Shown here piece after piece: positions 1-64,000 of a stretch of 64,000 bases of DNA (positions are counted from its first letter, which is position 1; each line of letters begins with the position of its first letter). A program made the translations under genes and the position numbers. Under the pieces are notes generated by a model. It was not told the origin of the DNA, did not search any database, and saw only the letters and a list, made by a program, of their open reading frames with translations. This DNA is from Alphaproteobacteria bacterium (GTDB taxonomy: Bacteria > Pseudomonadota > Alphaproteobacteria > GCA-2731375), in contig JADHTB010000001.1 of assembly GCA_016776605.1 (NCBI GenBank), positions 62,001 to 126,000 of the forward strand, read 5' to 3'.

Positions 1-64
1 CTGGAAATATATCTGCCCATGGATTAGCGCATATGGCATTCTTATCCATGGAGAATATTCGCGC

Positions 65-628
65 ATGAGCAAGGCGTTCACAAAAGAGACCGATGGCGCA
101 GAGGACGAGGACCTGCCGGAGCTGGCGGCCCCGCTGCCCCCTGGCGCCAAAAATTATCTGACGCCGGAGGGGCATGCCCGCCTGACGGAAGAGTTGCGCC
201 AATTGCGCCGGGAGGAACGGCCAAAGGTCGTCAACGTTGTTTCCTGGGCCGCCGGCAACGGTGATCGTTCGGAAAACGGCGATTACCTGTATGGCAAAAA
301 AAGGTTGCGGGAGATCGACCGGCGGGTCCGCTATTTGATGAAGCGGATCGAAATTGCCGAAGTGGTGGATCAAAGCCGGCAAAAAAACCGCGATCAGGTC
401 TTCTTTGGCGCCACCGTGACCTACCTGGATGGTAACGAGGTGGAACGCACCGTGCGCATCGTTGGCGCCGACGAGGCCCGCCACGATCATGGCGAGGTCA
501 GTTGGGTCGCTCCCATCGCGCGCGCCCTGCACAAAGCCAGCGAGGGCGACATCGTCAAACTGCGCACCCCCTCGGGCGTCGAGGAGATCGAAGTGTTGGA
601 GATTACCTACGCCGCACCATCGTCATAG
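65..628 (+). CDS. greB: Transcription elongation factor GreB
   Basis: ORF with Gre-family motifs (YLTPEGHARLTEELRQLRREERPKVV, SENGDYLYGKKRLREIDRRVRYL). Confidence 0.93.
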   Translation: MSKAFTKETDGAEDEDLPELAAPLPPGAKNYLTPEGHARLTEELRQLRREERPKVVNVVSWAAGNGDRSENGDYLYGKKRLREIDRRVRYLMKRIEIAEVVDQSRQKNRDQVFFGATVTYLDGNEVERTVRIVGADEARHDHGEVSWVAPIARALHKASEGDIVKLRTPSGVEEIEVLEITYAAPSS

Positions 629-685
629 TGCGCAATCCCAGCCGCTCAAATCAGGGCCAAGTGCTGTAACCCAGGAGTAAAGATC

Positions 686-1807
686 ATGAACCAGCCCCTT
701 CCCATCCAGCTACCATTGGCCGGTATCCGTGTCCTTGAGTTGGGCAGCAATGTTTCCGGCCCCTATGGCACCTGGATATTGGCGGCCTTGGGCGCCGATG
801 TGGTGAAAGTGGAACGGCCGGGGGGCGGCGATGACGCGCGCGGCTGGGGCCCGCCGTTCTGGCGCGGGGCGGCGACGGTTTTTCAAACCATTAATCGGGA
901 CAAATCCTCGATCACCGTCGATTTCAAGGACGCGGACGCCCTGGCGGAACTGCGCCAGCGAATTGCCACCGACACGGACGTGGTATTGCAAAACCTTCGC
1001 CCCGGCGTGGCCGACAAACTGGGTCTGGGCGCCGCGGCCATGACAGCGGCAAGTCCCCGCCTGATTTACTGTAATCTTTGGGCCTTTGGCGCCAAGGGGC
1101 CGCTGGCGGACCGGCCCGGTTTCGATGCCCTGATGCAGGCCTTTGGCGGCATTATGGCAGTCACCGGCGAGGAAGGCCGGCCACCGGTCCGGGCCGGTGT
1201 TTCGATCGTCGATATGGGCACGGGCATGTGGAGCGCCATCGGCATTCTGGCGGCCCTGAACCGGCGTCACGAAAGCGGCCGGGGCGGCGTCATCGATACG
1301 TCGCTATACGAAACCGCCCTGGGCTGGACGGCCTATTACAGCGCGGATGTGCAGGTAAACGGTCAAATTCCGCAACGCCACGGTTCTGGCGTACGCGGTA
1401 TCATGCCCTATCAGGCCTATGATTGCGCCGACGGCTATCTGGTGGTGGCCGCTTCCAACGACCGGCTATTCCATAATCTAGCCGCTGAATTGGGCCATGG
1501 CGAATGGCTGGATGATCCGCGCTTTGTCGATAATCCCGCCCGCTCCAGCCACCGCGAGGAACTGAACGCCCTGCTGATACCGATCTTCAAGGCGGAGACA
1601 AGGGCCCATTGGCAGGAGCGTCTGGACGTGGCTGGCGTTCCCAACGCACCGATCCAGCATGCCGGCGAGGTTGTCGCCCATCCACAGACCCAGGCCCTGG
1701 ATATCTTGCAAGACACCGGCCACGGCGTCTCCCTGGTCGGTTTGCCGCTGTCATTCGACGGCGAACGGCCACCACTGCGCAACATCGCGCCGGAACTAAA
1801 AGAATAG
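686..1807 (+). CDS. CaiB/BaiF family CoA-transferase
   Basis: N-terminus PLAGIRVLELGSNVSGPYGTWILAALGADVVKVERPGGGDDAR typical of CoA-transferase family III. Confidence 0.93.
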   Translation: MNQPLPIQLPLAGIRVLELGSNVSGPYGTWILAALGADVVKVERPGGGDDARGWGPPFWRGAATVFQTINRDKSSITVDFKDADALAELRQRIATDTDVVLQNLRPGVADKLGLGAAAMTAASPRLIYCNLWAFGAKGPLADRPGFDALMQAFGGIMAVTGEEGRPPVRAGVSIVDMGTGMWSAIGILAALNRRHESGRGGVIDTSLYETALGWTAYYSADVQVNGQIPQRHGSGVRGIMPYQAYDCADGYLVVAASNDRLFHNLAAELGHGEWLDDPRFVDNPARSSHREELNALLIPIFKAETRAHWQERLDVAGVPNAPIQHAGEVVAHPQTQALDILQDTGHGVSLVGLPLSFDGERPPLRNIAPELKE

Positions 1808-1819
1808 CCCGGAAATGCT

Positions 1820-3052
1820 CTAATCACCGCTTCCCGCCGTGACGATCAAGGTTGGCCGTTCGTTGGGCAAGGCGGCGGCAGCCAGAAAGCTCAAACCAGC
1901 GGCCACTCCCAGCAGTATAAACAGACCATCCAGACTGCCCGTTGCAGCATGGATCAACGGCACCAGCGATAGACCGATAGAGGAGACCCCCAGGGTCAAC
2001 AGAAACTTCACCCCAAACACTTTGCCCCGCCAGCTCAACGGTGTGTAACGGGCCAACAGGGCGTTCTCGGCCGGTTGGGCCATCAGGTTCAGGCTGATCA
2101 TCACGGCGGCCACCGGTATCAGGGCCGGGCCGATAATGGCAAAGGCCAGGGCATAGGTGGGCACTTGTAAAAACTGACTGGCCACATAGACCGTCTTGCG
2201 CGACATCCGGTCGGCCAATTCACCGCCCAATATCTGGCTGGCCGAGGACACCAGGTAGCACAGACTGACGATGCCGCCGATGCCCCATATGGAATCGCCA
2301 ACGAAATCAATCAGCCGCTCGGCGAAGACCTTGGGTAGGGCGTAGGCGGTCACTTGATAAATCAGCCCGCTGCAGACCACGGTAATAGCCAGCATGGCAA
2401 AGGCGCGGCGACGGTCGCCCGCATCGGCCGGCGGGGCGGGCGAGGCCTCGCCTTCCCCTTCGATGATCAGGCCCATGCGCAAGGCGACGACAAAGGCCGC
2501 GCCGGTGGCCAGGCAGATCAATCCGGGCACCATAAAAGCGGCCCGCCAACCCCATAGATCAGCCAACCCGCCGGCCACGATGGCCGCAATGGCCGTACCG
2601 GCCGACCCGAACACCCCATTGATGCCCAGGGCACGGCCATGATTGCGGCTGTGCTTGATTAACCAGGGCACGCCGACCGGGTGATAGATGGCGGAAAAAG
2701 TGCCGATAGCAGTCAGCCCGGCAGCCAGTTCCCAGGGACCTCTGGCCAGCCCGGTTAGAATAGAGGCCACACCGGTGCCAATGAAAAAAATCGCAATCAT
2801 GCCGGCGGCGCTCCAGCGGTCCGCCAGCCAACCAGCCGGCAGCGCGGCCAGGCCATACATCACGGCACCGGGAATGGATAGAGCGAACAGTTCAGCGTAG
2901 GGCAGTTCCCACACCCGCTCCAATACCAGGACGACCGTGGCGAAGAACAATACGAACATGTGGGAATAGGTATGGGCCGCGCTGGCAAATCCAAGCGCCA
3001 CCCTGGCCGTCGGCGCGGCCATCGGTGGGGCCATCGGTGCGGACTGTGTCAT
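1820..3052 (-). CDS. MFS transporter
   Basis: ~410 aa polytopic membrane protein with MFS-like repeats (GWLADRWS, GELADRMSRKTVY). Confidence 0.88.
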   Translation of the reverse strand: MTQSAPMAPPMAAPTARVALGFASAAHTYSHMFVLFFATVVLVLERVWELPYAELFALSIPGAVMYGLAALPAGWLADRWSAAGMIAIFFIGTGVASILTGLARGPWELAAGLTAIGTFSAIYHPVGVPWLIKHSRNHGRALGINGVFGSAGTAIAAIVAGGLADLWGWRAAFMVPGLICLATGAAFVVALRMGLIIEGEGEASPAPPADAGDRRRAFAMLAITVVCSGLIYQVTAYALPKVFAERLIDFVGDSIWGIGGIVSLCYLVSSASQILGGELADRMSRKTVYVASQFLQVPTYALAFAIIGPALIPVAAVMISLNLMAQPAENALLARYTPLSWRGKVFGVKFLLTLGVSSIGLSLVPLIHAATGSLDGLFILLGVAAGLSFLAAAALPNERPTLIVTAGSGD

Positions 3053-3058
3053 CTAGGA

Positions 3059-3376
3059 TCAATCGACCTCGCGGTGTAGCCAGGCCAGAAAATCAGGGTT
3101 GCCACCCTGGATCGGCAGGCCGATGACACACGGTATATCATAGGAATGCATGCTCTTGATCCGTTCCGCCACATGCACGGTCATGTCGCGGCGGGTTTTC
3201 AATATCATTGCCACTTCCTCCTGCTCGGCCACCCCGCCCTCCCAATGATAGATCGAACTGATGGGACCCAGAATGTTGGCGCAGGCGACCAGGCGATCAC
3301 CGACCAGGGCACGGGCGATCGCCCTGGCCTCGTCGGTATTGGCGCAAGTCACATACAACAGGGTCAATTCTTCCAT
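3059..3376 (-). CDS. cutA: Divalent-cation tolerance protein CutA
   Basis: 105 aa, YVTCANTDEARAIARALVGDRLVACANILGPISSIYHWEG...EVAMILKTR. Confidence 0.93.
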   Translation of the reverse strand: MEELTLLYVTCANTDEARAIARALVGDRLVACANILGPISSIYHWEGGVAEQEEVAMILKTRRDMTVHVAERIKSMHSYDIPCVIGLPIQGGNPDFLAWLHREVD

Positions 3377-3397
3377 GACATGCCCATCCCCTTAGGC

Positions 3398-4459
3398 TTA
3401 TTGCAGGCGCAAGGTGAAATGCAGCGCAGCAGCGAACAACAACAAGGCGCCGCCCTGATGCAACACGGCCAGCGGCACCGGTATGACCAGCAGCAAGGTT
3501 GATATGCCCAGCGCCAACTGGATGGCCAGCGCCACCAGCAGCAGATTGAGAGCCAGACGGGCCGGCGGGCCAAGCGCCAGGGACCGCGCCTTAAACCAAA
3601 GTCCAAGCAACAGCGCGGTACATAGATAGGCGCCGATGCGGTGTTCAAATTGGACCGTCACCACATTTTCGAACATATTCAACCACCAGGGCGACAGTTG
3701 GCCCAGTTCCGGTGGCAGCCAATATTCGTTCATCATGGGAAAACTGTTATAGACAAAACCGGCATCCAGCCCCGCCACCAAGCCCCCGGACAAGGCCTGT
3801 ATAAATACCAACGCCACTGCCGCCCAGGACCAGGCGCGCAGGCTTTTAACCGCCGCCCCCCCGGCAACCACCGCCGTGGATTTAGAGAGCAGATCAAGTA
3901 CCAACCAGATCAATGCGCCGAAAATCAGGAACGCCACTCCCAAATGCACGGTCAGGCGGTAATGGCTGACGTCCGGTCGGTCCACCAGTCCGCTTTTTAC
4001 CATCCACCACCCGATAAGCCCCTGCAGCCCACCCAGCAAAAACAAACCGAACAGGGCCTTTCGGCGGCGGCGCTCTATCCGCCCGGTCAACAGAAACCAC
4101 AAAAACGGCAGCGCAAAGACCAACCCGATACTGCGGCCGAGCACCCGATGGCTATATTCATAATAGAAAATGTCTTTGAATTCCGACAGGCTCATACCCC
4201 GGTTGATTTTTTGATATTCCGGGTACTGCTTGTACTTTTCGAAGGTTTCCTGCCAGGCCGCCTCGCCCCGGGGCGGCAAGGTGCCCATTAAGGGCTGCCA
4301 CTGCACCATGGACAGACCCGAATGGGTTAGCCGGGTCGCGCCACCAAGCATCACCATGGCCGTAACCATCGCCGCGAGCAGCAGCAACCACCCCGCCACC
4401 ATGGGACGGGCCCGGAGCGCGCGCCCTTCGCCACTTGCGGCTTGACCAGAATCTGTCAT
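3398..4459 (-). CDS. ctaA: Heme A synthase (COX15/CtaA)
   Basis: GGATRLTHSGLSMVQWQPLMGTLPP, EYSHRVLGR, EHRIGAYL; COX15-type motifs. Confidence 0.93.
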   Translation of the reverse strand: MTDSGQAASGEGRALRARPMVAGWLLLLAAMVTAMVMLGGATRLTHSGLSMVQWQPLMGTLPPRGEAAWQETFEKYKQYPEYQKINRGMSLSEFKDIFYYEYSHRVLGRSIGLVFALPFLWFLLTGRIERRRRKALFGLFLLGGLQGLIGWWMVKSGLVDRPDVSHYRLTVHLGVAFLIFGALIWLVLDLLSKSTAVVAGGAAVKSLRAWSWAAVALVFIQALSGGLVAGLDAGFVYNSFPMMNEYWLPPELGQLSPWWLNMFENVVTVQFEHRIGAYLCTALLLGLWFKARSLALGPPARLALNLLLVALAIQLALGISTLLLVIPVPLAVLHQGGALLLFAAALHFTLRLQ

Positions 4460-4549
4460 AAAATTTCCAATTTATATGTATATTACAGACGGTTATATAA
4501 ATTATTTAATTTATTAGATAAGATATTTGGTAGCAATAGACTAGCACAG

Positions 4550-4580
4550 AAAAAGGGGTCGGCCCAGCAGGACCGACCCC
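4550..4580 (-). terminator. Rho-independent terminator downstream of tRNA-Pro
   Basis: On the minus strand GGGGTCGG-tcctgctggg-CCGACCCC followed by TTTTT, just 3' of the tRNA. Confidence 0.88.
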
Positions 4581-4588
4581 CAATTCAA

Positions 4589-4665
4589 TGGTCGGAGCGA
4601 GAGGATTCGAACCTCCGACCCCCACACCCCCAGTGTGATGCGCTACCAGGCTGCGCTACGCTCCG
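4589..4665 (-). tRNA. tRNA-Pro (anticodon GGG), CCA encoded
   Basis: Minus strand CGGAGCGTAGCGCAGCCTGGTAGCGCATCACACTGGGGGTGTGGGGGTCGGAGGTTCGAATCCTCTCGCTCCGACCA folds as a cloverleaf; anticodon loop CTGGGGG. Confidence 0.95.
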
Positions 4666-4691
4666 ACAATCACCAAACCAGCCTATCCGCC

Positions 4692-4747
4692 GATCCGGTA
4701 TTCACGATCTAGTATTCAGTATCTGGTATTGAGGATCTGATATTGAG
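4692..4747. repeat. Degenerate 14-bp tandem repeat, 4 units
   Basis: GATCCGGTATTCAC / GATCTAGTATTCAG / TATCTGGTATTGAG / GATCTGATATTGAG read directly. Confidence 0.85.
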
Positions 4748-4796
4748 GGAATATAGCGACCACCACCTCAGGAAACAAACGCAATCGCGGCGGTGT

Positions 4797-5375
4797 TTAG
4801 CTTTTTGTGGTGAGGCGCCGCAGAATTTGTTGAATTTCGCCTAATTCAGCCGCAAGGCCGGACAATTTGCCGCGCTGAGCCAACGTCAGACCAGAATGCG
4901 CGCCTGCCGCGCCGCCATCGGCGCCCTTGGCCAAGTCGCCTTGGTCGATGCCCGGCGCGGTATGATCCGCCCCCTGTGGGCCCGCCTGACGCTCCAGCGC
5001 ACCGCTTTGACGCCGGGTACGGGCGGCCGCGACGCCAGCGGCGCCGATCGTGCCATGAGATGACAGGTCCCGCCCGGATTCCATGATCGTTTTCGAGCCG
5101 ATGTCGCGCATCAGCTTCTGTACGCCCTTGATCGTGTAGCCATCGGAATAGAGAAGATGACGAATGCCGCGCAGCAAGTCTACATCTTCGGGCCGGTAAT
5201 AGCGCCGGCCCCCGCCCCGTTTCAACGGCTTCACCTGGGTAAACTTGCTTTCCCAGAAACGCAGAACATGCTGTGGAACCTCAAGCGCCGTGGCGACCTC
5301 ACTGATGGTACGAAATGCACCAGCTGCCTTGGTCTTTCCACGTGTCTGAGGCGCACCGCCCGCAACATCTACCAT
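4797..5375 (-). CDS. MerR family transcriptional regulator
   Basis: [48 protein letters not shown]; MerR HTH, next to ihfA. Confidence 0.9.
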
Positions 5376-5383
5376 AATCCCGG

Positions 5384-5713
5384 TCAGCCGACCGAGCCAA
5401 CGTCCGCAGCAGAGCCGCTCAGATGCCGGTTAACCTGCTCTTTCAACACGTGGCTGGGTCGAAAGACCAGAACCCGGCGCGGCGCGATCGGCACCTCTTC
5501 ACCGGTTTTGGGATTGCGGCCGATGCGTCCGCCTTTTTGGCGGCACGAAAAACTGCCAAAAGATGAAACTTTTACAGTTTCCCCTTGAACCAGACTGTCA
5601 CAAATCTCGGCCAGTACGGATTCCACCAATTGGGCGGATTCATTGCGCGACAGTCCCACCTCTTGGTACACAGCCTCGCTCAATTGTGCGCGCGTCACGG
5701 TATTGCCTGTCAC
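5384..5713 (-). CDS. ihfA: Integration host factor alpha subunit
   Basis: [75 protein letters not shown] family. Confidence 0.93.
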
Positions 5714-5885
5714 GTCTCTTCCCCTCGGTCCGCCAGGGGTGGAAACCTAGCAAATTGCAAGTTTACAGTCAATATCAAAGGGATGCGGGGCAGAGTTTAA
5801 GTAAATTAACGATTCGCACTAAAAAAAGGCGTCTTGCCCAACCGGGGTAGCTACCTACAGGTGAGTAAAACAGCCCCCTGCCCAC

Positions 5886-6869
5886 TCACCACCGGGCCAA
5901 CACGGCCCCCCAGGTGAAGCCGCCACCCATGGCCTCCATCAAGATCATATCGCCTTGTTTAATGCGACCGTCCTTAACCGCCTCGTTTAACGCCAGAGGC
6001 ACCGAGGCCGCCGATGTATTGCCGTGCTCGGCCACTGTCAAGACGACCTTTTCGGCGGGCAATTTCAGCTTCTTGGCGGTGTGATCAATAATCCGCCGGT
6101 TGGCCTGATGGGGCACCAACCAATCAATATCGTCAGGCGACAGGTCATTGGCCTCCAGCGCTTCTTTGACAACGCTGGTGAGATTATTGACCGCGTGGCG
6201 AAATACCTCGCGCCCACGCATGCGCAAAAAGCCCGCCGTTCCGGTGGATGAGGGTCCGCCATCGACATATAACATATCGTGCTGGCGTCCATCCGCATGC
6301 AGGTGGGTCGACATAATGCCGCGTTGGTCTATGGCGGGCATGTTATCGTCCGGGTTGTCCTCTGCCCGCAGCACGACGGCACCGGCGCCATCACCAAACA
6401 GTACGCAGGTGGTCCGGTCTTCCCAGTCCAAAATGCGCGAGAAGGTCTCGGCGCCGATTACCAGCACATTGCGGGCCTGTCCGGCCTTGATAAAATTATC
6501 CGCGACCGCCAAGGCATAGATGAAGCCGGAGCAGACTGCCTGCACATCGAAGGCAGGGATACCGGCAACGCCCAGGCGGGCCTGCACCATGGTTGCGGTG
6601 GCGGGAAAGGTTTCGTCCGGCGTCGCGGTGGCCAGGACAATCAGATCCAACTCGCTGGCGGCCATGCCGGCCGAGGCCAGGGCATCGACCGCCGCCGCAA
6701 AGGCCAGATCCGAGGTCATCTCGTCATCCGCGGCGATATGGCGGTTGGAAATACCAGTACGCGAGACGATCCATTCGTCGGATGTATCGACTTTCGTGGC
6801 CAATTCTTCGTTGCTGACCCTGCGTTGTGGCAAATACGCGCCACAGCCTATGAATACAGATTTTATCAT
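5886..6869 (-). CDS. fabH: 3-oxoacyl-ACP synthase III
   Basis: [24 protein letters not shown] start; catalytic [31 protein letters not shown]. The ORF track extends further upstream, but the ATG at 6869 is the likely start. Confidence 0.93.
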
Positions 6870-6870
6870 T

Positions 6871-7920
6871 TTACTGGGCCGCCGCCCGATCCCGTACTTT
6901 ATCGTGGTCGGAGAATTGTGCCATATCGGCTGTGATCCGGCCAATCAGGTCGTCCGCCACCATATCTACCGCCAGACCAATAGCCGTGGCGAAACCAACA
7001 TCATCCATGCCACCGTGACTTTTTACACTGATGCCATTCAATCCCAGAAAGACGCCGCCGTTGTGATGCCGGGGGTCGATCCGTTCCCGCAAGGCCATTA
7101 TCGCCGGCTTGGCCAGCATATAGCCAACCTTTGACATCAGGGACTGGCTGAAGGCAGTCCGCAGGAACTGGGAAAACAGCGTTGCCGTCCCTTCCATCGT
7201 CTTGAGCGCCACGTTGCCGCTGAAGCCATCGGTCACGACCACGTCCGTGGTGCCCTTGGCGATATCATTGCCTTCAATGAAGCCATGAAAGCGCAAAGGC
7301 AAGGCCGCCGCGTTCAGGATCGCCGCAGCACCCTTTACGGCTTCGTTACCCTTTAACTCTTCCTCGCCCACATTCAACAGCCCTACCGTAGGGCGCGGCA
7401 AGCCCAGGATAGTCCGGGCAAAGGCGGCCCCCATGATCGCGAATTGAACCAGATTATCTTCGTCGCATTCCACATTGGCGCCAAGATCGAGCATGACGCT
7501 TTCACCGCGCAAGGTGGGCAGAAAGCCACATAAGGCAGGCCTGTCGATCCCCTTCATGGGTTTCAACACGAATTTCGACATGGCCATCAATGCACCGGTA
7601 TTACCGGCCGAAACGACACCGCCCGCCTCGCCGCTGGCAACCGCATCGATGGCCAGGCGCATGCTGGTTTGCCGGCCCTGGCGCAAAGCCTGACTGGGCC
7701 GGTCGGTCGATTTTACCTGCTGGTCCGTATGGCGCACACTCACGGCATCACGCAAGCTGCGGTGACGAGACAACAGGGGGGTTATCCTGGCTTCGTCACC
7801 AAACAACAAGAACCGCACGTTGGGATGCCTCTCGCGCGCCAACGCAGCGCCGCCGACAACCATACCGGGGGCCGCATCACCGCCCATAGCATCCAACGAA
7901 ATCGTGATTTCAGGAGTCAC
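6871..7920 (-). CDS. plsX: Phosphate acyltransferase PlsX
   Basis: [49 protein letters not shown]. Confidence 0.95.
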
Positions 7921-7950
7921 GCGACGGGACCAGGCGTTGCTATGTCAAGA

Positions 7951-8136
7951 TCATGCGGCACTTGACGGTTCGCTGACCTCGCGGTCGTTGTAATAGCCGC
8001 AGGCAGCGCAGACATGATGCGGCCGCTTCAATTCGCCGCAATTCGGGCATTCGGCGTAAGCCGAAGCTTTCAAGGCATCGTGGGAACGGCGCTGACCGCG
8101 ACGGGCCACTGAGATTTTTTTCTTAGGTACAGCCAT
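7951..8136 (-). CDS. rpmF: 50S ribosomal protein L32
   Basis: [22 protein letters not shown]...[25 protein letters not shown]. Confidence 0.96.
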
Positions 8137-8263
8137 AGCTTCACATTTTCATCCAAGTTGTCCGGGACTTAATCTAACCGATCACGACGGTCACAGCCCG
8201 ATTTCACCACACAAATTCGTCACTAAACTTCATCAAACTAAATCTTCGTACCGCTTACGCGGC

Positions 8264-8998
8264 TTAAGCAGCGCCGCCTTCGGAGCCACCGTCGCCCTGC
8301 CCGCCGGACTTTCCGTCAGACTGCCATCTTCCAAGCACGGCGAATGGGTTCACACCCTCTCGCCTGGGGCCTGCCTGGGCCCCAGCATCGTTTATTTCCG
8401 GGTCCGGCATCGCCACCCCGGCTTTAATCCCTCGTGCACGCGGATACGGATTAAGGGAAAGCGACAAATGCTGCGCGACCAACTCGCCAACATCGATTCG
8501 ACCTTCGTCCAACGGTTCGACCGGATCCTCACCGAAAGGATCCACGAACACCTCCCCCTCCGTATCGCCCTTTTTTCCCCGCTTTTGTTCGCCTTCACAG
8601 AGAAGAGAAAAGCGATCCCTAACCCTTGCCGCCACAGGTTCAAGCGTCACGACACACGATTGTACCACATCCGCCAAAAAATCAACATTCAACCGCACCA
8701 GACCAACCGCCGTCCGGCGAAACGAAACGTCCACCTGCAAATCCGCGATACTTTGCAGGTCCAACCGTTGAGCCAATGCGGCACGTTCCGCCGCGTCAGC
8801 CCGCATCTCGATATCCGCGCCGTCGGCGCCAATGGCGTCGACCTGCACTAAGCGACTAAATTCCGGCATTGCCCGCAAATCGGTCAACGCAAACTCTCCA
8901 ACTTCATGAATGATCGAGACGGGCGCCGCCACTTCGTTGCGAAGACGGAGCAAATGCCAAAGCCGGCGCAAAATAGGGACATAGAATTCACCGGTCAA
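8264..8998 (-). CDS. DUF177 (YceD-like) protein
   Basis: Position upstream of rpmF and FRRTAVGLVRLNVDFLADVVQSCVVTLEPV...DPFGEDPVEPL. Likely TTG start at 8998 overlapping the preceding stop; the upstream part of the 317-aa ORF looks non-coding in this frame. Confidence 0.8.
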   Translation of the reverse strand: MTGEFYVPILRRLWHLLRLRNEVAAPVSIIHEVGEFALTDLRAMPEFSRLVQVDAIGADGADIEMRADAAERAALAQRLDLQSIADLQVDVSFRRTAVGLVRLNVDFLADVVQSCVVTLEPVAARVRDRFSLLCEGEQKRGKKGDTEGEVFVDPFGEDPVEPLDEGRIDVGELVAQHLSLSLNPYPRARGIKAGVAMPDPEINDAGAQAGPRREGVNPFAVLGRWQSDGKSGGQGDGGSEGGAA

Positions 8999-9566
8999 TG
9001 CCTTTTCCGGGCCATGGCGCGAATTCCACATCGCCGGACAAAATCCGCGCCTCGGAGACCGACGCCATATGCCCCGCCTGGCAACGAAGATAATCCGCCA
9101 TCGCCGCCACATGGGCCGGCGTCGGTTCGACCGTGCCAAATAAATTTCTGCGCAATGCCTCGCCCAAAAGCTCGTCCGGCCCGGCCAAACCTTCATCATA
9201 GGCCGTCGCGCGGCCATAAAAGGCCTTTGCCATATGCTTCACCCGCTTGCCTACGGCAATATCCGAGACGCCCATTTCGCGCAGCGAGCGATCCATGTCG
9301 CCGAACATGGTATCGAATAAAGCCTGGGCAATCTCGCCGGCCCGGCCGCTAACTTCCGAGGCATCGACCTGGCGGGCCAAATTATTCAAAGGCCCCAGCA
9401 GCAGAAAAACATGCATGACGATCAGATCAAAGCGCCCGTCCACCGAATCGGGGATGCCATGGTCGCTATAAAACAGCGGCTGCCGGGCCTGCGCCACGGC
9501 CGTAAGGTACAGCGCATGGGCCTGATCCTGCCCCCTATCGCGCTTGCGAAACCAGTTTCTCAACAC
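8988..9566 (-). CDS. Ubiquinol-cytochrome c chaperone family protein
   Basis: LYLTAVAQARQPLFYSDHGIPDSVDGRFDLIVMHVFLLLGPL...QALFDTMFGDMDRSLREMGVSDIAVGKRVK. Confidence 0.87.
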   Translation of the reverse strand: MLRNWFRKRDRGQDQAHALYLTAVAQARQPLFYSDHGIPDSVDGRFDLIVMHVFLLLGPLNNLARQVDASEVSGRAGEIAQALFDTMFGDMDRSLREMGVSDIAVGKRVKHMAKAFYGRATAYDEGLAGPDELLGEALRRNLFGTVEPTPAHVAAMADYLRCQAGHMASVSEARILSGDVEFAPWPGKGIDR

Positions 9567-9611
9567 TTATCCATTCCTTGCTACGCCTAGATTGACTCGG
9601 CTCTGGCAACG

Positions 9612-10103
9612 GTGGCATGTTCCGTGCCGATGAACATGACAGTTATACACCAAAGACATTCTTTCCGGTCGCGCTTACGTTTGCCCCTGGCAGCCCTGGC
9701 GATGGCCGCCGTGCTTGGCTGTTCGCCGATGCAAAGCAGCCACGGTTATATTCCCGATGACGCCCTGGTGGCCAAGCTGCGCCCTGGTGTACACGACCGC
9801 GACTCGGTCACGTCTCTCTTCGGGTCGCCCACCAGCATCGCCAATTTCAACGGCGAGACATGGCTGTATGTGAAACAGGAATCCGAACATATCGCCTTCT
9901 TTGACGAGAAAATACTGGAACAGGACGTCTTGGCGGTGCATTTCAACAAGGCGGGTGTGGTCAGTGAAATCCAGCGCTACGCCATGGCCGACGGCAAGGC
10001 CCTGGTGCTTGTGGAGCGGAAAACCCCGACCAGGGGCAAGGAAATGACCGTGCTGGAACAACTGTTCGGCAATATCGGCCGGTTTTCAAGCAAAGCCGAA
10101 TAG
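9612..10103 (+). CDS. bamE: Outer membrane protein assembly factor BamE (SmpA/OmlA)
   Basis: Lipoprotein-like signal (AAVLGCSP), LRPGVHDRDSVTSLFGSPTSIANFNGETWLYV; divergent to the chaperone/DUF177 genes. Exact start uncertain. Confidence 0.87.
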   Translation: MACSVPMNMTVIHQRHSFRSRLRLPLAALAMAAVLGCSPMQSSHGYIPDDALVAKLRPGVHDRDSVTSLFGSPTSIANFNGETWLYVKQESEHIAFFDEKILEQDVLAVHFNKAGVVSEIQRYAMADGKALVLVERKTPTRGKEMTVLEQLFGNIGRFSSKAE

Positions 10104-10115
10104 AGGTTGGGAAAA

Positions 10116-10149
10116 GAAACCCCGCCGGCAACCGCCGACGGGGGTTTCC
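10116..10149 (+). terminator. Terminator-like hairpin after bamE
   Basis: GAAACCCCGCCGGC-aacc-GCCGACGGGGGTTTCC inverted repeat immediately 3' of bamE. Confidence 0.8.
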
Positions 10150-10173
10150 TATTCCAACTCTGATCGCGGACGA

Positions 10174-10277
10174 CTAGAGCATTTTGACTCTGAAAATGCC
10201 CAAATCTTTAGAATTAGAGCAATTTTTCCAATCACTTAGAATCGCTTCGCGATTCTCATTAATTCGGAATTGCTCTA
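10174..10277. repeat. Double-hairpin interspersed repeat, copy 1 (orientation A)
   Basis: CTAGAGCATTTTGACTCTGAAAATGCC...AGAGCAATTTTTCCAATCACTTAGAATCGCTTCGCGATTCTCATTAATTCGGAATTGCTCTA; near-identical to copies at 35618 and 57311. Confidence 0.95.
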
Positions 10278-10300
10278 ACGGCCCAGATCAGTTCCACAAA

Positions 10301-12409
10301 TCAATTCCAGTGGGCCAGAACACCCAACAACAGCAAAGCCATGATGTTGGTGATCTTGATCATCGGATTGATGGCCGGGCCGGAGGTGTCCTTGTAAGGA
10401 TCGCCGACCGTGTCGCCGGTAATCGCCGCCTTGTGGGTTTCTGATCCCTTGCCGCCAAGATTGCCATCCTCGATATACTTCTTGGCATTGTCCCAGGCGC
10501 CGCCGCCAACGGTCATGGAGATCGCCAGAAACAGCCCCGTTACGATAACGCCCAGCAACATGGCGCCAACCGCGGCGAATGCCTCGCCCTTGCCGGCGAT
10601 TGTCAGCATGACAAAATACAGCACTATGGGCGCCAGCACCGGCAGCAGGGACGGCAGGATCATTTCCCTGATCGCGGCCTTGGTCAGCAGATCGACGGCG
10701 CGGCTATAATTCGGCTTTGAAGTACCCGCCATGATGCCCGGATCCTCGCGGAACTGCCGGCGCACTTCTTCCACCACCGTACCGGCGGCTCGGCCTACCG
10801 CCGTCATTGACATGGCGCTAAAGAGAAATGGCAACAGACCGCCAAAAATCAGACCAACCACCACATAAGGATTGGACAAGGCAAAATCCACCACGACATC
10901 TTTGAAATAGGTGTATTGGTCAGAATTGGCGGCGAAGAATTTCAGATCCTCCGTATAGGCCGCAAACAGCACCAGCGCACCAAGCCCGGCCGAGCCAATG
11001 GCATAGCCCTTGGTGACGGCCTTGGTGGTGTTGCCAACGGCGTCCAGGGCGTCCGTGGTTTTGCGCACGTCCTCATCCATCTTCGCCATCTCGGCGATGC
11101 CGCCGGCGTTATCGGTTACCGGACCATAAGCATCCAGCGCCACCACCATGCCGGCCAGGGCCAGCATCGTGGTTACCGCGATGGCGATGCCCATCAGACC
11201 GGCCAGTTTAAAGGTGATCAGAATTCCGGCAATGATGACGATGGCGGGTATCGCGGTCGATTCCATACCAATGGCCAGCCCCTGAATAACGTTGGTGCCA
11301 TGCCCCGTGGTCGAGGCCTGGGCAACGCTGCGCACCGGGCGGTATTCGGTTGCGGTGTAATATTCGGTGACCCAAATCAACAGGCCCGTAACCACCAGGC
11401 CGGTAAGGCCACAAAAGAACAGGTCCTGTCCGGAGAAACCCTTATTACCAATCGGGCCCATGCCGATGATCCAATCGGTCACTGGCCATAGGACCGCGGC
11501 CGACAGCACGGCGGAAACGATGAAGCCTTTGTACATCGCGCCCATGATGCTCTGGCTGCGACCCAACTTCACGAAAAAGGTGCCGATGACCGAGGTGATG
11601 ATGCAAGCGCCACCAATGGCCAGGGGATACAACATCATTTGACCCGATAGGACCGCATCGCCCGCGAAAAAGATCGAGGCCAGGACCATGGTCGCCACCA
11701 CGGTCACCGCATAGGTCTCGAACAGATCGGCGGCCATGCCGGCGCAATCACCCACGTTATCGCCCACGTTATCAGCGATGGTAGCCGGGTTGCGCGGGTC
11801 ATCCTCGGGAATGCCGGCTTCCACCTTGCCAACCAGATCACCGCCAACATCCGCACCCTTGGTGAAAATGCCGCCGCCCAAACGGGCAAAGATTGAAATT
11901 AACGAAGCACCAAAGCCGAGGCCCACCAGCGGATCGATCAGATCGCGTCCCTGGACACCCATTTTTAGCAATACCGCATAGGTAACCGAAACAGCCAACA
12001 GGGCGAGACCAGCCACCAGCATGCCGGTGATGGCCCCCGATTTAAAGGCGATCTCCAGGCCCTTGCCCAGGCTTTTACGCGCGCCCTCCGCGGTGCGCAC
12101 ATTAGCCCGCACCGAAACGTTCATGCCGATGTAGCCCGCCGCGCCCGAAAGCACCGCGCCGACCAGGAAGGCCAGGGCGACAGATATATTGAAGAGCAGA
12201 AACAGGATGACAAAAATTACCGCGCCAACCGCGCCGATCGTCAAGTATTGACGATTCAAATAGGCCCTGGCGCCAACCTGAATGGCTGCCGCGATTTCCT
12301 GCATGCGCTCGTTACCGGCGCTTTCCGATAAAACCGAGCGTACCGCCCAGATACCGTAAACTAATGCGATCAAACCGCATACGATGGCAAAAGCCAATCC
12401 TGATGACAT
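10301..12409 (-). CDS. hppA: Membrane-bound proton-translocating pyrophosphatase (probably K+-independent)
   Basis: 702 aa; [69 protein letters not shown]. Confidence 0.95.
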
Positions 12410-12717
12410 AGGTCACATCCTCTTTGCTGGATCTCTTCGATGATCGTGGGGTCAAAATTTGACGCTCGCCCCTGCTATTCCGCCAGGGGCGAAAATGCGG
12501 GGGATAAATGCCAGAGAAGTTTCCGAAACGCAACCGATGCCTTTGATATGGGTTTCGCCACATCGGTCCTGGAGCATGACCATATCGCCGCAAGGCTGGT
12601 AACAGTGCGGAAGCTGGCAATTCGTCTATCGCAATAGCCGACGATGTGAGGCACTACATTATTCGATTGCTGAAACGCCCGACGGGTTTTCCGGAGCGAT
12701 TCTCTGGTGGTCCGATT

Positions 12718-12821
12718 CTAGAGCAATTCCGAATCACTTAGAATCGCGAAGCAATTCTAAGTGATTGGAAAAATTGCTCTAATTTTAAAGATCTGAGCAT
12801 TTTCAGAATGAAAATGCTCTA
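12718..12821. repeat. Double-hairpin interspersed repeat, copy 2 (orientation B)
   Basis: CTAGAGCAATTCCGAATCACTTAGAATCGCGAAGCAATTCTAAGTGATTGGAAAAATTGCTCTAATTTTAAAGATCTGAGCATTTTCAGAATGAAAATGCTCTA. Confidence 0.95.
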
Positions 12822-12910
12822 ACGTATGCTTCCCACCCCTGAGCATCAAAAGACCACGAGACTCTGAAAAACATGGTGCGCAACCGATTTCGATGTGCAC
12901 CGGTTCGCCG

Positions 12911-14110
12911 TCAGATTAAGGGCAGCGCCTGTGCCTGGTTGCGGCGGACAAAGGCGTACCAGGTAATCAGCATGGTGACGGCAATGACAAGCGGCAGCGC
13001 CGCCAGATTGACGGTTTCCCAGCCAAAATTGAACAGCAATTGACCTGATAGAAACGAGCCCGACGCCGTGGTGGCGAAAACCATGAAATCGTGCGCGGCT
13101 TGGGTCTTGGCCCGCTCGGCCGGCGTATAGACCTCGGTCAACAGGGTCGAACCGCCGATAAACAGAAAATTCCAGCCTAGACCAACAAGGAACATCGCGA
13201 CCATATAATGTTGAACCAAAACACCCGACAGGGCGGCGGAAATGGCAAACAGCATCAGCACGGCGCCGCTCAGCATAATCTTGATCAAGCCGAAGCGGTT
13301 GATCAAATGGCCGGTAAAAAATGACGGCCCAAACATCCCCACCACATGCCATTGAATGACCAGGCCGGCGTCGCTGACCGGATGATGAGAGGAAACCATC
13401 GCCAAGGGCGTGGCTGTCATCAAAAACGCCATGACGCCATATCCAATCATCGAGGAACCCGCCGCCGCGATGAAGCCTGGCTGCCGCATGATTTGTAGCA
13501 GGGGACGGCCCGTCTGGCGCAACTCCGCCGCCGACTGCCGCGGAATCCGTACGAACGAAACCAGCATGAAGACACTGGCCGTCATGGTCGCCAGCAGCAG
13601 ATAACTGGCCAGATATTCAATGTCGGGCAACCAATCGCGGGAATGCACGGCGAGAGAGGGGCCTATCACACCGGCAACGACGCCCCCGGCCATCACCAGG
13701 GAAATTGCCTTGGGCCGAAACAAAGGGGTCGCGGCATCGGCGGCCGCGAAACGGTAATATTGGCAAAAGGCATTGTAGAAACCGACCGTCAGCGCGCCCA
13801 GGCACAACAACCAGAACATGGAATAAAATAGGGCCAGGGCGCAGGTCAACAGGCCGCAAACGCCAACCATCGCCGCCCCCATGAAACCGGCACGCCGGCC
13901 CAGCCGCCGCATCACCAACGAAGCTGGAATCGTCATCAAGGCGGTGCCGAGGATCACCGCGCTAACAGGCAGCGTGGCAAGCGTCTTGTCCAACGCCAGC
14001 TTGTAGCCGATTAAACCACCCACGAAAAACAGGGTGGTCTGGCCACAGACAAAAATCGATTGGCAAATTGCCAAAAGCGTAACGTTGCGATATTGGAAAT
14101 GGGTAGACAC
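12911..14110 (-). CDS. MFS transporter
   Basis: 399 aa polytopic membrane protein, MRRLGRRAGFMGAAMVGV; ~12 hydrophobic segments. Confidence 0.88.
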   Translation of the reverse strand: MSTHFQYRNVTLLAICQSIFVCGQTTLFFVGGLIGYKLALDKTLATLPVSAVILGTALMTIPASLVMRRLGRRAGFMGAAMVGVCGLLTCALALFYSMFWLLCLGALTVGFYNAFCQYYRFAAADAATPLFRPKAISLVMAGGVVAGVIGPSLAVHSRDWLPDIEYLASYLLLATMTASVFMLVSFVRIPRQSAAELRQTGRPLLQIMRQPGFIAAAGSSMIGYGVMAFLMTATPLAMVSSHHPVSDAGLVIQWHVVGMFGPSFFTGHLINRFGLIKIMLSGAVLMLFAISAALSGVLVQHYMVAMFLVGLGWNFLFIGGSTLLTEVYTPAERAKTQAAHDFMVFATTASGSFLSGQLLFNFGWETVNLAALPLVIAVTMLITWYAFVRRNQAQALPLI

Positions 14111-14198
14111 GCGGGCAATCTAGTCGGTTGGTGACGACGCGACAAGCCGGGACTGAGAGGCTGTAGCGCGTCGGATCATCGTGGATTTCAACCGTGCG

Positions 14199-14303
14199 CT
14201 AGAGCAATTCCGAATTAATGAGAATCGCGAAGCGATACTAAGTGATTGGAATAATTGCTCTAATTCTAAATATCTGAGCATTTTCAGAATGAAAATGCTC
14301 TAG
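14199..14303. repeat. Double-hairpin interspersed repeat, copy 3 (orientation B)
   Basis: CTAGAGCAATTCCGAATTAATGAGAATCGCGAAGCGATACTAAGTGATTGGAATAATTGCTCTAATTCTAAATATCTGAGCATTTTCAGAATGAAAATGCTCTAG. Confidence 0.95.
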
Positions 14304-14851
14304 CCACCCATGCGCAGAATATTTAGAATCAAAATGTCCTCTATACCCTTGTCGCCCACCATGCCCCGAATCAAAAGCAGCATCCGCTTTTTTAAATCAG
14401 GTAAATCTATGGCGCCGGTGTCGTCATTGACCAGTATGGGGTTGGTGAATAGTTCCGTGTGCATGGCATCCCGCAAACGAGGCAGAACCGCCTGAACATC
14501 ATTCTTTGAACCAATCCCAGCCACTTGCAGGCTCAGGGTCATTATGACCTGATATTGAACCCGTCCCCCGCTGATGATTGGCGCCGAAATAGGATCGAAC
14601 TGCACAAACTGCGATGCATCGGCCTGTTCGGCGTCTGTGCCTTGCCCGCTCGCCGCGCCCTCACCCTCTTTACCATCCGCCCCGGCATCGTGGGTAAGGC
14701 CCAAGAGTTCGTCAAGCATACCCATGGCATACAATCCACCGCCCGCACCGCCAAGCAACACGATCAACGCCAGGACACCTATGATAACTTTCTTCACGTC
14801 ACGCCCCGCATAAATTCCGCGAGCCCATTCAGAGCAATTCCGAACGGGCAA
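14300..14851 (-). CDS. FliL-like single-pass membrane protein
   Basis: KKVIIGVLALIVLLGGAGGGLYAMG TM segment, acidic linker, FVQFDPISAPIISGGRVQYQVIMTLSLQV; start may be the GTG near 14797. Confidence 0.65.
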   Translation of the reverse strand: MPVRNCSEWARGIYAGRDVKKVIIGVLALIVLLGGAGGGLYAMGMLDELLGLTHDAGADGKEGEGAASGQGTDAEQADASQFVQFDPISAPIISGGRVQYQVIMTLSLQVAGIGSKNDVQAVLPRLRDAMHTELFTNPILVNDDTGAIDLPDLKKRMLLLIRGMVGDKGIEDILILNILRMGG

Positions 14852-14925
14852 TGCATCAGCACGCAGTATGGCAAAAATTGGTTATAAGAAGGTTACGACG
14901 ATGACAATGAAGACGCCGTCCATGC

Positions 14926-15930
14926 TCAAAAATGGCGATAGCCACCGTGGTCCAAAACGACGGCGTTGCCCAGATGGTCAAAAACTTCGGCACCTTGCCC
15001 TTTCAGGACCTGGCCGATACAGGTGACCGCTACCTCAGCTTCCCGGGCGGCGGCAAACAAGCGTGTTTCATTTGCCGGCGCCGCTGTAAAAAGCAACTCA
15101 TAGTCATCGCCAGCCACGATCGCGCCGGCGGCCCCGCCAATCAAGCTCGCCAGGGGTGAGATGGGCACCCGTTCCAGTTCAATCCTCATGCGGGCGCCGG
15201 ATTGTTCCGCCAGATGCGCCAAATCGGCCACCAAGCCATCCGAAACATCGATACACGCGGTGGCCAGGCCGCGTAAGCATCGGCCCAGTGCCAACCGCGG
15301 CTTCGGCCGTCGATAGCGTTCAATTGCCTGTTCCCGATCCGCCGGCTCACCGCCCGTCAGACCGTCGCGCAGAATGCGCAGGCCGACGCCGGCATCGCCA
15401 ATCCGGCCCGAGACATAGATATTATCACCGACATGGGCGCCATTTCGGCGCAGGGCAGTATTAGCGGGTAGCTCGCCAATTGCTGTCAACGACAGGCTCA
15501 ATGGTCCCCCCGTCGCCACCGTATCGCCGCCCAGCAAAACCACGGAATATGCCGCTTGCCCCTCGGCCAGCCCCTGGGCAAATGCGGCAATCCAGGCTTC
15601 ATCCAGCTTGCGGGGCCAGGCTGTGGTGATCAGATAGCCCACCCCTTCGGCCCCCATGGCGGCCAGATCGGACAGGTTAACCGCCAGCAGCTTTATCGCT
15701 ACGTCGCCGGCCGGATCATCATCAAGGAAATGTACACCCGAGATTATGGCATCGGCGGTAAAGACAAGTTGCCGGCCCGGCGTGGGCGTCAAGACAGCCG
15801 CATCGTCGCCTAGACCAAACGCGCCCGGTCCGGCTAAGGGCGCGAAATAACGGCTGATTAGATCAAATTCACCATGCCCCTGCCCCGAAATCGAATCCGG
15901 TGGCGGGTCAACTGGAGTTCGCGCGCTCAT
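14926..15930 (-). CDS. thiL: Thiamine-phosphate kinase
   Basis: GEFDLISRYFAPLAGPGAFGLGDDAAVL, NLSDLAAMGAEGVGYLIT, CIDVSDGLVADLAHLA. Confidence 0.94.
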   Translation of the reverse strand: MSARTPVDPPPDSISGQGHGEFDLISRYFAPLAGPGAFGLGDDAAVLTPTPGRQLVFTADAIISGVHFLDDDPAGDVAIKLLAVNLSDLAAMGAEGVGYLITTAWPRKLDEAWIAAFAQGLAEGQAAYSVVLLGGDTVATGGPLSLSLTAIGELPANTALRRNGAHVGDNIYVSGRIGDAGVGLRILRDGLTGGEPADREQAIERYRRPKPRLALGRCLRGLATACIDVSDGLVADLAHLAEQSGARMRIELERVPISPLASLIGGAAGAIVAGDDYELLFTAAPANETRLFAAAREAEVAVTCIGQVLKGQGAEVFDHLGNAVVLDHGGYRHF

Positions 15931-16435
15931 TCTTGTGCTCCAGGACTTCCTCAGCCCGAAGCTTCTGCGCGACCTCCTGCAACACGCCGTTGATAAAGCC
16001 GCCCTCGTTGCCGTCGTAGAAAGCCTTGGTGATCTCTATGTATTCATTGATGATTACGGCAACCGGCACGTCTGCGCGGTAGCGTAGTTCGTAGCTGGCA
16101 CAGCCTAGAATTTCGGCTAAAATGCGGTCCAGGCGTTTAAATTTCCAGCGCTGTGGCAGGACACTATCCAGAATTTCCACCAGATGTTCGTAGTGGCGGC
16201 GCGTACCCCGTACCAGATCAGAGAACAGATCGTCATCCACTTTAGCATAGGCGTCTTCAGGCAGCTCGGCGCCTGGCCGGTGGGTTAGAAACTCGATAAT
16301 CGCATCCTCGACCTCGCCGTCGCCCGCATCCGGGCTGCTTAAGGTCAATTGATACAGTGCCTGTACCGCCGCCAAACGCGAAGCCCGGCGCAGCGCGCCA
16401 GCCGAATTTCCTGCTGTACCCGTCTGCCGGCTCAT
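15908..16435 (-). CDS. nusB: Transcription antitermination factor NusB
   Basis: RRASRLAAVQALYQLTLS...RLDRILAEILGCASYELRYRADVPVAVIINEYIEITKAFYDGNEGGFINGVL. Confidence 0.94.
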   Translation of the reverse strand: MSRQTGTAGNSAGALRRASRLAAVQALYQLTLSSPDAGDGEVEDAIIEFLTHRPGAELPEDAYAKVDDDLFSDLVRGTRRHYEHLVEILDSVLPQRWKFKRLDRILAEILGCASYELRYRADVPVAVIINEYIEITKAFYDGNEGGFINGVLQEVAQKLRAEEVLEHKNERANSS

Positions 16436-16896
16436 CGTGGAAAATACCCAAATTCGCGTTTCACTTCGATCATGCGCAGGGCGGCACGGGCAACCACCCC
16501 ACCTTTGTCCGCCTGATCAACCGACGCCCGCGCCCAGGCCTGCGCCTCGTTCTCCACCGTCAGCACGCCAAACCCCACGGCAATGGAAAATTCGAGGGTC
16601 AGCTCCATGAGACCGCGGGCACATTCGCCGCAAACATAGTCATAGTGTGATGTCTCACCGCGAATGACGCAGCCCAAGGCAACATAGCCATCATAGCGCC
16701 GGCGGCCGCCCACCAATTCCATGGCTTTGATGTTCATACGAATAGCGGCTGGAATTTCAAACGCACCAGGCACGGCCAATCGATCACAGGTGGCCCCGGC
16801 CGCATCCAGTGCCGCCAGGGCGCCTTTCGCCAATTCGTCAGAGATCTGCTCGTAGTAGCGGGCCTCAATGACCAGGAGATGGGGTGCATCGCTCAT
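16432..16896 (-). CDS. ribH: 6,7-dimethyl-8-ribityllumazine synthase
   Basis: VPGAFEIPAAIR...YDGYVALGCVIRGETSHYDYVCGECARGLMELTLEFSIAVGFGVLTVEN. Confidence 0.95.
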   Translation of the reverse strand: MSDAPHLLVIEARYYEQISDELAKGALAALDAAGATCDRLAVPGAFEIPAAIRMNIKAMELVGGRRRYDGYVALGCVIRGETSHYDYVCGECARGLMELTLEFSIAVGFGVLTVENEAQAWARASVDQADKGGVVARAALRMIEVKREFGYFPR

Positions 16897-16902
16897 CTGT
16901 GT

Positions 16903-18033
16903 CTACAAATCCTCGATTGGTATGCGGCGGGTTCCGGTAATGGTCAAGCCATAGCCTTCGATACCGACGATATCATAATCGGAATTCGTCAATAATTCCA
17001 TTTCCCGCACCCCAAGATCGAACAGGATCTGCGCCCCGATGCCATAGTCGCGCAATTCGACCCGATGGGGCACGTGCTCACCCGCTTTGCGGCGGATCTT
17101 ATCCGAGACTGCCGTGGGCAAGGCTTCGCGGATCAATACCACCACGCCCCGGTCTTCGCTGGCGATCAGCCGCATCGCTGATTGCAACATGCCCGCCTTG
17201 CCCGCCGTATCTCCCAGGGTGTCGCTCAGCACATCCAAGGCATGCATACGCACCGGCACCGCACCCGGCGCGGTCACATCCCCTTTGACCAGAGCGATAT
17301 GTTCGGAATAGGCAATTTTATTAACGTAGACCACCGCACGGAATTTACCGCCGTGGGAGCTATCCAATTCCGCCTCGGCGCGGCGCTCTACATAGGTTTC
17401 CGTACGCCGGCGATACTCGATCAAATCCGCTATGGTGCCGATCTTCAGGCCATGGAACTGGGCAAACTTTATTAAATCGCCCATCCGCGCCATGGTGCCG
17501 TCATCATTCATGATCTCGCAGATCACGCCGGCGGGCTGCAGGCCGGACAGGCGCGCCACATCCACCGCCGCTTCCGTATGGCCGGCACGTACCAAAACGC
17601 CACCGTCACGGGCCATCAGGGGAAAGATGTGACCCGGCGTCGCGATATCCCTGGCGTCACTTTCCGGAGCGATTGCAACAGCCACCGTGCGGGCCCGATC
17701 AGCCGCGGAAATACCCGTGGAAATGCCCTGCCGTGCCTCGATAGAGACGGTAAAGGCGGTACCGTGCCGGGATTCATTACGTTGCGCCATCAACGGCAGA
17801 CCCAGTTGCTGCACCCGCTCGCTCGTCAGGGACAGGCAGATCAGGCCACGGCCATAGCGGGCCATGAAGTTGATCGCCTCCGGCGTCGCCATGGAAGCGG
17901 GTATAATCAGGTCACCTTCGTTCTCCCGGCCTTCATCATCAACCAGGATAAACATCCGGCCCTGCCGGGCGTCTTCCAAAATATCTTCGATACTCGAAAG
18001 ATAATTTTGATCTTCAACTATAATTTCGTTCAC
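16903..18033 (-). CDS. ribB: 3,4-dihydroxy-2-butanone-4-phosphate synthase with degenerate GTP cyclohydrolase II-like C-terminal domain
   Basis: [61 protein letters not shown]-terminal GCHII-like domain without the CxxxxxC-C cysteines. Confidence 0.92.
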
Positions 18034-18623
18034 AATTTCTCCTTTTGAGCCAACCGCGCCACGTACCGGGCCAGCACATCAATTTCCAAATTAACCCGGT
18101 CACCGGCCTCTGCCCTACCAAAGGTGGTCATCTCCTGGGTGTGCGGAATAATATTGATGCCAAAGCCACTCTCATCCACTTCGTTCACGGTCAAGGATAC
18201 ACCGTTCAGACAGACAGAGCCTTTCGGCGCGATATAGGGCGCCAGTTGGTCGGGCAGTGTAAAGCGAAAACGCAAAGAATCCCCGTCCTGCTGAATTCCG
18301 GCGATTTCCACGACCCCGTCCACATGGCCCGAAACGATATGCCCGCCCAGCTCGTCCCCCACCTTCAGGGCCCGCTCCAGATTGATAGAGGTGTCAACCC
18401 GCCAATCCGACAAATTGCTACAGGCCAGTGTTTCCGCCGATGCAGTGACGGAAAACCAACCCGGCGCCTTATCCACCACCGTCAGGCAAACCCCTGAACA
18501 ACAGATTGAGGCACCGATGGCGATTGAGGCGCTATCGTATTGCGAGGCGATTACAAATTTTGTATCGCCGGCGGGTTCGACCTTTTCGATCCGGCCGATA
18601 TCAGTGATTATACCAGTAAACAT
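18030..18623 (-). CDS. ribE: Riboflavin synthase alpha chain
   Basis: MFTGIITDIGRIEKVE, GASICCSGVCLTVVD, LGGHIVSGHVDGV, SVCLNGVSLTVNEV. Confidence 0.95.
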   Translation of the reverse strand: MFTGIITDIGRIEKVEPAGDTKFVIASQYDSASIAIGASICCSGVCLTVVDKAPGWFSVTASAETLACSNLSDWRVDTSINLERALKVGDELGGHIVSGHVDGVVEIAGIQQDGDSLRFRFTLPDQLAPYIAPKGSVCLNGVSLTVNEVDESGFGINIIPHTQEMTTFGRAEAGDRVNLEIDVLARYVARLAQKEKL

Positions 18624-18631
18624 ACTCTTTA

Positions 18632-19867
18632 TTACGCCCGATGGACGTAGCTTTCCAGTACATCATCGCCGAGCGTCTCAATTCGTTGTCGATGAAAGCG
18701 CGGCATCTTCTCCAGCGCGGCTACACCCAGATCACCGATGGCCGCTAATCCGTCATCCCCGATCAGCCCTGGTGCCCGAAACCAGGCGAGATTATCGACC
18801 AGGCCAGCGGCTAGAAAAGCGGTCGTAACGCCGCTGCCGCCCTCCACCAAAACCCTGGTAATTCCGCGCTCCGACAGGGCTGCCAAGGCAGTGCCGAGAT
18901 CGATCCGGCCCTGTCCATCCAGTGGCACGCCGATAATTTCCACGCCGCGTTCCGCCAAGGCATCGCTGTTTTGTTCCGGTGCGGCGAGCAGCCACAGTGG
19001 GTGCGACTTGGCGCTCCGGGCCAGCCGGCTGTCGCTTGGCAAGCGCAAACGGCTGTCCAGCACGACCCGAACCGGAGACCGCCCGAGCATGCCCGGCAGG
19101 CGGCAGGTCAATTCCGGATCATCCAGCAGGGCGGTGCCAATGCCGACCAGGATGGCGTCATGTTCAGCCCGCAACAGATGTCCCCGGGCGCGGGCCTGCG
19201 GCCCCGTAATCCATTGACTTTCACCACTGCGAAGGGCGATGCGGCCATCCAAGGTCGAGGCCAGCTTCAACGTTACCAGGGGCCGGCCCTGGTTGACCGT
19301 CGACAGGAAACCGGCGTTCAGCGCCTCGGCCGCCGCGCTGTCCGCCCAATCCACAATGATGCCGGCGGCGCGCAACATATCCGCACCCCGGCCATTGACC
19401 CGGCTGTCGGGATCTGCGGCGGCCATGACCACGCGGGCGATATTGGCCGTGATTAAGGCCTCGGCGCATGGCGGGGTCTGGCCATGATGGGCGCAAGGCT
19501 CCAGGGTGACGTAGGCGGTAGCGCCATTGGCCTTAGGCCCCGCCTGTTCCAGGGCCATTGTTTCAGCATGCGGGCGTCCGCCTGGCTGGGTCCAGCCCCG
19601 GCCCACGATCAGGTCGCCAGCCGCTTCGCCGGCCAAATCTCCGTCGTCGCCCCGCCCCGGTTGCACCACGACACAACCCACCGCCGGGTTTGGCCAAACG
19701 TTGCCCAGACCACGGCAGGCCAGCGCCAGGGCCACGGCTAGATAATCATCATCCGAACGTTTTGGCCGCCTGGCGTCAATCGTCCTCGATCTCCTCGTCG
19801 CCACCGATCCCACCAACGAAATCTTCAAAATCGCGGGCTTCACGGAAATTCTTGTAAACCGAGGCAA
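18632..19867 (-). CDS. ribD: Riboflavin biosynthesis deaminase/reductase RibD
   Basis: [11 protein letters not shown]...[45 protein letters not shown]; true start probably inside the ORF near 19745 to avoid overlap with nrdR. Confidence 0.92.
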
Positions 19868-20255
19868 ACCGTACGTAGGCCACGGAATCCAAGTTGGACA
19901 GTGCCTCCATCACTAATTCACCGACAGCCTCCGAACGGATTTCGCTCTCGCCCGAACTTTCCAGGCGGCGCTGAATACCGTTCACCACCCTTTCGACACG
20001 TTCTTCGTCCACCGGCCGTTTGCGCGTCGCCAATTGAATGGAGCGGATCAATTTGTCCCGGTCGAAGGCCACCCGTTGGCCATTCTTTTTGAGGATTGTC
20101 AGATCCCGCAATTGCACCCTCTCGAACGTGGTGAAGCGCGAACCGCAATCAGCGCAAAAGCGCCGCCGGCGTATCGCCGCGTTATCTTCGGTGGGGCGGG
20201 AATCCTTCACCTGAGTATCGTTATGACCGCAAAATGGGCAACGCATCAGAGCCAT
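19776..20255 (-). CDS. nrdR: Transcriptional repressor NrdR
   Basis: [49 protein letters not shown]. Confidence 0.96.
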
Positions 20256-20346
20256 CTATCCTTGTCTACAGTGGTTTCGAAGCGACTTCGCAACGGGTTC
20301 GCAAAGCACTTTATTCGCGGGCGCACAGCCCCTCAAACGCAACCTC

Positions 20347-21651
20347 TCAGTAAATCGGAAACGCCGCACACATGTCCCGGACCTTTGCCCGCGTCTCCGC
20401 CTCAACCGCATCGTTACCATCCGCGCCATTGCTGGCCACGCCATCCAGGACATCGGCAATCAAATGGCCAATGGCCTGAAATTCACCGATCCCAAAGCCC
20501 CGGGTAGTGCCCGCCGGCGTACCCAGCCGAACGCCGGAAGTCACGGTCGGTTTTTCCGGATCAAAGGGCACGCCATTCTTGTTGCAGGTAATCGCCGCCC
20601 GCTCCATTGCCGCCTCGGCAATATCACCTGTCAGCCCCTTGGGGCGCAAATCGACGAGCATCAAATGGGTGTCCGTGCCGCCCGAGACGATATCCAGGCC
20701 ACGTTCCTGCAAGACCAGCGCCAGGGCGCGGGCATTGTCCACTACCGCGTGCGCATATACCTTGAAGGCAGGCGTCATAGCCTCCTTGAAGGCGACCGCC
20801 TTGCCCGCGATTGCATGCATCAATGGGCCACCTTGCATACCTGGGAAAACGGCCGAATTTATCTTCTTGCCCAGATCGTCGTCGTTGGACAACACCATGC
20901 CGCCACGGGCGCCGCGCAGGGTTTTGTGCGTGGTCGTGGTGACCACATCCGCATGTGGCAAAGGACTGGGATGGCTGCCGCCGGCGACCAGACCGGCGAA
21001 ATGCGCCATATCGACCATCAGCTTGGCCCCGACCTCGTCGGCGATTTGGCGAAAAGCGGCAAAATCTATCACCCGCGGATAGGCAGAACCGCCGGCAATG
21101 ATCAATTTCGGACGATGTTCCCTGGCCAGCCGCGCCACTTCTTCAAAATCGATCTGGGCATCCTCGCGGCGCACGCCATATTGCACCGCATTGAACCATT
21201 TACCCGATTGATTGGGCGGCGCGCCGTGGGTCAAATGCCCCCCCGCCGCCAACGACATACCCAGCACCGTATCTCCGGGTTTCAGGATGGCCATAAAGGC
21301 CGCCTGATTGGCTTGCGAGCCGGAATTAGGTTGCACGTTGGCATATGTGCAATCAAAAATTGCCTTGGCCCGCTCAATGGCCAGCCGTTCCGCTACATCG
21401 ACATACTCGCAGCCGCCGTAATAACGCCGTCCGGGATAACCCTCGGCATATTTGTTCGTCATAACGGAGCCCTGCGCCTGCAAGACCGCGCGCGAGACGA
21501 TATTTTCCGATGCAATCAGCTCGATCTGTTCTTGTTGGCGCCGCAATTCACTGGCCAGAGAGGCGAATAACTCCGGGTCCCGCTCCGACACATCCTGGGT
21601 GAAAAACCCATCCTCGGCAGGTGTTTCCATGAGGGAACTGGTCCGCGGCAT
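20347..21651 (-). CDS. glyA: Serine hydroxymethyltransferase
   Basis: [65 protein letters not shown]. Confidence 0.96.
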
Positions 21652-21989
21652 TCAACAATCCTTCTCATTCATGCATTCAGATCGGGCAAGATCGGAGCAG
21701 CGGCCAGGACCAACGCCCGGAGTGGGCGACCCCGCCCCCAGCGAAATCGGCCTTTGCGTACGCTTGCATACCATATGTAGATGTCAGTGCCAACGCATCA
21801 CAGTCCGAGATTCAGCGATTCCAACACAAAAAGATGCCCTGTCCTTTTTGTTCGCGACGTTTGCCGCGTATTAAAAACGTATGGAACGGTAAACGCTTCA
21901 ATTGAATAAAATATCCAAAATTCACATTATCTTGACGATTGTTGCTTATCCTGAAAATAAATTCGAACAACAATTCGTGGACGAGACTG

Positions 21990-22418
21990 ATGAACCAGGA
22001 AACGGAAGCCGAATTGCCAAGCGATGAGTTAAGGCAAATCGTCGCCGATATCGTATCCGCATACGTGAGTTATAATACTTTGCCGAATTCCGAGCTGCCG
22101 GCGCTTATTCGAACAGTGCACGGCGCTCTTACCGATGTCGATAAATACACCCGTAAAGAAGTTGAACAAAAGCCGCTGACACCAGCGGTGCCCATCCGCC
22201 GATCTGTTCAGAACGACTACATCGTCTGTTTGGAAGATGGCAAAAAGCTGAAGATGCTGAAGCGTTATTTGCGAACCCGTTACAATTTGACTCCGGATGA
22301 ATACCGGCGCAAATGGGGCCTTGCCTCCGATTACCCCATGGTCGCGCCCAGCTATTCCAATTTACGCTCTAACTTCGCCAAGAACATTGGCCTGGGACGC
22401 CAGCGGCGGCAAAGCTGA
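21990..22418 (+). CDS. MucR/Ros family transcriptional regulator with atypical zinc finger
   Basis: VADIVSAYVSYN..., YIVCLEDGKKLKMLKRYLRTRYNLTPDEYRRKWGLASDYPMVAPSYSNLRSNFAKNIGLG; ATG at 21990. Confidence 0.92.
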   Translation: MNQETEAELPSDELRQIVADIVSAYVSYNTLPNSELPALIRTVHGALTDVDKYTRKEVEQKPLTPAVPIRRSVQNDYIVCLEDGKKLKMLKRYLRTRYNLTPDEYRRKWGLASDYPMVAPSYSNLRSNFAKNIGLGRQRRQS

Positions 22419-22440
22419 AGCAAAGCCGGCGTTAAATCAT

Positions 22441-22463
22441 AGCCCGGTGCCACGCGCCGGGCC
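22441..22463. terminator. GC-rich hairpin between convergent mucR-like and ABC-binding-protein genes
   Basis: GCCCGG-tgccacgcg-CCGGGC inverted repeat in the convergent intergenic gap; no strong T run. Confidence 0.5.
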
Positions 22464-22508
22464 TTGGTATTTCGCGCCTTAGTTTTTGGCGCCTTAGTTT
22501 TTGGGGCC
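22464..22508. repeat. 15-bp tandem repeat, 3 units, spanning a stop codon
   Basis: ttggtatttcgcgcc / ttagtttttggcgcc / ttagtttttggggcc. Confidence 0.8.
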
Positions 22509-23642
22509 TTGTTGCGCATTTTCGGGTTGTTTCAGCGGAACCGATTTTTCTACAAATTTGCCATCATGCCATTCGTACCAGACATAAGCAGTCTGCTTAA
22601 CATCGCCTTTTCCATTGAAAGTGATATCGCCCAGAACCGTCTGAAAGGTATTGCTGTACAAAAATTTGCTCATCTTGGCGAGGTCCGTGCTGCCGGCCTT
22701 GGTCGCGGCCTGGGCCCAGACTTGAATGGCCGCATAGGCGTAGAGGGTATTGCCTTCCGGCTCGAAACCAGCCTTGCGCATGGTCTCGACCACTGATTTC
22801 GCATACGCGGACTTACGGGGATCCGGGCTGTAGGTCAGCAAAGTGCCTTCGCCCGCCGCCCCGGTGATCAGCCAATATTTTCTAGTCCCCAAGTCGTCGC
22901 CGGACAGCAATACGGTTGACATGCCCTGTGCGCGCATCTCACGCACGATCAAGCCAGCCTCGGCGTGGTATCCGCCATAATACAAGACGTCGATTCTGTT
23001 CCGCTTCACCTTGGCGACAAATGCGGCATAGTCCTTCTCGCCCGCGTTAACGGTCTCGTACATGTTTTCGTTGATGCCACGCTTGTTCAATTGCACTTTG
23101 GCGGCATCCGCCAGGCTTTTGGAATAGGTCTGCTTGTCATGTGCGATGGCTACTCTTTTGCCGCCGAAATTATCGGCCAGAAAATTGCCGGCGATGGTGC
23201 CCTGCTGGTCATCGCGGCCACAGACCCGAAAGACGTTGTCCAAACCACGCTCGGTCAGCTTGGGGTTGGTGGACGCCGGCGAGATCAGCAGAATACGTTC
23301 CGCACTGTAGACATCGGAAGCGGGAATGGACGAGCCGGAACAGAAATGCCCGACGATGAAGCTGATGCCCTTGATGGCCATGGAATTGGCCACCGCCACG
23401 GCCTGTTTTGGATCGCAGACATCGTCGCCGATCACGATTTTAACTCGTTGACCCAACACACCGCCCGCGGCGTTCAGGTCGGCGACCGCCTGTTCGGCGC
23501 CGCGTTTCATCCGTTCGCCGAAAATGGCGAAAGGACCCGTCATCGGTCCAGCCGCGCCGATGGTGATTTCGGCCTGGGCCGCGCCAGCCATAAATCCCAA
23601 GGCCACAAGCAGGCCACCAAGAGTGATAATTAGTTTTTTCAT
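22494..23642 (-). CDS. Branched-chain amino acid-type ABC transporter substrate-binding protein
   Basis: Signal peptide MKKLIITLGGLLVALGFMAGAAQA, ITIGAAGPMTGPFAIFGERMKRGAEQAVADLNAAGGVLGQRV. Confidence 0.93.
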   Translation of the reverse strand: MKKLIITLGGLLVALGFMAGAAQAEITIGAAGPMTGPFAIFGERMKRGAEQAVADLNAAGGVLGQRVKIVIGDDVCDPKQAVAVANSMAIKGISFIVGHFCSGSSIPASDVYSAERILLISPASTNPKLTERGLDNVFRVCGRDDQQGTIAGNFLADNFGGKRVAIAHDKQTYSKSLADAAKVQLNKRGINENMYETVNAGEKDYAAFVAKVKRNRIDVLYYGGYHAEAGLIVREMRAQGMSTVLLSGDDLGTRKYWLITGAAGEGTLLTYSPDPRKSAYAKSVVETMRKAGFEPEGNTLYAYAAIQVWAQAATKAGSTDLAKMSKFLYSNTFQTVLGDITFNGKGDVKQTAYVWYEWHDGKFVEKSVPLKQPENAQQGPKN

Positions 23643-23809
23643 TCGCAATGAAACCCCCAGGCAAAAAGCCCCTTTTCCGCCCGCAGAAGTAAAGTTTGAT
23701 GCTTCACCCCTGAAACCATCCCCAAATCGCATTATTACTTGAAACCAACCAGGCTTGGCGTCAAACCCCCCGTCCGCGAAGGCCGCGCGGCACGAGACTG
23801 CGCCTTGCT

Positions 23810-24040
23810 CTATACCTTAATGCCACGACCGGTGTCCGGCTGCTCGGTCCGCTTGCGCAACATGTATTCCAGCTTCCGCACGGCGAGCCGTGACAACTCC
23901 GCTTCCGAAACACTGGTCGGACCAACGATGGAAACCTCGACCAAGGTTACGGGGTCAATGGCGGAAACCTTGACCGACGAGCCAATAGCGCGAAACTCCA
24001 CCAGATAACTTCGCCGTTTTTCCATGCCGCGCGAAGCCAT
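23810..24040 (-). CDS. Small conserved hypothetical protein downstream of hemA
   Basis: YLVEFRAIGSSVKVSAIDPVTLVEVSIVGPTSVSEAELSRLAVRKLEYMLRKR; compact ORF following hemA; start chosen at an internal ATG. Confidence 0.7.
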   Translation of the reverse strand: MASRGMEKRRSYLVEFRAIGSSVKVSAIDPVTLVEVSIVGPTSVSEAELSRLAVRKLEYMLRKRTEQPDTGRGIKV

Positions 24041-24072
24041 TGTCGTGAACGGGATGCCAGACGGGTTCCGCT

Positions 24073-25284
24073 TTAAGCGGCCCGCCGCAGCTCCAACCGC
24101 GCCCAAACTACTTTCAACGCCGCGACCAGATCAGTCATCATGGCTTCGTCATGAAACGGTGTCGGGGTAAAGCGCAACCGTTCCAGGCCACGGGGCACCG
24201 TGGGGTAATTGATGGGCTGTACATAAATACCGAACTCATCCAACAGTTCGTCGGAGACCTGTTTGCACAGGGCGGCATCACCCACCAACAGAGGTACGAT
24301 ATGACTGACCGAGGACATCAAAGGTAGATCCGCTTCGCAAAACAGCCTCTTCAGCGCCGCGGCCCGTTCTTGATGCGTATGCCGTTCCTTGTCGGACACC
24401 TTCAGGTGCCGCACGCTCGCCAGGGCGCCGGCGGCGATCACCGGTGCGATGGAGGTGGTGAAGATGAAGGAGGAGGCATAACTGCGGATCACATCGACCA
24501 GATCGGCGGAGGCTGTGATATAGCCTCCCATCACGCCGAACGCCTTGGCCAGGGTACCTTCGATGATATCCACTTGATCCATGACGTCATCACGCGCCGC
24601 AACGCCGGCGCCACGCGGGCCATACATGCCCACTGCGTGGACTTCATCAAGATAGGTCAGAGCGCCAAATTTTTTAGCAATCTCGCAAATTTCGCCAATG
24701 GGCGCGATGTCGCCATCCATCGAATAAACCGATTCGAAAGCCACGATCTTTGGCGCCTTGGGGTCGGCCTGGGCCAGCAATTCGGCCAGATGATCCGGAT
24801 CATTGTGGCGCCAAATCTGCTTCGCGCCGCCGCCGTGGCGTATACCATCAATCATGGAGGCATGGTTCAGGGCATCGGAAAAAATTATCAGACCGGGCAG
24901 CGCCTTGACCAGGGTAGATAAAGTAGCCTCGTTGGATATGTAGCCGGACGTGAATAACAAGGCGGCTTCCTTGCCGTGCAGATCCGCCAATTCCTCTTCC
25001 AACAGAACATGATAATGATTGGTGCCGGAAATATTGCGCGTGCCGCCAGAGCCCGCGCCCACTTTATCCAAGGCCTCGTGCATGGCAGTCAGAACTTTTT
25101 CGTTCTGCCCCATGCCCAGATAATCATTCGAGCACCAGACAGTGACGTCCTGTTGCTCGCCATTATGGTGCCGGGTCGCCTTGGGAAATTTACCTGCCTG
25201 TCGTTCCAACTCGGCAAAAACACGATAGCGCCCTTCGTTGCGAAGGTCCGTCAGTCGGTCGGCAAATAGTTTATCGTAATCCAT
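24073..25284 (-). CDS. hemA: 5-aminolevulinate synthase
   Basis: [11 protein letters not shown]..., [59 protein letters not shown]. Confidence 0.95.
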
Positions 25285-25559
25285 AGCTAATTCCCCTTTC
25301 CGCCCGAACCATATCGCTCCCGGTTGGCGGCGAACTTGATCAGTATCAATCAGACGCATTACGGAATTATTAACTACGGTAGTTTGCCGTCTATGGCGTC
25401 GTTTTCAAGATTATTTATCGTCAACGGACGAAATGTCGCAGAAGTATAATTTGTATCCGAGGGGCGCCGTGGCGGTTGTCGCGGCGGCGTTCCTTAGCTA
25501 ATAAGATCGCTGACAACAGGCAGCGCCACGTCAACGGCGCACATGGGAGTTTAGGCACA

Positions 25560-26771
25560 ATGAGCATGGATCGGGCAAAGAGCCAATCGGATTATCTCGC
25601 AACCGGGTCTTTTGCCTGGGAGGATCCCTTCCTGTTGGATGACCAGTTGAACGAGGATGAAAAACTGGTCCGCGACAGCACCCGTGATTATTGCCAGGAC
25701 AAGCTGATGCCCCGGATCATCGAGGCCACCCGGCAGGAACATTTTCATCGCGAAATCATGACCGAGATGGGCGAGTTGGGTTTATTGGGCGCGACCATCG
25801 AAGGCTATGGCTGCGCCGGCGTCAGCTATGTCTGCTATGGCCTGATCGCGCGGGAAATCGAAAAGGTGGATAGCGGCTACCGCTCGGCCGCCTCCGTGCA
25901 ATCCAGCCTGGTAATGCACCCCATCAACGCCTATGGCAGCGAAGAACAGCGGCAGAGGTTCCTGCCCAAGCTGGCCACCGGCGAGCATGTGGGCTGCTTT
26001 GGCCTGACCGAGCCGGACCACGGCTCTGATCCAGGCTCCATGGTGACCAAGGCCAGGAAAGTCGACGGCGGCTGGATTCTGAATGGCGCCAAGATGTGGA
26101 TTACCAATTCGCCCATCGCGGACGTAGCCGTAATCTGGGCCAAGGATGACCAGGGCGATATCCGCGGTTTCGTGGTGGAGCGCGGCTTCAAAGGCTTCTC
26201 GACCCCGAAGATCGAGGGCAAGATGAGCCTGAAGGCGTCCATTACCGGGGGCATCGTTCTGGAAGACGTCTTCGTGCCGGACGAAAACTATTTGCCCGAA
26301 GCCAAGGGCCTGTCCGGCCCGTTCGGCTGCCTGAACCGGGCCCGCTATGGCATCGCGTGGGGCGTCATGGGCGCGGCGGAATTCTGTTGGCAGGCAGCCC
26401 TGACCTACACCATGGACCGCAAGCAGTTCCGTAAACCCCTGGCGGGCACCCAGTTGGTGCAAAAAAAGCTGGCGGATATGCAGACCGAGATTGCCTTGGG
26501 CCTGCAATCCTGCCTGCGCGTCGGCCGCCTGATCGACGAACACCGGGCGGCGCCTGAAATGATTTCGATCATCAAGCGCAACTGTTGCGGCAAGGCGTTG
26601 GATATCGCCCGCACCGCCCGCGACATGCACGGCGCCAACGGCATCTCGGACGAATATCACGTCATGCGCCATATGGTGAATTTGGAAACCGTGAATACCT
26701 ATGAAGGCACCCACGACATCCATGCCCTGATCCTGGGCCGCGCCATGACCGGCCTGCAGGCCTTCGCGTAG
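25560..26771 (+). CDS. Acyl-CoA dehydrogenase (glutaryl-CoA dehydrogenase-like)
   Basis: [87 protein letters not shown]. Confidence 0.92.
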
Positions 26772-26790
26772 GGGTTCTTGCGGCGCGACC

Positions 26791-27123
26791 TTAAATTTCG
26801 CGGGATGGACGCGGCATGTTAGCTTCAGACCAGGCGTGCAATGGCAACAGCAGTCCGGCCAGGTTCAGGCCCGCCTCGGTAAGCTGATAACCGTCACTTG
26901 TGAGCTCCACAAGGCCGGCTCGCTTGAGTTCGCCCAACCGCGTATTCAGCACACTTGGGTTGGTTTCCGCCGCGGCCTGAAGGGCGCGAAATTTCAGGCT
27001 GGTCTCCCGCAACTCCCATAAAATCCGCAAACACATGCGGCGCCCTAATAGATCCAGCAACGCCATGACCGGCCTGCCGGTTTCCGAACCGCGAACCGGC
27101 GTGCCGGGAGTGGGAAAATTCAT
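26791..27123 (-). CDS. HxlR-like winged-helix transcriptional regulator
   Basis: LLDLLGRRMCLRILWELRETSLKFRALQAAAETNPSVLNTRLGELKRAGLVELTSDGYQLTEAG. Confidence 0.82.
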   Translation of the reverse strand: MNFPTPGTPVRGSETGRPVMALLDLLGRRMCLRILWELRETSLKFRALQAAAETNPSVLNTRLGELKRAGLVELTSDGYQLTEAGLNLAGLLLPLHAWSEANMPRPSREI

Positions 27124-27158
27124 GCTATTGATTCCGTAGCAAAAGAATTCTATTAATC

Positions 27159-27175
27159 GCTATGTTATTCATAGC
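27159..27175. promoter_or_regulatory. Candidate operator between divergent regulator and carboxymuconolactone-decarboxylase-like gene
   Basis: GCTATG-ttatt-CATAGC perfect inverted repeat in the 66-bp divergent intergenic region. Confidence 0.45.
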
Positions 27176-27189
27176 ATCGGAAACTTAAC

Positions 27190-27744
27190 ATGACCGCACG
27201 CATAAAACCAATGGCACCACCGTTCACCAGTTCCGTACAAGCCGTATTCGACAAACTAATGCCCGATGGCGTCCCACCGTTAAGCCTTTTCACAATGCTT
27301 GCCAGAGACCCCAGGCTATTCGGCAAATTCATGGCTGGCGGCCTGCTGGACAAGGGACACCTAACCCTTAGGCAAAGAGAAATCGTAATCGACCGGGTCA
27401 CCGCGCAATGCGGCTCGGAATATGAATGGGGTGTTCACATCGCATTCTTTGCGGTCAAGGTTGGCTTCACGGAAGCGGAAATCGCCTCTCTGGTCCATGG
27501 CACCGCGGACGATCCGTGCTGGAGCGAGAGCGACGAACGTCTGCTTATTCAATTGTGCGACGCCCTACATTCAGATTGCCAAATCAGCGATGCGCTTTGG
27601 AATAAGCTCGCAAAATTATTTTCCGAGGACGCAATGCTTGAATTGATGTTGTTGTGTGGTTTTTACCGAACAGTTTCATATCTCACCAATGGAGCGCGAT
27701 TACCCCTGGAATCCTTTGCTGCCCGTTTTCCCGCCATGGCGTAG
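27190..27744 (+). CDS. Carboxymuconolactone decarboxylase (AhpD-like) family protein
   Basis: LTLRQREIVIDRVTAQCGSEYEWGVHIAFFAVKVGFTEAEI; CMD fold motif. Confidence 0.85.
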   Translation: MTARIKPMAPPFTSSVQAVFDKLMPDGVPPLSLFTMLARDPRLFGKFMAGGLLDKGHLTLRQREIVIDRVTAQCGSEYEWGVHIAFFAVKVGFTEAEIASLVHGTADDPCWSESDERLLIQLCDALHSDCQISDALWNKLAKLFSEDAMLELMLLCGFYRTVSYLTNGARLPLESFAARFPAMA

Positions 27745-27846
27745 CGTGCCTTATCAACGGTAACCCCATCAACTGTAACCCTTGGCGGGGGATGGACGGG
27801 GCTGCTATCCTGGCCGTTCTGAACAATTCACCTGGGGAGACATGGG

Positions 27847-28716
27847 ATGACTGACGTGGCGGAAATTGATCGGCGCGGCTATTCGGTCGCGGACTTCGAG
27901 GCGCAGTACAACCCGCGCCAGGCGGTCCCCGATCACCAGGGCAAGATTGATGCCCGGGTTGTGGCCTCGGCCGAGGCACGTTGCCGGATCGAAGGGATCT
28001 ATGATCTGCGCTATGGCCCCGGCCCGCTGGAAGTGTTGGATATTTTCCCGGCCGAAGCGGAGGCAGCCCCGGTACAGCTTTACATTCATGGCGGCTATTG
28101 GCGGGCCCAGGACAAGTCGGACGTCAGCTTCTTCGCCGAACCTTTCACCGCCGCCGGCGCCACGGTGGTGGTGCTTAATTATGATCTGTGCCCCAACGTC
28201 ACCCTGCCCGAAATTATGGCTGAGATCGTCCGCGCCATCACCTGGACCCATGGCAAAATCGCCGAATGGGGTGGTGATCCCAACCGCATCTTTATCTCCG
28301 GCAACTCCGCTGGAGCGCACCTGGGCGCCATGATGCTGGCCCACGACTGGCAGGCCGAAGGGCTGCCGACGGATGTCATCAAGGGCGCCGCGTTGCTGAC
28401 TGGCGTCTACGACCCCGAACCGGTGCTGGGCATCAGTGTCAACGAGGTCATCGGGCTGACCCCGGACATGCTGACGACGGTATCGCCCATGCGGAACCTG
28501 CCGCGCCGGAACTTACCCTTGCTGCTGCCGGTTGGCGGTGGCGAGACCCCGGAATGGATCAAACAAACCCGCGCCTACGCGGACCTGTGTCAGGCCAACG
28601 GGATCGGCGCGGAATACCTGGAAGTCCCCGGCGCCGATCACTTTGACATGACCGCCGCCATGGGCGATCCCGATGGGCCGGTGCTGCCGGCGATCCTGGC
28701 GCAAATGGGACTATAA
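27847..28716 (+). CDS. Alpha/beta hydrolase, kynurenine formamidase-like
   Basis: YIHGGYWRAQDKSDVSFFAEPF, ISGNSAGAHLGAMML, catalytic-His region GADHFDMT. Confidence 0.88.
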   Translation: MTDVAEIDRRGYSVADFEAQYNPRQAVPDHQGKIDARVVASAEARCRIEGIYDLRYGPGPLEVLDIFPAEAEAAPVQLYIHGGYWRAQDKSDVSFFAEPFTAAGATVVVLNYDLCPNVTLPEIMAEIVRAITWTHGKIAEWGGDPNRIFISGNSAGAHLGAMMLAHDWQAEGLPTDVIKGAALLTGVYDPEPVLGISVNEVIGLTPDMLTTVSPMRNLPRRNLPLLLPVGGGETPEWIKQTRAYADLCQANGIGAEYLEVPGADHFDMTAAMGDPDGPVLPAILAQMGL

Positions 28717-29058
28717 CCGCCGCGCGCTGACGAACAGATAGTCGCCCAGGTCGGTTTGGTCGGATTGGTACATTTGCCGCACCTGGGCAAAGCGCCCGGC
28801 GGTGATATCCGCCTCCAGCCGCGCCAGCCCTTGCCGGGTTTCAACCGAGTCGCCATGCTTGGCAAAGGTGGAGATGGCGGCACGGGCCCGCTTGTCCAGG
28901 TAAAAGCCAGGATCATGTTTGCCGCTGCCACAAGCCAGATCCAGATAGGGGCCAGCCCTGGGCGCGCGCAATCCCCGGGCGAGTGTTTCGGCGATACCCG
29001 GATCAGCGCGGCGCTGACGATCATAGCCGGCGCCAATTTTATTGTAGACCGCGGTCAT
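28711..29058 (-). pseudogene. Internally deleted SAM-dependent methyltransferase
   Basis: MTAVYNKIGAGYDRQRRADPGIAETLARGL...YLDLACGSGKHDPGFYLDKRARAAISTFAKHG...GDYLFVSARRL: motif I runs directly into what is normally the C-terminal region. Confidence 0.65.
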
Positions 29059-29116
29059 GCATCGGATATGCCACGATCGATCGGAAATAGATATATCCGT
29101 GGGAAAGCTATAGCGC

Positions 29117-30061
29117 CTATAGCTTCGTTGGATCTTCCGTGGGGCTGATGCCATGGATACGGTGCAAGGTGATGCCGCCTGCATCCAGCGCGTCGAATGT
29201 GCGGGCCCAGTATTCCACCTCCCACATTACCCATTCCTGCAATTCGCGTGGCAATGCATCTTTTTGAATCGTTTCGCCAAAGCGGCGGATATCATTCAAA
29301 AGCATGGCCTTGTACGACTTGGTTTCGTCCTTGGCGACGCGAACATCAAAACCCACCTTTTTCATGCCGTCGCAAATTTCTTCCAGCTCAAACAGTTGCG
29401 GGGCGGCCGGATGTAGCATATTCCATTCCCCACGTTCATCCTTGCCTTCGCTTGGAACCGTAAGAAATTCGGTAATCACCAAATGACTGCTGGGCTTTAG
29501 CAGGCCGCACAGAGACTTGAACAACTGGTCTCGGTCTTCGAATAGATGCAGCGTCTCCCGCGCGATGATGGCGTCGCGCTTGTGCGCCTTGACATCAGCG
29601 TGGTTCAAAGCCAGCTTTCGGATCACTACTTTTTTGGCAAGGCCCTCCATCGTCGAAAGCCGTGCGGCCTCTTCCACCAACGCGTCATTCTGTTCGATGC
29701 CATCGACCCAGGCACCGGTCTCCTTGGCGATGACCCGCGCCGCCGTACCCAGACGCGCACCGATATCCAGAACCGTCATCTTTTCGTTCAGACCAACCGG
29801 ACTGATCAGTGCCCGGGTCCGTTCACGGCCCGAGGGACTATCAACGCCGTCGCCATAGAGGCATTGAATGGCGGCGATCCGCTGTGGAGTCCATTCCGCG
29901 ACACCGCTGGGAGATGGGAAGTCCTGAACCGTTTCTTTTCCATTGGGCCGGTCTTCGGCCGACCTATCCGCCTGCCCAGGCGCGATCTCTTCGCCATTCC
30001 ACCAGGCCTTCAGGCGGCCGCCAATTTTTCCGGATATTGGGTTGCTTAGAGCTTGTAGCAT
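29117..30061 (-). CDS. Class I SAM-dependent methyltransferase
   Basis: MTVLDIGARLGTAARVIAKETGAWVDGIEQNDALVEEA (motif I/II), LLKPSSHLVITEF. Confidence 0.82.
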   Translation of the reverse strand: MLQALSNPISGKIGGRLKAWWNGEEIAPGQADRSAEDRPNGKETVQDFPSPSGVAEWTPQRIAAIQCLYGDGVDSPSGRERTRALISPVGLNEKMTVLDIGARLGTAARVIAKETGAWVDGIEQNDALVEEAARLSTMEGLAKKVVIRKLALNHADVKAHKRDAIIARETLHLFEDRDQLFKSLCGLLKPSSHLVITEFLTVPSEGKDERGEWNMLHPAAPQLFELEEICDGMKKVGFDVRVAKDETKSYKAMLLNDIRRFGETIQKDALPRELQEWVMWEVEYWARTFDALDAGGITLHRIHGISPTEDPTKL

Positions 30062-30071
30062 GGCGTCACCA

Positions 30072-30512
30072 TCAACTCCGAGAACGGCGGGACGCCGCCA
30101 TCATGGCTGTGGCGGTGGTGCCCCGGCTCCAACCGGCGATCATGACGCCGATATTCGGATTGACAAATTGAACACCGGCGCTGCCATCGGATGATCGTTT
30201 GACCAGCGCCTGCACGCGGCCAGGCATGTTTGGCAGTTCCAGTTCTAATTCGGCGCCAACGCGCATGCCGCAATCGGGCACCAGCATGGCGCCGGATATG
30301 GATACATCGCGCATCCGCGCCTCAAAGGTCTGACTTTCGAAAAACACAGTAACCCTGGCGTCCACTTCCGCACGCGAAAAATCCCGCTGCCAATCCAAGG
30401 CGTTTTCCCTTGGCGCGGCAGTAAGATTTTTCAGGCCAAGTAATAACCGCCGTAGTGGCGCAACCATCATCTCCGTCCCAACATCGAGCGAGTCCAAATC
30501 GGTCTTGATCAA
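30072..30512 (-). CDS. PilZ domain protein
   Basis: ARMRDVSISGAMLVPDCGMRVGAELELELPNMPGRVQALVKRSSDGSAGVQFV; [D/N]xSxxG motif present. Confidence 0.75.
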   Translation of the reverse strand: MIKTDLDSLDVGTEMMVAPLRRLLLGLKNLTAAPRENALDWQRDFSRAEVDARVTVFFESQTFEARMRDVSISGAMLVPDCGMRVGAELELELPNMPGRVQALVKRSSDGSAGVQFVNPNIGVMIAGWSRGTTATAMMAASRRSRS

Positions 30513-30579
30513 GATGGTAGGGATGCTAGGGTTTTTAGCTTAGTAAATGGTTAAAAAATGGGTTCAATAGTGCGTAAAT

Positions 30580-31392
30580 CTAACAGCCCTTGAAATTCGC
30601 CTTGCGCCGTTCCAGAAGGGCGCGCACGCCTTCCGCGTAATCTTCGCTATCGATCAGCATTCCTTGAACGTAGACACTATGTTCCCATTCGGCCGCCAGG
30701 GTTGATTCCAGGCCCCGGCGGATACCCTCTTTCATCGCCCGCAATGCCAGTGGCGGACCGTCGGCCAGGCGCCCGGCCAGCTTTGTTGCCGTTGCATCCA
30801 ATTCTTCCGGCGCGACCGTCTCGTTGACCAGGCCCATGGCCGCGGCCTCCTCGCCATTGACCCGCCGGCCCAGCAGCAAAATTTCATTGGCGCGGGTCAG
30901 ACCCACCAAACGTGGCAACAGGTACATTCCGCCCAGGGGCGAGATCAGGCCAAGATGGATCCAGGATTGATGGAACAAGGCTTTGGACGAGGCAATACGA
31001 AAATCGCAGGCCAAGGCAATCTCAAATCCCGCGCCAGCAGCTGGGCCATTGACCACCGCCACGGTGGGCTTGGAAAATAGTTTTAGGTTTCGCACCCCTT
31101 TGCCAAAAAAGGCATACACAGTGTCTTTTATTTCGAAGGGCCGGTAATCAATCAATTTTTCCAGAAAGCCCGCATCGCCACCGGCCGAAAAGCCGCGCCC
31201 GGCCCCGGTAATCAAAAGCACACGGACCCCAATATCCGCCTCTAACAATTCAAGGGCGGCAATGATTTCGCCCATCATTTCCGGGGTCAGGGCATTCAAG
31301 ACATCGGGCCGGTTCAAGACCAGGCGCCCAATGCCATCGCTGACCGAAACCTGGATAAATTCATAGGTCGGATAAGGAACTGAATCAGGCAT
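30580..31392 (-). CDS. Enoyl-CoA hydratase/isomerase family protein
   Basis: RLVLNRPDVLNALTPEMMGEIIAAL, ITGAGRGFSAGGDAGF, GPAAGAGFEIALACDFRIAS. Confidence 0.93.
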   Translation of the reverse strand: MPDSVPYPTYEFIQVSVSDGIGRLVLNRPDVLNALTPEMMGEIIAALELLEADIGVRVLLITGAGRGFSAGGDAGFLEKLIDYRPFEIKDTVYAFFGKGVRNLKLFSKPTVAVVNGPAAGAGFEIALACDFRIASSKALFHQSWIHLGLISPLGGMYLLPRLVGLTRANEILLLGRRVNGEEAAAMGLVNETVAPEELDATATKLAGRLADGPPLALRAMKEGIRRGLESTLAAEWEHSVYVQGMLIDSEDYAEGVRALLERRKANFKGC

Positions 31393-31556
31393 TTTTTTGC
31401 ACTCCACCGTGCTGCGAAACACGCCGTTCGCCAAAACCCGGCCACGGCGCCCAAACCATACGAGATCGTCGACTCGTCGAGTCCGAACCATAGTCGCAGT
31501 GAAGCAGGTTTAACGGAAGCCGGAAAATATTGTCTGGTTTTCCGGTTATATGAAGG

Positions 31557-33098
31557 TTAGAGCAGTTCCGGGATATTCTGGTCCGAGGTAAGCTCTGAAA
31601 ATGATTTGGGGTTTTTACCGATGAAGCGGTCGGGCGGGAAGCTGACCGTGGCGGTCGTACCAACGCCAACTTTACTGCGCAGGCACAGACTGCCAGCATG
31701 ACTTTCCACCAACCGTTTTGTGATGGCCAGGCCAAGGCCGGTGCCTTCCTCGGAACTGGTCTGAGCTCCCGCCAGGCGGATAAAAGGTTCTTGCACCCGC
31801 ACAATGTCATCGGCGGCCATGCCTTCGCCGCAATCGCCGACCCGGAAGCACATCGCGCCGCCATCACTGGTTTCCGCCGCCACGGTGACGACGGTGTTCC
31901 GGCGGGTAAACTTCACCGCGTTCGACAGCAAGTTTAACAGGATCTGCCGAAATTGCCGCTCGTCCGCATTGAGCCACAGCTCCATTTCGGGTAACCGCAA
32001 TTCGATCGTGACACCCTTTTCATCCGCCCGGCCGCACAGCAGACGGACACATTCCTCCGTCGCCGTGCCGGCATTGAAGACTTGTTCATCACGCTCGAAT
32101 TCGCCGGCCTCGATGCGCGAGAGATCGAGAATATCGGATATCAGGGCCAGCAAATGTTTGCCGCTTCGATGAATATCGCCAGCATATTCACCGTAACGCT
32201 TGTCACCCATGGGGCCAAAAATTTCCCCCTGCATAATTTCGGAGAAGCCGATAATGGCGTTCAATGGGGTGCGCAACTCATGGCTGAAATGGGCCAGAAA
32301 CTCGGTTTTGGCCCGATTGGCATGTTCGGCATCGTCCTTTGCCGCCAGCAGCGCCGCCTCGGCCTCCTTACGTTTTGAAATGTTAACGATTGAAACCTGA
32401 GCCGCAGTGCGACCGTACCATTGCACCGACTGCACCAACATTGCGACCCAAACCCCATGTCCGTCCCGGTGCCGAAGCTGCAGATCGTACTTCGCGGGTT
32501 GCGGTTCGCCGCGCAGGCGCTGGTCGCGGCGCTCGACCACCAATGCTTGGTATTCCGGCATGACCAAATCGAAGGTCGGGCGGTGGAGGATTTCTTCGGG
32601 CTGATAACCCAGCATTTCAGCAAAGGCGCCATTAGCGAAGCCAACACATTGGTCCTGGATAATGCCGATGCCCTGAAGCGAGCCCTCGGTCAAGGCGCGG
32701 TATCGTGCCTCGCTCTCCTTCAATTCGGCGGTACGCTGTAACACGCGCTGTTCCAGTTCGGCCTGGGCCATATCGAGAGCAGCCCGCGCCCGCATCCGAT
32801 GCGCCACCAGGATCGCGGTCGTCCAGATGGCAAAAATCGCCAGCCCGCGGTTGGCGAGGACCACCCACCATATCCCCCCCACCGGCGAGAAAAAATAACC
32901 CGCGACCGTCAGAATGGTGCCGACGCAGGCAAGAATTATGATGGGCCGCGCTCCAACGGCCCACAAACCAACAAGTACAAGTGCGACGTAGGGAACGCCG
33001 CCCGCGATCCCCAGTGGCAACAATAGATCAAAGGCAAATATCGCAGCCGCGACGACAGCGCTTAGCAGAAAAAACCGATGGCAGGGTTTCTCAAGCAC
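31557..33098 (-). CDS. Membrane-associated PAS-domain sensor histidine kinase (orphan)
   Basis: N-terminal TM segments, PAS domain, HFSHELRTPLNAIIGFSEIMQGE H-box, N box NLLSNAVKFTRR, GTGLGLAITK. Confidence 0.93.
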   Translation of the reverse strand: MLEKPCHRFFLLSAVVAAAIFAFDLLLPLGIAGGVPYVALVLVGLWAVGARPIIILACVGTILTVAGYFFSPVGGIWWVVLANRGLAIFAIWTTAILVAHRMRARAALDMAQAELEQRVLQRTAELKESEARYRALTEGSLQGIGIIQDQCVGFANGAFAEMLGYQPEEILHRPTFDLVMPEYQALVVERRDQRLRGEPQPAKYDLQLRHRDGHGVWVAMLVQSVQWYGRTAAQVSIVNISKRKEAEAALLAAKDDAEHANRAKTEFLAHFSHELRTPLNAIIGFSEIMQGEIFGPMGDKRYGEYAGDIHRSGKHLLALISDILDLSRIEAGEFERDEQVFNAGTATEECVRLLCGRADEKGVTIELRLPEMELWLNADERQFRQILLNLLSNAVKFTRRNTVVTVAAETSDGGAMCFRVGDCGEGMAADDIVRVQEPFIRLAGAQTSSEEGTGLGLAITKRLVESHAGSLCLRSKVGVGTTATVSFPPDRFIGKNPKSFSELTSDQNIPELL

Positions 33099-33592
33099 CC
33101 GCGCGCACCACCAAGTGGCCGGACGAGACTTGGCATCTCGTTACGGCGTATTCGTTTAGGTGGTCCATGCCTCAGGTCTCACATTCTCTCCGGTTGGATC
33201 ATTTCGATACCATGGCCATAAATTCACCTTCAATCCGAGCATCCAGTTTGGAATTTTCCGGGCCGATGGTCGTGCCCTCGATAAAGCGACGGGAAGACAT
33301 GATGATATGAGAAGATTTTAATTACGTTAATAACGCGAGCCAGTTATGACGCAACCCGATTATTACAAATATCAATTTTTCATGGATATCGACTTGCCAT
33401 GGTGGCAGGCCGTCGGTAGGTTGCGCGCCATGAGCAATTGCAGCCATAATATCGCTTCCCGACGCCGCGCCTTCAACTAGGCGGTCGGCGGCTCTTTCCT
33501 TTACTCTGAATTTCAACCAGTCGCGACTGTCGCCGAGAGGCGGGGGCGCGTAAATTCATGTCCTTGTCCTCGACGATAAAATCCAAGGGGAC

Positions 33593-34807
33593 ATGACCAT
33601 GACGACAAACACAGCGCAAAATAAGCCTATAGGCCAGGACGGCTACGCCGCTCTGATGGAAATCACCAACCGGCCGGGCATAATCTTTAACCGTGGCGAA
33701 GGCGCGTGGCTGTGGGACAGCGAGGGCAAGCGCTATCTGGATTTTATCCAGGGCTGGGCGGTCAACTGCCTCGGCCATTGTCCAACCGTGATTTCCGACG
33801 CCTTGGCGGCGCAATCCCGGCAGTTAATAAATTGCAGCCCGGCCTATTACAACGATCCGATGATCCGTTATGCCCAGGCCCTGGCGGGAGCCAGCGGCCT
33901 GGAACGCTGCTTCCTGGCCAACAGCGGCGCCGAGGCGAACGAAGGCGCGATCAAGCTGGCGCGGAAATGGGGCGCGCTGCATCGCGGTGGCGCCTACGAG
34001 ATCATCACCACCGCGCATGGCTTCCACGGCCGGACGCTGGCCACGATGTCAGCCTCGGGCAAAACCGGTTGGGATCGGTTGTTCGAACCTAAGGTACCGG
34101 GTTTCCCGAAAGTACCGCTGAACGATCTGGATGCAGTGGCGGCGGCGATCAACGGCAAAACCGCCGCCGTCATGTTGGAGCCGATCCAGGGAGAGGCCGG
34201 TGTCTGGCCGGCCACGGATAGCTATCTGAAAGGCTTACGGGAATTGACCGAGCGTCACGGTATTCTGCTGATCCTGGACGAAATTCAGACCGGCATGGCG
34301 CGGACAGGCAAGATGTTCTGCTTTGAACATACGGGCATCCGGCCCGATATCATGACCCTGGGCAAGGGCATTGGCGCGGGTACGCCGCTGGCGGCATTGA
34401 TGGCGCGCGAAGATGTCTGCTGCTTCGAACCAGGCGACCAGGGCGGCACCTATAACGGCAACGCCCTGATGGCGGCGGTCGGCCTCGCGGTGTTCCAGGC
34501 ATTATCGGCGCCGGGCTTCCTGGATCAGGTCAATGCGGCCTCCCGCCATCTTATCCAAGGGCTGGAAGCACTTTCGGCAAAACACGGCCTGGGCGGCGTG
34601 CGGGGCAAGGGCCTGCTGCTGGCCCTGGATATGGGCCAACAGCAAAATCCACCGGCCAACGCCATCGCCACTGCCGAACGGGCGCTGCAAAATGGCCTGC
34701 TCTTAAATGCCCCCGGCCCCACCTGTCTGCGCTTTATCCCGGCCCTCAACGTCAGCGTGGCGGAGATCGACGCGATGCTGGCGATATTGGACGCTAGCCT
34801 GCGATAG
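33593..34807 (+). CDS. Class III aminotransferase (acetylornithine transaminase-like)
   Basis: [71 protein letters not shown]. Confidence 0.92.
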
Positions 34808-34989
34808 TTGCAGCAACCGGGTTGGCAAACACTCGCAAATCATCTTAGTCTATCGGCTCGTCGGTCGGACTGGCCGGTTCGGTTTCTCTATTCTTGAGAA
34901 TCCGGGCATGTTTCGAAGCAATATGCTCTGGCGCCGGCGACAAGTTGAAATCTGCTCAACGACGATGCAGGTTCGAGAGGTAAGGGCGC

Positions 34990-35286
34990 ATGGCGGAACA
35001 TCAACATCACGCGACTTTGGGCGTGATCAGCCTGGGACTGGCCATCGGCGTGACCTGGGGGCTGTTTGTCTTCCTGCTTGGTATCATGGCGACATTCTTC
35101 GGCTGGGGGGCGCCGCTGGCACTGATACTTTCGTCAGTCTATGTCGGTTTCACGCCAACCGTGGCCGGCACCGTTGCCGGTGCGGTTTGGGGCTTCGCCG
35201 AGGGCTTTATCGCCGGCTGCATGATTGCCTGGCTGTATAACCTTTTCCTGGGGATGCGGCGTGCAGCTCCAAAGCCCGACGCATGA
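34990..35286 (+). CDS. Small membrane protein, holin-like
   Basis: 98 aa, two or three hydrophobic segments (LGVISLGLAIGVTWGLFVFLLGIMATFFGWG...); good start context GAGAGGTAAGGGCGCATG. Confidence 0.65.
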   Translation: MAEHQHHATLGVISLGLAIGVTWGLFVFLLGIMATFFGWGAPLALILSSVYVGFTPTVAGTVAGAVWGFAEGFIAGCMIAWLYNLFLGMRRAAPKPDA

Positions 35287-35463
35287 CCCGGATCTGGCGC
35301 CCACTACCAGCCAACAGGGGCCGGCTTCATGCGATTGCAAGGCTTTTGGCGCCTCAGCATTTGGCATTTTCGGGCATATAAAACACCGCTTCGTCAGCCT
35401 GCATCAAGGCCGCAGGGCCGCAGCCATGCACAAAAAGCGCGAGTCTTAGCTTTGATAAGGAAA

Positions 35464-35540
35464 TGGTGGGCCCGGCTGGACTCGAACCAGCGACCAGACC
35501 GTTATGAGCGGCCGGCTCTAACCAACTGAGCTACGGGCCC
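35464..35540 (-). tRNA. tRNA with CAU anticodon, probably tRNA-Ile2 (lysidine-modified), CCA encoded
   Basis: Minus strand GGGCCCGTAGCTCAGTTGGTTAGAGCCGGCCGCTCATAACGGTCTGGTCGCTGGTTCGAGTCCAGCCGGGCCCACCA; loop CTCATAA. C4-G69 and C5-G68 and the GGTCGCTGGTTC stretch resemble tRNA-Ile2 more than elongator Met. Confidence 0.9.
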
Positions 35541-35617
35541 TGAACGCCTTTTCTAGTGGCGCGTCCCTGACATTTCAATCTCTCAATGCCGGGCCGCGCC
35601 GCTTTTTTCAAAATGCG

Positions 35618-35722
35618 CTAGAGCATTTTCATTCTGAAAATGTTCAGATCTTTAGAATTAGAGCAATTTTTCCAATCACTTAGAATCGCTTCGCGATTCT
35701 CATTAATTCGGAATTGCTCTAG
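35618..35722. repeat. Double-hairpin interspersed repeat, copy 4 (orientation A)
   Basis: CTAGAGCATTTTCATTCTGAAAATGTTCAGATCTTTAGAATTAGAGCAATTTTTCCAATCACTTAGAATCGCTTCGCGATTCTCATTAATTCGGAATTGCTCTAG. Confidence 0.95.
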
Positions 35723-37860
35723 GTATCCAGGAAGCTGCGCAGTTTGCGCGAGCGGGAGGGGTGTTTCAATTTGCGCAGGGCCTTGGCTTCGATCTGGCGT
35801 ATGCGTTCCCGGGTGACCGAGAATTGCTGGCCCACCTCTTCCAAGGTGTGATCGGTGTTCATGCCGATGCCAAAGCGCATGCGCAGCACCCGTTCCTCGC
35901 GCGGCGTCAACGAGGCCAGAACCCGGGTGGTGGTTTCGCGCAGGTTGGAATGGATCGCCGCATCCACGGGCAGGATCGCGTTCTTGTCCTCGATGAAATC
36001 GCCCAGGTGGGAATCTTCCTCGTCGCCAATGGGGGTTTCCAGGGAAATCGGCTCCTTGGCGATCTTCATCACCTTGCGGACCTTTTCCAACGGCATGCCC
36101 AGTTTTTCCGCCATTTCCTCCGGCGTCGGCTCACGGCCGATTTCGTGCAGCATCTGGCGCGAGGTGCGCACCAGCTTGTTGATGGTTTCGATCATGTGCA
36201 CCGGAATACGGATGGTGCGGGCCTGATCGGCGATGGAGCGGGTAATCGCCTGGCGGATCCACCAGGTGGCGTAGGTGGAGAATTTATAGCCCCGGCGGTA
36301 TTCAAACTTGTCCACCGCCTTCATCAGGCCGATGTTGCCTTCCTGGATCAGATCCAGGAATTGCAGGCCCCGGTTGGTGTATTTCTTGGCGATGGAGATC
36401 ACCAGACGCAGGTTGGCCTCGACCATTTCCTTTTTGGCCTGGCGCGCCTCGCGCTCACCTTTTTGTACGGTGGCGACTATGCGCTTGTATTCCAGGATCG
36501 GCAGGCCGGTCTCGGAGGCGACGGTGGAGATGCCGGTGCGGATATCCCTGATCTCGTCCCGGTCCTTGGTCGCGAAATCTCCCCAGCCCTTGCCCTTCAG
36601 GCGGCGCACGCGGGAAATCCAGCGTGGATCCGTTTCATGGCCGGAATAATGCTTCAGGAATTCCAGCCGTGGGACCCGGCGGGATTCCGCCAGACGCAAC
36701 AGCCGGCCTTCCAGGCCCAGCAGACGGCGGTTGATACCATAAAGCTGGTCGACCAGCGCCTCGATCCGGTTGTTATTCAGGTGCACGCCGGTGACCAACA
36801 AGATCAATTCGTCGTGCAGCTTAAAATAACGCTTTTCCTGCTGATCGGTCAGTTCCTGATGCTTCAGGGCAGCTTCGACCCGTAGATCCTGTACCTTTTT
36901 GAAGCGCTTGTAGACCTTGGCGATTTTTTCGAAAGTCTCGATCACCACGGGCTTCAGCGACTCTTCCATCGCGGAAAGAGACACCGTGACTTCATCCTCT
37001 TCCTCGTCGTCGCCATCGGCGTCGTCGGATGTCTCGCCATTTTCGCCCTTGGCTTCATGGTCGTCGTTGGCAGCCGGGACGGCGCCTTTTCCATTGGTTG
37101 CGCCGGGGCTGGTCGCGTCGGGGGCCGCGCTGCCATTCGCCCCCGGCGCCGTGGCACCATTCGCGCCAGTGGCATGATTGGCCATGCCCGCGTTCTTTTT
37201 GCCATCGGGGCCGGCGCCATAGGTTGCGTCTAAATCAATGATATCGCGCAGCAGGACATTGCCGGCCATCAACATATCGTGCCATTCAATCACCGCGCGG
37301 ATGGTCAGCGGGCTTTCACAAATACCGGCGATCATCGCTTCGCGGCCAGCTTCAATCCGTTTCGCGATGGCGATCTCGCCCTCGCGGGAAAGCAATTCGA
37401 CGCTGCCCATTTCACGCAGATACATGCGCACGGGATCGTCGGTACGCTCTAAAGTTTCGGTGACTTTTTCGGACGTTTTTGCGACTGCCGTGCCTTTGCT
37501 GGGTTCGGCTGCGTCGGAGTCGATGGCCGCGACCTCGACGACCTCGTCCTGATCATCATCGTCATCGGCATCGGTGGCCGCGCCATTAACCGATGCGCCA
37601 TCAGTGGTTTGCTCTTCGGCGTCATCCGCCTCGATCAAGTTCACGCCCATTTCCGACAACAAGGTCATGAAGTCCTCGATCTGTTCGGACGAGACCTGTT
37701 CCTGTGGCAATGTTGCATTCAGTTCATCATAGGTGATGTAGCCGCGCTCTTTACCCTGCGCGATCAATTTTTTCAGGTTCGCCTCGGCCTGAGAATCAAT
37801 CAGCGGACGATCGCCGCCTTCTTCCCGCTCTGTCTTTTCGACTACCTGTGCTTTCGCCAT
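35719..37860 (-). CDS. rpoD: RNA polymerase primary sigma factor RpoD
   Basis: [115 protein letters not shown]. Confidence 0.97.
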
Positions 37861-38177
37861 GAATGTCCGCCTATGTCTGTAATCGGCGCGGAACGCCGGT
37901 ACAATCCCGCCACAAATTTCATCGCCCCAAAATCCGCGCCGCAATAAACGCCGCCGCTCAACAGCGGCCGTTTCTCGGGCGCAGCCCGGTCTGATCGAAA
38001 TCAGCCGTAATCCCGCGTCCTATTATAACCGCTACATAGCCCATGGGGCATTACAATTGCCAGATTTTAATTGCCACATCGTTAAATATCGCAAATTGGG
38101 TAATGCAATTGAAATACCGCCGCCTAGGCACCATGGCCGCACAACGACCACAACGCGACCGTAATGCGGCAAATCAG

Positions 38178-40061
38178 CTATGTATCCTCTATACCAACCG
38201 CTTCCGCCGTTGCCGCGTCAACCGCCTCTTGCAGTGCCGTACGGCGCGCCAGCTTTTCCTCGGTCATGTCGCGGCCCAAATCATCCGTCGCCACCTCAAG
38301 GTCGCGGCGCAAATCTTCCAGGCGATGCCATCGAAATACACCCGTCCAGCCCTTAATCACCGCTTCCAGCGACGCCTCCGGGCGCGCGAAGGGATCAAGC
38401 TTGGCAATACCCGGACCAGTCAATTCCGCAACCACCCGCAAGGCGGCATCAGCCATCGCCCCGTTATGAAGATTGTCTCTCAAGCCTTCAAGATCAAGGG
38501 GGGCACCGGACGTGGCCGTCTCAATTATTGCGCCGCGGATATTATCAAGTTCCGGACTTGATAGGCGCAACTCGCCAACCTCTTCAAAAATCTCATGAAT
38601 TAGCTCCGGATGGTTCAGCAGGGCAGCAATCAAAAGCCGCTCCCGCGGCGAACTATCGGCATTTTTTCCTCGGCCCAGGCCCCGATGGGCGGGAATGGGC
38701 GGCGTATAGAGCGGCCCCCGGCGCCAGCCACCGCCGCCGCCGCCCCAACGGGCAAAGCCCTGCTCCTTGCCCTGACGCTGCGGACTGCCAGGCCTGGGCG
38801 AAAAGGCGGTCTGCAATCGGGTTTTGTAATGTTCGCCATAATAGGCCCGCACCGTGCTATCGGCGATTTCCCCCACCAGATCACGCAGATCCTTGCGCAG
38901 GCCGGCCAACTGTTCCGGGGTCTCCAGGTTTTTGCCCTGCACCTGCATGCGCCACAGCATCTCGGACAGCGGCACCGCCGCGCCCAGCAGATCCATAAAC
39001 GCCGCCATCCCTTTTGCGCGCACCAGACTATCGGGGTCCTCCGCCGGCGGCAGGGCAATGAAACGCAGGGAATGGCCCGGCTGTAACAGCGGCAGGGCGC
39101 GCAGGGCGGCACGGTGGGCGGCGCGTTGTCCGGCGGCGTCGCCATCAAAACACAGGGTCGGTTCGGCCACCAGCCGCCAGGACGCCGTCATTTGGTTCTC
39201 GGTCAGGGCGGTGCCCAGGGGCGCCACGGCACAGGTTAGACCGGCCTGATCCAGGGCGATGACATCCATATAACCCTCGACCACCACCAGGCGGTCTTCA
39301 TCGCGGGCCGGACCCCGCGCGTTGGCCAGATTATACAACAGATCGCCCTTGTGAAAGATCGGCGTTTCCGGCGAATTCAGATACTTCGCCCGCTGTTCGC
39401 CCAGCGCCCGGCCGCCAAAGGCCACGACCCGGTCGCGGGTATCGGTAATGGGGAACATCAGGCGGTTGCGGAACCGATCATAACTTTCGCCGCCATCCTC
39501 AGGCGCGATCAGCAAGCCGGCCTCGATCAATTGCCCTTCTTCGATGCCACGGGACAGCAGGGTCCGTTTCATCAGATCCCGCTGTTCCGGCGCATAGCCT
39601 AAATGGAAACGCTCAATGCTCGCCTTTGTCAGGCCGCGCCCCTGAAGGTAATCCCGCGCCCCGGCCCCCGCCATGCCGATCAATTGACCGGCAAACCAGT
39701 CGGCCGCGATCTGCATGACGTCATACAGGTTTTTCCGGCGCTCCTCCGCCTCCCGGTCCCTGGGGGCGGAACGGGGCGCTTCCATACCGGCCTCGGCCGC
39801 CAGCCGCTCCACCGCCTCCGGAAAGGACAAACCTTCGGTCGCAATCACGAAATCAATGGCGCCGCCATGGGCCTGGCAGCCAAAGCAATGGTAAAAGCCC
39901 TTATCCTCGTTGACCGTGAAGGATGGCGATTTTTCATTATGGAACGGGCACAGCCCCGTGTGTTCGCGGCCGCGCTTGACCAGTTTGACCCGGCGCGCCA
40001 CCAGATCAACCAACCCGACACGGCTGCGAAGTTCAGCCAGAAAATGTTCCGGTATAGCCAT
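38178..40061 (-). CDS. dnaG: DNA primase
   Basis: GLCPFHNEKSPSFTVNEDKGFYHCFGCQAHGGAIDFV zinc finger; toprim VVVEGYMDVIALDQAG. Confidence 0.96.
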   Translation of the reverse strand: MAIPEHFLAELRSRVGLVDLVARRVKLVKRGREHTGLCPFHNEKSPSFTVNEDKGFYHCFGCQAHGGAIDFVIATEGLSFPEAVERLAAEAGMEAPRSAPRDREAEERRKNLYDVMQIAADWFAGQLIGMAGAGARDYLQGRGLTKASIERFHLGYAPEQRDLMKRTLLSRGIEEGQLIEAGLLIAPEDGGESYDRFRNRLMFPITDTRDRVVAFGGRALGEQRAKYLNSPETPIFHKGDLLYNLANARGPARDEDRLVVVEGYMDVIALDQAGLTCAVAPLGTALTENQMTASWRLVAEPTLCFDGDAAGQRAAHRAALRALPLLQPGHSLRFIALPPAEDPDSLVRAKGMAAFMDLLGAAVPLSEMLWRMQVQGKNLETPEQLAGLRKDLRDLVGEIADSTVRAYYGEHYKTRLQTAFSPRPGSPQRQGKEQGFARWGGGGGGWRRGPLYTPPIPAHRGLGRGKNADSSPRERLLIAALLNHPELIHEIFEEVGELRLSSPELDNIRGAIIETATSGAPLDLEGLRDNLHNGAMADAALRVVAELTGPGIAKLDPFARPEASLEAVIKGWTGVFRWHRLEDLRRDLEVATDDLGRDMTEEKLARRTALQEAVDAATAEAVGIEDT

Positions 40062-40087
40062 ATTCGTCCGTCTACAGAAAGCGCGGT

Positions 40088-40579
40088 CTAGCCGCCCAAC
40101 AGGCCTTTAACCTGGCTCGCCGCCTTGGCAAAATCCATCTGGCCGGCGAAACGTTCCTTCAACACCGCCATGACGCCGCCCATATCCTTCAGGCTGGCGG
40201 CGCCGGTTTCCGCGACCACGGCATCCACCGCCGCTTTCATTTCCTCGGCGCTGATCTGTTGGGGCAGGAATTCCTGGATGATGGCGATTTCTTCTTCTTC
40301 CTGCGCCGCCAGTTCCAACCGTCCGCCTTCCTCATACAAAACCATCGATTCGCGGCGTTGCTTCACCATCTTTTGCAGGATCGCCAGGATCTCCTCGTCG
40401 CTAACAAGATCGGCGCTGCCATCCGACCGGTTGGCGATGTCGCGGTCCTTGATCGCAGCCAAAATCAGACGAATTGTACCGACCCGGCGCTTGTCCCCGG
40501 CCTTCATCGCGGTGGTAAGCATTTCCTTCAAACGGTCACGCATCACACTGCCCCCTCGTGCAGTTTGCAGGGGGGGCAA
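40088..40579 (-). CDS. GatB/YqeY domain-containing protein
   Basis: MRDRLKEMLTTAMKAGDKRRVGTIRLILAAIKDRDI...EEIAIIQEFLPQQISAEEMKAAVDAVVAETGA. Confidence 0.93.
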   Translation of the reverse strand: MPPLQTARGGSVMRDRLKEMLTTAMKAGDKRRVGTIRLILAAIKDRDIANRSDGSADLVSDEEILAILQKMVKQRRESMVLYEEGGRLELAAQEEEEIAIIQEFLPQQISAEEMKAAVDAVVAETGAASLKDMGGVMAVLKERFAGQMDFAKAASQVKGLLGG

Positions 40580-40752
40580 GGATAATGGATAATGCGGCGG
40601 ATAGCAATCCGCATCGCCTGGAAGCGGTTTTCATAACCTATTGATTTTGCTTTATTTTTTGACGCGCCAATAAGTGTGGCAAAGGCTTGACGAAAGCTTG
40701 ACGGTAAACTGGCTTTTGCTTAAGGTCCGCGCCAATTTGCCCGCCCGGAGCC

Positions 40753-41928
40753 GTGAATTTTATGAACAAGCAGGATAACAGTCATACCACGGCGCCAGAC
40801 TGGGCGACGGCGGCCCTGGTATTGGCCGATGGCCAAATTTTCTGGGGCCAGGGCATCGGCGCCCCCACCCAGGCCGTGGGCGAGGTCTGTTTCAATACTT
40901 CCATGACCGGTTATCAGGAAATTTTGACCGATCCCAGCTATGCCGGCCAGATTATCACCTTCACCTTTCCCCATATTGGCAATGTCGGGGCCAATGACGA
41001 AGATATCGAGACCTTGAGCCCGGCCGCCCGTGGCCTGGTCCTGCGCGCCGAAATCACCCAGCCCTCCAACCACCGCGCTCTTGAGCATCTGGACGCCTGG
41101 CTGGTCAAACACAATCTGCCCGGTATTTGCGGCATCGACACCCGGCGTCTGACCCGGCTGATCCGCGACGGCGGCGCCCCCAGCGGGGTTATCTGCCACC
41201 GCCCCGACGGTACATTTGATTTACCCGGCCTGGGCAAGACGGCCGGCGCCTGGCCCGGCCTGGAAGGCATGGATCTGGCGGCCGAGGTCACCTGCCGGCA
41301 AAACTACACCTGGGATGAAACCCAATGGCAAATAGGCCAAGGCCATGGCCATCTGGCGCAGGCAAAATATCACGTGGTCGCCGTGGATTTTGGTATCAAG
41401 CGCAATATTCTGCGTTGTCTGGCCTCGGCGCAATGCCGGGTCACGGTGGTGCCGGCCTCCACCAGCGCCGAGGATATTCTGGCCCTGAAACCGGACGGCA
41501 TCTTCCTTTCGAACGGGCCGGGTGATCCGGCGGCCACGGGCGCCTACGCGGTGGCGGCAATCCAGGGTCTGATCAAATCCGGCAAGCCGATATTTGGCAT
41601 CTGCCTGGGCCACCAGATCCTGGCGCTGGCCCTGGGCGCGGCAACGGAAAAAATGCACCACGGCCATCGCGGCGCCAACCAGCCGGTCAAGGATCTGGCC
41701 ACCGGCAAGGTCGAGATCACCTCGCAAAACCATGGCTTTGTCGTGCGTCGGGAAAGCCTGCCCAGGGGCGTGGTGGAAACCCATACCTCGCTGTTCGATG
41801 GTTCCCTGGAAGGCATCCGGGTCGAAGGGCAGCCGATTTTTTCGGTGCAATATCATCCCGAAGCCTCCCCCGGCCCCCAGGACAGTCATTATCTGTTCCA
41901 GCGCTTCATAGATTTGCTGGCAGCATAA
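40753..41928 (+). CDS. carA: Carbamoyl-phosphate synthase small subunit
   Basis: VCFNTSMTGYQEILTDPSYAGQIITFTFPHIGNVG, CGIDTRRLTRLIRDGGAPSGVI, GICLGHQILALALGA. Confidence 0.96.
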   Translation: MNFMNKQDNSHTTAPDWATAALVLADGQIFWGQGIGAPTQAVGEVCFNTSMTGYQEILTDPSYAGQIITFTFPHIGNVGANDEDIETLSPAARGLVLRAEITQPSNHRALEHLDAWLVKHNLPGICGIDTRRLTRLIRDGGAPSGVICHRPDGTFDLPGLGKTAGAWPGLEGMDLAAEVTCRQNYTWDETQWQIGQGHGHLAQAKYHVVAVDFGIKRNILRCLASAQCRVTVVPASTSAEDILALKPDGIFLSNGPGDPAATGAYAVAAIQGLIKSGKPIFGICLGHQILALALGAATEKMHHGHRGANQPVKDLATGKVEITSQNHGFVVRRESLPRGVVETHTSLFDGSLEGIRVEGQPIFSVQYHPEASPGPQDSHYLFQRFIDLLAA

Positions 41929-41940
41929 GGGAGCGGTTCA

Positions 41941-43395
41941 ATGACCAGCGCTGATCTCGTCATCCGCAACGGCACCGTGATCGATGGCAGCGGGGCAGCC
42001 GGATTTCAGGCGGATGTGGCGGTTTCAGGCGACCGCATCAGCGCGGTCGGCGATCTGGGCGCCATGGCCGGCGCCCGAGAGATCGATGCCCAGGGCCAGG
42101 TGGTCGCACCGGGCTTCATCGATGTGCATACCCACGACGACCGTTATCTTTTTACCCACCCGGAAATGGCGCCAAAAGCCAGCCAGGGCGTAACCTCGGT
42201 TGTGGTGGGCAATTGCGGCTTTTCCCTGGCGCCATGGAAAAATCAGGGCAAGGATCAGTTTCCCATGTCCCTGTGGCAGGATCGGGAAGATTTGATCTTC
42301 GAGAGCGCCGGCGGCTATTTGGCGCAGTTGGAACGCACCCCCCCTGCCCTGAACGCGGCCATGCTGGTGGGGCATTCCTCGCTGCGCTATGGCGCCATGG
42401 ACGATGTGCACCGCGCCGCCACGGATGGCGAAATCGCCGCCATGCAGGACAGTCTGCGCGATTGCATCGATGAAGGCGCCATTGGCATGTCATCGGGATT
42501 ATTCTATCCCCCGGCCCAGGCGGCGAAAACCGAGGAAGTGACGGCGGTGGCGGCGGTCATGGCGGCGAAGGACGGTATCTACACCGCCCATATCCGCGAC
42601 GAAGCCGATCATTTGCTGGAGGCGCTGGAAGAGGTTGCGCAAATCGGCCGCGAGGCGGGAGTGCAGGTGGTAATCTCGCATCATAAGGCCGCCGGCCTGA
42701 GCAATTTTGGCATGACGAAACAGAGCCTGCCCAGGATCGAGGAATTTCAGAAGCAACAGCGCCTGACCCTGGACGTTTACCCCTATCATGCGTCTTCCAC
42801 CATGATCCTGCCGCATCTGGTTAGCCGCTGCCGCAAGGTGTTGATTACCTGGTCAAAGCCCCGGCCCGATGTGCGCGGCCGGGATCTGGCCGAACTGGCG
42901 GTGGAGATGGGAATGACGGCGGAGGACGCGGCCAGGGCCCTCTCGCCCGGCGGGGCGATCTATTTCCAACTGGACGAGGAAGATGTGCAACGGGTGCTGT
43001 CCTACCCCGGCGCCATGATCGGTTCCGACGGCATACCCGATGACCAACATCCCCATCCGCGCCTGTGGGGGACATTTCCCAGGGTACTGGGGCATTATGC
43101 GCGGGATTTGGGGCTGATGACCCTGGAAAGCGCCGTGCACCGCATGACCGGCCTGCCGGCGGCGCAATTCGGCTTCACGGGCCGCGGCGAACTGCGCCCT
43201 GGCAACTTCGCCGATCTGGTTATTTTTAATCCCAAGACCATACTGGATAGCGCCACTTTCGAGGCGCCGACCGAACCGGCTATCGGCATCGACAGCGTTT
43301 TCGTCAACGGCCTGCCCGTATGGCGGCTGGGGAAAGCCACCGGCGAGCGCCCCGGCCGGCCCATTCGCCTTGGCGATACCAGCCGTGGCGGTTAG
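41941..43395 (+). CDS. N-acyl-D-amino-acid deacylase family amidohydrolase
   Basis: DLVIRNGTVIDGSGAAGFQADVAVSGDRISAVG, VVAPGFIDVHTHDDRYLFTHPEMAPKASQGVTSVVVGNCGFS. Confidence 0.92.
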   Translation: MTSADLVIRNGTVIDGSGAAGFQADVAVSGDRISAVGDLGAMAGAREIDAQGQVVAPGFIDVHTHDDRYLFTHPEMAPKASQGVTSVVVGNCGFSLAPWKNQGKDQFPMSLWQDREDLIFESAGGYLAQLERTPPALNAAMLVGHSSLRYGAMDDVHRAATDGEIAAMQDSLRDCIDEGAIGMSSGLFYPPAQAAKTEEVTAVAAVMAAKDGIYTAHIRDEADHLLEALEEVAQIGREAGVQVVISHHKAAGLSNFGMTKQSLPRIEEFQKQQRLTLDVYPYHASSTMILPHLVSRCRKVLITWSKPRPDVRGRDLAELAVEMGMTAEDAARALSPGGAIYFQLDEEDVQRVLSYPGAMIGSDGIPDDQHPHPRLWGTFPRVLGHYARDLGLMTLESAVHRMTGLPAAQFGFTGRGELRPGNFADLVIFNPKTILDSATFEAPTEPAIGIDSVFVNGLPVWRLGKATGERPGRPIRLGDTSRGG

Positions 43396-43446
43396 AGCGG
43401 TTGCGGGCTATTCTGTCGTCATAAATATCTTTTATAGGAGACAGCC

Positions 43447-43857
43447 ATGATTACCAAAGGCGTCAAGGAACTCTGCGCCCACGCGGAAACCATTATCGAG
43501 ACCTGGACCGTGGAACAGGCCATGGAACATTATGGCGACGACGACGTGGTCTTTGTCGATATCCGCGATATCCGCGAATTATGGCGCGAAGGAGCGATCC
43601 CCGGCGCCATGCACTCGCCACGTGGCATGTTGGAATTCTGGGTCGACCCAAACAGCCCCTATGCCAAGGAGGCTTTCCAGTCCGGCAAGCGCTTTTGCTT
43701 CTTCTGTGCCGGTGGCCTGCGCTCGGCCCTGGCTGCCCTGGCCGTGCATGATATGGGGCTGGCCCCGGTCTGCCACATGCGGGGCGGCTATGCCGCCTGG
43801 CGCGAGGCGGGGGGCGCCACGGAAGAAAAAATCCAACGGCCACCGAAACAGGCGTGA
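43447..43857 (+). CDS. Rhodanese-like domain protein
   Basis: VVFVDIRDIRELWREGAIPGAMHSPRGMLEFW, CX4R active loop CAGGLRSALAALAVHDMG. Confidence 0.9.
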   Translation: MITKGVKELCAHAETIIETWTVEQAMEHYGDDDVVFVDIRDIRELWREGAIPGAMHSPRGMLEFWVDPNSPYAKEAFQSGKRFCFFCAGGLRSALAALAVHDMGLAPVCHMRGGYAAWREAGGATEEKIQRPPKQA

Positions 43858-43861
43858 CGCC

Positions 43862-44356
43862 TTGACCGAACGCAGCCGGACCTACACCTGGGCCGATCCA
43901 AGCCAGACCGCCCAGGCGGGACGCTCGATGGCCGGCATCGATTATTTGCGCGCCATGATGGACGGCAGCCTGCCCCTGGCCGCCTTTCAAACCACCCTGG
44001 ATTATGTTCTGGTCGAGGTGACCGAAGGCCGGGTCGTGTTTGAAGGCAGGCCGGGAGAATATCTGGCCAACCCATTGGGCACGGTGCACGGCGGCTATTA
44101 TGCCGGCATGCTGGACTCCGCATTGGGCTGCGCCATCCACAGCCTGCTGCCGCTGGGCCATTCCTACACCACCCTGGAATTCAAGCTGAACATGGTCCGC
44201 GCCCTGCCCATGGACGGCAGTCCCATCCGCGCCATCGGCGAAGTCGTCCACCCCGGCCGCAAGATCGCCACCTCGGAGGCCCGTCTGGTGGATGCCAACG
44301 ACAAGCTGTACGCCCACGCCACCTGTTCCTGCCTGATATTTTCCGGCGACGGCTAA
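43862..44356 (+). CDS. PaaI-family thioesterase (hotdog fold)
   Basis: GEYLANPLGTVHGGYYAGMLDSALGCAIHSLLPLGHSYTTLEFKLNMVRAL; probable TTG start at 43862, or ATG 43928. Confidence 0.87.
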   Translation: MTERSRTYTWADPSQTAQAGRSMAGIDYLRAMMDGSLPLAAFQTTLDYVLVEVTEGRVVFEGRPGEYLANPLGTVHGGYYAGMLDSALGCAIHSLLPLGHSYTTLEFKLNMVRALPMDGSPIRAIGEVVHPGRKIATSEARLVDANDKLYAHATCSCLIFSGDG

Positions 44357-45708
44357 CCGCCGCTGTTTGATCCAGCGACGCGCAGGATAGCGGCCAAGGT
44401 TTTCGCCACGTCGGCGTCTTTCGTGGCGTGGGAGGAGAAGCTGATGCGCATGGCGGCGCGGCCGTGCCAGACAGTACCGCCGCACCAGGCGGTGCCGTCG
44501 GCCTGAACACCGGCAATGATCCGTTCGGTTACGCTGTCACCGCCGAACGAGACCATGACCTGATTTAATCTGACATCATTCAGGATCTCAAAACCGGCCG
44601 CCGCCAGACCTTCCGCTATCATGGTCGCGTGGCGGCAACAGGTTTCGATCAGTTCCGCCAGACCAACCCGGCCCAGGCTGGCCAGGGCGGCCCAGATTTC
44701 AACCGCGCGCATGCGGCGGCTGCATTCGGGCGTGTAGTCATAGGGCTCCCGTGTATCCGCATCCGGCAAATAGGCCGCGCTGATGGACATGGCCGCATGC
44801 AGGCTGCCAGGGTCGCGGACCAGGGTCACACCGCTGTCGTAAGGGACATTCAGCCATTTGTGGCCATCGACCGCCAGGGAATCCGCCAATTCATAACCTG
44901 CCGCCAGGGCCGCCCGTTCCGGCGCCGCCTTGGCCCAGATACCAAAGGCGCCATCGACATGTACCCAGGCACCGGCATCCTGGGCAGCAGGGATCAGTTC
45001 GACAGCGGGATCGAAGGCGCCGGAGTTCACATTGCCCGCCTGCAGGCACAGGATGGTCGGGCCCTTAATCAGCGGCAGGGCATCGGCCCGAATGGCACCC
45101 TGGCCGTCCACCGCCAGGCGTTGCACCCTGCCCTCTCCCAGGCCCAACATCCGCACCGCCTTCAACATGGCGGCATGGCCCTCGTCGCCAATCAGAACCG
45201 TTATCGGCGGGGCGCCGAACAGGCCATCGCGCTCCACATTCCAGCCGACTTGCGCCAGCACCGCGTGGCGGGCGGCGGCCAGGGCGGTAAAATTCGCCAT
45301 GGTGGCGCCGGTGACAAAGGCGCCGCCGGCAGCATCGGGAAAGCCGAAGATGTCCCGCAACCATTCCAGACAGTTCATTTCCAGGGCCGCGCCCAAGGGC
45401 GACGAAGTGGTGGAAAAGGCATTCTGATCCCAGGCACCGGCCAGCCAGTTGGCCGCCAGGGCCACGGGCAAACTGCCGCCCGTCACGAACCCAAAATAGC
45501 GCGGACCGGCACTGGCAATGGTCGCGGGACTGCCCAGGCGGTCCAATTTCGCCAGGATATCGTCCGCCGCTTCACCCTGCTGGGGAAACGGCGCGGCCAG
45601 TTCCGAGAGTGCCGCCAGTGCCTTTGTGCTGGGTGCTACGTCCCGGCGGTCCAGGCCGTCGAGATAGGCCAAGGCCCGCACGGCGGCATCTTGCAGAATG
45701 TCGTCCAT
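44353..45708 (-). CDS. Pyridoxal-dependent decarboxylase (aromatic-amino-acid decarboxylase-like)
   Basis: GGAFVTGATMANFTALAAARHAVL, WVHVDGAFGIWA, ADSLAVDGHKWLNVPYDSGV (PLP lysine). Confidence 0.9.
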   Translation of the reverse strand: MDDILQDAAVRALAYLDGLDRRDVAPSTKALAALSELAAPFPQQGEAADDILAKLDRLGSPATIASAGPRYFGFVTGGSLPVALAANWLAGAWDQNAFSTTSSPLGAALEMNCLEWLRDIFGFPDAAGGAFVTGATMANFTALAAARHAVLAQVGWNVERDGLFGAPPITVLIGDEGHAAMLKAVRMLGLGEGRVQRLAVDGQGAIRADALPLIKGPTILCLQAGNVNSGAFDPAVELIPAAQDAGAWVHVDGAFGIWAKAAPERAALAAGYELADSLAVDGHKWLNVPYDSGVTLVRDPGSLHAAMSISAAYLPDADTREPYDYTPECSRRMRAVEIWAALASLGRVGLAELIETCCRHATMIAEGLAAAGFEILNDVRLNQVMVSFGGDSVTERIIAGVQADGTAWCGGTVWHGRAAMRISFSSHATKDADVAKTLAAILRVAGSNSGG

Positions 45709-45895
45709 CTATTCCCCCGCAGAATTGTCGAAATATTTTGGCAGCGCCGGTTGGTATTACTATACAGCCCGCCACATCAGTGGCGGGTAAAGCGTGTTGA
45801 ATTGCAATTATAATTTGCCTTCGCGCTTCGTAATATTTAATGTTACATTCGAATCAGGCGCCGTTCAATTGGCGACGCTGGTGCGGGAGAGCGGC

Positions 45896-46252
45896 ATGGC
45901 CACCTTAGCATATGCCATCATGTGGTTCATGTTCGCGTGGCTGGCGGCGCTGGCGGCGATCGTGTTGTTGCGATTACTTGGCAACGGACGGCTCGGCGAA
46001 CTCTTGTACACGTCGAAGCCCGGCGGCGCGGCCGGCAATGACATAGACCCAGAGCGCGTGCAGTTGATCGTCGTCTCCCTCGGTGCCATCGGCTACTACT
46101 TCGTGCAAGGCATTCAGGCGGCGGCCACGGGCCCAATTTCCAGCTTGCCGGAGGCATCGGCGGCGTTGAACGCCGTGCTCGCCGGCAGCAACACCCTTTA
46201 TCTGAGCGGTAAGCTTCTGCGGCACTCCACCGCCGGAGCCACCGGGCGCTGA
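45896..46252 (+). CDS. Small membrane protein, cassette gene A
   Basis: 118 aa from ATG 45896 (GGGAG upstream); N-terminal TM, PERVQLIVVSLGAIGYYFVQGI second TM, LPEASAALNAVLAGSNTLYLSGKLL third hydrophobic segment. Confidence 0.72.
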   Translation: MATLAYAIMWFMFAWLAALAAIVLLRLLGNGRLGELLYTSKPGGAAGNDIDPERVQLIVVSLGAIGYYFVQGIQAAATGPISSLPEASAALNAVLAGSNTLYLSGKLLRHSTAGATGR

Positions 46253-46266
46253 CAGGAGAAAATATT

Positions 46267-46647
46267 ATGGATAGCTTAATCTCTCCCATCGATATCGCGA
46301 TGCTCGTAGCGCTCGTTATCTCTGTCATCATCCTCGGCTTCGCTTCCGTGATTTTGTACAAGATACTCAAGGGCGATATAAAAATGGAGGGCATCATTTC
46401 CGAGCCTGATGGGATTAAAGCCAGCCTGTCGCGCTTCCAGTACCTGATATTCACCTTCGTAATCGCCGGCTTGTATCTGGTCCTGTCATTGGAAAGCGGT
46501 ACCCTCATCGATATTCCGGAAAGCGTTCTGGTGCTTCTTGGGATCAGTGGTGGCAGTTATCTGATTTCCAAGCAGATCGGCGGCAAACCGGAGCCAAAAG
46601 GCGAACCCCCGGAAAGTACCGACAAACCCAAGAGCAAATCCAAATAG
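46267..46647 (+). CDS. Small membrane protein, cassette gene B (similar layout to gene A)
   Basis: 126 aa; SD AGGAG; TM1, LSRFQYLIFTFVIAGLYLVLSL, IPESVLVLLGISGGSYLISKQIG, charged C-terminal tail. Confidence 0.78.
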   Translation: MDSLISPIDIAMLVALVISVIILGFASVILYKILKGDIKMEGIISEPDGIKASLSRFQYLIFTFVIAGLYLVLSLESGTLIDIPESVLVLLGISGGSYLISKQIGGKPEPKGEPPESTDKPKSKSK

Positions 46648-46677
46648 GCGGCACGGCATCAATCGGGAGGCAGCCTC

Positions 46678-47631
46678 ATGGATAAGCAACGACGGATCCC
46701 AGCCCGGCGGGCAGGCTTGATCGGCCTCATTCTTGCCGGCTTCGCCACAGTGGCGTTGGTGGCGGAGGTATCGGCCGCCGCGATGTTGATGGCGGGGGCA
46801 TCGGTTGCCGTGGGAACCAACGATCCCAGCGAAAAATACTGCAAAACATTCAAAAGATACCGGCCCGTTAGCCGCGGCGATGCCGATCCTGACCAATTGA
46901 AACAGGTTTGCCGGCCGGGTTATGCCATCCTGCACAACGCCAAGACAAAAAATCCCGACTGGGTGATAGAGGTATTATTAGAAGAAGACCTGACGGGAGA
47001 GCCGGACCAAAGGGCAAAACGTAAGAATAACTTCAAGGCGGAGCCCGCGATTAAAGAAGACAAAGCGCAAAAATGGACCCGGCGCGCCGGTTTATGCCAT
47101 TACAAGTACAGCGGCTTCGCACGCGGCCACCAATCGCCCGCGGCCGACTACAAGTTCAACCAGAAACGCATGAATGACAGTTTCTATCTTTCCAATATGT
47201 CACCCCAGGTCGGTCCGGGTTTTAACAGCGGCATCTGGGCCCGCCTGGAAGAAAGGGTGCGGGACCTGGTGATTACCCGAAAGAAACTGGTGGTCTTCAC
47301 CGGGCCCATCTATGACGCTTCCGACAAGGATGACCCGGACTGGATCGCCCCCGAAAAAGCCTACATATGGGGTAATTGTCCCGTAGAGAAAAAAGCCCGC
47401 ACCGGCGTTGCCGTCCCCGATGGTTTTTACAAGATCATCTATGACCCCAGGCGCCGCCGCGTCCTGGCATTCGCCCTTCCCAACCGCCGGCTTTCCGGCC
47501 GCAAGATCGGCGAATTCCGCGCCACGGTGCGCGAGATCGAAGAACTGACCGGCATCAACTTTTTCCCCCGTTTTAAACGCCGCACCCAGAACATCCTGGA
47601 GCTAAACGAAGGCGAAATGTGGCGCTGGTGA
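46678..47631 (+). CDS. DNA/RNA non-specific endonuclease (NUC1/EndA-like) with N-terminal signal or TM anchor
   Basis: Hydrophobic N-terminus; SGFARGHQSPAADY (DRGH-type site), MNDSFYLSNMSPQVGPGFNSGIWARLEERVRDL, VFTGPIYD. Confidence 0.88.
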   Translation: MDKQRRIPARRAGLIGLILAGFATVALVAEVSAAAMLMAGASVAVGTNDPSEKYCKTFKRYRPVSRGDADPDQLKQVCRPGYAILHNAKTKNPDWVIEVLLEEDLTGEPDQRAKRKNNFKAEPAIKEDKAQKWTRRAGLCHYKYSGFARGHQSPAADYKFNQKRMNDSFYLSNMSPQVGPGFNSGIWARLEERVRDLVITRKKLVVFTGPIYDASDKDDPDWIAPEKAYIWGNCPVEKKARTGVAVPDGFYKIIYDPRRRRVLAFALPNRRLSGRKIGEFRATVREIEELTGINFFPRFKRRTQNILELNEGEMWRW

Positions 47632-47652
47632 TATCTCCGCCGATGCGTCCGT

Positions 47653-49308
47653 CTATTCCGCCGCGTCCGCCTGTAGGCCAGCCCGGCTCATGAAACCCTC
47701 GCGCAGATCCCGTTCGATATCGCCCGCGGCCCGCTCGCCCGGTTCGCCATAGCCCGCGCCGCCGCCCGTCCGCGCCACCAGGATATCGCCCTTTTGCAGG
47801 GGAAAACTGACCTTCGACGGCAGCTCGATCACCTGATCGCCGCGCAACACCTGGGTCGATGCGCAGACGCCATCGTCGCCGCCGAATAGCCCTTCGGGCG
47901 CCAGGCGAAAACGGTCTGAATAAGTCGCGAAGGTTACGTCATCCCCTAGAATATGATAGCGGCGTTGGAAGCCCAGGCCGCCGCGATGCCGGCCCGCTCC
48001 GCCCGAATCCGGCACCAGGGAGTAATCCTCCACCCGGAAATAGTCATATTCCATGTCCATGGCCTCAATAGGCACATTGGAACAGTTGGAGAGCGGGCTA
48101 TCGACGGCATCACAGCCGTCGCCGTGACTGGAGGCGCCGTAGCCGCCCCCCAAGATCTCCAGATAGATGGCGTAGCCGTCCTGCTTCAACTGGCTCAAGA
48201 CGATAATTTCCGTGGAATCGAAGCCCGCCGCGATAACCTTGTCCGGCGCCGATGGCGCCAAGGCCTTCATCACCGCATTGTAGGCCCGGTAGGCCGACAG
48301 CATGCGCGCCCGCACCGGCGCCGGCCGGCGGGGGTTCAACAGGCTGCCATAAGGCGCACGCACCTCTATGGGCCGTTTGCTGCCCTCGTTAAAGGGAATA
48401 TCGGGGCTGGTCAGCACCGATTTCACGCATGACAACCCCGCCGCCACGGTTGAGGCATAGGGGCAATTGACGTTAGATTTGACCTGATCGCAGGTGCCTT
48501 CGTAATCGACAATGACGCTGTCACCCTTAATCTCCACCCGGGCCCGCACGCGCAATGGCTGGTCCGTGATGCCGTCGTCGTCCAAAAAATCCTCACCCTC
48601 GTAGACCCCATCGGGAAATTCACGGATTGCGGCGCGCATGCGGCGTTCGGAATAATCCAGCAATTCGTTCATGGCCTCCTGCACCACGCCCTCGCCAAAT
48701 CGGGTGCACAAATCCTGCACCCGGCGGCCGCCGATGCCGTTGGCGGCGAACTGGGCATTAAAATCACCAATGGTCTGGTCCGGTACGCGAATATTGGCGC
48801 GGATCAGACGTTCCAACGGGCCGCCGTGCCAATCGTGGTTCATGTTGTATTTACTGGGGGGAAAGATGATGCCTTCCTGATGCACGTCGGAGGCGTCCGG
48901 GTTCAGCCCCGCCGCGCCGCCGCCCAGATCCAGGTGATGGGCCACGGTGGCGCCGAATCCCACCAGAATACCCTCGAAAAAAATCGGCGAGAACAAAAAG
49001 ACGTCCTGCAGATGCTGGCCGCCCTGGAAGGGGTCGTTGTTGATGTAGAAGTCACCCTCCACCAGGGTGTCGGTGGGGAATAGATCGGCACAGGGGCGAA
49101 ATGTCGCGCCAATGGGCCCCAACTGCATGGGGATCAATTCCGCCTGGGCCACCACGTTGCCATAGCGGTCCATCAGCGCGGCGGAGCAGTCATTGGCCTC
49201 CCGCACCACGGGAGAATAGGCGGAGCGGACCAGCTTGACCCCCATTTCCCGGGCCGCGGCGATCAGCCCCTGGCTGATTACGGCTTGATCAACAGCGTTC
49301 ACGGCCAT
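47653..49308 (-). CDS. Hydantoinase B/oxoprolinase family protein
   Basis: DCSAALMDRYGNVVAQAELIPMQLGPIGATF, NNDPFQGGQHLQDVFLFSPIF, GGGAGYGEPGERAAGDIERDLREGFMS. Confidence 0.93.
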   Translation of the reverse strand: MAVNAVDQAVISQGLIAAAREMGVKLVRSAYSPVVREANDCSAALMDRYGNVVAQAELIPMQLGPIGATFRPCADLFPTDTLVEGDFYINNDPFQGGQHLQDVFLFSPIFFEGILVGFGATVAHHLDLGGGAAGLNPDASDVHQEGIIFPPSKYNMNHDWHGGPLERLIRANIRVPDQTIGDFNAQFAANGIGGRRVQDLCTRFGEGVVQEAMNELLDYSERRMRAAIREFPDGVYEGEDFLDDDGITDQPLRVRARVEIKGDSVIVDYEGTCDQVKSNVNCPYASTVAAGLSCVKSVLTSPDIPFNEGSKRPIEVRAPYGSLLNPRRPAPVRARMLSAYRAYNAVMKALAPSAPDKVIAAGFDSTEIIVLSQLKQDGYAIYLEILGGGYGASSHGDGCDAVDSPLSNCSNVPIEAMDMEYDYFRVEDYSLVPDSGGAGRHRGGLGFQRRYHILGDDVTFATYSDRFRLAPEGLFGGDDGVCASTQVLRGDQVIELPSKVSFPLQKGDILVARTGGGAGYGEPGERAAGDIERDLREGFMSRAGLQADAAE

Positions 49309-49312
49309 GCTT

Positions 49313-51331
49313 CTAGTCCTTCCACTTTAACAGGATGTTGTCCTGGTCATCGACGGTGGCTGTCCAATCGTGCGGGACAAAAATTGTCGAGGTGCCATCC
49401 TCCACCAGGGCCGGGCCGGGGATACCCGCCGCCTCTGCGGCAATAGCGGCGCGGCTTAGCAACAGGCATTTGCGCCATTCCCCACGGTCGAATATCTGGC
49501 TTTCCGAACGCAGCGCCGTATCGTCCATGCCTTCGTTGAGCGCCGGCATCACCTCCGGCGGGGCCGATGCGCCCAGGCGAAAGGACACAATTTCGGCCCG
49601 GTTCAAACCGGATTCGCCAAAGGCAAAGACCCGGTTATGGGCCTCGTTGAACAAGCCCAACAGATCATCCGCGTCTAGGTTCGGCAAGGCATCGCCATCG
49701 ATATCAACTGCTATTTCAAAGGCTTGTCCAATAAACCTCATGTCCAGACTATAGCTGATCGCCAATTCACCTGGGACCCCAAGCGCCTGGAAAGAGCTGA
49801 CAGCCTGTGCCTGCAAGTCCGCGAATACCGCCCGCACCTGCTCCGCCGCGCCCGCGGCCAGCGGGATACGCCGGGTCAGGGTTTCGTATTGTTTGAAGTC
49901 CGAGGCCAGCAGGCCATAGGCCGACAGCACCCCCGCGTTCGGTGGCACCAGGATGGTGGAGATGCCCAGTTCCTCGGCCACCCGGGCCGCATGCAAGGGC
50001 CCGGCACCGCCAAAGGGTACCAGCACGTAATCGCGGGGATCCCGGCCCCGTTCGGTGGAGACAATCTGTATGGCGCCAACGATATTGGCGTCCGCCACGC
50101 GCACGGCGCTGTCCGCCGTTTCCTCAACTGACATATCAAGATTTTTTGATAACTCATTGAAAACGCTTGATGCAACAGATAAATCTACGTTCATTTTGCC
50201 GCCGAGAAAAGTCTCCGCCCGAATGGTGCCACGTACCATATGGGCATCGGTGATGGCAGGCCGCGCGCCGCCCCTGCCGTAACAGGCGGGCCCTGGATCA
50301 GCGCCGGCTGACTCTGGCCCGACGCGCAGCATACCGCCGTCATCCTGCCAGCAGATGGAACCGCCGCCCGCCCCCACGGTGACGATATCCAATACCGGGG
50401 TGCGGATAGGCAGACCGTCTACTTCCGTCTCGCCGGACAGGTTCGGTTTGCCATCAGCCACCAGACAGACATCCGTGGAGGTACCGCCCATATCCAGCGT
50501 GATGATGTCGCCATGGCCTGACAGGCCGGCCTGGCGCACCGCCCCCATGACGCCGGCCGCGGGGCCGGAGAATAACGAGGTGATGGCGTTACGCGACATT
50601 CCCGCCACGGGCAGGCGCCCGCCGTTGGACTGCATGATGGAAAAACGCCCCTTGAAACCCTGCTCTCCCAACTGGCTTTCGAAGCGGCGCAAATAGCTGT
50701 CGATCACCGGCTGAACATAGGCTGCCAAGGTAGTGGTGGAGGTGCGTTCGTATTCGCGAAATTCACGGGTGACGTCGGCGGAACAGGTCACGGTAAGGTC
50801 GGGGAATTTTTCGCTGACCAGGGCGGCCAGTTGACGTTCGTGCCTGGGCTCCGCATAGCCGTTCAACAAACAGATCGCGACGGATTTATAACGCCCGGTG
50901 CCCAAAAACGCTGCCAATTGTACCGCCGTCGCCGCCTCGTCCAGGGCCTGGACCACTTCGCCCTGGGCGCTCATACGCTCGTCGATTTCCAAGATATCCT
51001 GGCGGGCCAGCACCGGCACGGGCTTGCGATAGAACAGATCGTAAATTTGTGTGCGGCTGTGGCGCTGCAGGAACAACACATCGCGAAAGCCCCGCGTGGT
51101 CAGCAAGGCGACCGGGGCGCCCTTACGCTCCAATATGGCATTTGTGGCCACGGTGGAGCCATGCACCAGATCATCCACCGTCGCGAGGTCGATCGCGCCC
51201 GCCACCAGGGACGCCATTGCGCCCTCGTCCGGACGGGCCGGCACCGACGGCACCTTGGCCACGCGCACCCGGCCATCCTCGATCGCCACCAGATCAGTGA
51301 ATGTTCCGCCAACCTCAACACCAACGCGCAT
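49313..51331 (-). CDS. Hydantoinase A/oxoprolinase family protein
   Basis: MRVGVEVGGTFTDLVAIEDGRVRVAKVPS, DLVHGSTVATNAILERKGAPVALLTTRGFRDVL, DMGGTSTDVCLV. Confidence 0.94.
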   Translation of the reverse strand: MRVGVEVGGTFTDLVAIEDGRVRVAKVPSVPARPDEGAMASLVAGAIDLATVDDLVHGSTVATNAILERKGAPVALLTTRGFRDVLFLQRHSRTQIYDLFYRKPVPVLARQDILEIDERMSAQGEVVQALDEAATAVQLAAFLGTGRYKSVAICLLNGYAEPRHERQLAALVSEKFPDLTVTCSADVTREFREYERTSTTTLAAYVQPVIDSYLRRFESQLGEQGFKGRFSIMQSNGGRLPVAGMSRNAITSLFSGPAAGVMGAVRQAGLSGHGDIITLDMGGTSTDVCLVADGKPNLSGETEVDGLPIRTPVLDIVTVGAGGGSICWQDDGGMLRVGPESAGADPGPACYGRGGARPAITDAHMVRGTIRAETFLGGKMNVDLSVASSVFNELSKNLDMSVEETADSAVRVADANIVGAIQIVSTERGRDPRDYVLVPFGGAGPLHAARVAEELGISTILVPPNAGVLSAYGLLASDFKQYETLTRRIPLAAGAAEQVRAVFADLQAQAVSSFQALGVPGELAISYSLDMRFIGQAFEIAVDIDGDALPNLDADDLLGLFNEAHNRVFAFGESGLNRAEIVSFRLGASAPPEVMPALNEGMDDTALRSESQIFDRGEWRKCLLLSRAAIAAEAAGIPGPALVEDGTSTIFVPHDWTATVDDQDNILLKWKD

Positions 51332-51412
51332 ACAAGCCTCCCAACCGTCGAACTGCCCGCATACTATAGGGCGGTGCGCCGGTCAGGAAGGGCTAGATTT
51401 GTATCTTGGTGG

Positions 51413-51981
51413 CTACGAGTCCTGGATCAGGCGCAGGCGTCTGGTCGCCAGTTCGACCTGGGCATAGACATCGCTAGGCGATTTGCCGCTGGTAACGGGG
51501 ACATCGAAATATTTGCCAAGGGAGGCGTCCGGCTTGTTCAAGGCAATGTGAAAGGCTTCCACAAGGCCATCAAGGCCGTAGGCGGCATTGACGAAACCAC
51601 CCCCGGCGTCACCGCACGCCCCTGGGGGTCCTTGTAGACCTGGACCTTGCCAAGGTTCAACTGGCCGCGAATGGCCTCCAACAGGTGGTGAAATTCCCCT
51701 CCCTGCCGCAGCACATCACCGGGTTTCTTGCCGAATGCGGGCTCGACTGCCAGACCTTCGACCTGGGCCCGCAACCCAGCCCCGCCCTTCAAGGCGGCAT
51801 AATCAGGCAGCACGCTATTGATGGCCGCCCAGAGGCGATAGGGACCGTTGGGCGAAATTTTTCCCAACTTCGCATATGTCGCCTTCGCGCCCATCGCCGG
51901 CGCCGGTGTTTCCGCGGCAAGCGCGGGTACAGCAAGGGTCGTCATCAGCAGTAAAGAGCTGGCTATTTTCAGTAATTTCAT
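51413..51981 (-). pseudogene. Exported hypothetical protein gene interrupted by a frameshift
   Basis: Signal peptide MKLLKIASSLLLMTTLAVPALA; ORF ends at 51538, but a one-base shift at C5 51600-51604 gives a continuous ...VTPG/GGFVNAAYGLDGLVEAFHIALNKPDASLGKYFDVPVTSGKSPSDVYAQVELATRRLRLIQDS* ending at 51413. Confidence 0.75.
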
Positions 51982-52308
51982 GATCTTACTCGGTTTTTTT
52001 TACTAGAGTACATGCATTTTGAATGTGCTCTAACGCTTGAACAGGTAGAGCAATTGAATCAATTAATTAGCTCGCGACAGCGGCTAAAATTAGTTGCAAA
52101 TTTCTCTAAGTTTGCGGCTACCAGCATGACATACGGCGGGCGACCGACTTTATGTAGACCAAAGGCATAGTCCCAATTTGCGAATAATGGCTTAAAGTTT
52201 GAAAATCGAAAATGCAGCGATACACCAGCCCGCTCCCCGCCATCGGCGTTGGCGCATGAATTTTCTCGAACCTCTGGCCAGCACGGCAGCAATGACGCAA
52301 ACTGCAGT

Positions 52309-52350
52309 CCCGACAAGAGAGGCCCGACAAGAGAGGCCCGACAAGAGAGG
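52309..52350. repeat. Perfect 14-bp tandem repeat, 3 units
   Basis: CCCGACAAGAGAGG x3 just upstream of the TIGR03084-like gene. Confidence 0.92.
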
Positions 52351-52360
52351 ATTGATATTT

Positions 52361-53161
52361 ATGGTGATGGCGCGGCTGGCGGACGATTTACGGGCCGAGG
52401 GGAGCGAGTTTCACGCCTTGCTTGAAACTTTGTCCGAACAGAATTGGCGCCGGGCAACGCCATTCAAGGGCTGGACCGTGGATTACGTTTTGCAGCATCT
52501 GGTCTTTGGCGATTGGCTGAATACGCTTTCCCTCACCGATCCGGAGCAATTTAGCGCGGTGATGGCCCGGCGCATGGCGGCACGGGCCGAAGGCCGGAAA
52601 ACCATGGGCCTGGAAGGCACCGGTCTGCAGGTTGGTCAGGGCCCTGAATTGCTGGCCCAATGGTATGACCGCCTGGGCCGGCTGTGCGATCTGTTCGCCG
52701 GCTCCGACCCCAAGGCGCGGATGCAATGGGTGGGGCCGGATATGAGCGTCCGCTCCGCCGCCACGGCCCGGTTGATGGAGACCTGGGCCCATGGCCAGGA
52801 CGTCTATGACCTGTTGCGCCAACCCCGTGTCGCCACGGACCGCATCCGCAACATCGCCACGTTGGGGGTGAACACCTTTGGTTGGAGTTTCCAAATCCAT
52901 GGCCTGGAACCACCCGGACCGGCGCCGCATGTGGCCCTGACCGCGCCATCGGGCGCGATCTGGACCTGGAATGAAGCCAACCCGGACAACCGCATCGAAG
53001 GCCCGGCGCTGGATTTCTGTCATGTGGTCACCCAGGGCCGCAATATCGCCGACGTCAATCTAACAGTTACCGGAGAAACCGCCCGGTACTGGATGGCCAT
53101 TGCGCAATGCTTCGCCGGCGCTCCAGAAACCCCGCCCCCGCCCGGAGCGCGGAGCTGGTAG
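52361..53161 (+). CDS. TIGR03084-like / DinB-maleylpyruvate isomerase superfamily protein
   Basis: LADDLRAEGSEFHALLETLSEQNWRRATPFKGWTVDYVLQHLVFGDWLNTLSL...RLMETWAHGQDVYDLL; start likely ATG 52361 or 52367 rather than 52199. Confidence 0.83.
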   Translation: MVMARLADDLRAEGSEFHALLETLSEQNWRRATPFKGWTVDYVLQHLVFGDWLNTLSLTDPEQFSAVMARRMAARAEGRKTMGLEGTGLQVGQGPELLAQWYDRLGRLCDLFAGSDPKARMQWVGPDMSVRSAATARLMETWAHGQDVYDLLRQPRVATDRIRNIATLGVNTFGWSFQIHGLEPPGPAPHVALTAPSGAIWTWNEANPDNRIEGPALDFCHVVTQGRNIADVNLTVTGETARYWMAIAQCFAGAPETPPPPGARSW

Positions 53162-53192
53162 ACCGCGCGCAATTTTTTGAGGTAGACGCGAC

Positions 53193-54911
53193 ATGAGTGA
53201 CGACAAAAAATTATCTAACAATGCCAAAGGCTTCTCCCGTGGCCTGACGAATTACGGTGACAAGGATTTTTCCCTGTATCTGCGGCGTTCGTTCGCCAAA
53301 TCCATGGGTTATTCCAACGAAATGCTGGAGCGGCCCATTGTCGGTATCGTCAACACGGCATCGGGCTATAACAACTGCCATCGCGGCGTGCCGGAACTGG
53401 TGGAGGCGGTCAAACGCGGGGTGTTGATCCGTGGCGGTCTGCCCATTGATTTTCCCACCATATCCCTGGGCGAAGTGTTCCTGAACCCTACCTCGCTGAT
53501 GTTCCGCAATCTGATGTCAATGGATACGGAGGAGATGATCCGGGCCCAGCCCATGGATGCGGTTGTACTGGTGGGGGGCTGTGACAAAACCGTACCAGCC
53601 CAGTTGATGGGTGCGGCCTCGGCCGATCTACCCACGATCCAGCTGGTCGTCGGGCCGATGATGACAGGCCGATACGAGGGCGCGCGCCTGGGTGCCTGCA
53701 CCGATTGCCGGCGCTTTTGGGCCGATTATCGGGCGGGCCGGGTGGATACGGCGCAGATCAGCGCGATCGAGGGCAATCTGGCCACCACCATGGGCACCTG
53801 CGCGGTGATGGGCACCGCCTCGACCATGGCCTGTATCGCCGAAACCCTCGGGCTCACCCTGCCCGGCACCGCCGCCATTCCCGCCGTACATGCCGACCGT
53901 CTGCGCGCGGCCGAGGCGACCGGCGCCCAGGCGCTGGAAACCGCGCGGCTTGGCCTGACGCCTTCGCGCCTGATAACGGAAAAATCAGTGGAAAACGCCC
54001 TGCGCGTGCTGCTCGCCCTGGGCGGTTCCACCAACGGCATTCTGCATCTGACGGCCATTGCCGGGCGGCGCGGCATCGCGATCCCGTTACAGCGCCTGAA
54101 CGAGTTGAGCGACAGCACGCCGGTGCTGATCAATCTAAAGCCCACGGGCGATGGCTATATGGAGGATTTCCATAGCGCCGGCGGCATGGGCGCCTTGTTG
54201 CGGGAACTGTCGCCTCTACTGCACCTGGACTGTTTGACCGTGACCGGCGCGACCCTGGGTGAACGGCTGGCCGCCGCGCCGGGCTATGTGGACAGGGCGA
54301 TAATCCGGGGCCGGGAGGAACCATTCGAGGCCGTGGGCGGTCTGGTCGCGCTGTTCGGTAATCTGGCCCCCGGCGGCGCCATTCTGAAACGCTCCGCCGC
54401 CGATGCCAGTCTGTTCGAAACCACGGGCCGGGCGGTGGTCTTCACCTCGCTAGAGGATCTGGCGGATCGCATTGACGCAGAGGATCTGGATGTAAAGGCG
54501 GACGATATTTTGGTGCTGCAAAACGCCGGCCCGAAAAGCCCATCCGGCATGCCCGAAGCGGGCTATATCCCTATTCCAAAAAAACTGGCCCAGGCCGGGG
54601 TCAAGGACATGATCCGTATCTCCGATTGCCGTATGAGCGGCACCGCCTTTGGCACCATTGTTTTGCATGTCACGCCGGAGGCCGCCACGGGCGGGGCCAT
54701 TGGCTTGGTGCAAAATGGCGATGAAATCAGATTAAGCATATCAAATAAGTCATTGGAATTGCTTGTTGACGATACTGAACTGGAGCGGCGACGCCTGAGC
54801 ACCCCTGCCCGGCCCGCAAGGCCCAGCCGTGGCTATGCCAAGCTTTACGCCGATCATGTCACACAGGCGGATCAAGGCGCGGATTTCGATTTTCTGATGG
54901 CGTCGGAATAG
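53193..54911 (+). CDS. IlvD/Edd family dehydratase
   Basis: GIVNTASGYNNCHRGVPELVEAVKRGVLIRGGLPIDFPTISLGE, GGCDKTVPAQLMGAAS, GTCAVMGTASTMACIAETLG. Confidence 0.93.
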   Translation: MSDDKKLSNNAKGFSRGLTNYGDKDFSLYLRRSFAKSMGYSNEMLERPIVGIVNTASGYNNCHRGVPELVEAVKRGVLIRGGLPIDFPTISLGEVFLNPTSLMFRNLMSMDTEEMIRAQPMDAVVLVGGCDKTVPAQLMGAASADLPTIQLVVGPMMTGRYEGARLGACTDCRRFWADYRAGRVDTAQISAIEGNLATTMGTCAVMGTASTMACIAETLGLTLPGTAAIPAVHADRLRAAEATGAQALETARLGLTPSRLITEKSVENALRVLLALGGSTNGILHLTAIAGRRGIAIPLQRLNELSDSTPVLINLKPTGDGYMEDFHSAGGMGALLRELSPLLHLDCLTVTGATLGERLAAAPGYVDRAIIRGREEPFEAVGGLVALFGNLAPGGAILKRSAADASLFETTGRAVVFTSLEDLADRIDAEDLDVKADDILVLQNAGPKSPSGMPEAGYIPIPKKLAQAGVKDMIRISDCRMSGTAFGTIVLHVTPEAATGGAIGLVQNGDEIRLSISNKSLELLVDDTELERRRLSTPARPARPSRGYAKLYADHVTQADQGADFDFLMASE

Positions 54912-56055
54912 CGCTGGACCAGACCTGCCAGGCAAACAAGGCGATAACCAGCGGCGCCACGGGCATCAGGTACAGGTTCAGGCTCAACCCCCACAGGGGC
55001 AACATCCAGAGCAGGCCGCAAGCAACGCTCCGCGGCCAGGTCGCCAACCATGTGGGCTGGGCCGCCAGCAGCAACAGGCCGGCCCCGGTCAGGAGCACCA
55101 GATCGTAGGCCATGGCATAGGGCGTAGCCAGAAAAGTGACGGCGAGGGTAAAGACCATGGCCAACAGGGGCGGCCCCCGCCGGCCAACGCGATAGACCCC
55201 GAAGGCGCATAGCAAGGTAATAGCCAGTTGCAGCGCATAGAGTAGGGGAACCGGCAGGCCCAGGATTTTGCCCGCCATGAACGGGGTGACCGTCAACAGC
55301 ATGAAAAAGCCGATCGCGGTTTCCAGAAACATCTGTTGGACGGGCAAGGTAAGTTCGAAATATTGCCGCCAGACCGCAATGCCATCCAGGGCGATGCTTA
55401 TAGCAATCAGCGTCAACGCGGTCACTGCGGCCACCGCCATGGCGGACCACTGCCGTTGCGCCAGCAACAGGACCGGCAGCAACAGACCCAATTGCGGCTT
55501 TATGGTCGCCAGCCCCAGCAGCAGGCCCGCCAACAACGGTCGCTGGTCAGCCTGGGAAAGACCGCCAATCAACAGCCCGGCGAGGAGGAAACCATACTGA
55601 CCGAAGAATAAATTCACCGCCGCCGCCGGCAGCAATAGCCCCGCCAGCAGCCACCAGCCCCGCAACCCGGCCAAACACAGACCGCCCAGATAAATGCCCA
55701 GAGTGGCAATCGTCCACAGGCCGAAGGCGGGCAGATAAGGTAATCCGGCAAACAGCCTGGCCGGCATCAGCATAGTCGGCGGATAGGACCAGACGTAGTG
55801 ATATGGGGGCATTTCTGTCTTGAATAACTCTGTGAGAAACACCGAATAACTTTTTGAATTAAAAATAATATCTAAATTCAATGCCTGAGCATAAGCTTGC
55901 CCGACCGCATACAAATTGATGAAGTCCTTACCGGTCGGAAAAGCCAGTATAAAAAGCAGAGGATCAGACAGGTCCCAGTCATGGAGCCAGAAGGCAAAGA
56001 TGCCACCATAGAGCAACGCGCCCGCGATCGAGGTGATTATGAATAGCTTCCGCAT
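54859..56055 (-). CDS. DUF2029/glycosyltransferase 87-like membrane protein
   Basis: ~398 aa polytopic; FYSFPTGKDFINLYAVGQAYAQAL-like region, YHYVWSYPPTMLMPARLFAGLPYLPAF, LAGLLLGLATIKPQLGLLLPVLLL. Confidence 0.82.
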   Translation of the reverse strand: MRKLFIITSIAGALLYGGIFAFWLHDWDLSDPLLFILAFPTGKDFINLYAVGQAYAQALNLDIIFNSKSYSVFLTELFKTEMPPYHYVWSYPPTMLMPARLFAGLPYLPAFGLWTIATLGIYLGGLCLAGLRGWWLLAGLLLPAAAVNLFFGQYGFLLAGLLIGGLSQADQRPLLAGLLLGLATIKPQLGLLLPVLLLAQRQWSAMAVAAVTALTLIAISIALDGIAVWRQYFELTLPVQQMFLETAIGFFMLLTVTPFMAGKILGLPVPLLYALQLAITLLCAFGVYRVGRRGPPLLAMVFTLAVTFLATPYAMAYDLVLLTGAGLLLLAAQPTWLATWPRSVACGLLWMLPLWGLSLNLYLMPVAPLVIALFAWQVWSSAIPTPSENRNPRLDPPV

Positions 56056-56153
56056 TGCGCTGTCCCTGCCGCCCCGCGCCCTGACTTATTTGCTATCATA
56101 GTCTATAGAATCGACCACCAGGAGTATGAGCAAAAATTCCATGCGGCCAAATC

Positions 56154-57314
56154 ATGGACAACAATAGGCCGAGCCATTGGCGCGGCACGTTTTCGGCCCT
56201 CTGCGCCTTGCTGGTCGGGATCGGTCTGGCCCGCTTTGCCTATACACCTTTGATGCCCGCCCTGGTCACGGAAGGCTGGTTTTCGGCCTCTCAGGCGGCG
56301 TATCTGGGCGCGGCCAATTTGGCGGGTTATCTGGCCGGCGCGCTCCTGGCGCGAAACCTGGCGGCGCGCACCTCCACCCGGTTCGCCCTGCGCGCGGGCA
56401 TGCTGTTGGCCTGCGCGGCGCTTTTTGCCTGCGCCTCGCCCTTGTCATTCGCCTGGTTTTTCAGCTGGCGCTTTGCCGCCGGGCTTTCAGGTGGCGTCTT
56501 GATGGTTCTGGCGGCCCCCACCGTGCTGCCGTTCGTGCCGGCCCATCGGCTGGGTCTGGCCGGCGGCGTCATTTTCACCGGCGTTGCCCTGGGGATCGCC
56601 ATATCCGGCACCCTGGTCCCTGTGACCCTGGAACTGGGCCTGATGGAAACCTGGGTTTGCCTGGGCGCCCTGGCGGCGCTGTTGACAGCCCTGTCATGGC
56701 GCGGTTGGCCGGATGCCGCCAGCGGCAATAAAACCGCCAAAATTTCCCTGCCCGCCACTAGCCTGGCCCTGAAATCACTGTATCTGGAATATGGCCTGAA
56801 CGCCTTTGGCCTGGTGCCGCATATGGTGTTTTTGGTGGTCTTCATCGCCCAGGGCCTGGAACAGGGCCTGACCGTTGGGGCGCACTATTGGGTATTGTTC
56901 GGCCTGGGGGCGGTGATCGGGCCGGTCACGGTGGGCTATCTGGCTGATCGGATTGGTTTTTTACGGGCCCTGCGCCTGGGCTATGGGCTACAGGCGATCT
57001 TTGTCGGGGTGCTGATTTTCACCGATCAGACAATGGTTCTGGTGCTGTCCAGTCTGATCATGGGCGCCTTCGTGCCGGCCAGCACGACCCTGGTTCTGGG
57101 CCGGTTGCGGGAATTGCTGGCCCATGATCCAGCCGGCCAAACCAGCGGCTGGCGGCTGGCCACCATAGCCTTTGCCGTAGGCCAGGCGGCGGGCGCCTAT
57201 GGCCTGTCCTATCTGTTTGACCTTGGCGGCAATTACACCCTGCTGTTCGGCATTGGCGGCGCCGTGCTGCTGCTGGCCCTGGGCCTTAACCTACTGGCCG
57301 GGCGGCGGACCTAG
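56154..57314 (+). CDS. YbfB/YjiJ family MFS transporter
   Basis: LLVGIGLARFAYTPLMPALVTEGWFSASQAAYLGAANLAGYLAGALLAR. Confidence 0.9.
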   Translation: MDNNRPSHWRGTFSALCALLVGIGLARFAYTPLMPALVTEGWFSASQAAYLGAANLAGYLAGALLARNLAARTSTRFALRAGMLLACAALFACASPLSFAWFFSWRFAAGLSGGVLMVLAAPTVLPFVPAHRLGLAGGVIFTGVALGIAISGTLVPVTLELGLMETWVCLGALAALLTALSWRGWPDAASGNKTAKISLPATSLALKSLYLEYGLNAFGLVPHMVFLVVFIAQGLEQGLTVGAHYWVLFGLGAVIGPVTVGYLADRIGFLRALRLGYGLQAIFVGVLIFTDQTMVLVLSSLIMGAFVPASTTLVLGRLRELLAHDPAGQTSGWRLATIAFAVGQAAGAYGLSYLFDLGGNYTLLFGIGGAVLLLALGLNLLAGRRT

Positions 57315-57414
57315 AGCGTTTTCATTCTGAAAATGCTCAGATCTTTAGAATTAGTGCAATTTTTCCAATCACTTAGAATCGCTTCGCGATTCTCATTAAT
57401 TCGGAATTGCCCTA
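57311..57414. repeat. Double-hairpin interspersed repeat, copy 5 (orientation A)
   Basis: CTAGAGCGTTTTCATTCTGAAAATGCTCAGATCTTTAGAATTAGTGCAATTTTTCCAATCACTTAGAATCGCTTCGCGATTCTCATTAATTCGGAATTGCCCTA. Confidence 0.95.
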
Positions 57415-58347
57415 ATCAGGATTTTCCGGAACCACGCTGCGGGCCACTGAATCGTCCAGAGCCTCGAATTCGTGATAGCGGATGGTATCATACAGTTCCG
57501 CCCTGGTTTGCATCTGGTCCAGCTTGCCCTGGGCGCTGCCCGTCTCAGCCAGCTCCGTATACAAATCCGCCACGGCGCGCGCGGCGACCCGCAACGAGGA
57601 TGCGGGCCAAATGACGATCTTGCAACCCAACGCCTCCAACTGCGCCGCCGTTCGTTGCGGGGTGCGGCCGAATTCGGTCATGTTGGCCAGCACCGGCGCC
57701 TTGACGGCGGCGCTGAAGCGGTGGAAATCATCATCGGAAATCAACGCATCGGGGAAGATGATATCGGCGCCCGCGGCCACGTACAGATTGGCCCGGCGGA
57801 TCGCCTCATCCAAACTCTCGGCGGCGGCATCCGTGCGCGCCACGACCAGCAGATGCCGCCGGGCCGCGACGGCAGCCGCGATCTTGCGGGCCGCATCCTC
57901 GGCCGTGGCCAATTGCTTGTCGTTCAGATGGCCGCACTTTTTGGGCAGTACCTGATCCTCGATCTGCACGGCGGCGGCGCCCGCATCCTCCAACTCGCGG
58001 ACCAGACGCATGACGTTCAGGGCTTCGCCATAGCCCGTATCGCCATCCACGATCAGCGGCAGATCCGTGGCCCTGGACAAGGTCCTGGTGGCGCCACACA
58101 GCTCTTCCATGGTCATCACGCCCAGATCAGGCAGCCCCATGCCTGCCGTCAGCGCGGCGCCCGAAACATACAGGCACTCGAACCCGGCCTTTTTCGCCAA
58201 CAGCCCTGACAGCCCATCGTGCGCGCCGGGCACACCAAGGATACCGGGCCGTTCCAACAACGCCGCCAGCCTTTGCCCCGCCGGCCTTGCATCGGCCCCG
58301 CCTGTAAACCAGATCGGATTTTGCGCGGATTGATCACCGTTTACCAT
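57412..58347 (-). CDS. Isocitrate lyase/phosphoenolpyruvate mutase family protein
   Basis: GVPGAHDGLSGLLAKKAGFECLYVSGAALTAGMGLPDLGVMTMEEL, DLPLIVDGDTGYGEALNVMR, AAVQIEDQVLPKKCGHLN. Confidence 0.93.
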   Translation of the reverse strand: MVNGDQSAQNPIWFTGGADARPAGQRLAALLERPGILGVPGAHDGLSGLLAKKAGFECLYVSGAALTAGMGLPDLGVMTMEELCGATRTLSRATDLPLIVDGDTGYGEALNVMRLVRELEDAGAAAVQIEDQVLPKKCGHLNDKQLATAEDAARKIAAAVAARRHLLVVARTDAAAESLDEAIRRANLYVAAGADIIFPDALISDDDFHRFSAAVKAPVLANMTEFGRTPQRTAAQLEALGCKIVIWPASSLRVAARAVADLYTELAETGSAQGKLDQMQTRAELYDTIRYHEFEALDDSVARSVVPENPD

Positions 58348-58365
58348 TACGCACTCCCTTGGATT

Positions 58366-59073
58366 CTATCTCTGTTTCGATTCGTTCAGAATACAGCGAA
58401 AGATCGCGGAAAGCGGCTTTCGCGTTTGTGGATCGGTTGGTTCCTGGAAATCCGCCACGATGAATCCGGCCGCGTCGATCACTCTGAACCATGACCCCAG
58501 GGTTCTGTAAAACCAAGGCATCGCCGCCCAATCGCCGGTTTCGAAAGTGGCGAAAGTTTCATTTCGCCAGCCGTCTGAATATTCGTTCTCTCCGCAACCG
58601 GTCCATGGATGCAGGGTTTGGATCAACAAGGAACCATTCGCCGCCAGCGACTGACCCACCGCAGCGAGAATTGGCGAGAGATCTTCGCCCAAAAGAGAGA
58701 AATTGCAGATCGCCACATCAAAGAGGCCACCAAGTTGGTCCGGTTGGGCGATCAAAGCCTCGTATGTCAGCACCGTATAGCTGCCGCTTGCGTGTGCCGC
58801 TAAGGCGTCGGCGACAAGCTGGGCGCTGCCGTCGATGCCCACGACATCGCAACCAAAGTCGTTGACCAGACGGCGGACGAGCCAGCCTTCCCCGCAGCCG
58901 ATGTCTACAACCCGCCGTGGCTTCAAACCCCCGACGGCATCAACGATCGCCTGATCGGTCCCCGCGGCTCTGCTGGGAATGCCGCCCCCCCGTACCACGA
59001 CCGTCCACGGTTTGGCATTCGCATCCCAACTGCATTTTAGATCCTGGTTCCGGTCCTGTTCAGTCTTTGCCAT
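58366..59073 (-). CDS. Class I SAM-dependent methyltransferase
   Basis: RRVVDIGCGEGWLVRRLVNDFGCDVVGIDGSAQLV, DVAICNFSLLGEDLSPIL. Confidence 0.9.
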   Translation of the reverse strand: MAKTEQDRNQDLKCSWDANAKPWTVVVRGGGIPSRAAGTDQAIVDAVGGLKPRRVVDIGCGEGWLVRRLVNDFGCDVVGIDGSAQLVADALAAHASGSYTVLTYEALIAQPDQLGGLFDVAICNFSLLGEDLSPILAAVGQSLAANGSLLIQTLHPWTGCGENEYSDGWRNETFATFETGDWAAMPWFYRTLGSWFRVIDAAGFIVADFQEPTDPQTRKPLSAIFRCILNESKQR

Positions 59074-59123
59074 ATCTCAATATACGTTTTTTCAGCCTCA
59101 CCAGGTCATTCGCCGTATTCGTT

Positions 59124-60293
59124 TCAAGCCGACCGTTGCAGGAATTGTAATAATAGCGCGCTGACCGCAGCTGCCTGCTCTTGCTGCACCCAATGCCCGG
59201 CACCATCCAGCAGATGCACATCCAACATATTGGTGCAGGCAACGTCTTGCATGGCCTCCAGGGCGCCGGGCACCTGGCGAACGCCCCAATCCGAGACGCC
59301 GGCGATAAAGCATGCGGGCACATCGATGGTGCAGCCGGAGAATATTTCCAGTTCGGCGTTATAGCGGTCCACGCCACGGCAACGGTACCATTGCAAGCCA
59401 CCCTGGAAGCCGGTGCGGGCGAATTCTCCGGCATAGACCGCCAATTCCGCCTCGGTCAGCCATTGGCAGGCGGCAATTTCCCCCGCCGTTGGCATTTCAT
59501 CCGCCACGGTCTCGGCCATGCTCTGGCTCTGGTTCATAATGTAATAGGTGGGCATTCTGGCCAGTTCATCCGCGGTCCATGCGGCCAGTGGGAAAGGCTT
59601 GTTCCAAGCCCAATCGGCGCTTTTATGATGATAGTAGGCGCGCAAAAACGCGTGCAGGCCCTGTGCGCTGTGGCGCATGTCGCCATTCGCCCTGCGGCTC
59701 GAATAATACCGATGATAATGCTTGCGCGGCTGCGGCAACGCCGCCAATGCCGCGTGAATATCAGGCACCGCCATGGCATCGCCTTCGGGGCGGTTGGCGG
59801 TATTGAATGGCAGCGCCGGCGGCCCGCCAAAGGGTGCGCTCATCAACGCCACGGCGCGGAATACCTGGGGCCGGATCAATGCACAATAGGCCGCCAGGGG
59901 CGAGCCGAAATCATGCCCGATCACGGCGGCGACCGAGCGATAACCAAGGGCGGCGACCAAACCCAGGGTATCCCGGACCAGGTTCAACATTCGGAACGAG
60001 CCCAGATCGCCATCATAATTATCGTCCCAGCCGGTGGTGCGGCCATAGCCCCGCTGGTCCGGCGCGACGACATGAAAGCCAGCGGCGGCCAGGGGCAGCA
60101 TGATTTTTCGCCAGCTATAGGCCAGTTCGGGAAAGCCATGCAGCAGCAGGACGCAGGGGCGCCCGGCAGCTTCATAGCCAGCCTCCAACACATGCATGTT
60201 CAGGCCGTTCACCCCGGCCACGAAACGGGAACGGATGCCCTCGGGCAGAATAGCGACGTCGTAGGTGGCGGGCTCGGGCATCAATAACTCCAA
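59124..60293 (-). CDS. Alpha/beta hydrolase (epoxide hydrolase-like)
   Basis: PCVLLLHGFPELAYSWRKIMLPLAAAGFHVVAPDQRGYGRTTGWD, VIGHDFGSPLAAYCALIRP, LDGAGHWVQQEQ. Confidence 0.92.
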   Translation of the reverse strand: MELLMPEPATYDVAILPEGIRSRFVAGVNGLNMHVLEAGYEAAGRPCVLLLHGFPELAYSWRKIMLPLAAAGFHVVAPDQRGYGRTTGWDDNYDGDLGSFRMLNLVRDTLGLVAALGYRSVAAVIGHDFGSPLAAYCALIRPQVFRAVALMSAPFGGPPALPFNTANRPEGDAMAVPDIHAALAALPQPRKHYHRYYSSRRANGDMRHSAQGLHAFLRAYYHHKSADWAWNKPFPLAAWTADELARMPTYYIMNQSQSMAETVADEMPTAGEIAACQWLTEAELAVYAGEFARTGFQGGLQWYRCRGVDRYNAELEIFSGCTIDVPACFIAGVSDWGVRQVPGALEAMQDVACTNMLDVHLLDGAGHWVQQEQAAAVSALLLQFLQRSA

Positions 60294-60445
60294 CGTCGAT
60301 GGGACAGCATGGATCGCCGAATAATAGCTATTTGCCGCGTCAGGTCAGCCTTATCTTGCCCCCCACTTGAGTTATCCGCGCGGGGGCCCTAAATTGTCGC
60401 GAGATATTCCTCCAGCATCCCCCACTAAATATGGCGTAGCAAACG

Positions 60446-61294
60446 ATGAAATTTACCGGTACCGACTCCTATGTAGCGACTGACGACTTGATGATCGCGG
60501 TCAACGCGGCCATTACCCTGCAACGGCCCTTGTTGGTAAAGGGGGAGCCGGGCACCGGTAAGACGGTCCTGGCCCATGAAGTCGCCAAGGCGCTGGATCG
60601 GCCGTTGATCGAATGGCACGTCAAATCCACCACCAAGGCAGCCCAGGGCCTGTACGAGTACGATGCGGTATCCCGTCTGCGGGATTCTCAGCTGGGCGAT
60701 GAAAAGGTCAAGGATATCTCGAACTACATCGTCAAGGGCAAGTTATGGGATGCCTTCACGGCGGACCAGTCCCCGGTGCTGTTGATCGACGAGGTGGACA
60801 AGGCGGATATCGAGTTTCCCAACGATTTACTGTTGGAACTGGACCGCATGCAGTTCTTTGTCTACGAGACCCAGGAAACCGTTACCGCCGTCAACCGGCC
60901 CATTGTCATGATCACCTCGAACAATGAAAAGGAATTGCCGGATGCCTTCCTGCGCCGCTGTTTCTTTCACTACATCCGCTTTCCCGAGCGCGATACCATG
61001 CAGGAAATTATCGATGTGCATTATCCCGAAATTCAGAAAACCCTGGTGCGGGAAGCCCTCAATGTTTTCTATGAAGTGCGTGAGGTGCCCGGCCTGAAGA
61101 AAAAGCCATCAACCTCGGAATTGCTGGATTGGCTGAAACTGTTGATGTCCGACGATATTTCGCCGGAGGTCCTGCGCAACAAGGATCCAAAAAAATTGAT
61201 ACCGCCCCTGCACGGCGCCCTGTTGAAGAATGAACAGGACGTGCATCTGTTCGAACGGCTGGCATTTCTGGCCCGCCGCGAGCAGGGCAGTTAA
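60446..61294 (+). CDS. MoxR-family AAA+ ATPase
   Basis: PLLVKGEPGTGKTVLAHEVAKAL Walker A, VLLIDEVDKADIEFPNDLLLELD Walker B, ITSNNEKELPDAFLRRCFFHYI. Confidence 0.93.
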   Translation: MKFTGTDSYVATDDLMIAVNAAITLQRPLLVKGEPGTGKTVLAHEVAKALDRPLIEWHVKSTTKAAQGLYEYDAVSRLRDSQLGDEKVKDISNYIVKGKLWDAFTADQSPVLLIDEVDKADIEFPNDLLLELDRMQFFVYETQETVTAVNRPIVMITSNNEKELPDAFLRRCFFHYIRFPERDTMQEIIDVHYPEIQKTLVREALNVFYEVREVPGLKKKPSTSELLDWLKLLMSDDISPEVLRNKDPKKLIPPLHGALLKNEQDVHLFERLAFLARREQGS

Positions 61295-61328
61295 GCTGAA
61301 GGCCCAATAGAGAGCTGGGATAGAGCGC

Positions 61329-62507
61329 ATGTTCTTCAATCTGTTTTTCGAGTTGAAAGCCGCCAGGGTTCCGGTCAGCCTGAAGGAATATCTGACCCTT
61401 CTGGAGGCCATGTCCCTCAATGTGGCCGAATACAACGTCGAGAATTTTTATTATCTCTCGCGCTCCTGTCTGGTGAAGGACGAACGCAACCTGGATAAGT
61501 TCGATCGGGTTTTCGGCTCGGTCTTCAAGGGGTTGGAGCCACCCGACAACCCGGACACGGCGGAAATCCCAGAGGAATGGCTGCGCAAGCTGACCGAATT
61601 GCACCTCTCGGAGGAGGAAAAGGCCAAGATCGAAGCCCTGGGCGGCTGGGAAAAGATCATGGAGGAGCTGAAAAAGCGCCTCGAAGAACAGGAAAAACGC
61701 CACCAGGGCGGCAGCAAATGGATTGGCACGGGCGGCACCTCGCCCTTTGGCGCGCACGGCTACAACCCCGAAGGCGTGCGCATCGGCCAGGAAAAATCCC
61801 GCCACCGCCGCGCGGTCAAGGTCTGGGACAAGCGGGAATACCGCAATTTCGATGACAGCGTCGTTCTCGGCACGCGCAACATCAAGGTCGCCTTGCGCCG
61901 CCTGCGCCAGTTCGCCCGCCAGGGCGCACCCGACGAACTGGATCTGGACGGCACCATCAAATCCACCGCCAAGAACGGCGGCTGGATCGATATTCAGATG
62001 CGGGCCGAACGGCGCAATACGGTCAAAGTGCTGTTGTTACTGGATGTGGGCGGCTCCATGGACGACCATATCCGCACCATGGAAGAATTGTTCTCGGCCA
62101 CGCGGACGGAATTCAAGCATCTGGAATCCTACTATTTCCACAATTGCATGTACGAGAAGGTCTGGAAGGACAACCGCCGTCGTCATACCGAACACATCCC
62201 AACCGCGCAGTTAATCAACACCTATGGCCCGGACTGGAAGCTGATATTCGTCGGCGATGCGACCATGAGCCCCTATGAAATCGTCTATCCGGGCGGCAGC
62301 GTGGAGCATTGGAACGAAGAAGCCGGCCAGGTGTGGATGGAACGCATGCTGGATCATTTCAAACATTCCTGCTGGTTAAATCCAGTACCGGAACGGCATT
62401 GGGAATACACCCCGTCCCTGCAGATGCTGCAACAGGTCATGGGGCAACGGATGTACGGATTGACCCTGGACGGCCTGGACAAGGGCATGCGCAGCCTGAA
62501 CCGATAG
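61329..62507 (+). CDS. VWA domain-containing CoxE-like protein
   Basis: MFFNLFFELKAARVPVSLKEYLTLLEAM, KVLLLLDVGGSMDDHIRTMEELFSA, YYFHNCMYEKVWKDNRRR. Confidence 0.9.
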   Translation: MFFNLFFELKAARVPVSLKEYLTLLEAMSLNVAEYNVENFYYLSRSCLVKDERNLDKFDRVFGSVFKGLEPPDNPDTAEIPEEWLRKLTELHLSEEEKAKIEALGGWEKIMEELKKRLEEQEKRHQGGSKWIGTGGTSPFGAHGYNPEGVRIGQEKSRHRRAVKVWDKREYRNFDDSVVLGTRNIKVALRRLRQFARQGAPDELDLDGTIKSTAKNGGWIDIQMRAERRNTVKVLLLLDVGGSMDDHIRTMEELFSATRTEFKHLESYYFHNCMYEKVWKDNRRRHTEHIPTAQLINTYGPDWKLIFVGDATMSPYEIVYPGGSVEHWNEEAGQVWMERMLDHFKHSCWLNPVPERHWEYTPSLQMLQQVMGQRMYGLTLDGLDKGMRSLNR

Positions 62508-62518
62508 GGTCAAGACCG

Positions 62519-62629
62519 CTAAAGCGGGCCGCGGCCGAGCTGGCCCAGACGGATATCATCGCGGGCATTGTGCATCCCTTTGCTGGCCCCATCCGCGATC
62601 AGATGGGTCTGGAAAAGCTGCCGAAATAG
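62519..62629 (+). pseudogene. Possible C-terminal remnant of a BMP-family substrate-binding protein
   Basis: PLKRAAAELAQTDIIAGIVHPFAGPIRDQMGLEKLPK* resembles the extreme C-terminus of BMP-family proteins; no upstream body in frame. Confidence 0.5.
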
Positions 62630-62765
62630 CTGTTAATTTTGCGATCCCCCCTCCCCGGCAGCAATTAATGGCGCCTGCCATCAAGCTTCGCCGGGGGAAG
62701 GGCTTCCCAGTCAGAGCAACAGGGGTTAGATTTCCCACCTACGGCAAAACGGGAGGGAGCAGACC

Positions 62766-63683
62766 ATGGGCGTGCTAGACGGCAAGATAATTCTGATCAC
62801 CGGGGCAGGCCGGGGGATCGGGCGCGAACATGCCCTGTTGGCAGCCCGCGAGGGCGCCAAGGTGGTGGTCAACGATTTGGGCGGCTCGATCTCGGGCGAT
62901 GACGAGGGCGCGGTTGGCCCGGCCCAGGAAGTGGTCAACGAGATCAAGGCGGCGGGCGGCGAGGCCGTGGCCAATTCCGACAGCGTCGCCCTGATGTCCG
63001 GCGCCAAGGCGATGTTCGAACAGGCCATGGATACTTTCGGCGGCCTGCACGGCGTTATCTCACCCGCCGGCATCCTGCGCGACACCATGTTCCACAAAAT
63101 GTCCGAGGACGACTGGGATGCGGTGATCAACGTCCACCTAAAGGGCTCGTTCAACGTCACCCGCGCCACCATCAATCATTTCCGCGATCAGGAGGATGGT
63201 GCCTATGTGCTGTTTACCTCCACCTCCGGGCTGATCGGCAATATTGGCCAAACCAACTATGCCGCCGCCAAAATGGGCATTGTCGGCCTGTCCCGGGTCA
63301 TCGCCATGGAGAACGAGCGCAAGAACGTGCGCAGCAATATCCTCTCGCCATCGGCCTGGACCCGCATGATCGGCACCATCCCCATCAAGGACGAGGCCAC
63401 CGCCAAGCGCATGGAACTGACCAAGGCGCGCATGCGGCCCGACCAGATCGCCCCCCTGGGCGTGGCTCTGGTCGCGGACGGCGCCAAGGATCTGACCGGG
63501 CAGATTTTTTCGATCCGAGGCAATGAAGTCTATATCTGGAACCAGCCCCGGCCTATTCGCGGCATCGCCAATACCGAGGGCTGGACGCCATCAACGATGC
63601 TGGACAATGCCTTTCCCGCCTTCCGCTCGAACCTGACGGATCTGGGTAACGCGCGTACTGTTTTTACCTCGGAGCCGCTTTAG
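62766..63683 (+). CDS. Short-chain dehydrogenase/reductase
   Basis: KIILITGAGRGIGREHALLAAREGAKVVVNDLGG, Y-x-x-x-K motif NYAAAKMGIVGLSRVIAMEN. Confidence 0.93.
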   Translation: MGVLDGKIILITGAGRGIGREHALLAAREGAKVVVNDLGGSISGDDEGAVGPAQEVVNEIKAAGGEAVANSDSVALMSGAKAMFEQAMDTFGGLHGVISPAGILRDTMFHKMSEDDWDAVINVHLKGSFNVTRATINHFRDQEDGAYVLFTSTSGLIGNIGQTNYAAAKMGIVGLSRVIAMENERKNVRSNILSPSAWTRMIGTIPIKDEATAKRMELTKARMRPDQIAPLGVALVADGAKDLTGQIFSIRGNEVYIWNQPRPIRGIANTEGWTPSTMLDNAFPAFRSNLTDLGNARTVFTSEPL

Positions 63684-63721
63684 GCCGCGCATTTGTTGCA
63701 TTTATATAGGAGCCTTTGGCC

Positions 63722-64000
63722 ATGGCCATGAACTACGATCATCTGATGTCCTTGAAAGACGAAGGCAGGGAATTCTCCTATGGCGACCGGGAAACCATGC
63801 TGTACGCTCTGGGCGTCGGTTTCGGGCGGGACCCCTTGGATAACAAAGAGCTGGACTATGTCTTTGAACGCCAGCCGCTGAAGACCGTGGCGACCATGGC
63901 GGCGGTGCTGACCCGGGGCCGCCTGCTGGCCGACTGCGGCTGGGACTACACACAGGTTCTGCATGGCGAGCAGCGCCTGGAGTTATACCGCCCCCTGCCC
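63722..64000 (+). CDS. MaoC-like / peroxisomal hydratase-dehydrogenase-epimerase N-terminal domain protein, truncated by window end
   Basis: Open frame MAMNYDHLMSLKDEGREFSYGDRETMLYALGVGFGRDPLDNKELDYVFERQPLKTVATMAAVL...RLELYRPLP running off the window. Confidence 0.75.
   Translation, partial: MAMNYDHLMSLKDEGREFSYGDRETMLYALGVGFGRDPLDNKELDYVFERQPLKTVATMAAVLTRGRLLADCGWDYTQVLHGEQRLELYRPLP

What the first reader, a model, noticed from the sequence alone, without database searches (positions are those of the whole stretch)
45896..47631. Three-gene cassette: two related small membrane proteins plus an exported NUC1/EndA-type nuclease
Three tightly spaced + strand genes (gaps 14 and 30 bp, each with a good Shine-Dalgarno) sit as an island between two oppositely oriented metabolic genes. 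Genes A and B share a layout: N-terminal TM, R-x-Q + second TM (PERVQLIVVSLGAIGYYF / LSRFQYLIFTFVIAGLYL), then LPE/IPE...YLSGKLL/YLISKQI. They may be diverged paralogues or two subunits of one complex. The third gene has an N-terminal hydrophobic export/anchor segment and a DNA/RNA non-specific endonuclease domain. Inference: an envelope nuclease module for DNA uptake, anti-phage defence or intercellular antagonism. I recognise no named system with this arrangement.
Basis: partly seen in the sequence, partly recalled or inferred. Interest (0 to 1): 0.78.

Follow-up and report, generated by a model that had tools for sequence, protein, structure and literature searches.

The report
Inserted membrane-pair plus nuclease cassette
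A 1.94-kb piece of DNA, dropped neatly between two neighbouring metabolic genes, carries two related small membrane proteins of an unnamed family and an exported DNA/RNA-cutting enzyme; in other bacteria the same pair sits beside cell-wall-cutting enzymes instead, which suggests a transferable self-lysis or toxin-deployment kit that has not been described.

Summary
A (45896-46252), B (46267-46647) and C (46678-47631) form a + strand operon with gaps of 14 and 30 bp. A and B are true paralogues (profile-profile E 3e-19) with the same three-helix, predicted N-out/C-in fold and match no Pfam, NCBIfam or PADLOC family and no solved structure. C is an exported EndoG/NucA-type nuclease with conserved catalytic residues.

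The arrangement is not chance. A precedes B in 51 of 52 related loci, and the nuclease is in the operon in 29. In two congeners the flanking genes abut exactly where the window carries 1,944 extra bp, bounded by a 19-nt imperfect direct repeat.

A-B does not require the nuclease: 10 other loci have a peptidoglycan hydrolase instead (GH25, amidase, VanY, M23). All nucleases have an export leader, whereas six of seven wall hydrolases examined have none. A nuclease was recruited at least twice.

Best mechanism (inferred, about 0.4): A-B is a chromosomal holin-like inner-membrane pair deployed with an interchangeable destructive hydrolase. Main rival: a membrane-tethered nuclease barrier against incoming DNA. 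Holin homology, phage origin and spanins were tested and not found, so I do not file it as a holin or a T10SS.

The parts
45709..47652 (.). 1,944-bp insertion carrying leader + A + B + C; absent from the same junction in congeners G007 and G002
   Evidence: Hydantoinase B and PLP decarboxylase abut in G007 (...GCGGCGGAATAG|ATGGAC...) and G002; window GC 56% in the insert against 62-66% in the flanks
45702..45720 (.). left copy of the 19-nt imperfect direct repeat bounding the insertion (carries the ancestral junction sequence)
   Evidence: the repeat finder family D3, 17/19 identical, spacing 1944; junction sequences
47646..47664 (.). right copy of the 19-nt imperfect direct repeat
   Evidence: the repeat finder D3
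45768..45787 (.). perfect 8-bp inverted repeat CCCGCCACatcaGTGGCGGG in the insert leader (possible operator or hairpin; function unknown)
   Evidence: the DNA search, only exact copy in the window
45896..46252 (+). gene A, 118 aa, paralogue of B; three helices, predicted N-out/C-in
   Evidence: no Pfam, NCBIfam, PHROGs or PADLOC match
45899..45979 (+). A helix 1 (predicted TM)
   Evidence: AF2 pLDDT 86 overall, hydropathy
46049..46126 (+). A helix 2 (ERVQ..., predicted TM)
46160..46240 (+). A helix 3 (predicted TM)
46267..46647 (+). gene B, 126 aa, core motif ASLSRFQ...LLGISGGSY..SK; three helices, predicted N-out/C-in
   Evidence: 52 homologous loci
46285..46371 (+). B helix 1 (predicted TM)
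   Evidence: AF2 pLDDT 80 overall
46426..46497 (+). B helix 2 (SRFQ..., predicted TM)
46519..46578 (+). B helix 3 (LLGISGGSY, predicted TM)
46678..47631 (+). gene C, 317 aa, exported DNA/RNA non-specific endonuclease
   Evidence: PF01223 6.5e-43; PDB relatives EXOG/EndoG/Serratia nuclease; N-terminal hydrophobic leader
46900..47574 (+). C nuclease domain (residues 75-299) with catalytic H151, metal-site N183 and E191, all invariant across 19 members
44353..45708 (-). flanking PLP-dependent decarboxylase (not part of the cassette)
   Evidence: PF00282 9e-46
47653..49308 (-). flanking hydantoinase B (not part of the cassette)
   Evidence: PF02538 1.7e-159

Best explanation
A-B-C is a compact, horizontally acquired operon. 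SHOWN by sequence: A and B are paralogous small membrane proteins that nearly always occur as a pair; C is an exported NS-type nuclease with conserved active-site residues; the three genes sit in one 1,944-bp insertion; other A-B pairs carry peptidoglycan hydrolases in place of the nuclease. INFERRED: A and B assemble into a hetero-oligomer in the inner membrane (three TM helices each, N-out/C-in) that is held inactive until triggered and then permeabilises or gates the membrane, as a holin does. The partner enzyme does the destructive step. Where it is a leaderless lysozyme, amidase or VanY peptidase, A-B would give it access to the wall. Where it is the Sec-exported nuclease, as here, A-B opening would bring the periplasmic nuclease and the chromosomal (or phage) DNA together, degrading the DNA while the cell dies or releases its contents. 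The outcome would be programmed self-lysis or suicide, or lysis-mediated release of the enzyme. Which of these benefits is selected for cannot be told from sequence.
For: A-B pairing in 51/52 loci. Paralogy and natural two-repeat fusions in one chain, which imply that A and B contact each other. Three-helix layout for both, with charge distribution giving N-out/C-in; fused forms carry a signal peptide and an extracytoplasmic N-terminal domain, agreeing with N-out. This is the topology of class I holins (PMC9636201). Partner swapping: GH25, Amidase_2 (three loci), VanY, M23 in place of the nuclease; GH25, amidases and VanY lack an N-terminal leader, whereas 19/19 nucleases have one. Nuclease recruited at least twice, from two separate nuclease clades and in opposite gene order. 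Further neighbours of the same lytic or toxic sort: Tle1-like lipase (L041, L017), caspase C14 (L067), RebB R-body genes (L062). Clean insertion into a two-gene junction. Correlated divergence A-B r=0.62, A-C 0.45, B-C 0.38, p=0.0005 each (shared ancestry contributes).
Against: No sequence or fold match to any holin: PHROG holin phrog_3427 only at E 0.066-0.096, Foldseek nothing significant in BFVD or PDB. No homologue in phage genomes or IMG/VR. About 13 of 52 A-B loci have no recognisable hydrolase next door. The nuclease is Sec-exported and does not need a holin to leave the cytoplasm. No spanin in the insert. A C-terminal PG_binding_1 on one B and a LysM on one A sit awkwardly with a cytoplasmic C-terminus. 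No expression, toxicity or interaction data exist.
Confidence: 0.4

Rival explanations
1. Envelope barrier: A-B anchors or switches on the periplasmic nuclease at the inner membrane so that DNA entering the cell (phage injection, conjugation, transformation) is cut; the peptidoglycan hydrolases elsewhere would act on invading envelope machinery or on sister cells.
For: Nuclease exported; patchy, horizontally acquired cassette typical of defence or antagonism genes; fused A-B form lies beside a cyclase and a prokaryotic E2 gene, a defence-like setting; A-C and B-C divergence correlated.
Against: Does not explain leaderless wall hydrolases with the same A-B; no PADLOC match; no defence genes immediately around the window cassette.
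Confidence: 0.27
2. Nutrient scavenging or eDNA remodelling: C digests extracellular nucleic acid in the periplasm or outside, and A-B is an accessory transporter or channel for the products or an assembly factor.
For: NS nucleases are often secreted scavengers (established knowledge); the cassette has lodged among catabolic genes in the window.
Against: Partner swapping to peptidoglycan hydrolases, the R-body, caspase and lipase neighbourhoods; flanking genes elsewhere are unrelated; A and B have no transporter family match.
Confidence: 0.13
3. Toxin plus immunity/export: C (or the wall hydrolase) is released to kill neighbours and A-B protects the producer's membrane or envelope, or ferries the toxin.
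For: Enzyme classes (nuclease, wall hydrolase, Tle1-like lipase) are those of interbacterial effectors.
Against: One A-B family would have to neutralise unrelated enzymes, which specific immunity proteins do not do; no delivery domain or secretion cluster in the window insert.
Confidence: 0.1
4. Chance neighbours without functional link.
For: Nuclease and A-B each occur without the other.
Against: 29/52 linkage against about one nuclease of this family per ten genomes; grouping of the linked nucleases plus a second independent linkage; single-unit insertion.
Confidence: 0.02

Closest known systems
Phage class I holin (lambda S105 type) with endolysin
   Same: Small three-TM protein with predicted N-out/C-in topology; in several relatives followed by a leaderless peptidoglycan hydrolase
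   Different: Two obligate paralogues; no sequence or fold similarity detected; not found in phage collections; in the window the partner is an exported nuclease
Type 10 secretion system (Serratia SmaLC, Yersinia YenLC; PMC10847048)
   Same: Chromosomal, non-prophage set of small membrane protein(s) and hydrolase in one cluster
   Different: No spanins; no endolysin in the window; paired membrane proteins show no detectable relation to known holins
NucA-peptidase conflict system ('System 3', eLife 2020, PMC7159879)
   Same: Endonuclease_NS enzyme in Alphaproteobacteria; lysozyme and papain-like wall peptidase as alternative effectors
   Different: System 3 has a trypsin-like peptidase as core component (sometimes with EAD1 or STAND components); none in the insert, and A/B are not described in the section read
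EndoG/EXOG/Serratia (Endonuclease_NS) nucleases
   Same: C belongs to this family: domain and catalytic residues
   Different: C belongs to a subgroup tied to A-B pairs; family membership says nothing about the A-B system
Caulobacter BapE apoptosis endonuclease
   Same: Alphaproteobacterial nuclease proposed to kill its own cell
   Different: No LexA box upstream of A in any locus; published bapE promoter not found near our cassettes; BapE protein itself could not be compared

Membership tests
DNA/RNA non-specific endonuclease (Endonuclease_NS) | PF01223 domain above gathering score | tested here: met
   147.4 bits against a cut-off of 23
DNA/RNA non-specific endonuclease (Endonuclease_NS) | catalytic His in RGH and downstream Asn/Glu metal-site residues | tested here: met
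   H151, N183, E191 invariant in 19 members
DNA/RNA non-specific endonuclease (Endonuclease_NS) | nuclease activity | not testable with these tools
   needs assay
Class I holin | three TM helices, N-out/C-in (PMC9636201) | tested here: inconclusive
   Three helices by AF2, charges favour N-out/C-in, but TM3 is only moderately hydrophobic and topology is unmeasured
Class I holin | sequence or fold match to a known holin family | tested here: not met
   PHROG holin only E 0.066-0.096; no significant Foldseek hit
Class I holin | lethal membrane permeabilisation that supports an endolysin | not testable with these tools
   needs expression
Type 10 secretion system | endolysin in the cluster | tested here: not met
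   window insert holds only A, B and the nuclease; met at other A-B loci
Type 10 secretion system | spanins | tested here: not met
   the three genes fill the insert; none is a small lipoprotein or i-spanin
NucA-peptidase conflict system (System 3) | NucA nuclease plus trypsin-like peptidase | tested here: not met
   nuclease present, no peptidase; flanks are a PLP decarboxylase and hydantoinase A/B
Known anti-phage systems (PADLOC-DB 2.0.0) | match of A, B or C to a defence model | tested here: not met
   no match up to E 10
A-B pair family proposed here | adjacent paralogous three-helix proteins with R-x-Q at the start of TM2 and an LPE/IPE...G-x-S...K third helix | tested here: met

The most novel reading that the evidence does not exclude
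A-B is a new bacterial membrane-effector family: a hetero-oligomeric, trigger-gated inner-membrane device, independent of phage holins, onto which evolution plugs interchangeable destructive enzymes (nuclease, lysozyme, amidase, D,D-peptidase, possibly lipase, caspase and R-bodies) to make transferable cell-death or toxin-release cassettes across many phyla, including one that pairs membrane opening with an exported nuclease.
Probability: 0.33. Interest if true: 0.85.

Novelty: new variant of a known kind. Interest (0 to 1): 0.6.

Why it matters
The A-B pair is found in Alphaproteobacteria, Gammaproteobacteria, Geobacter relatives, Nostocales, Calditrichota, Acidobacteria, Chloroflexi, SAR324 and others, yet the window's A and B match no curated Pfam or NCBIfam model, and no relative turned up in the phage, defence or structure libraries searched. 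Its conserved pairing and swappable hydrolases make a testable case for a non-phage lysis or membrane-effector module, and the window gives a minimal three-gene version with a clean empty site to compare. If it works as inferred, it would link exported nucleases, wall hydrolases and bacterial self-lysis through one shared membrane component.

Tried and rejected
Prophage or phage lysis gene: B has no match in 50,697 phage genomes at E 0.01-1 or in IMG/VR by profile (the one viral hit, L012, is a phage ORF sharing a short peptide). PHROG phrog_1322 ('membrane protein') matches 15 of 42 B members, at best 1e-5, too weak and too uninformative to build on. Plasmid carriage: cassette DNA not in PLSDB; only one fused A-B relative there. 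SOS-controlled suicide gene (BapE-like): no GTTCN7GTTC box in the 300 bp upstream of A in any locus; the original BapE paper is not held. Structural homology: none for B or A. Sigma-70 promoter: none found, against 1.5 expected by chance. Weak single-gene hits L006, L007: L007 is an MFS-transporter ORF and L006 scores only E 0.03 with the profile. Taking loci as 'of' centres for the genome search failed and was replaced by genome handles.

Full report
What was checked. C is a DNA/RNA non-specific endonuclease (PF01223, 6.5e-43). By sequence it is closest in the PDB to EXOG/EndoG, then to Serratia nuclease. H151, N183 and E191 are invariant across 19 relatives. A and B match nothing convincing in Pfam, NCBIfam, PADLOC or PHROGs, and the B profile matches no solved structure.

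A and B are paralogues. Profile-profile comparison of 42 B-type with 41 A-type sequences gives probability 99.2, E 2.9e-19 over 104 columns. AlphaFold2 models show the same three-helix layout (A: 2-28, 52-77, 89-115, pLDDT 86; B: 7-35, 54-77, 85-104, pLDDT 80). Charge averages put loop 1 and the C-terminus inside and loop 2 outside, so N-out/C-in. Natural fusions with two such repeats in one chain (L005, L008, L017, L126) exist, and several carry a signal peptide and an extracytoplasmic N-terminal domain, which agrees with N-out. The third helix is only moderately hydrophobic, so the topology remains an inference.

The arrangement is conserved. A scan of one genome per species (85,462) returned 52 B-type loci from Alphaproteobacteria, Gammaproteobacteria, Geobacter relatives, Nostocales, Calditrichota, Acidobacteria, Chloroflexi, SAR324 and others. 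A lies immediately upstream of B in 51; the one exception is a contig edge, and an A gene sits on the end of a second contig of the same genome. The nuclease is in the same operon in 29: downstream of B in 27, upstream of A in 2 (L053, L056). In a nuclease tree the downstream type, including the window, forms one group of 28 A-B-linked sequences plus one fragmentary unlinked row (support 86/93). L053/L056 lie in a different, well-supported part of the tree, so nucleases were recruited at least twice. Distances correlate between A and B (0.62), A and C (0.45) and B and C (0.38), p 0.0005 each, though shared descent contributes to that. The split A-B pair is sparse: strong hits in 2 of 290 alphaproteobacterial, 2 of 399 phylum-level, 2 of 195 Geobacter-class and 1 of 196 Nostocales-order genomes, the query genomes included. 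One of these, G632, is a further A-B-nuclease operon.

The enzyme is interchangeable. In 10 of the 23 nuclease-free loci the adjacent gene is a peptidoglycan hydrolase: GH25 (L062, L065, L066), Amidase_2 (L046, L063, L067), VanY with PG_binding_1 (L058, L059, L064) or M23 (L044, a genome of the window's own genus). GH25, amidases and VanY have no N-terminal hydrophobic leader; all 19 nucleases examined do, and M23 has a lipoprotein-type leader. Other neighbours are in keeping: a Tle1-like lipase overlaps the nuclease gene in L041 and follows the fused A-B in L017, a caspase-domain protein lies in L067, and RebB R-body genes follow A-B in L062. About 13 loci show no obvious enzyme partner.

The cassette arrived as a unit. 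In congeners G007 and G002 the hydantoinase B and decarboxylase genes that flank the cassette abut with no gap. The window has exactly 1,944 extra bp at that point (45709-47652), with GC 56% against 62-66% in the flanks, bounded by a 19-nt repeat matching at 17 positions that carries the ancestral junction sequence. No recombinase lies inside, so the route of insertion is unknown. Loss from the congeners is formally possible, but the duplicated junction and the low GC favour gain.

Mechanism. The constant core is the A-B membrane pair and the variable part is a destructive hydrolase. Three TM helices with N-out/C-in is the class I holin topology (PMC9636201), and leaderless wall hydrolases are what a holin serves. 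I therefore judge a holin-like, trigger-gated inner-membrane device the likeliest reading (0.4). In the window it would bring an already exported nuclease together with DNA, or release it on lysis. The main rival is a membrane-tethered nuclease barrier to incoming DNA (0.27), followed by scavenging (0.13) and toxin/immunity (0.1). Evidence against the holin reading: no sequence or fold similarity to holins, no phage homologues, no spanins, and PG-binding domains on the C-termini of one B and one A, which a cytoplasmic C-terminus does not easily explain.

Comparison with known systems. It is not filed as a holin (family match not met), not as a T10SS (holin/endolysin/spanin per PMC10847048; endolysin and spanin not met in the window) and not as the NucA-peptidase conflict system of PMC7159879 (no peptidase). 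C alone is an ordinary member of Endonuclease_NS. The A-B family and its modular pairing appear undescribed in the libraries and papers searched, which is not proof of absence from the literature.

Noticed in passing
L017:7679-12008 (Bradyrhizobium sp. 155 plasmid NZ_CP064705.1): Operon of guanylate cyclase, prokaryotic E2 protein, fused two-repeat A/B membrane protein and Tle1-like lipase: looks like a cyclic-nucleotide/E2 defence-type system with the A-B fold as possible membrane effector.
   Followed up: partly
L062:6475-11131 (SAR324 MAG): GH25-LysM lysozyme, A (with C-terminal LysM), B, then several RebB-type R-body genes: R-body release may use an A-B lysis pair.
   Followed up: partly
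L067:5617-11122 (Geomonas paludis): A-B-amidase flanked by alpha/beta hydrolase genes and a caspase C14 protein.
   Followed up: partly
L041:5354-6853: Tle1-like phospholipase gene overlaps the end of the nuclease gene in an A-B-nuclease operon.
   Followed up: partly
window:45768-45787: Perfect inverted repeat CCCGCCACatcaGTGGCGGG in the insert leader, about 108 bp upstream of the A start codon; unique in the window.
   Followed up: partly
L058:7998-8717 and L062:7471-7992: B with a C-terminal PG_binding_1 domain and A with a C-terminal LysM domain; hard to reconcile with a cytoplasmic C-terminus.
   Followed up: no
L126:5477-6739, L008:985-2184, L005:1153-2007: Larger two-repeat membrane proteins sharing the A-B fold, some with extracytoplasmic N-terminal domains; wider, unnamed family with unrelated neighbours.
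   Followed up: partly
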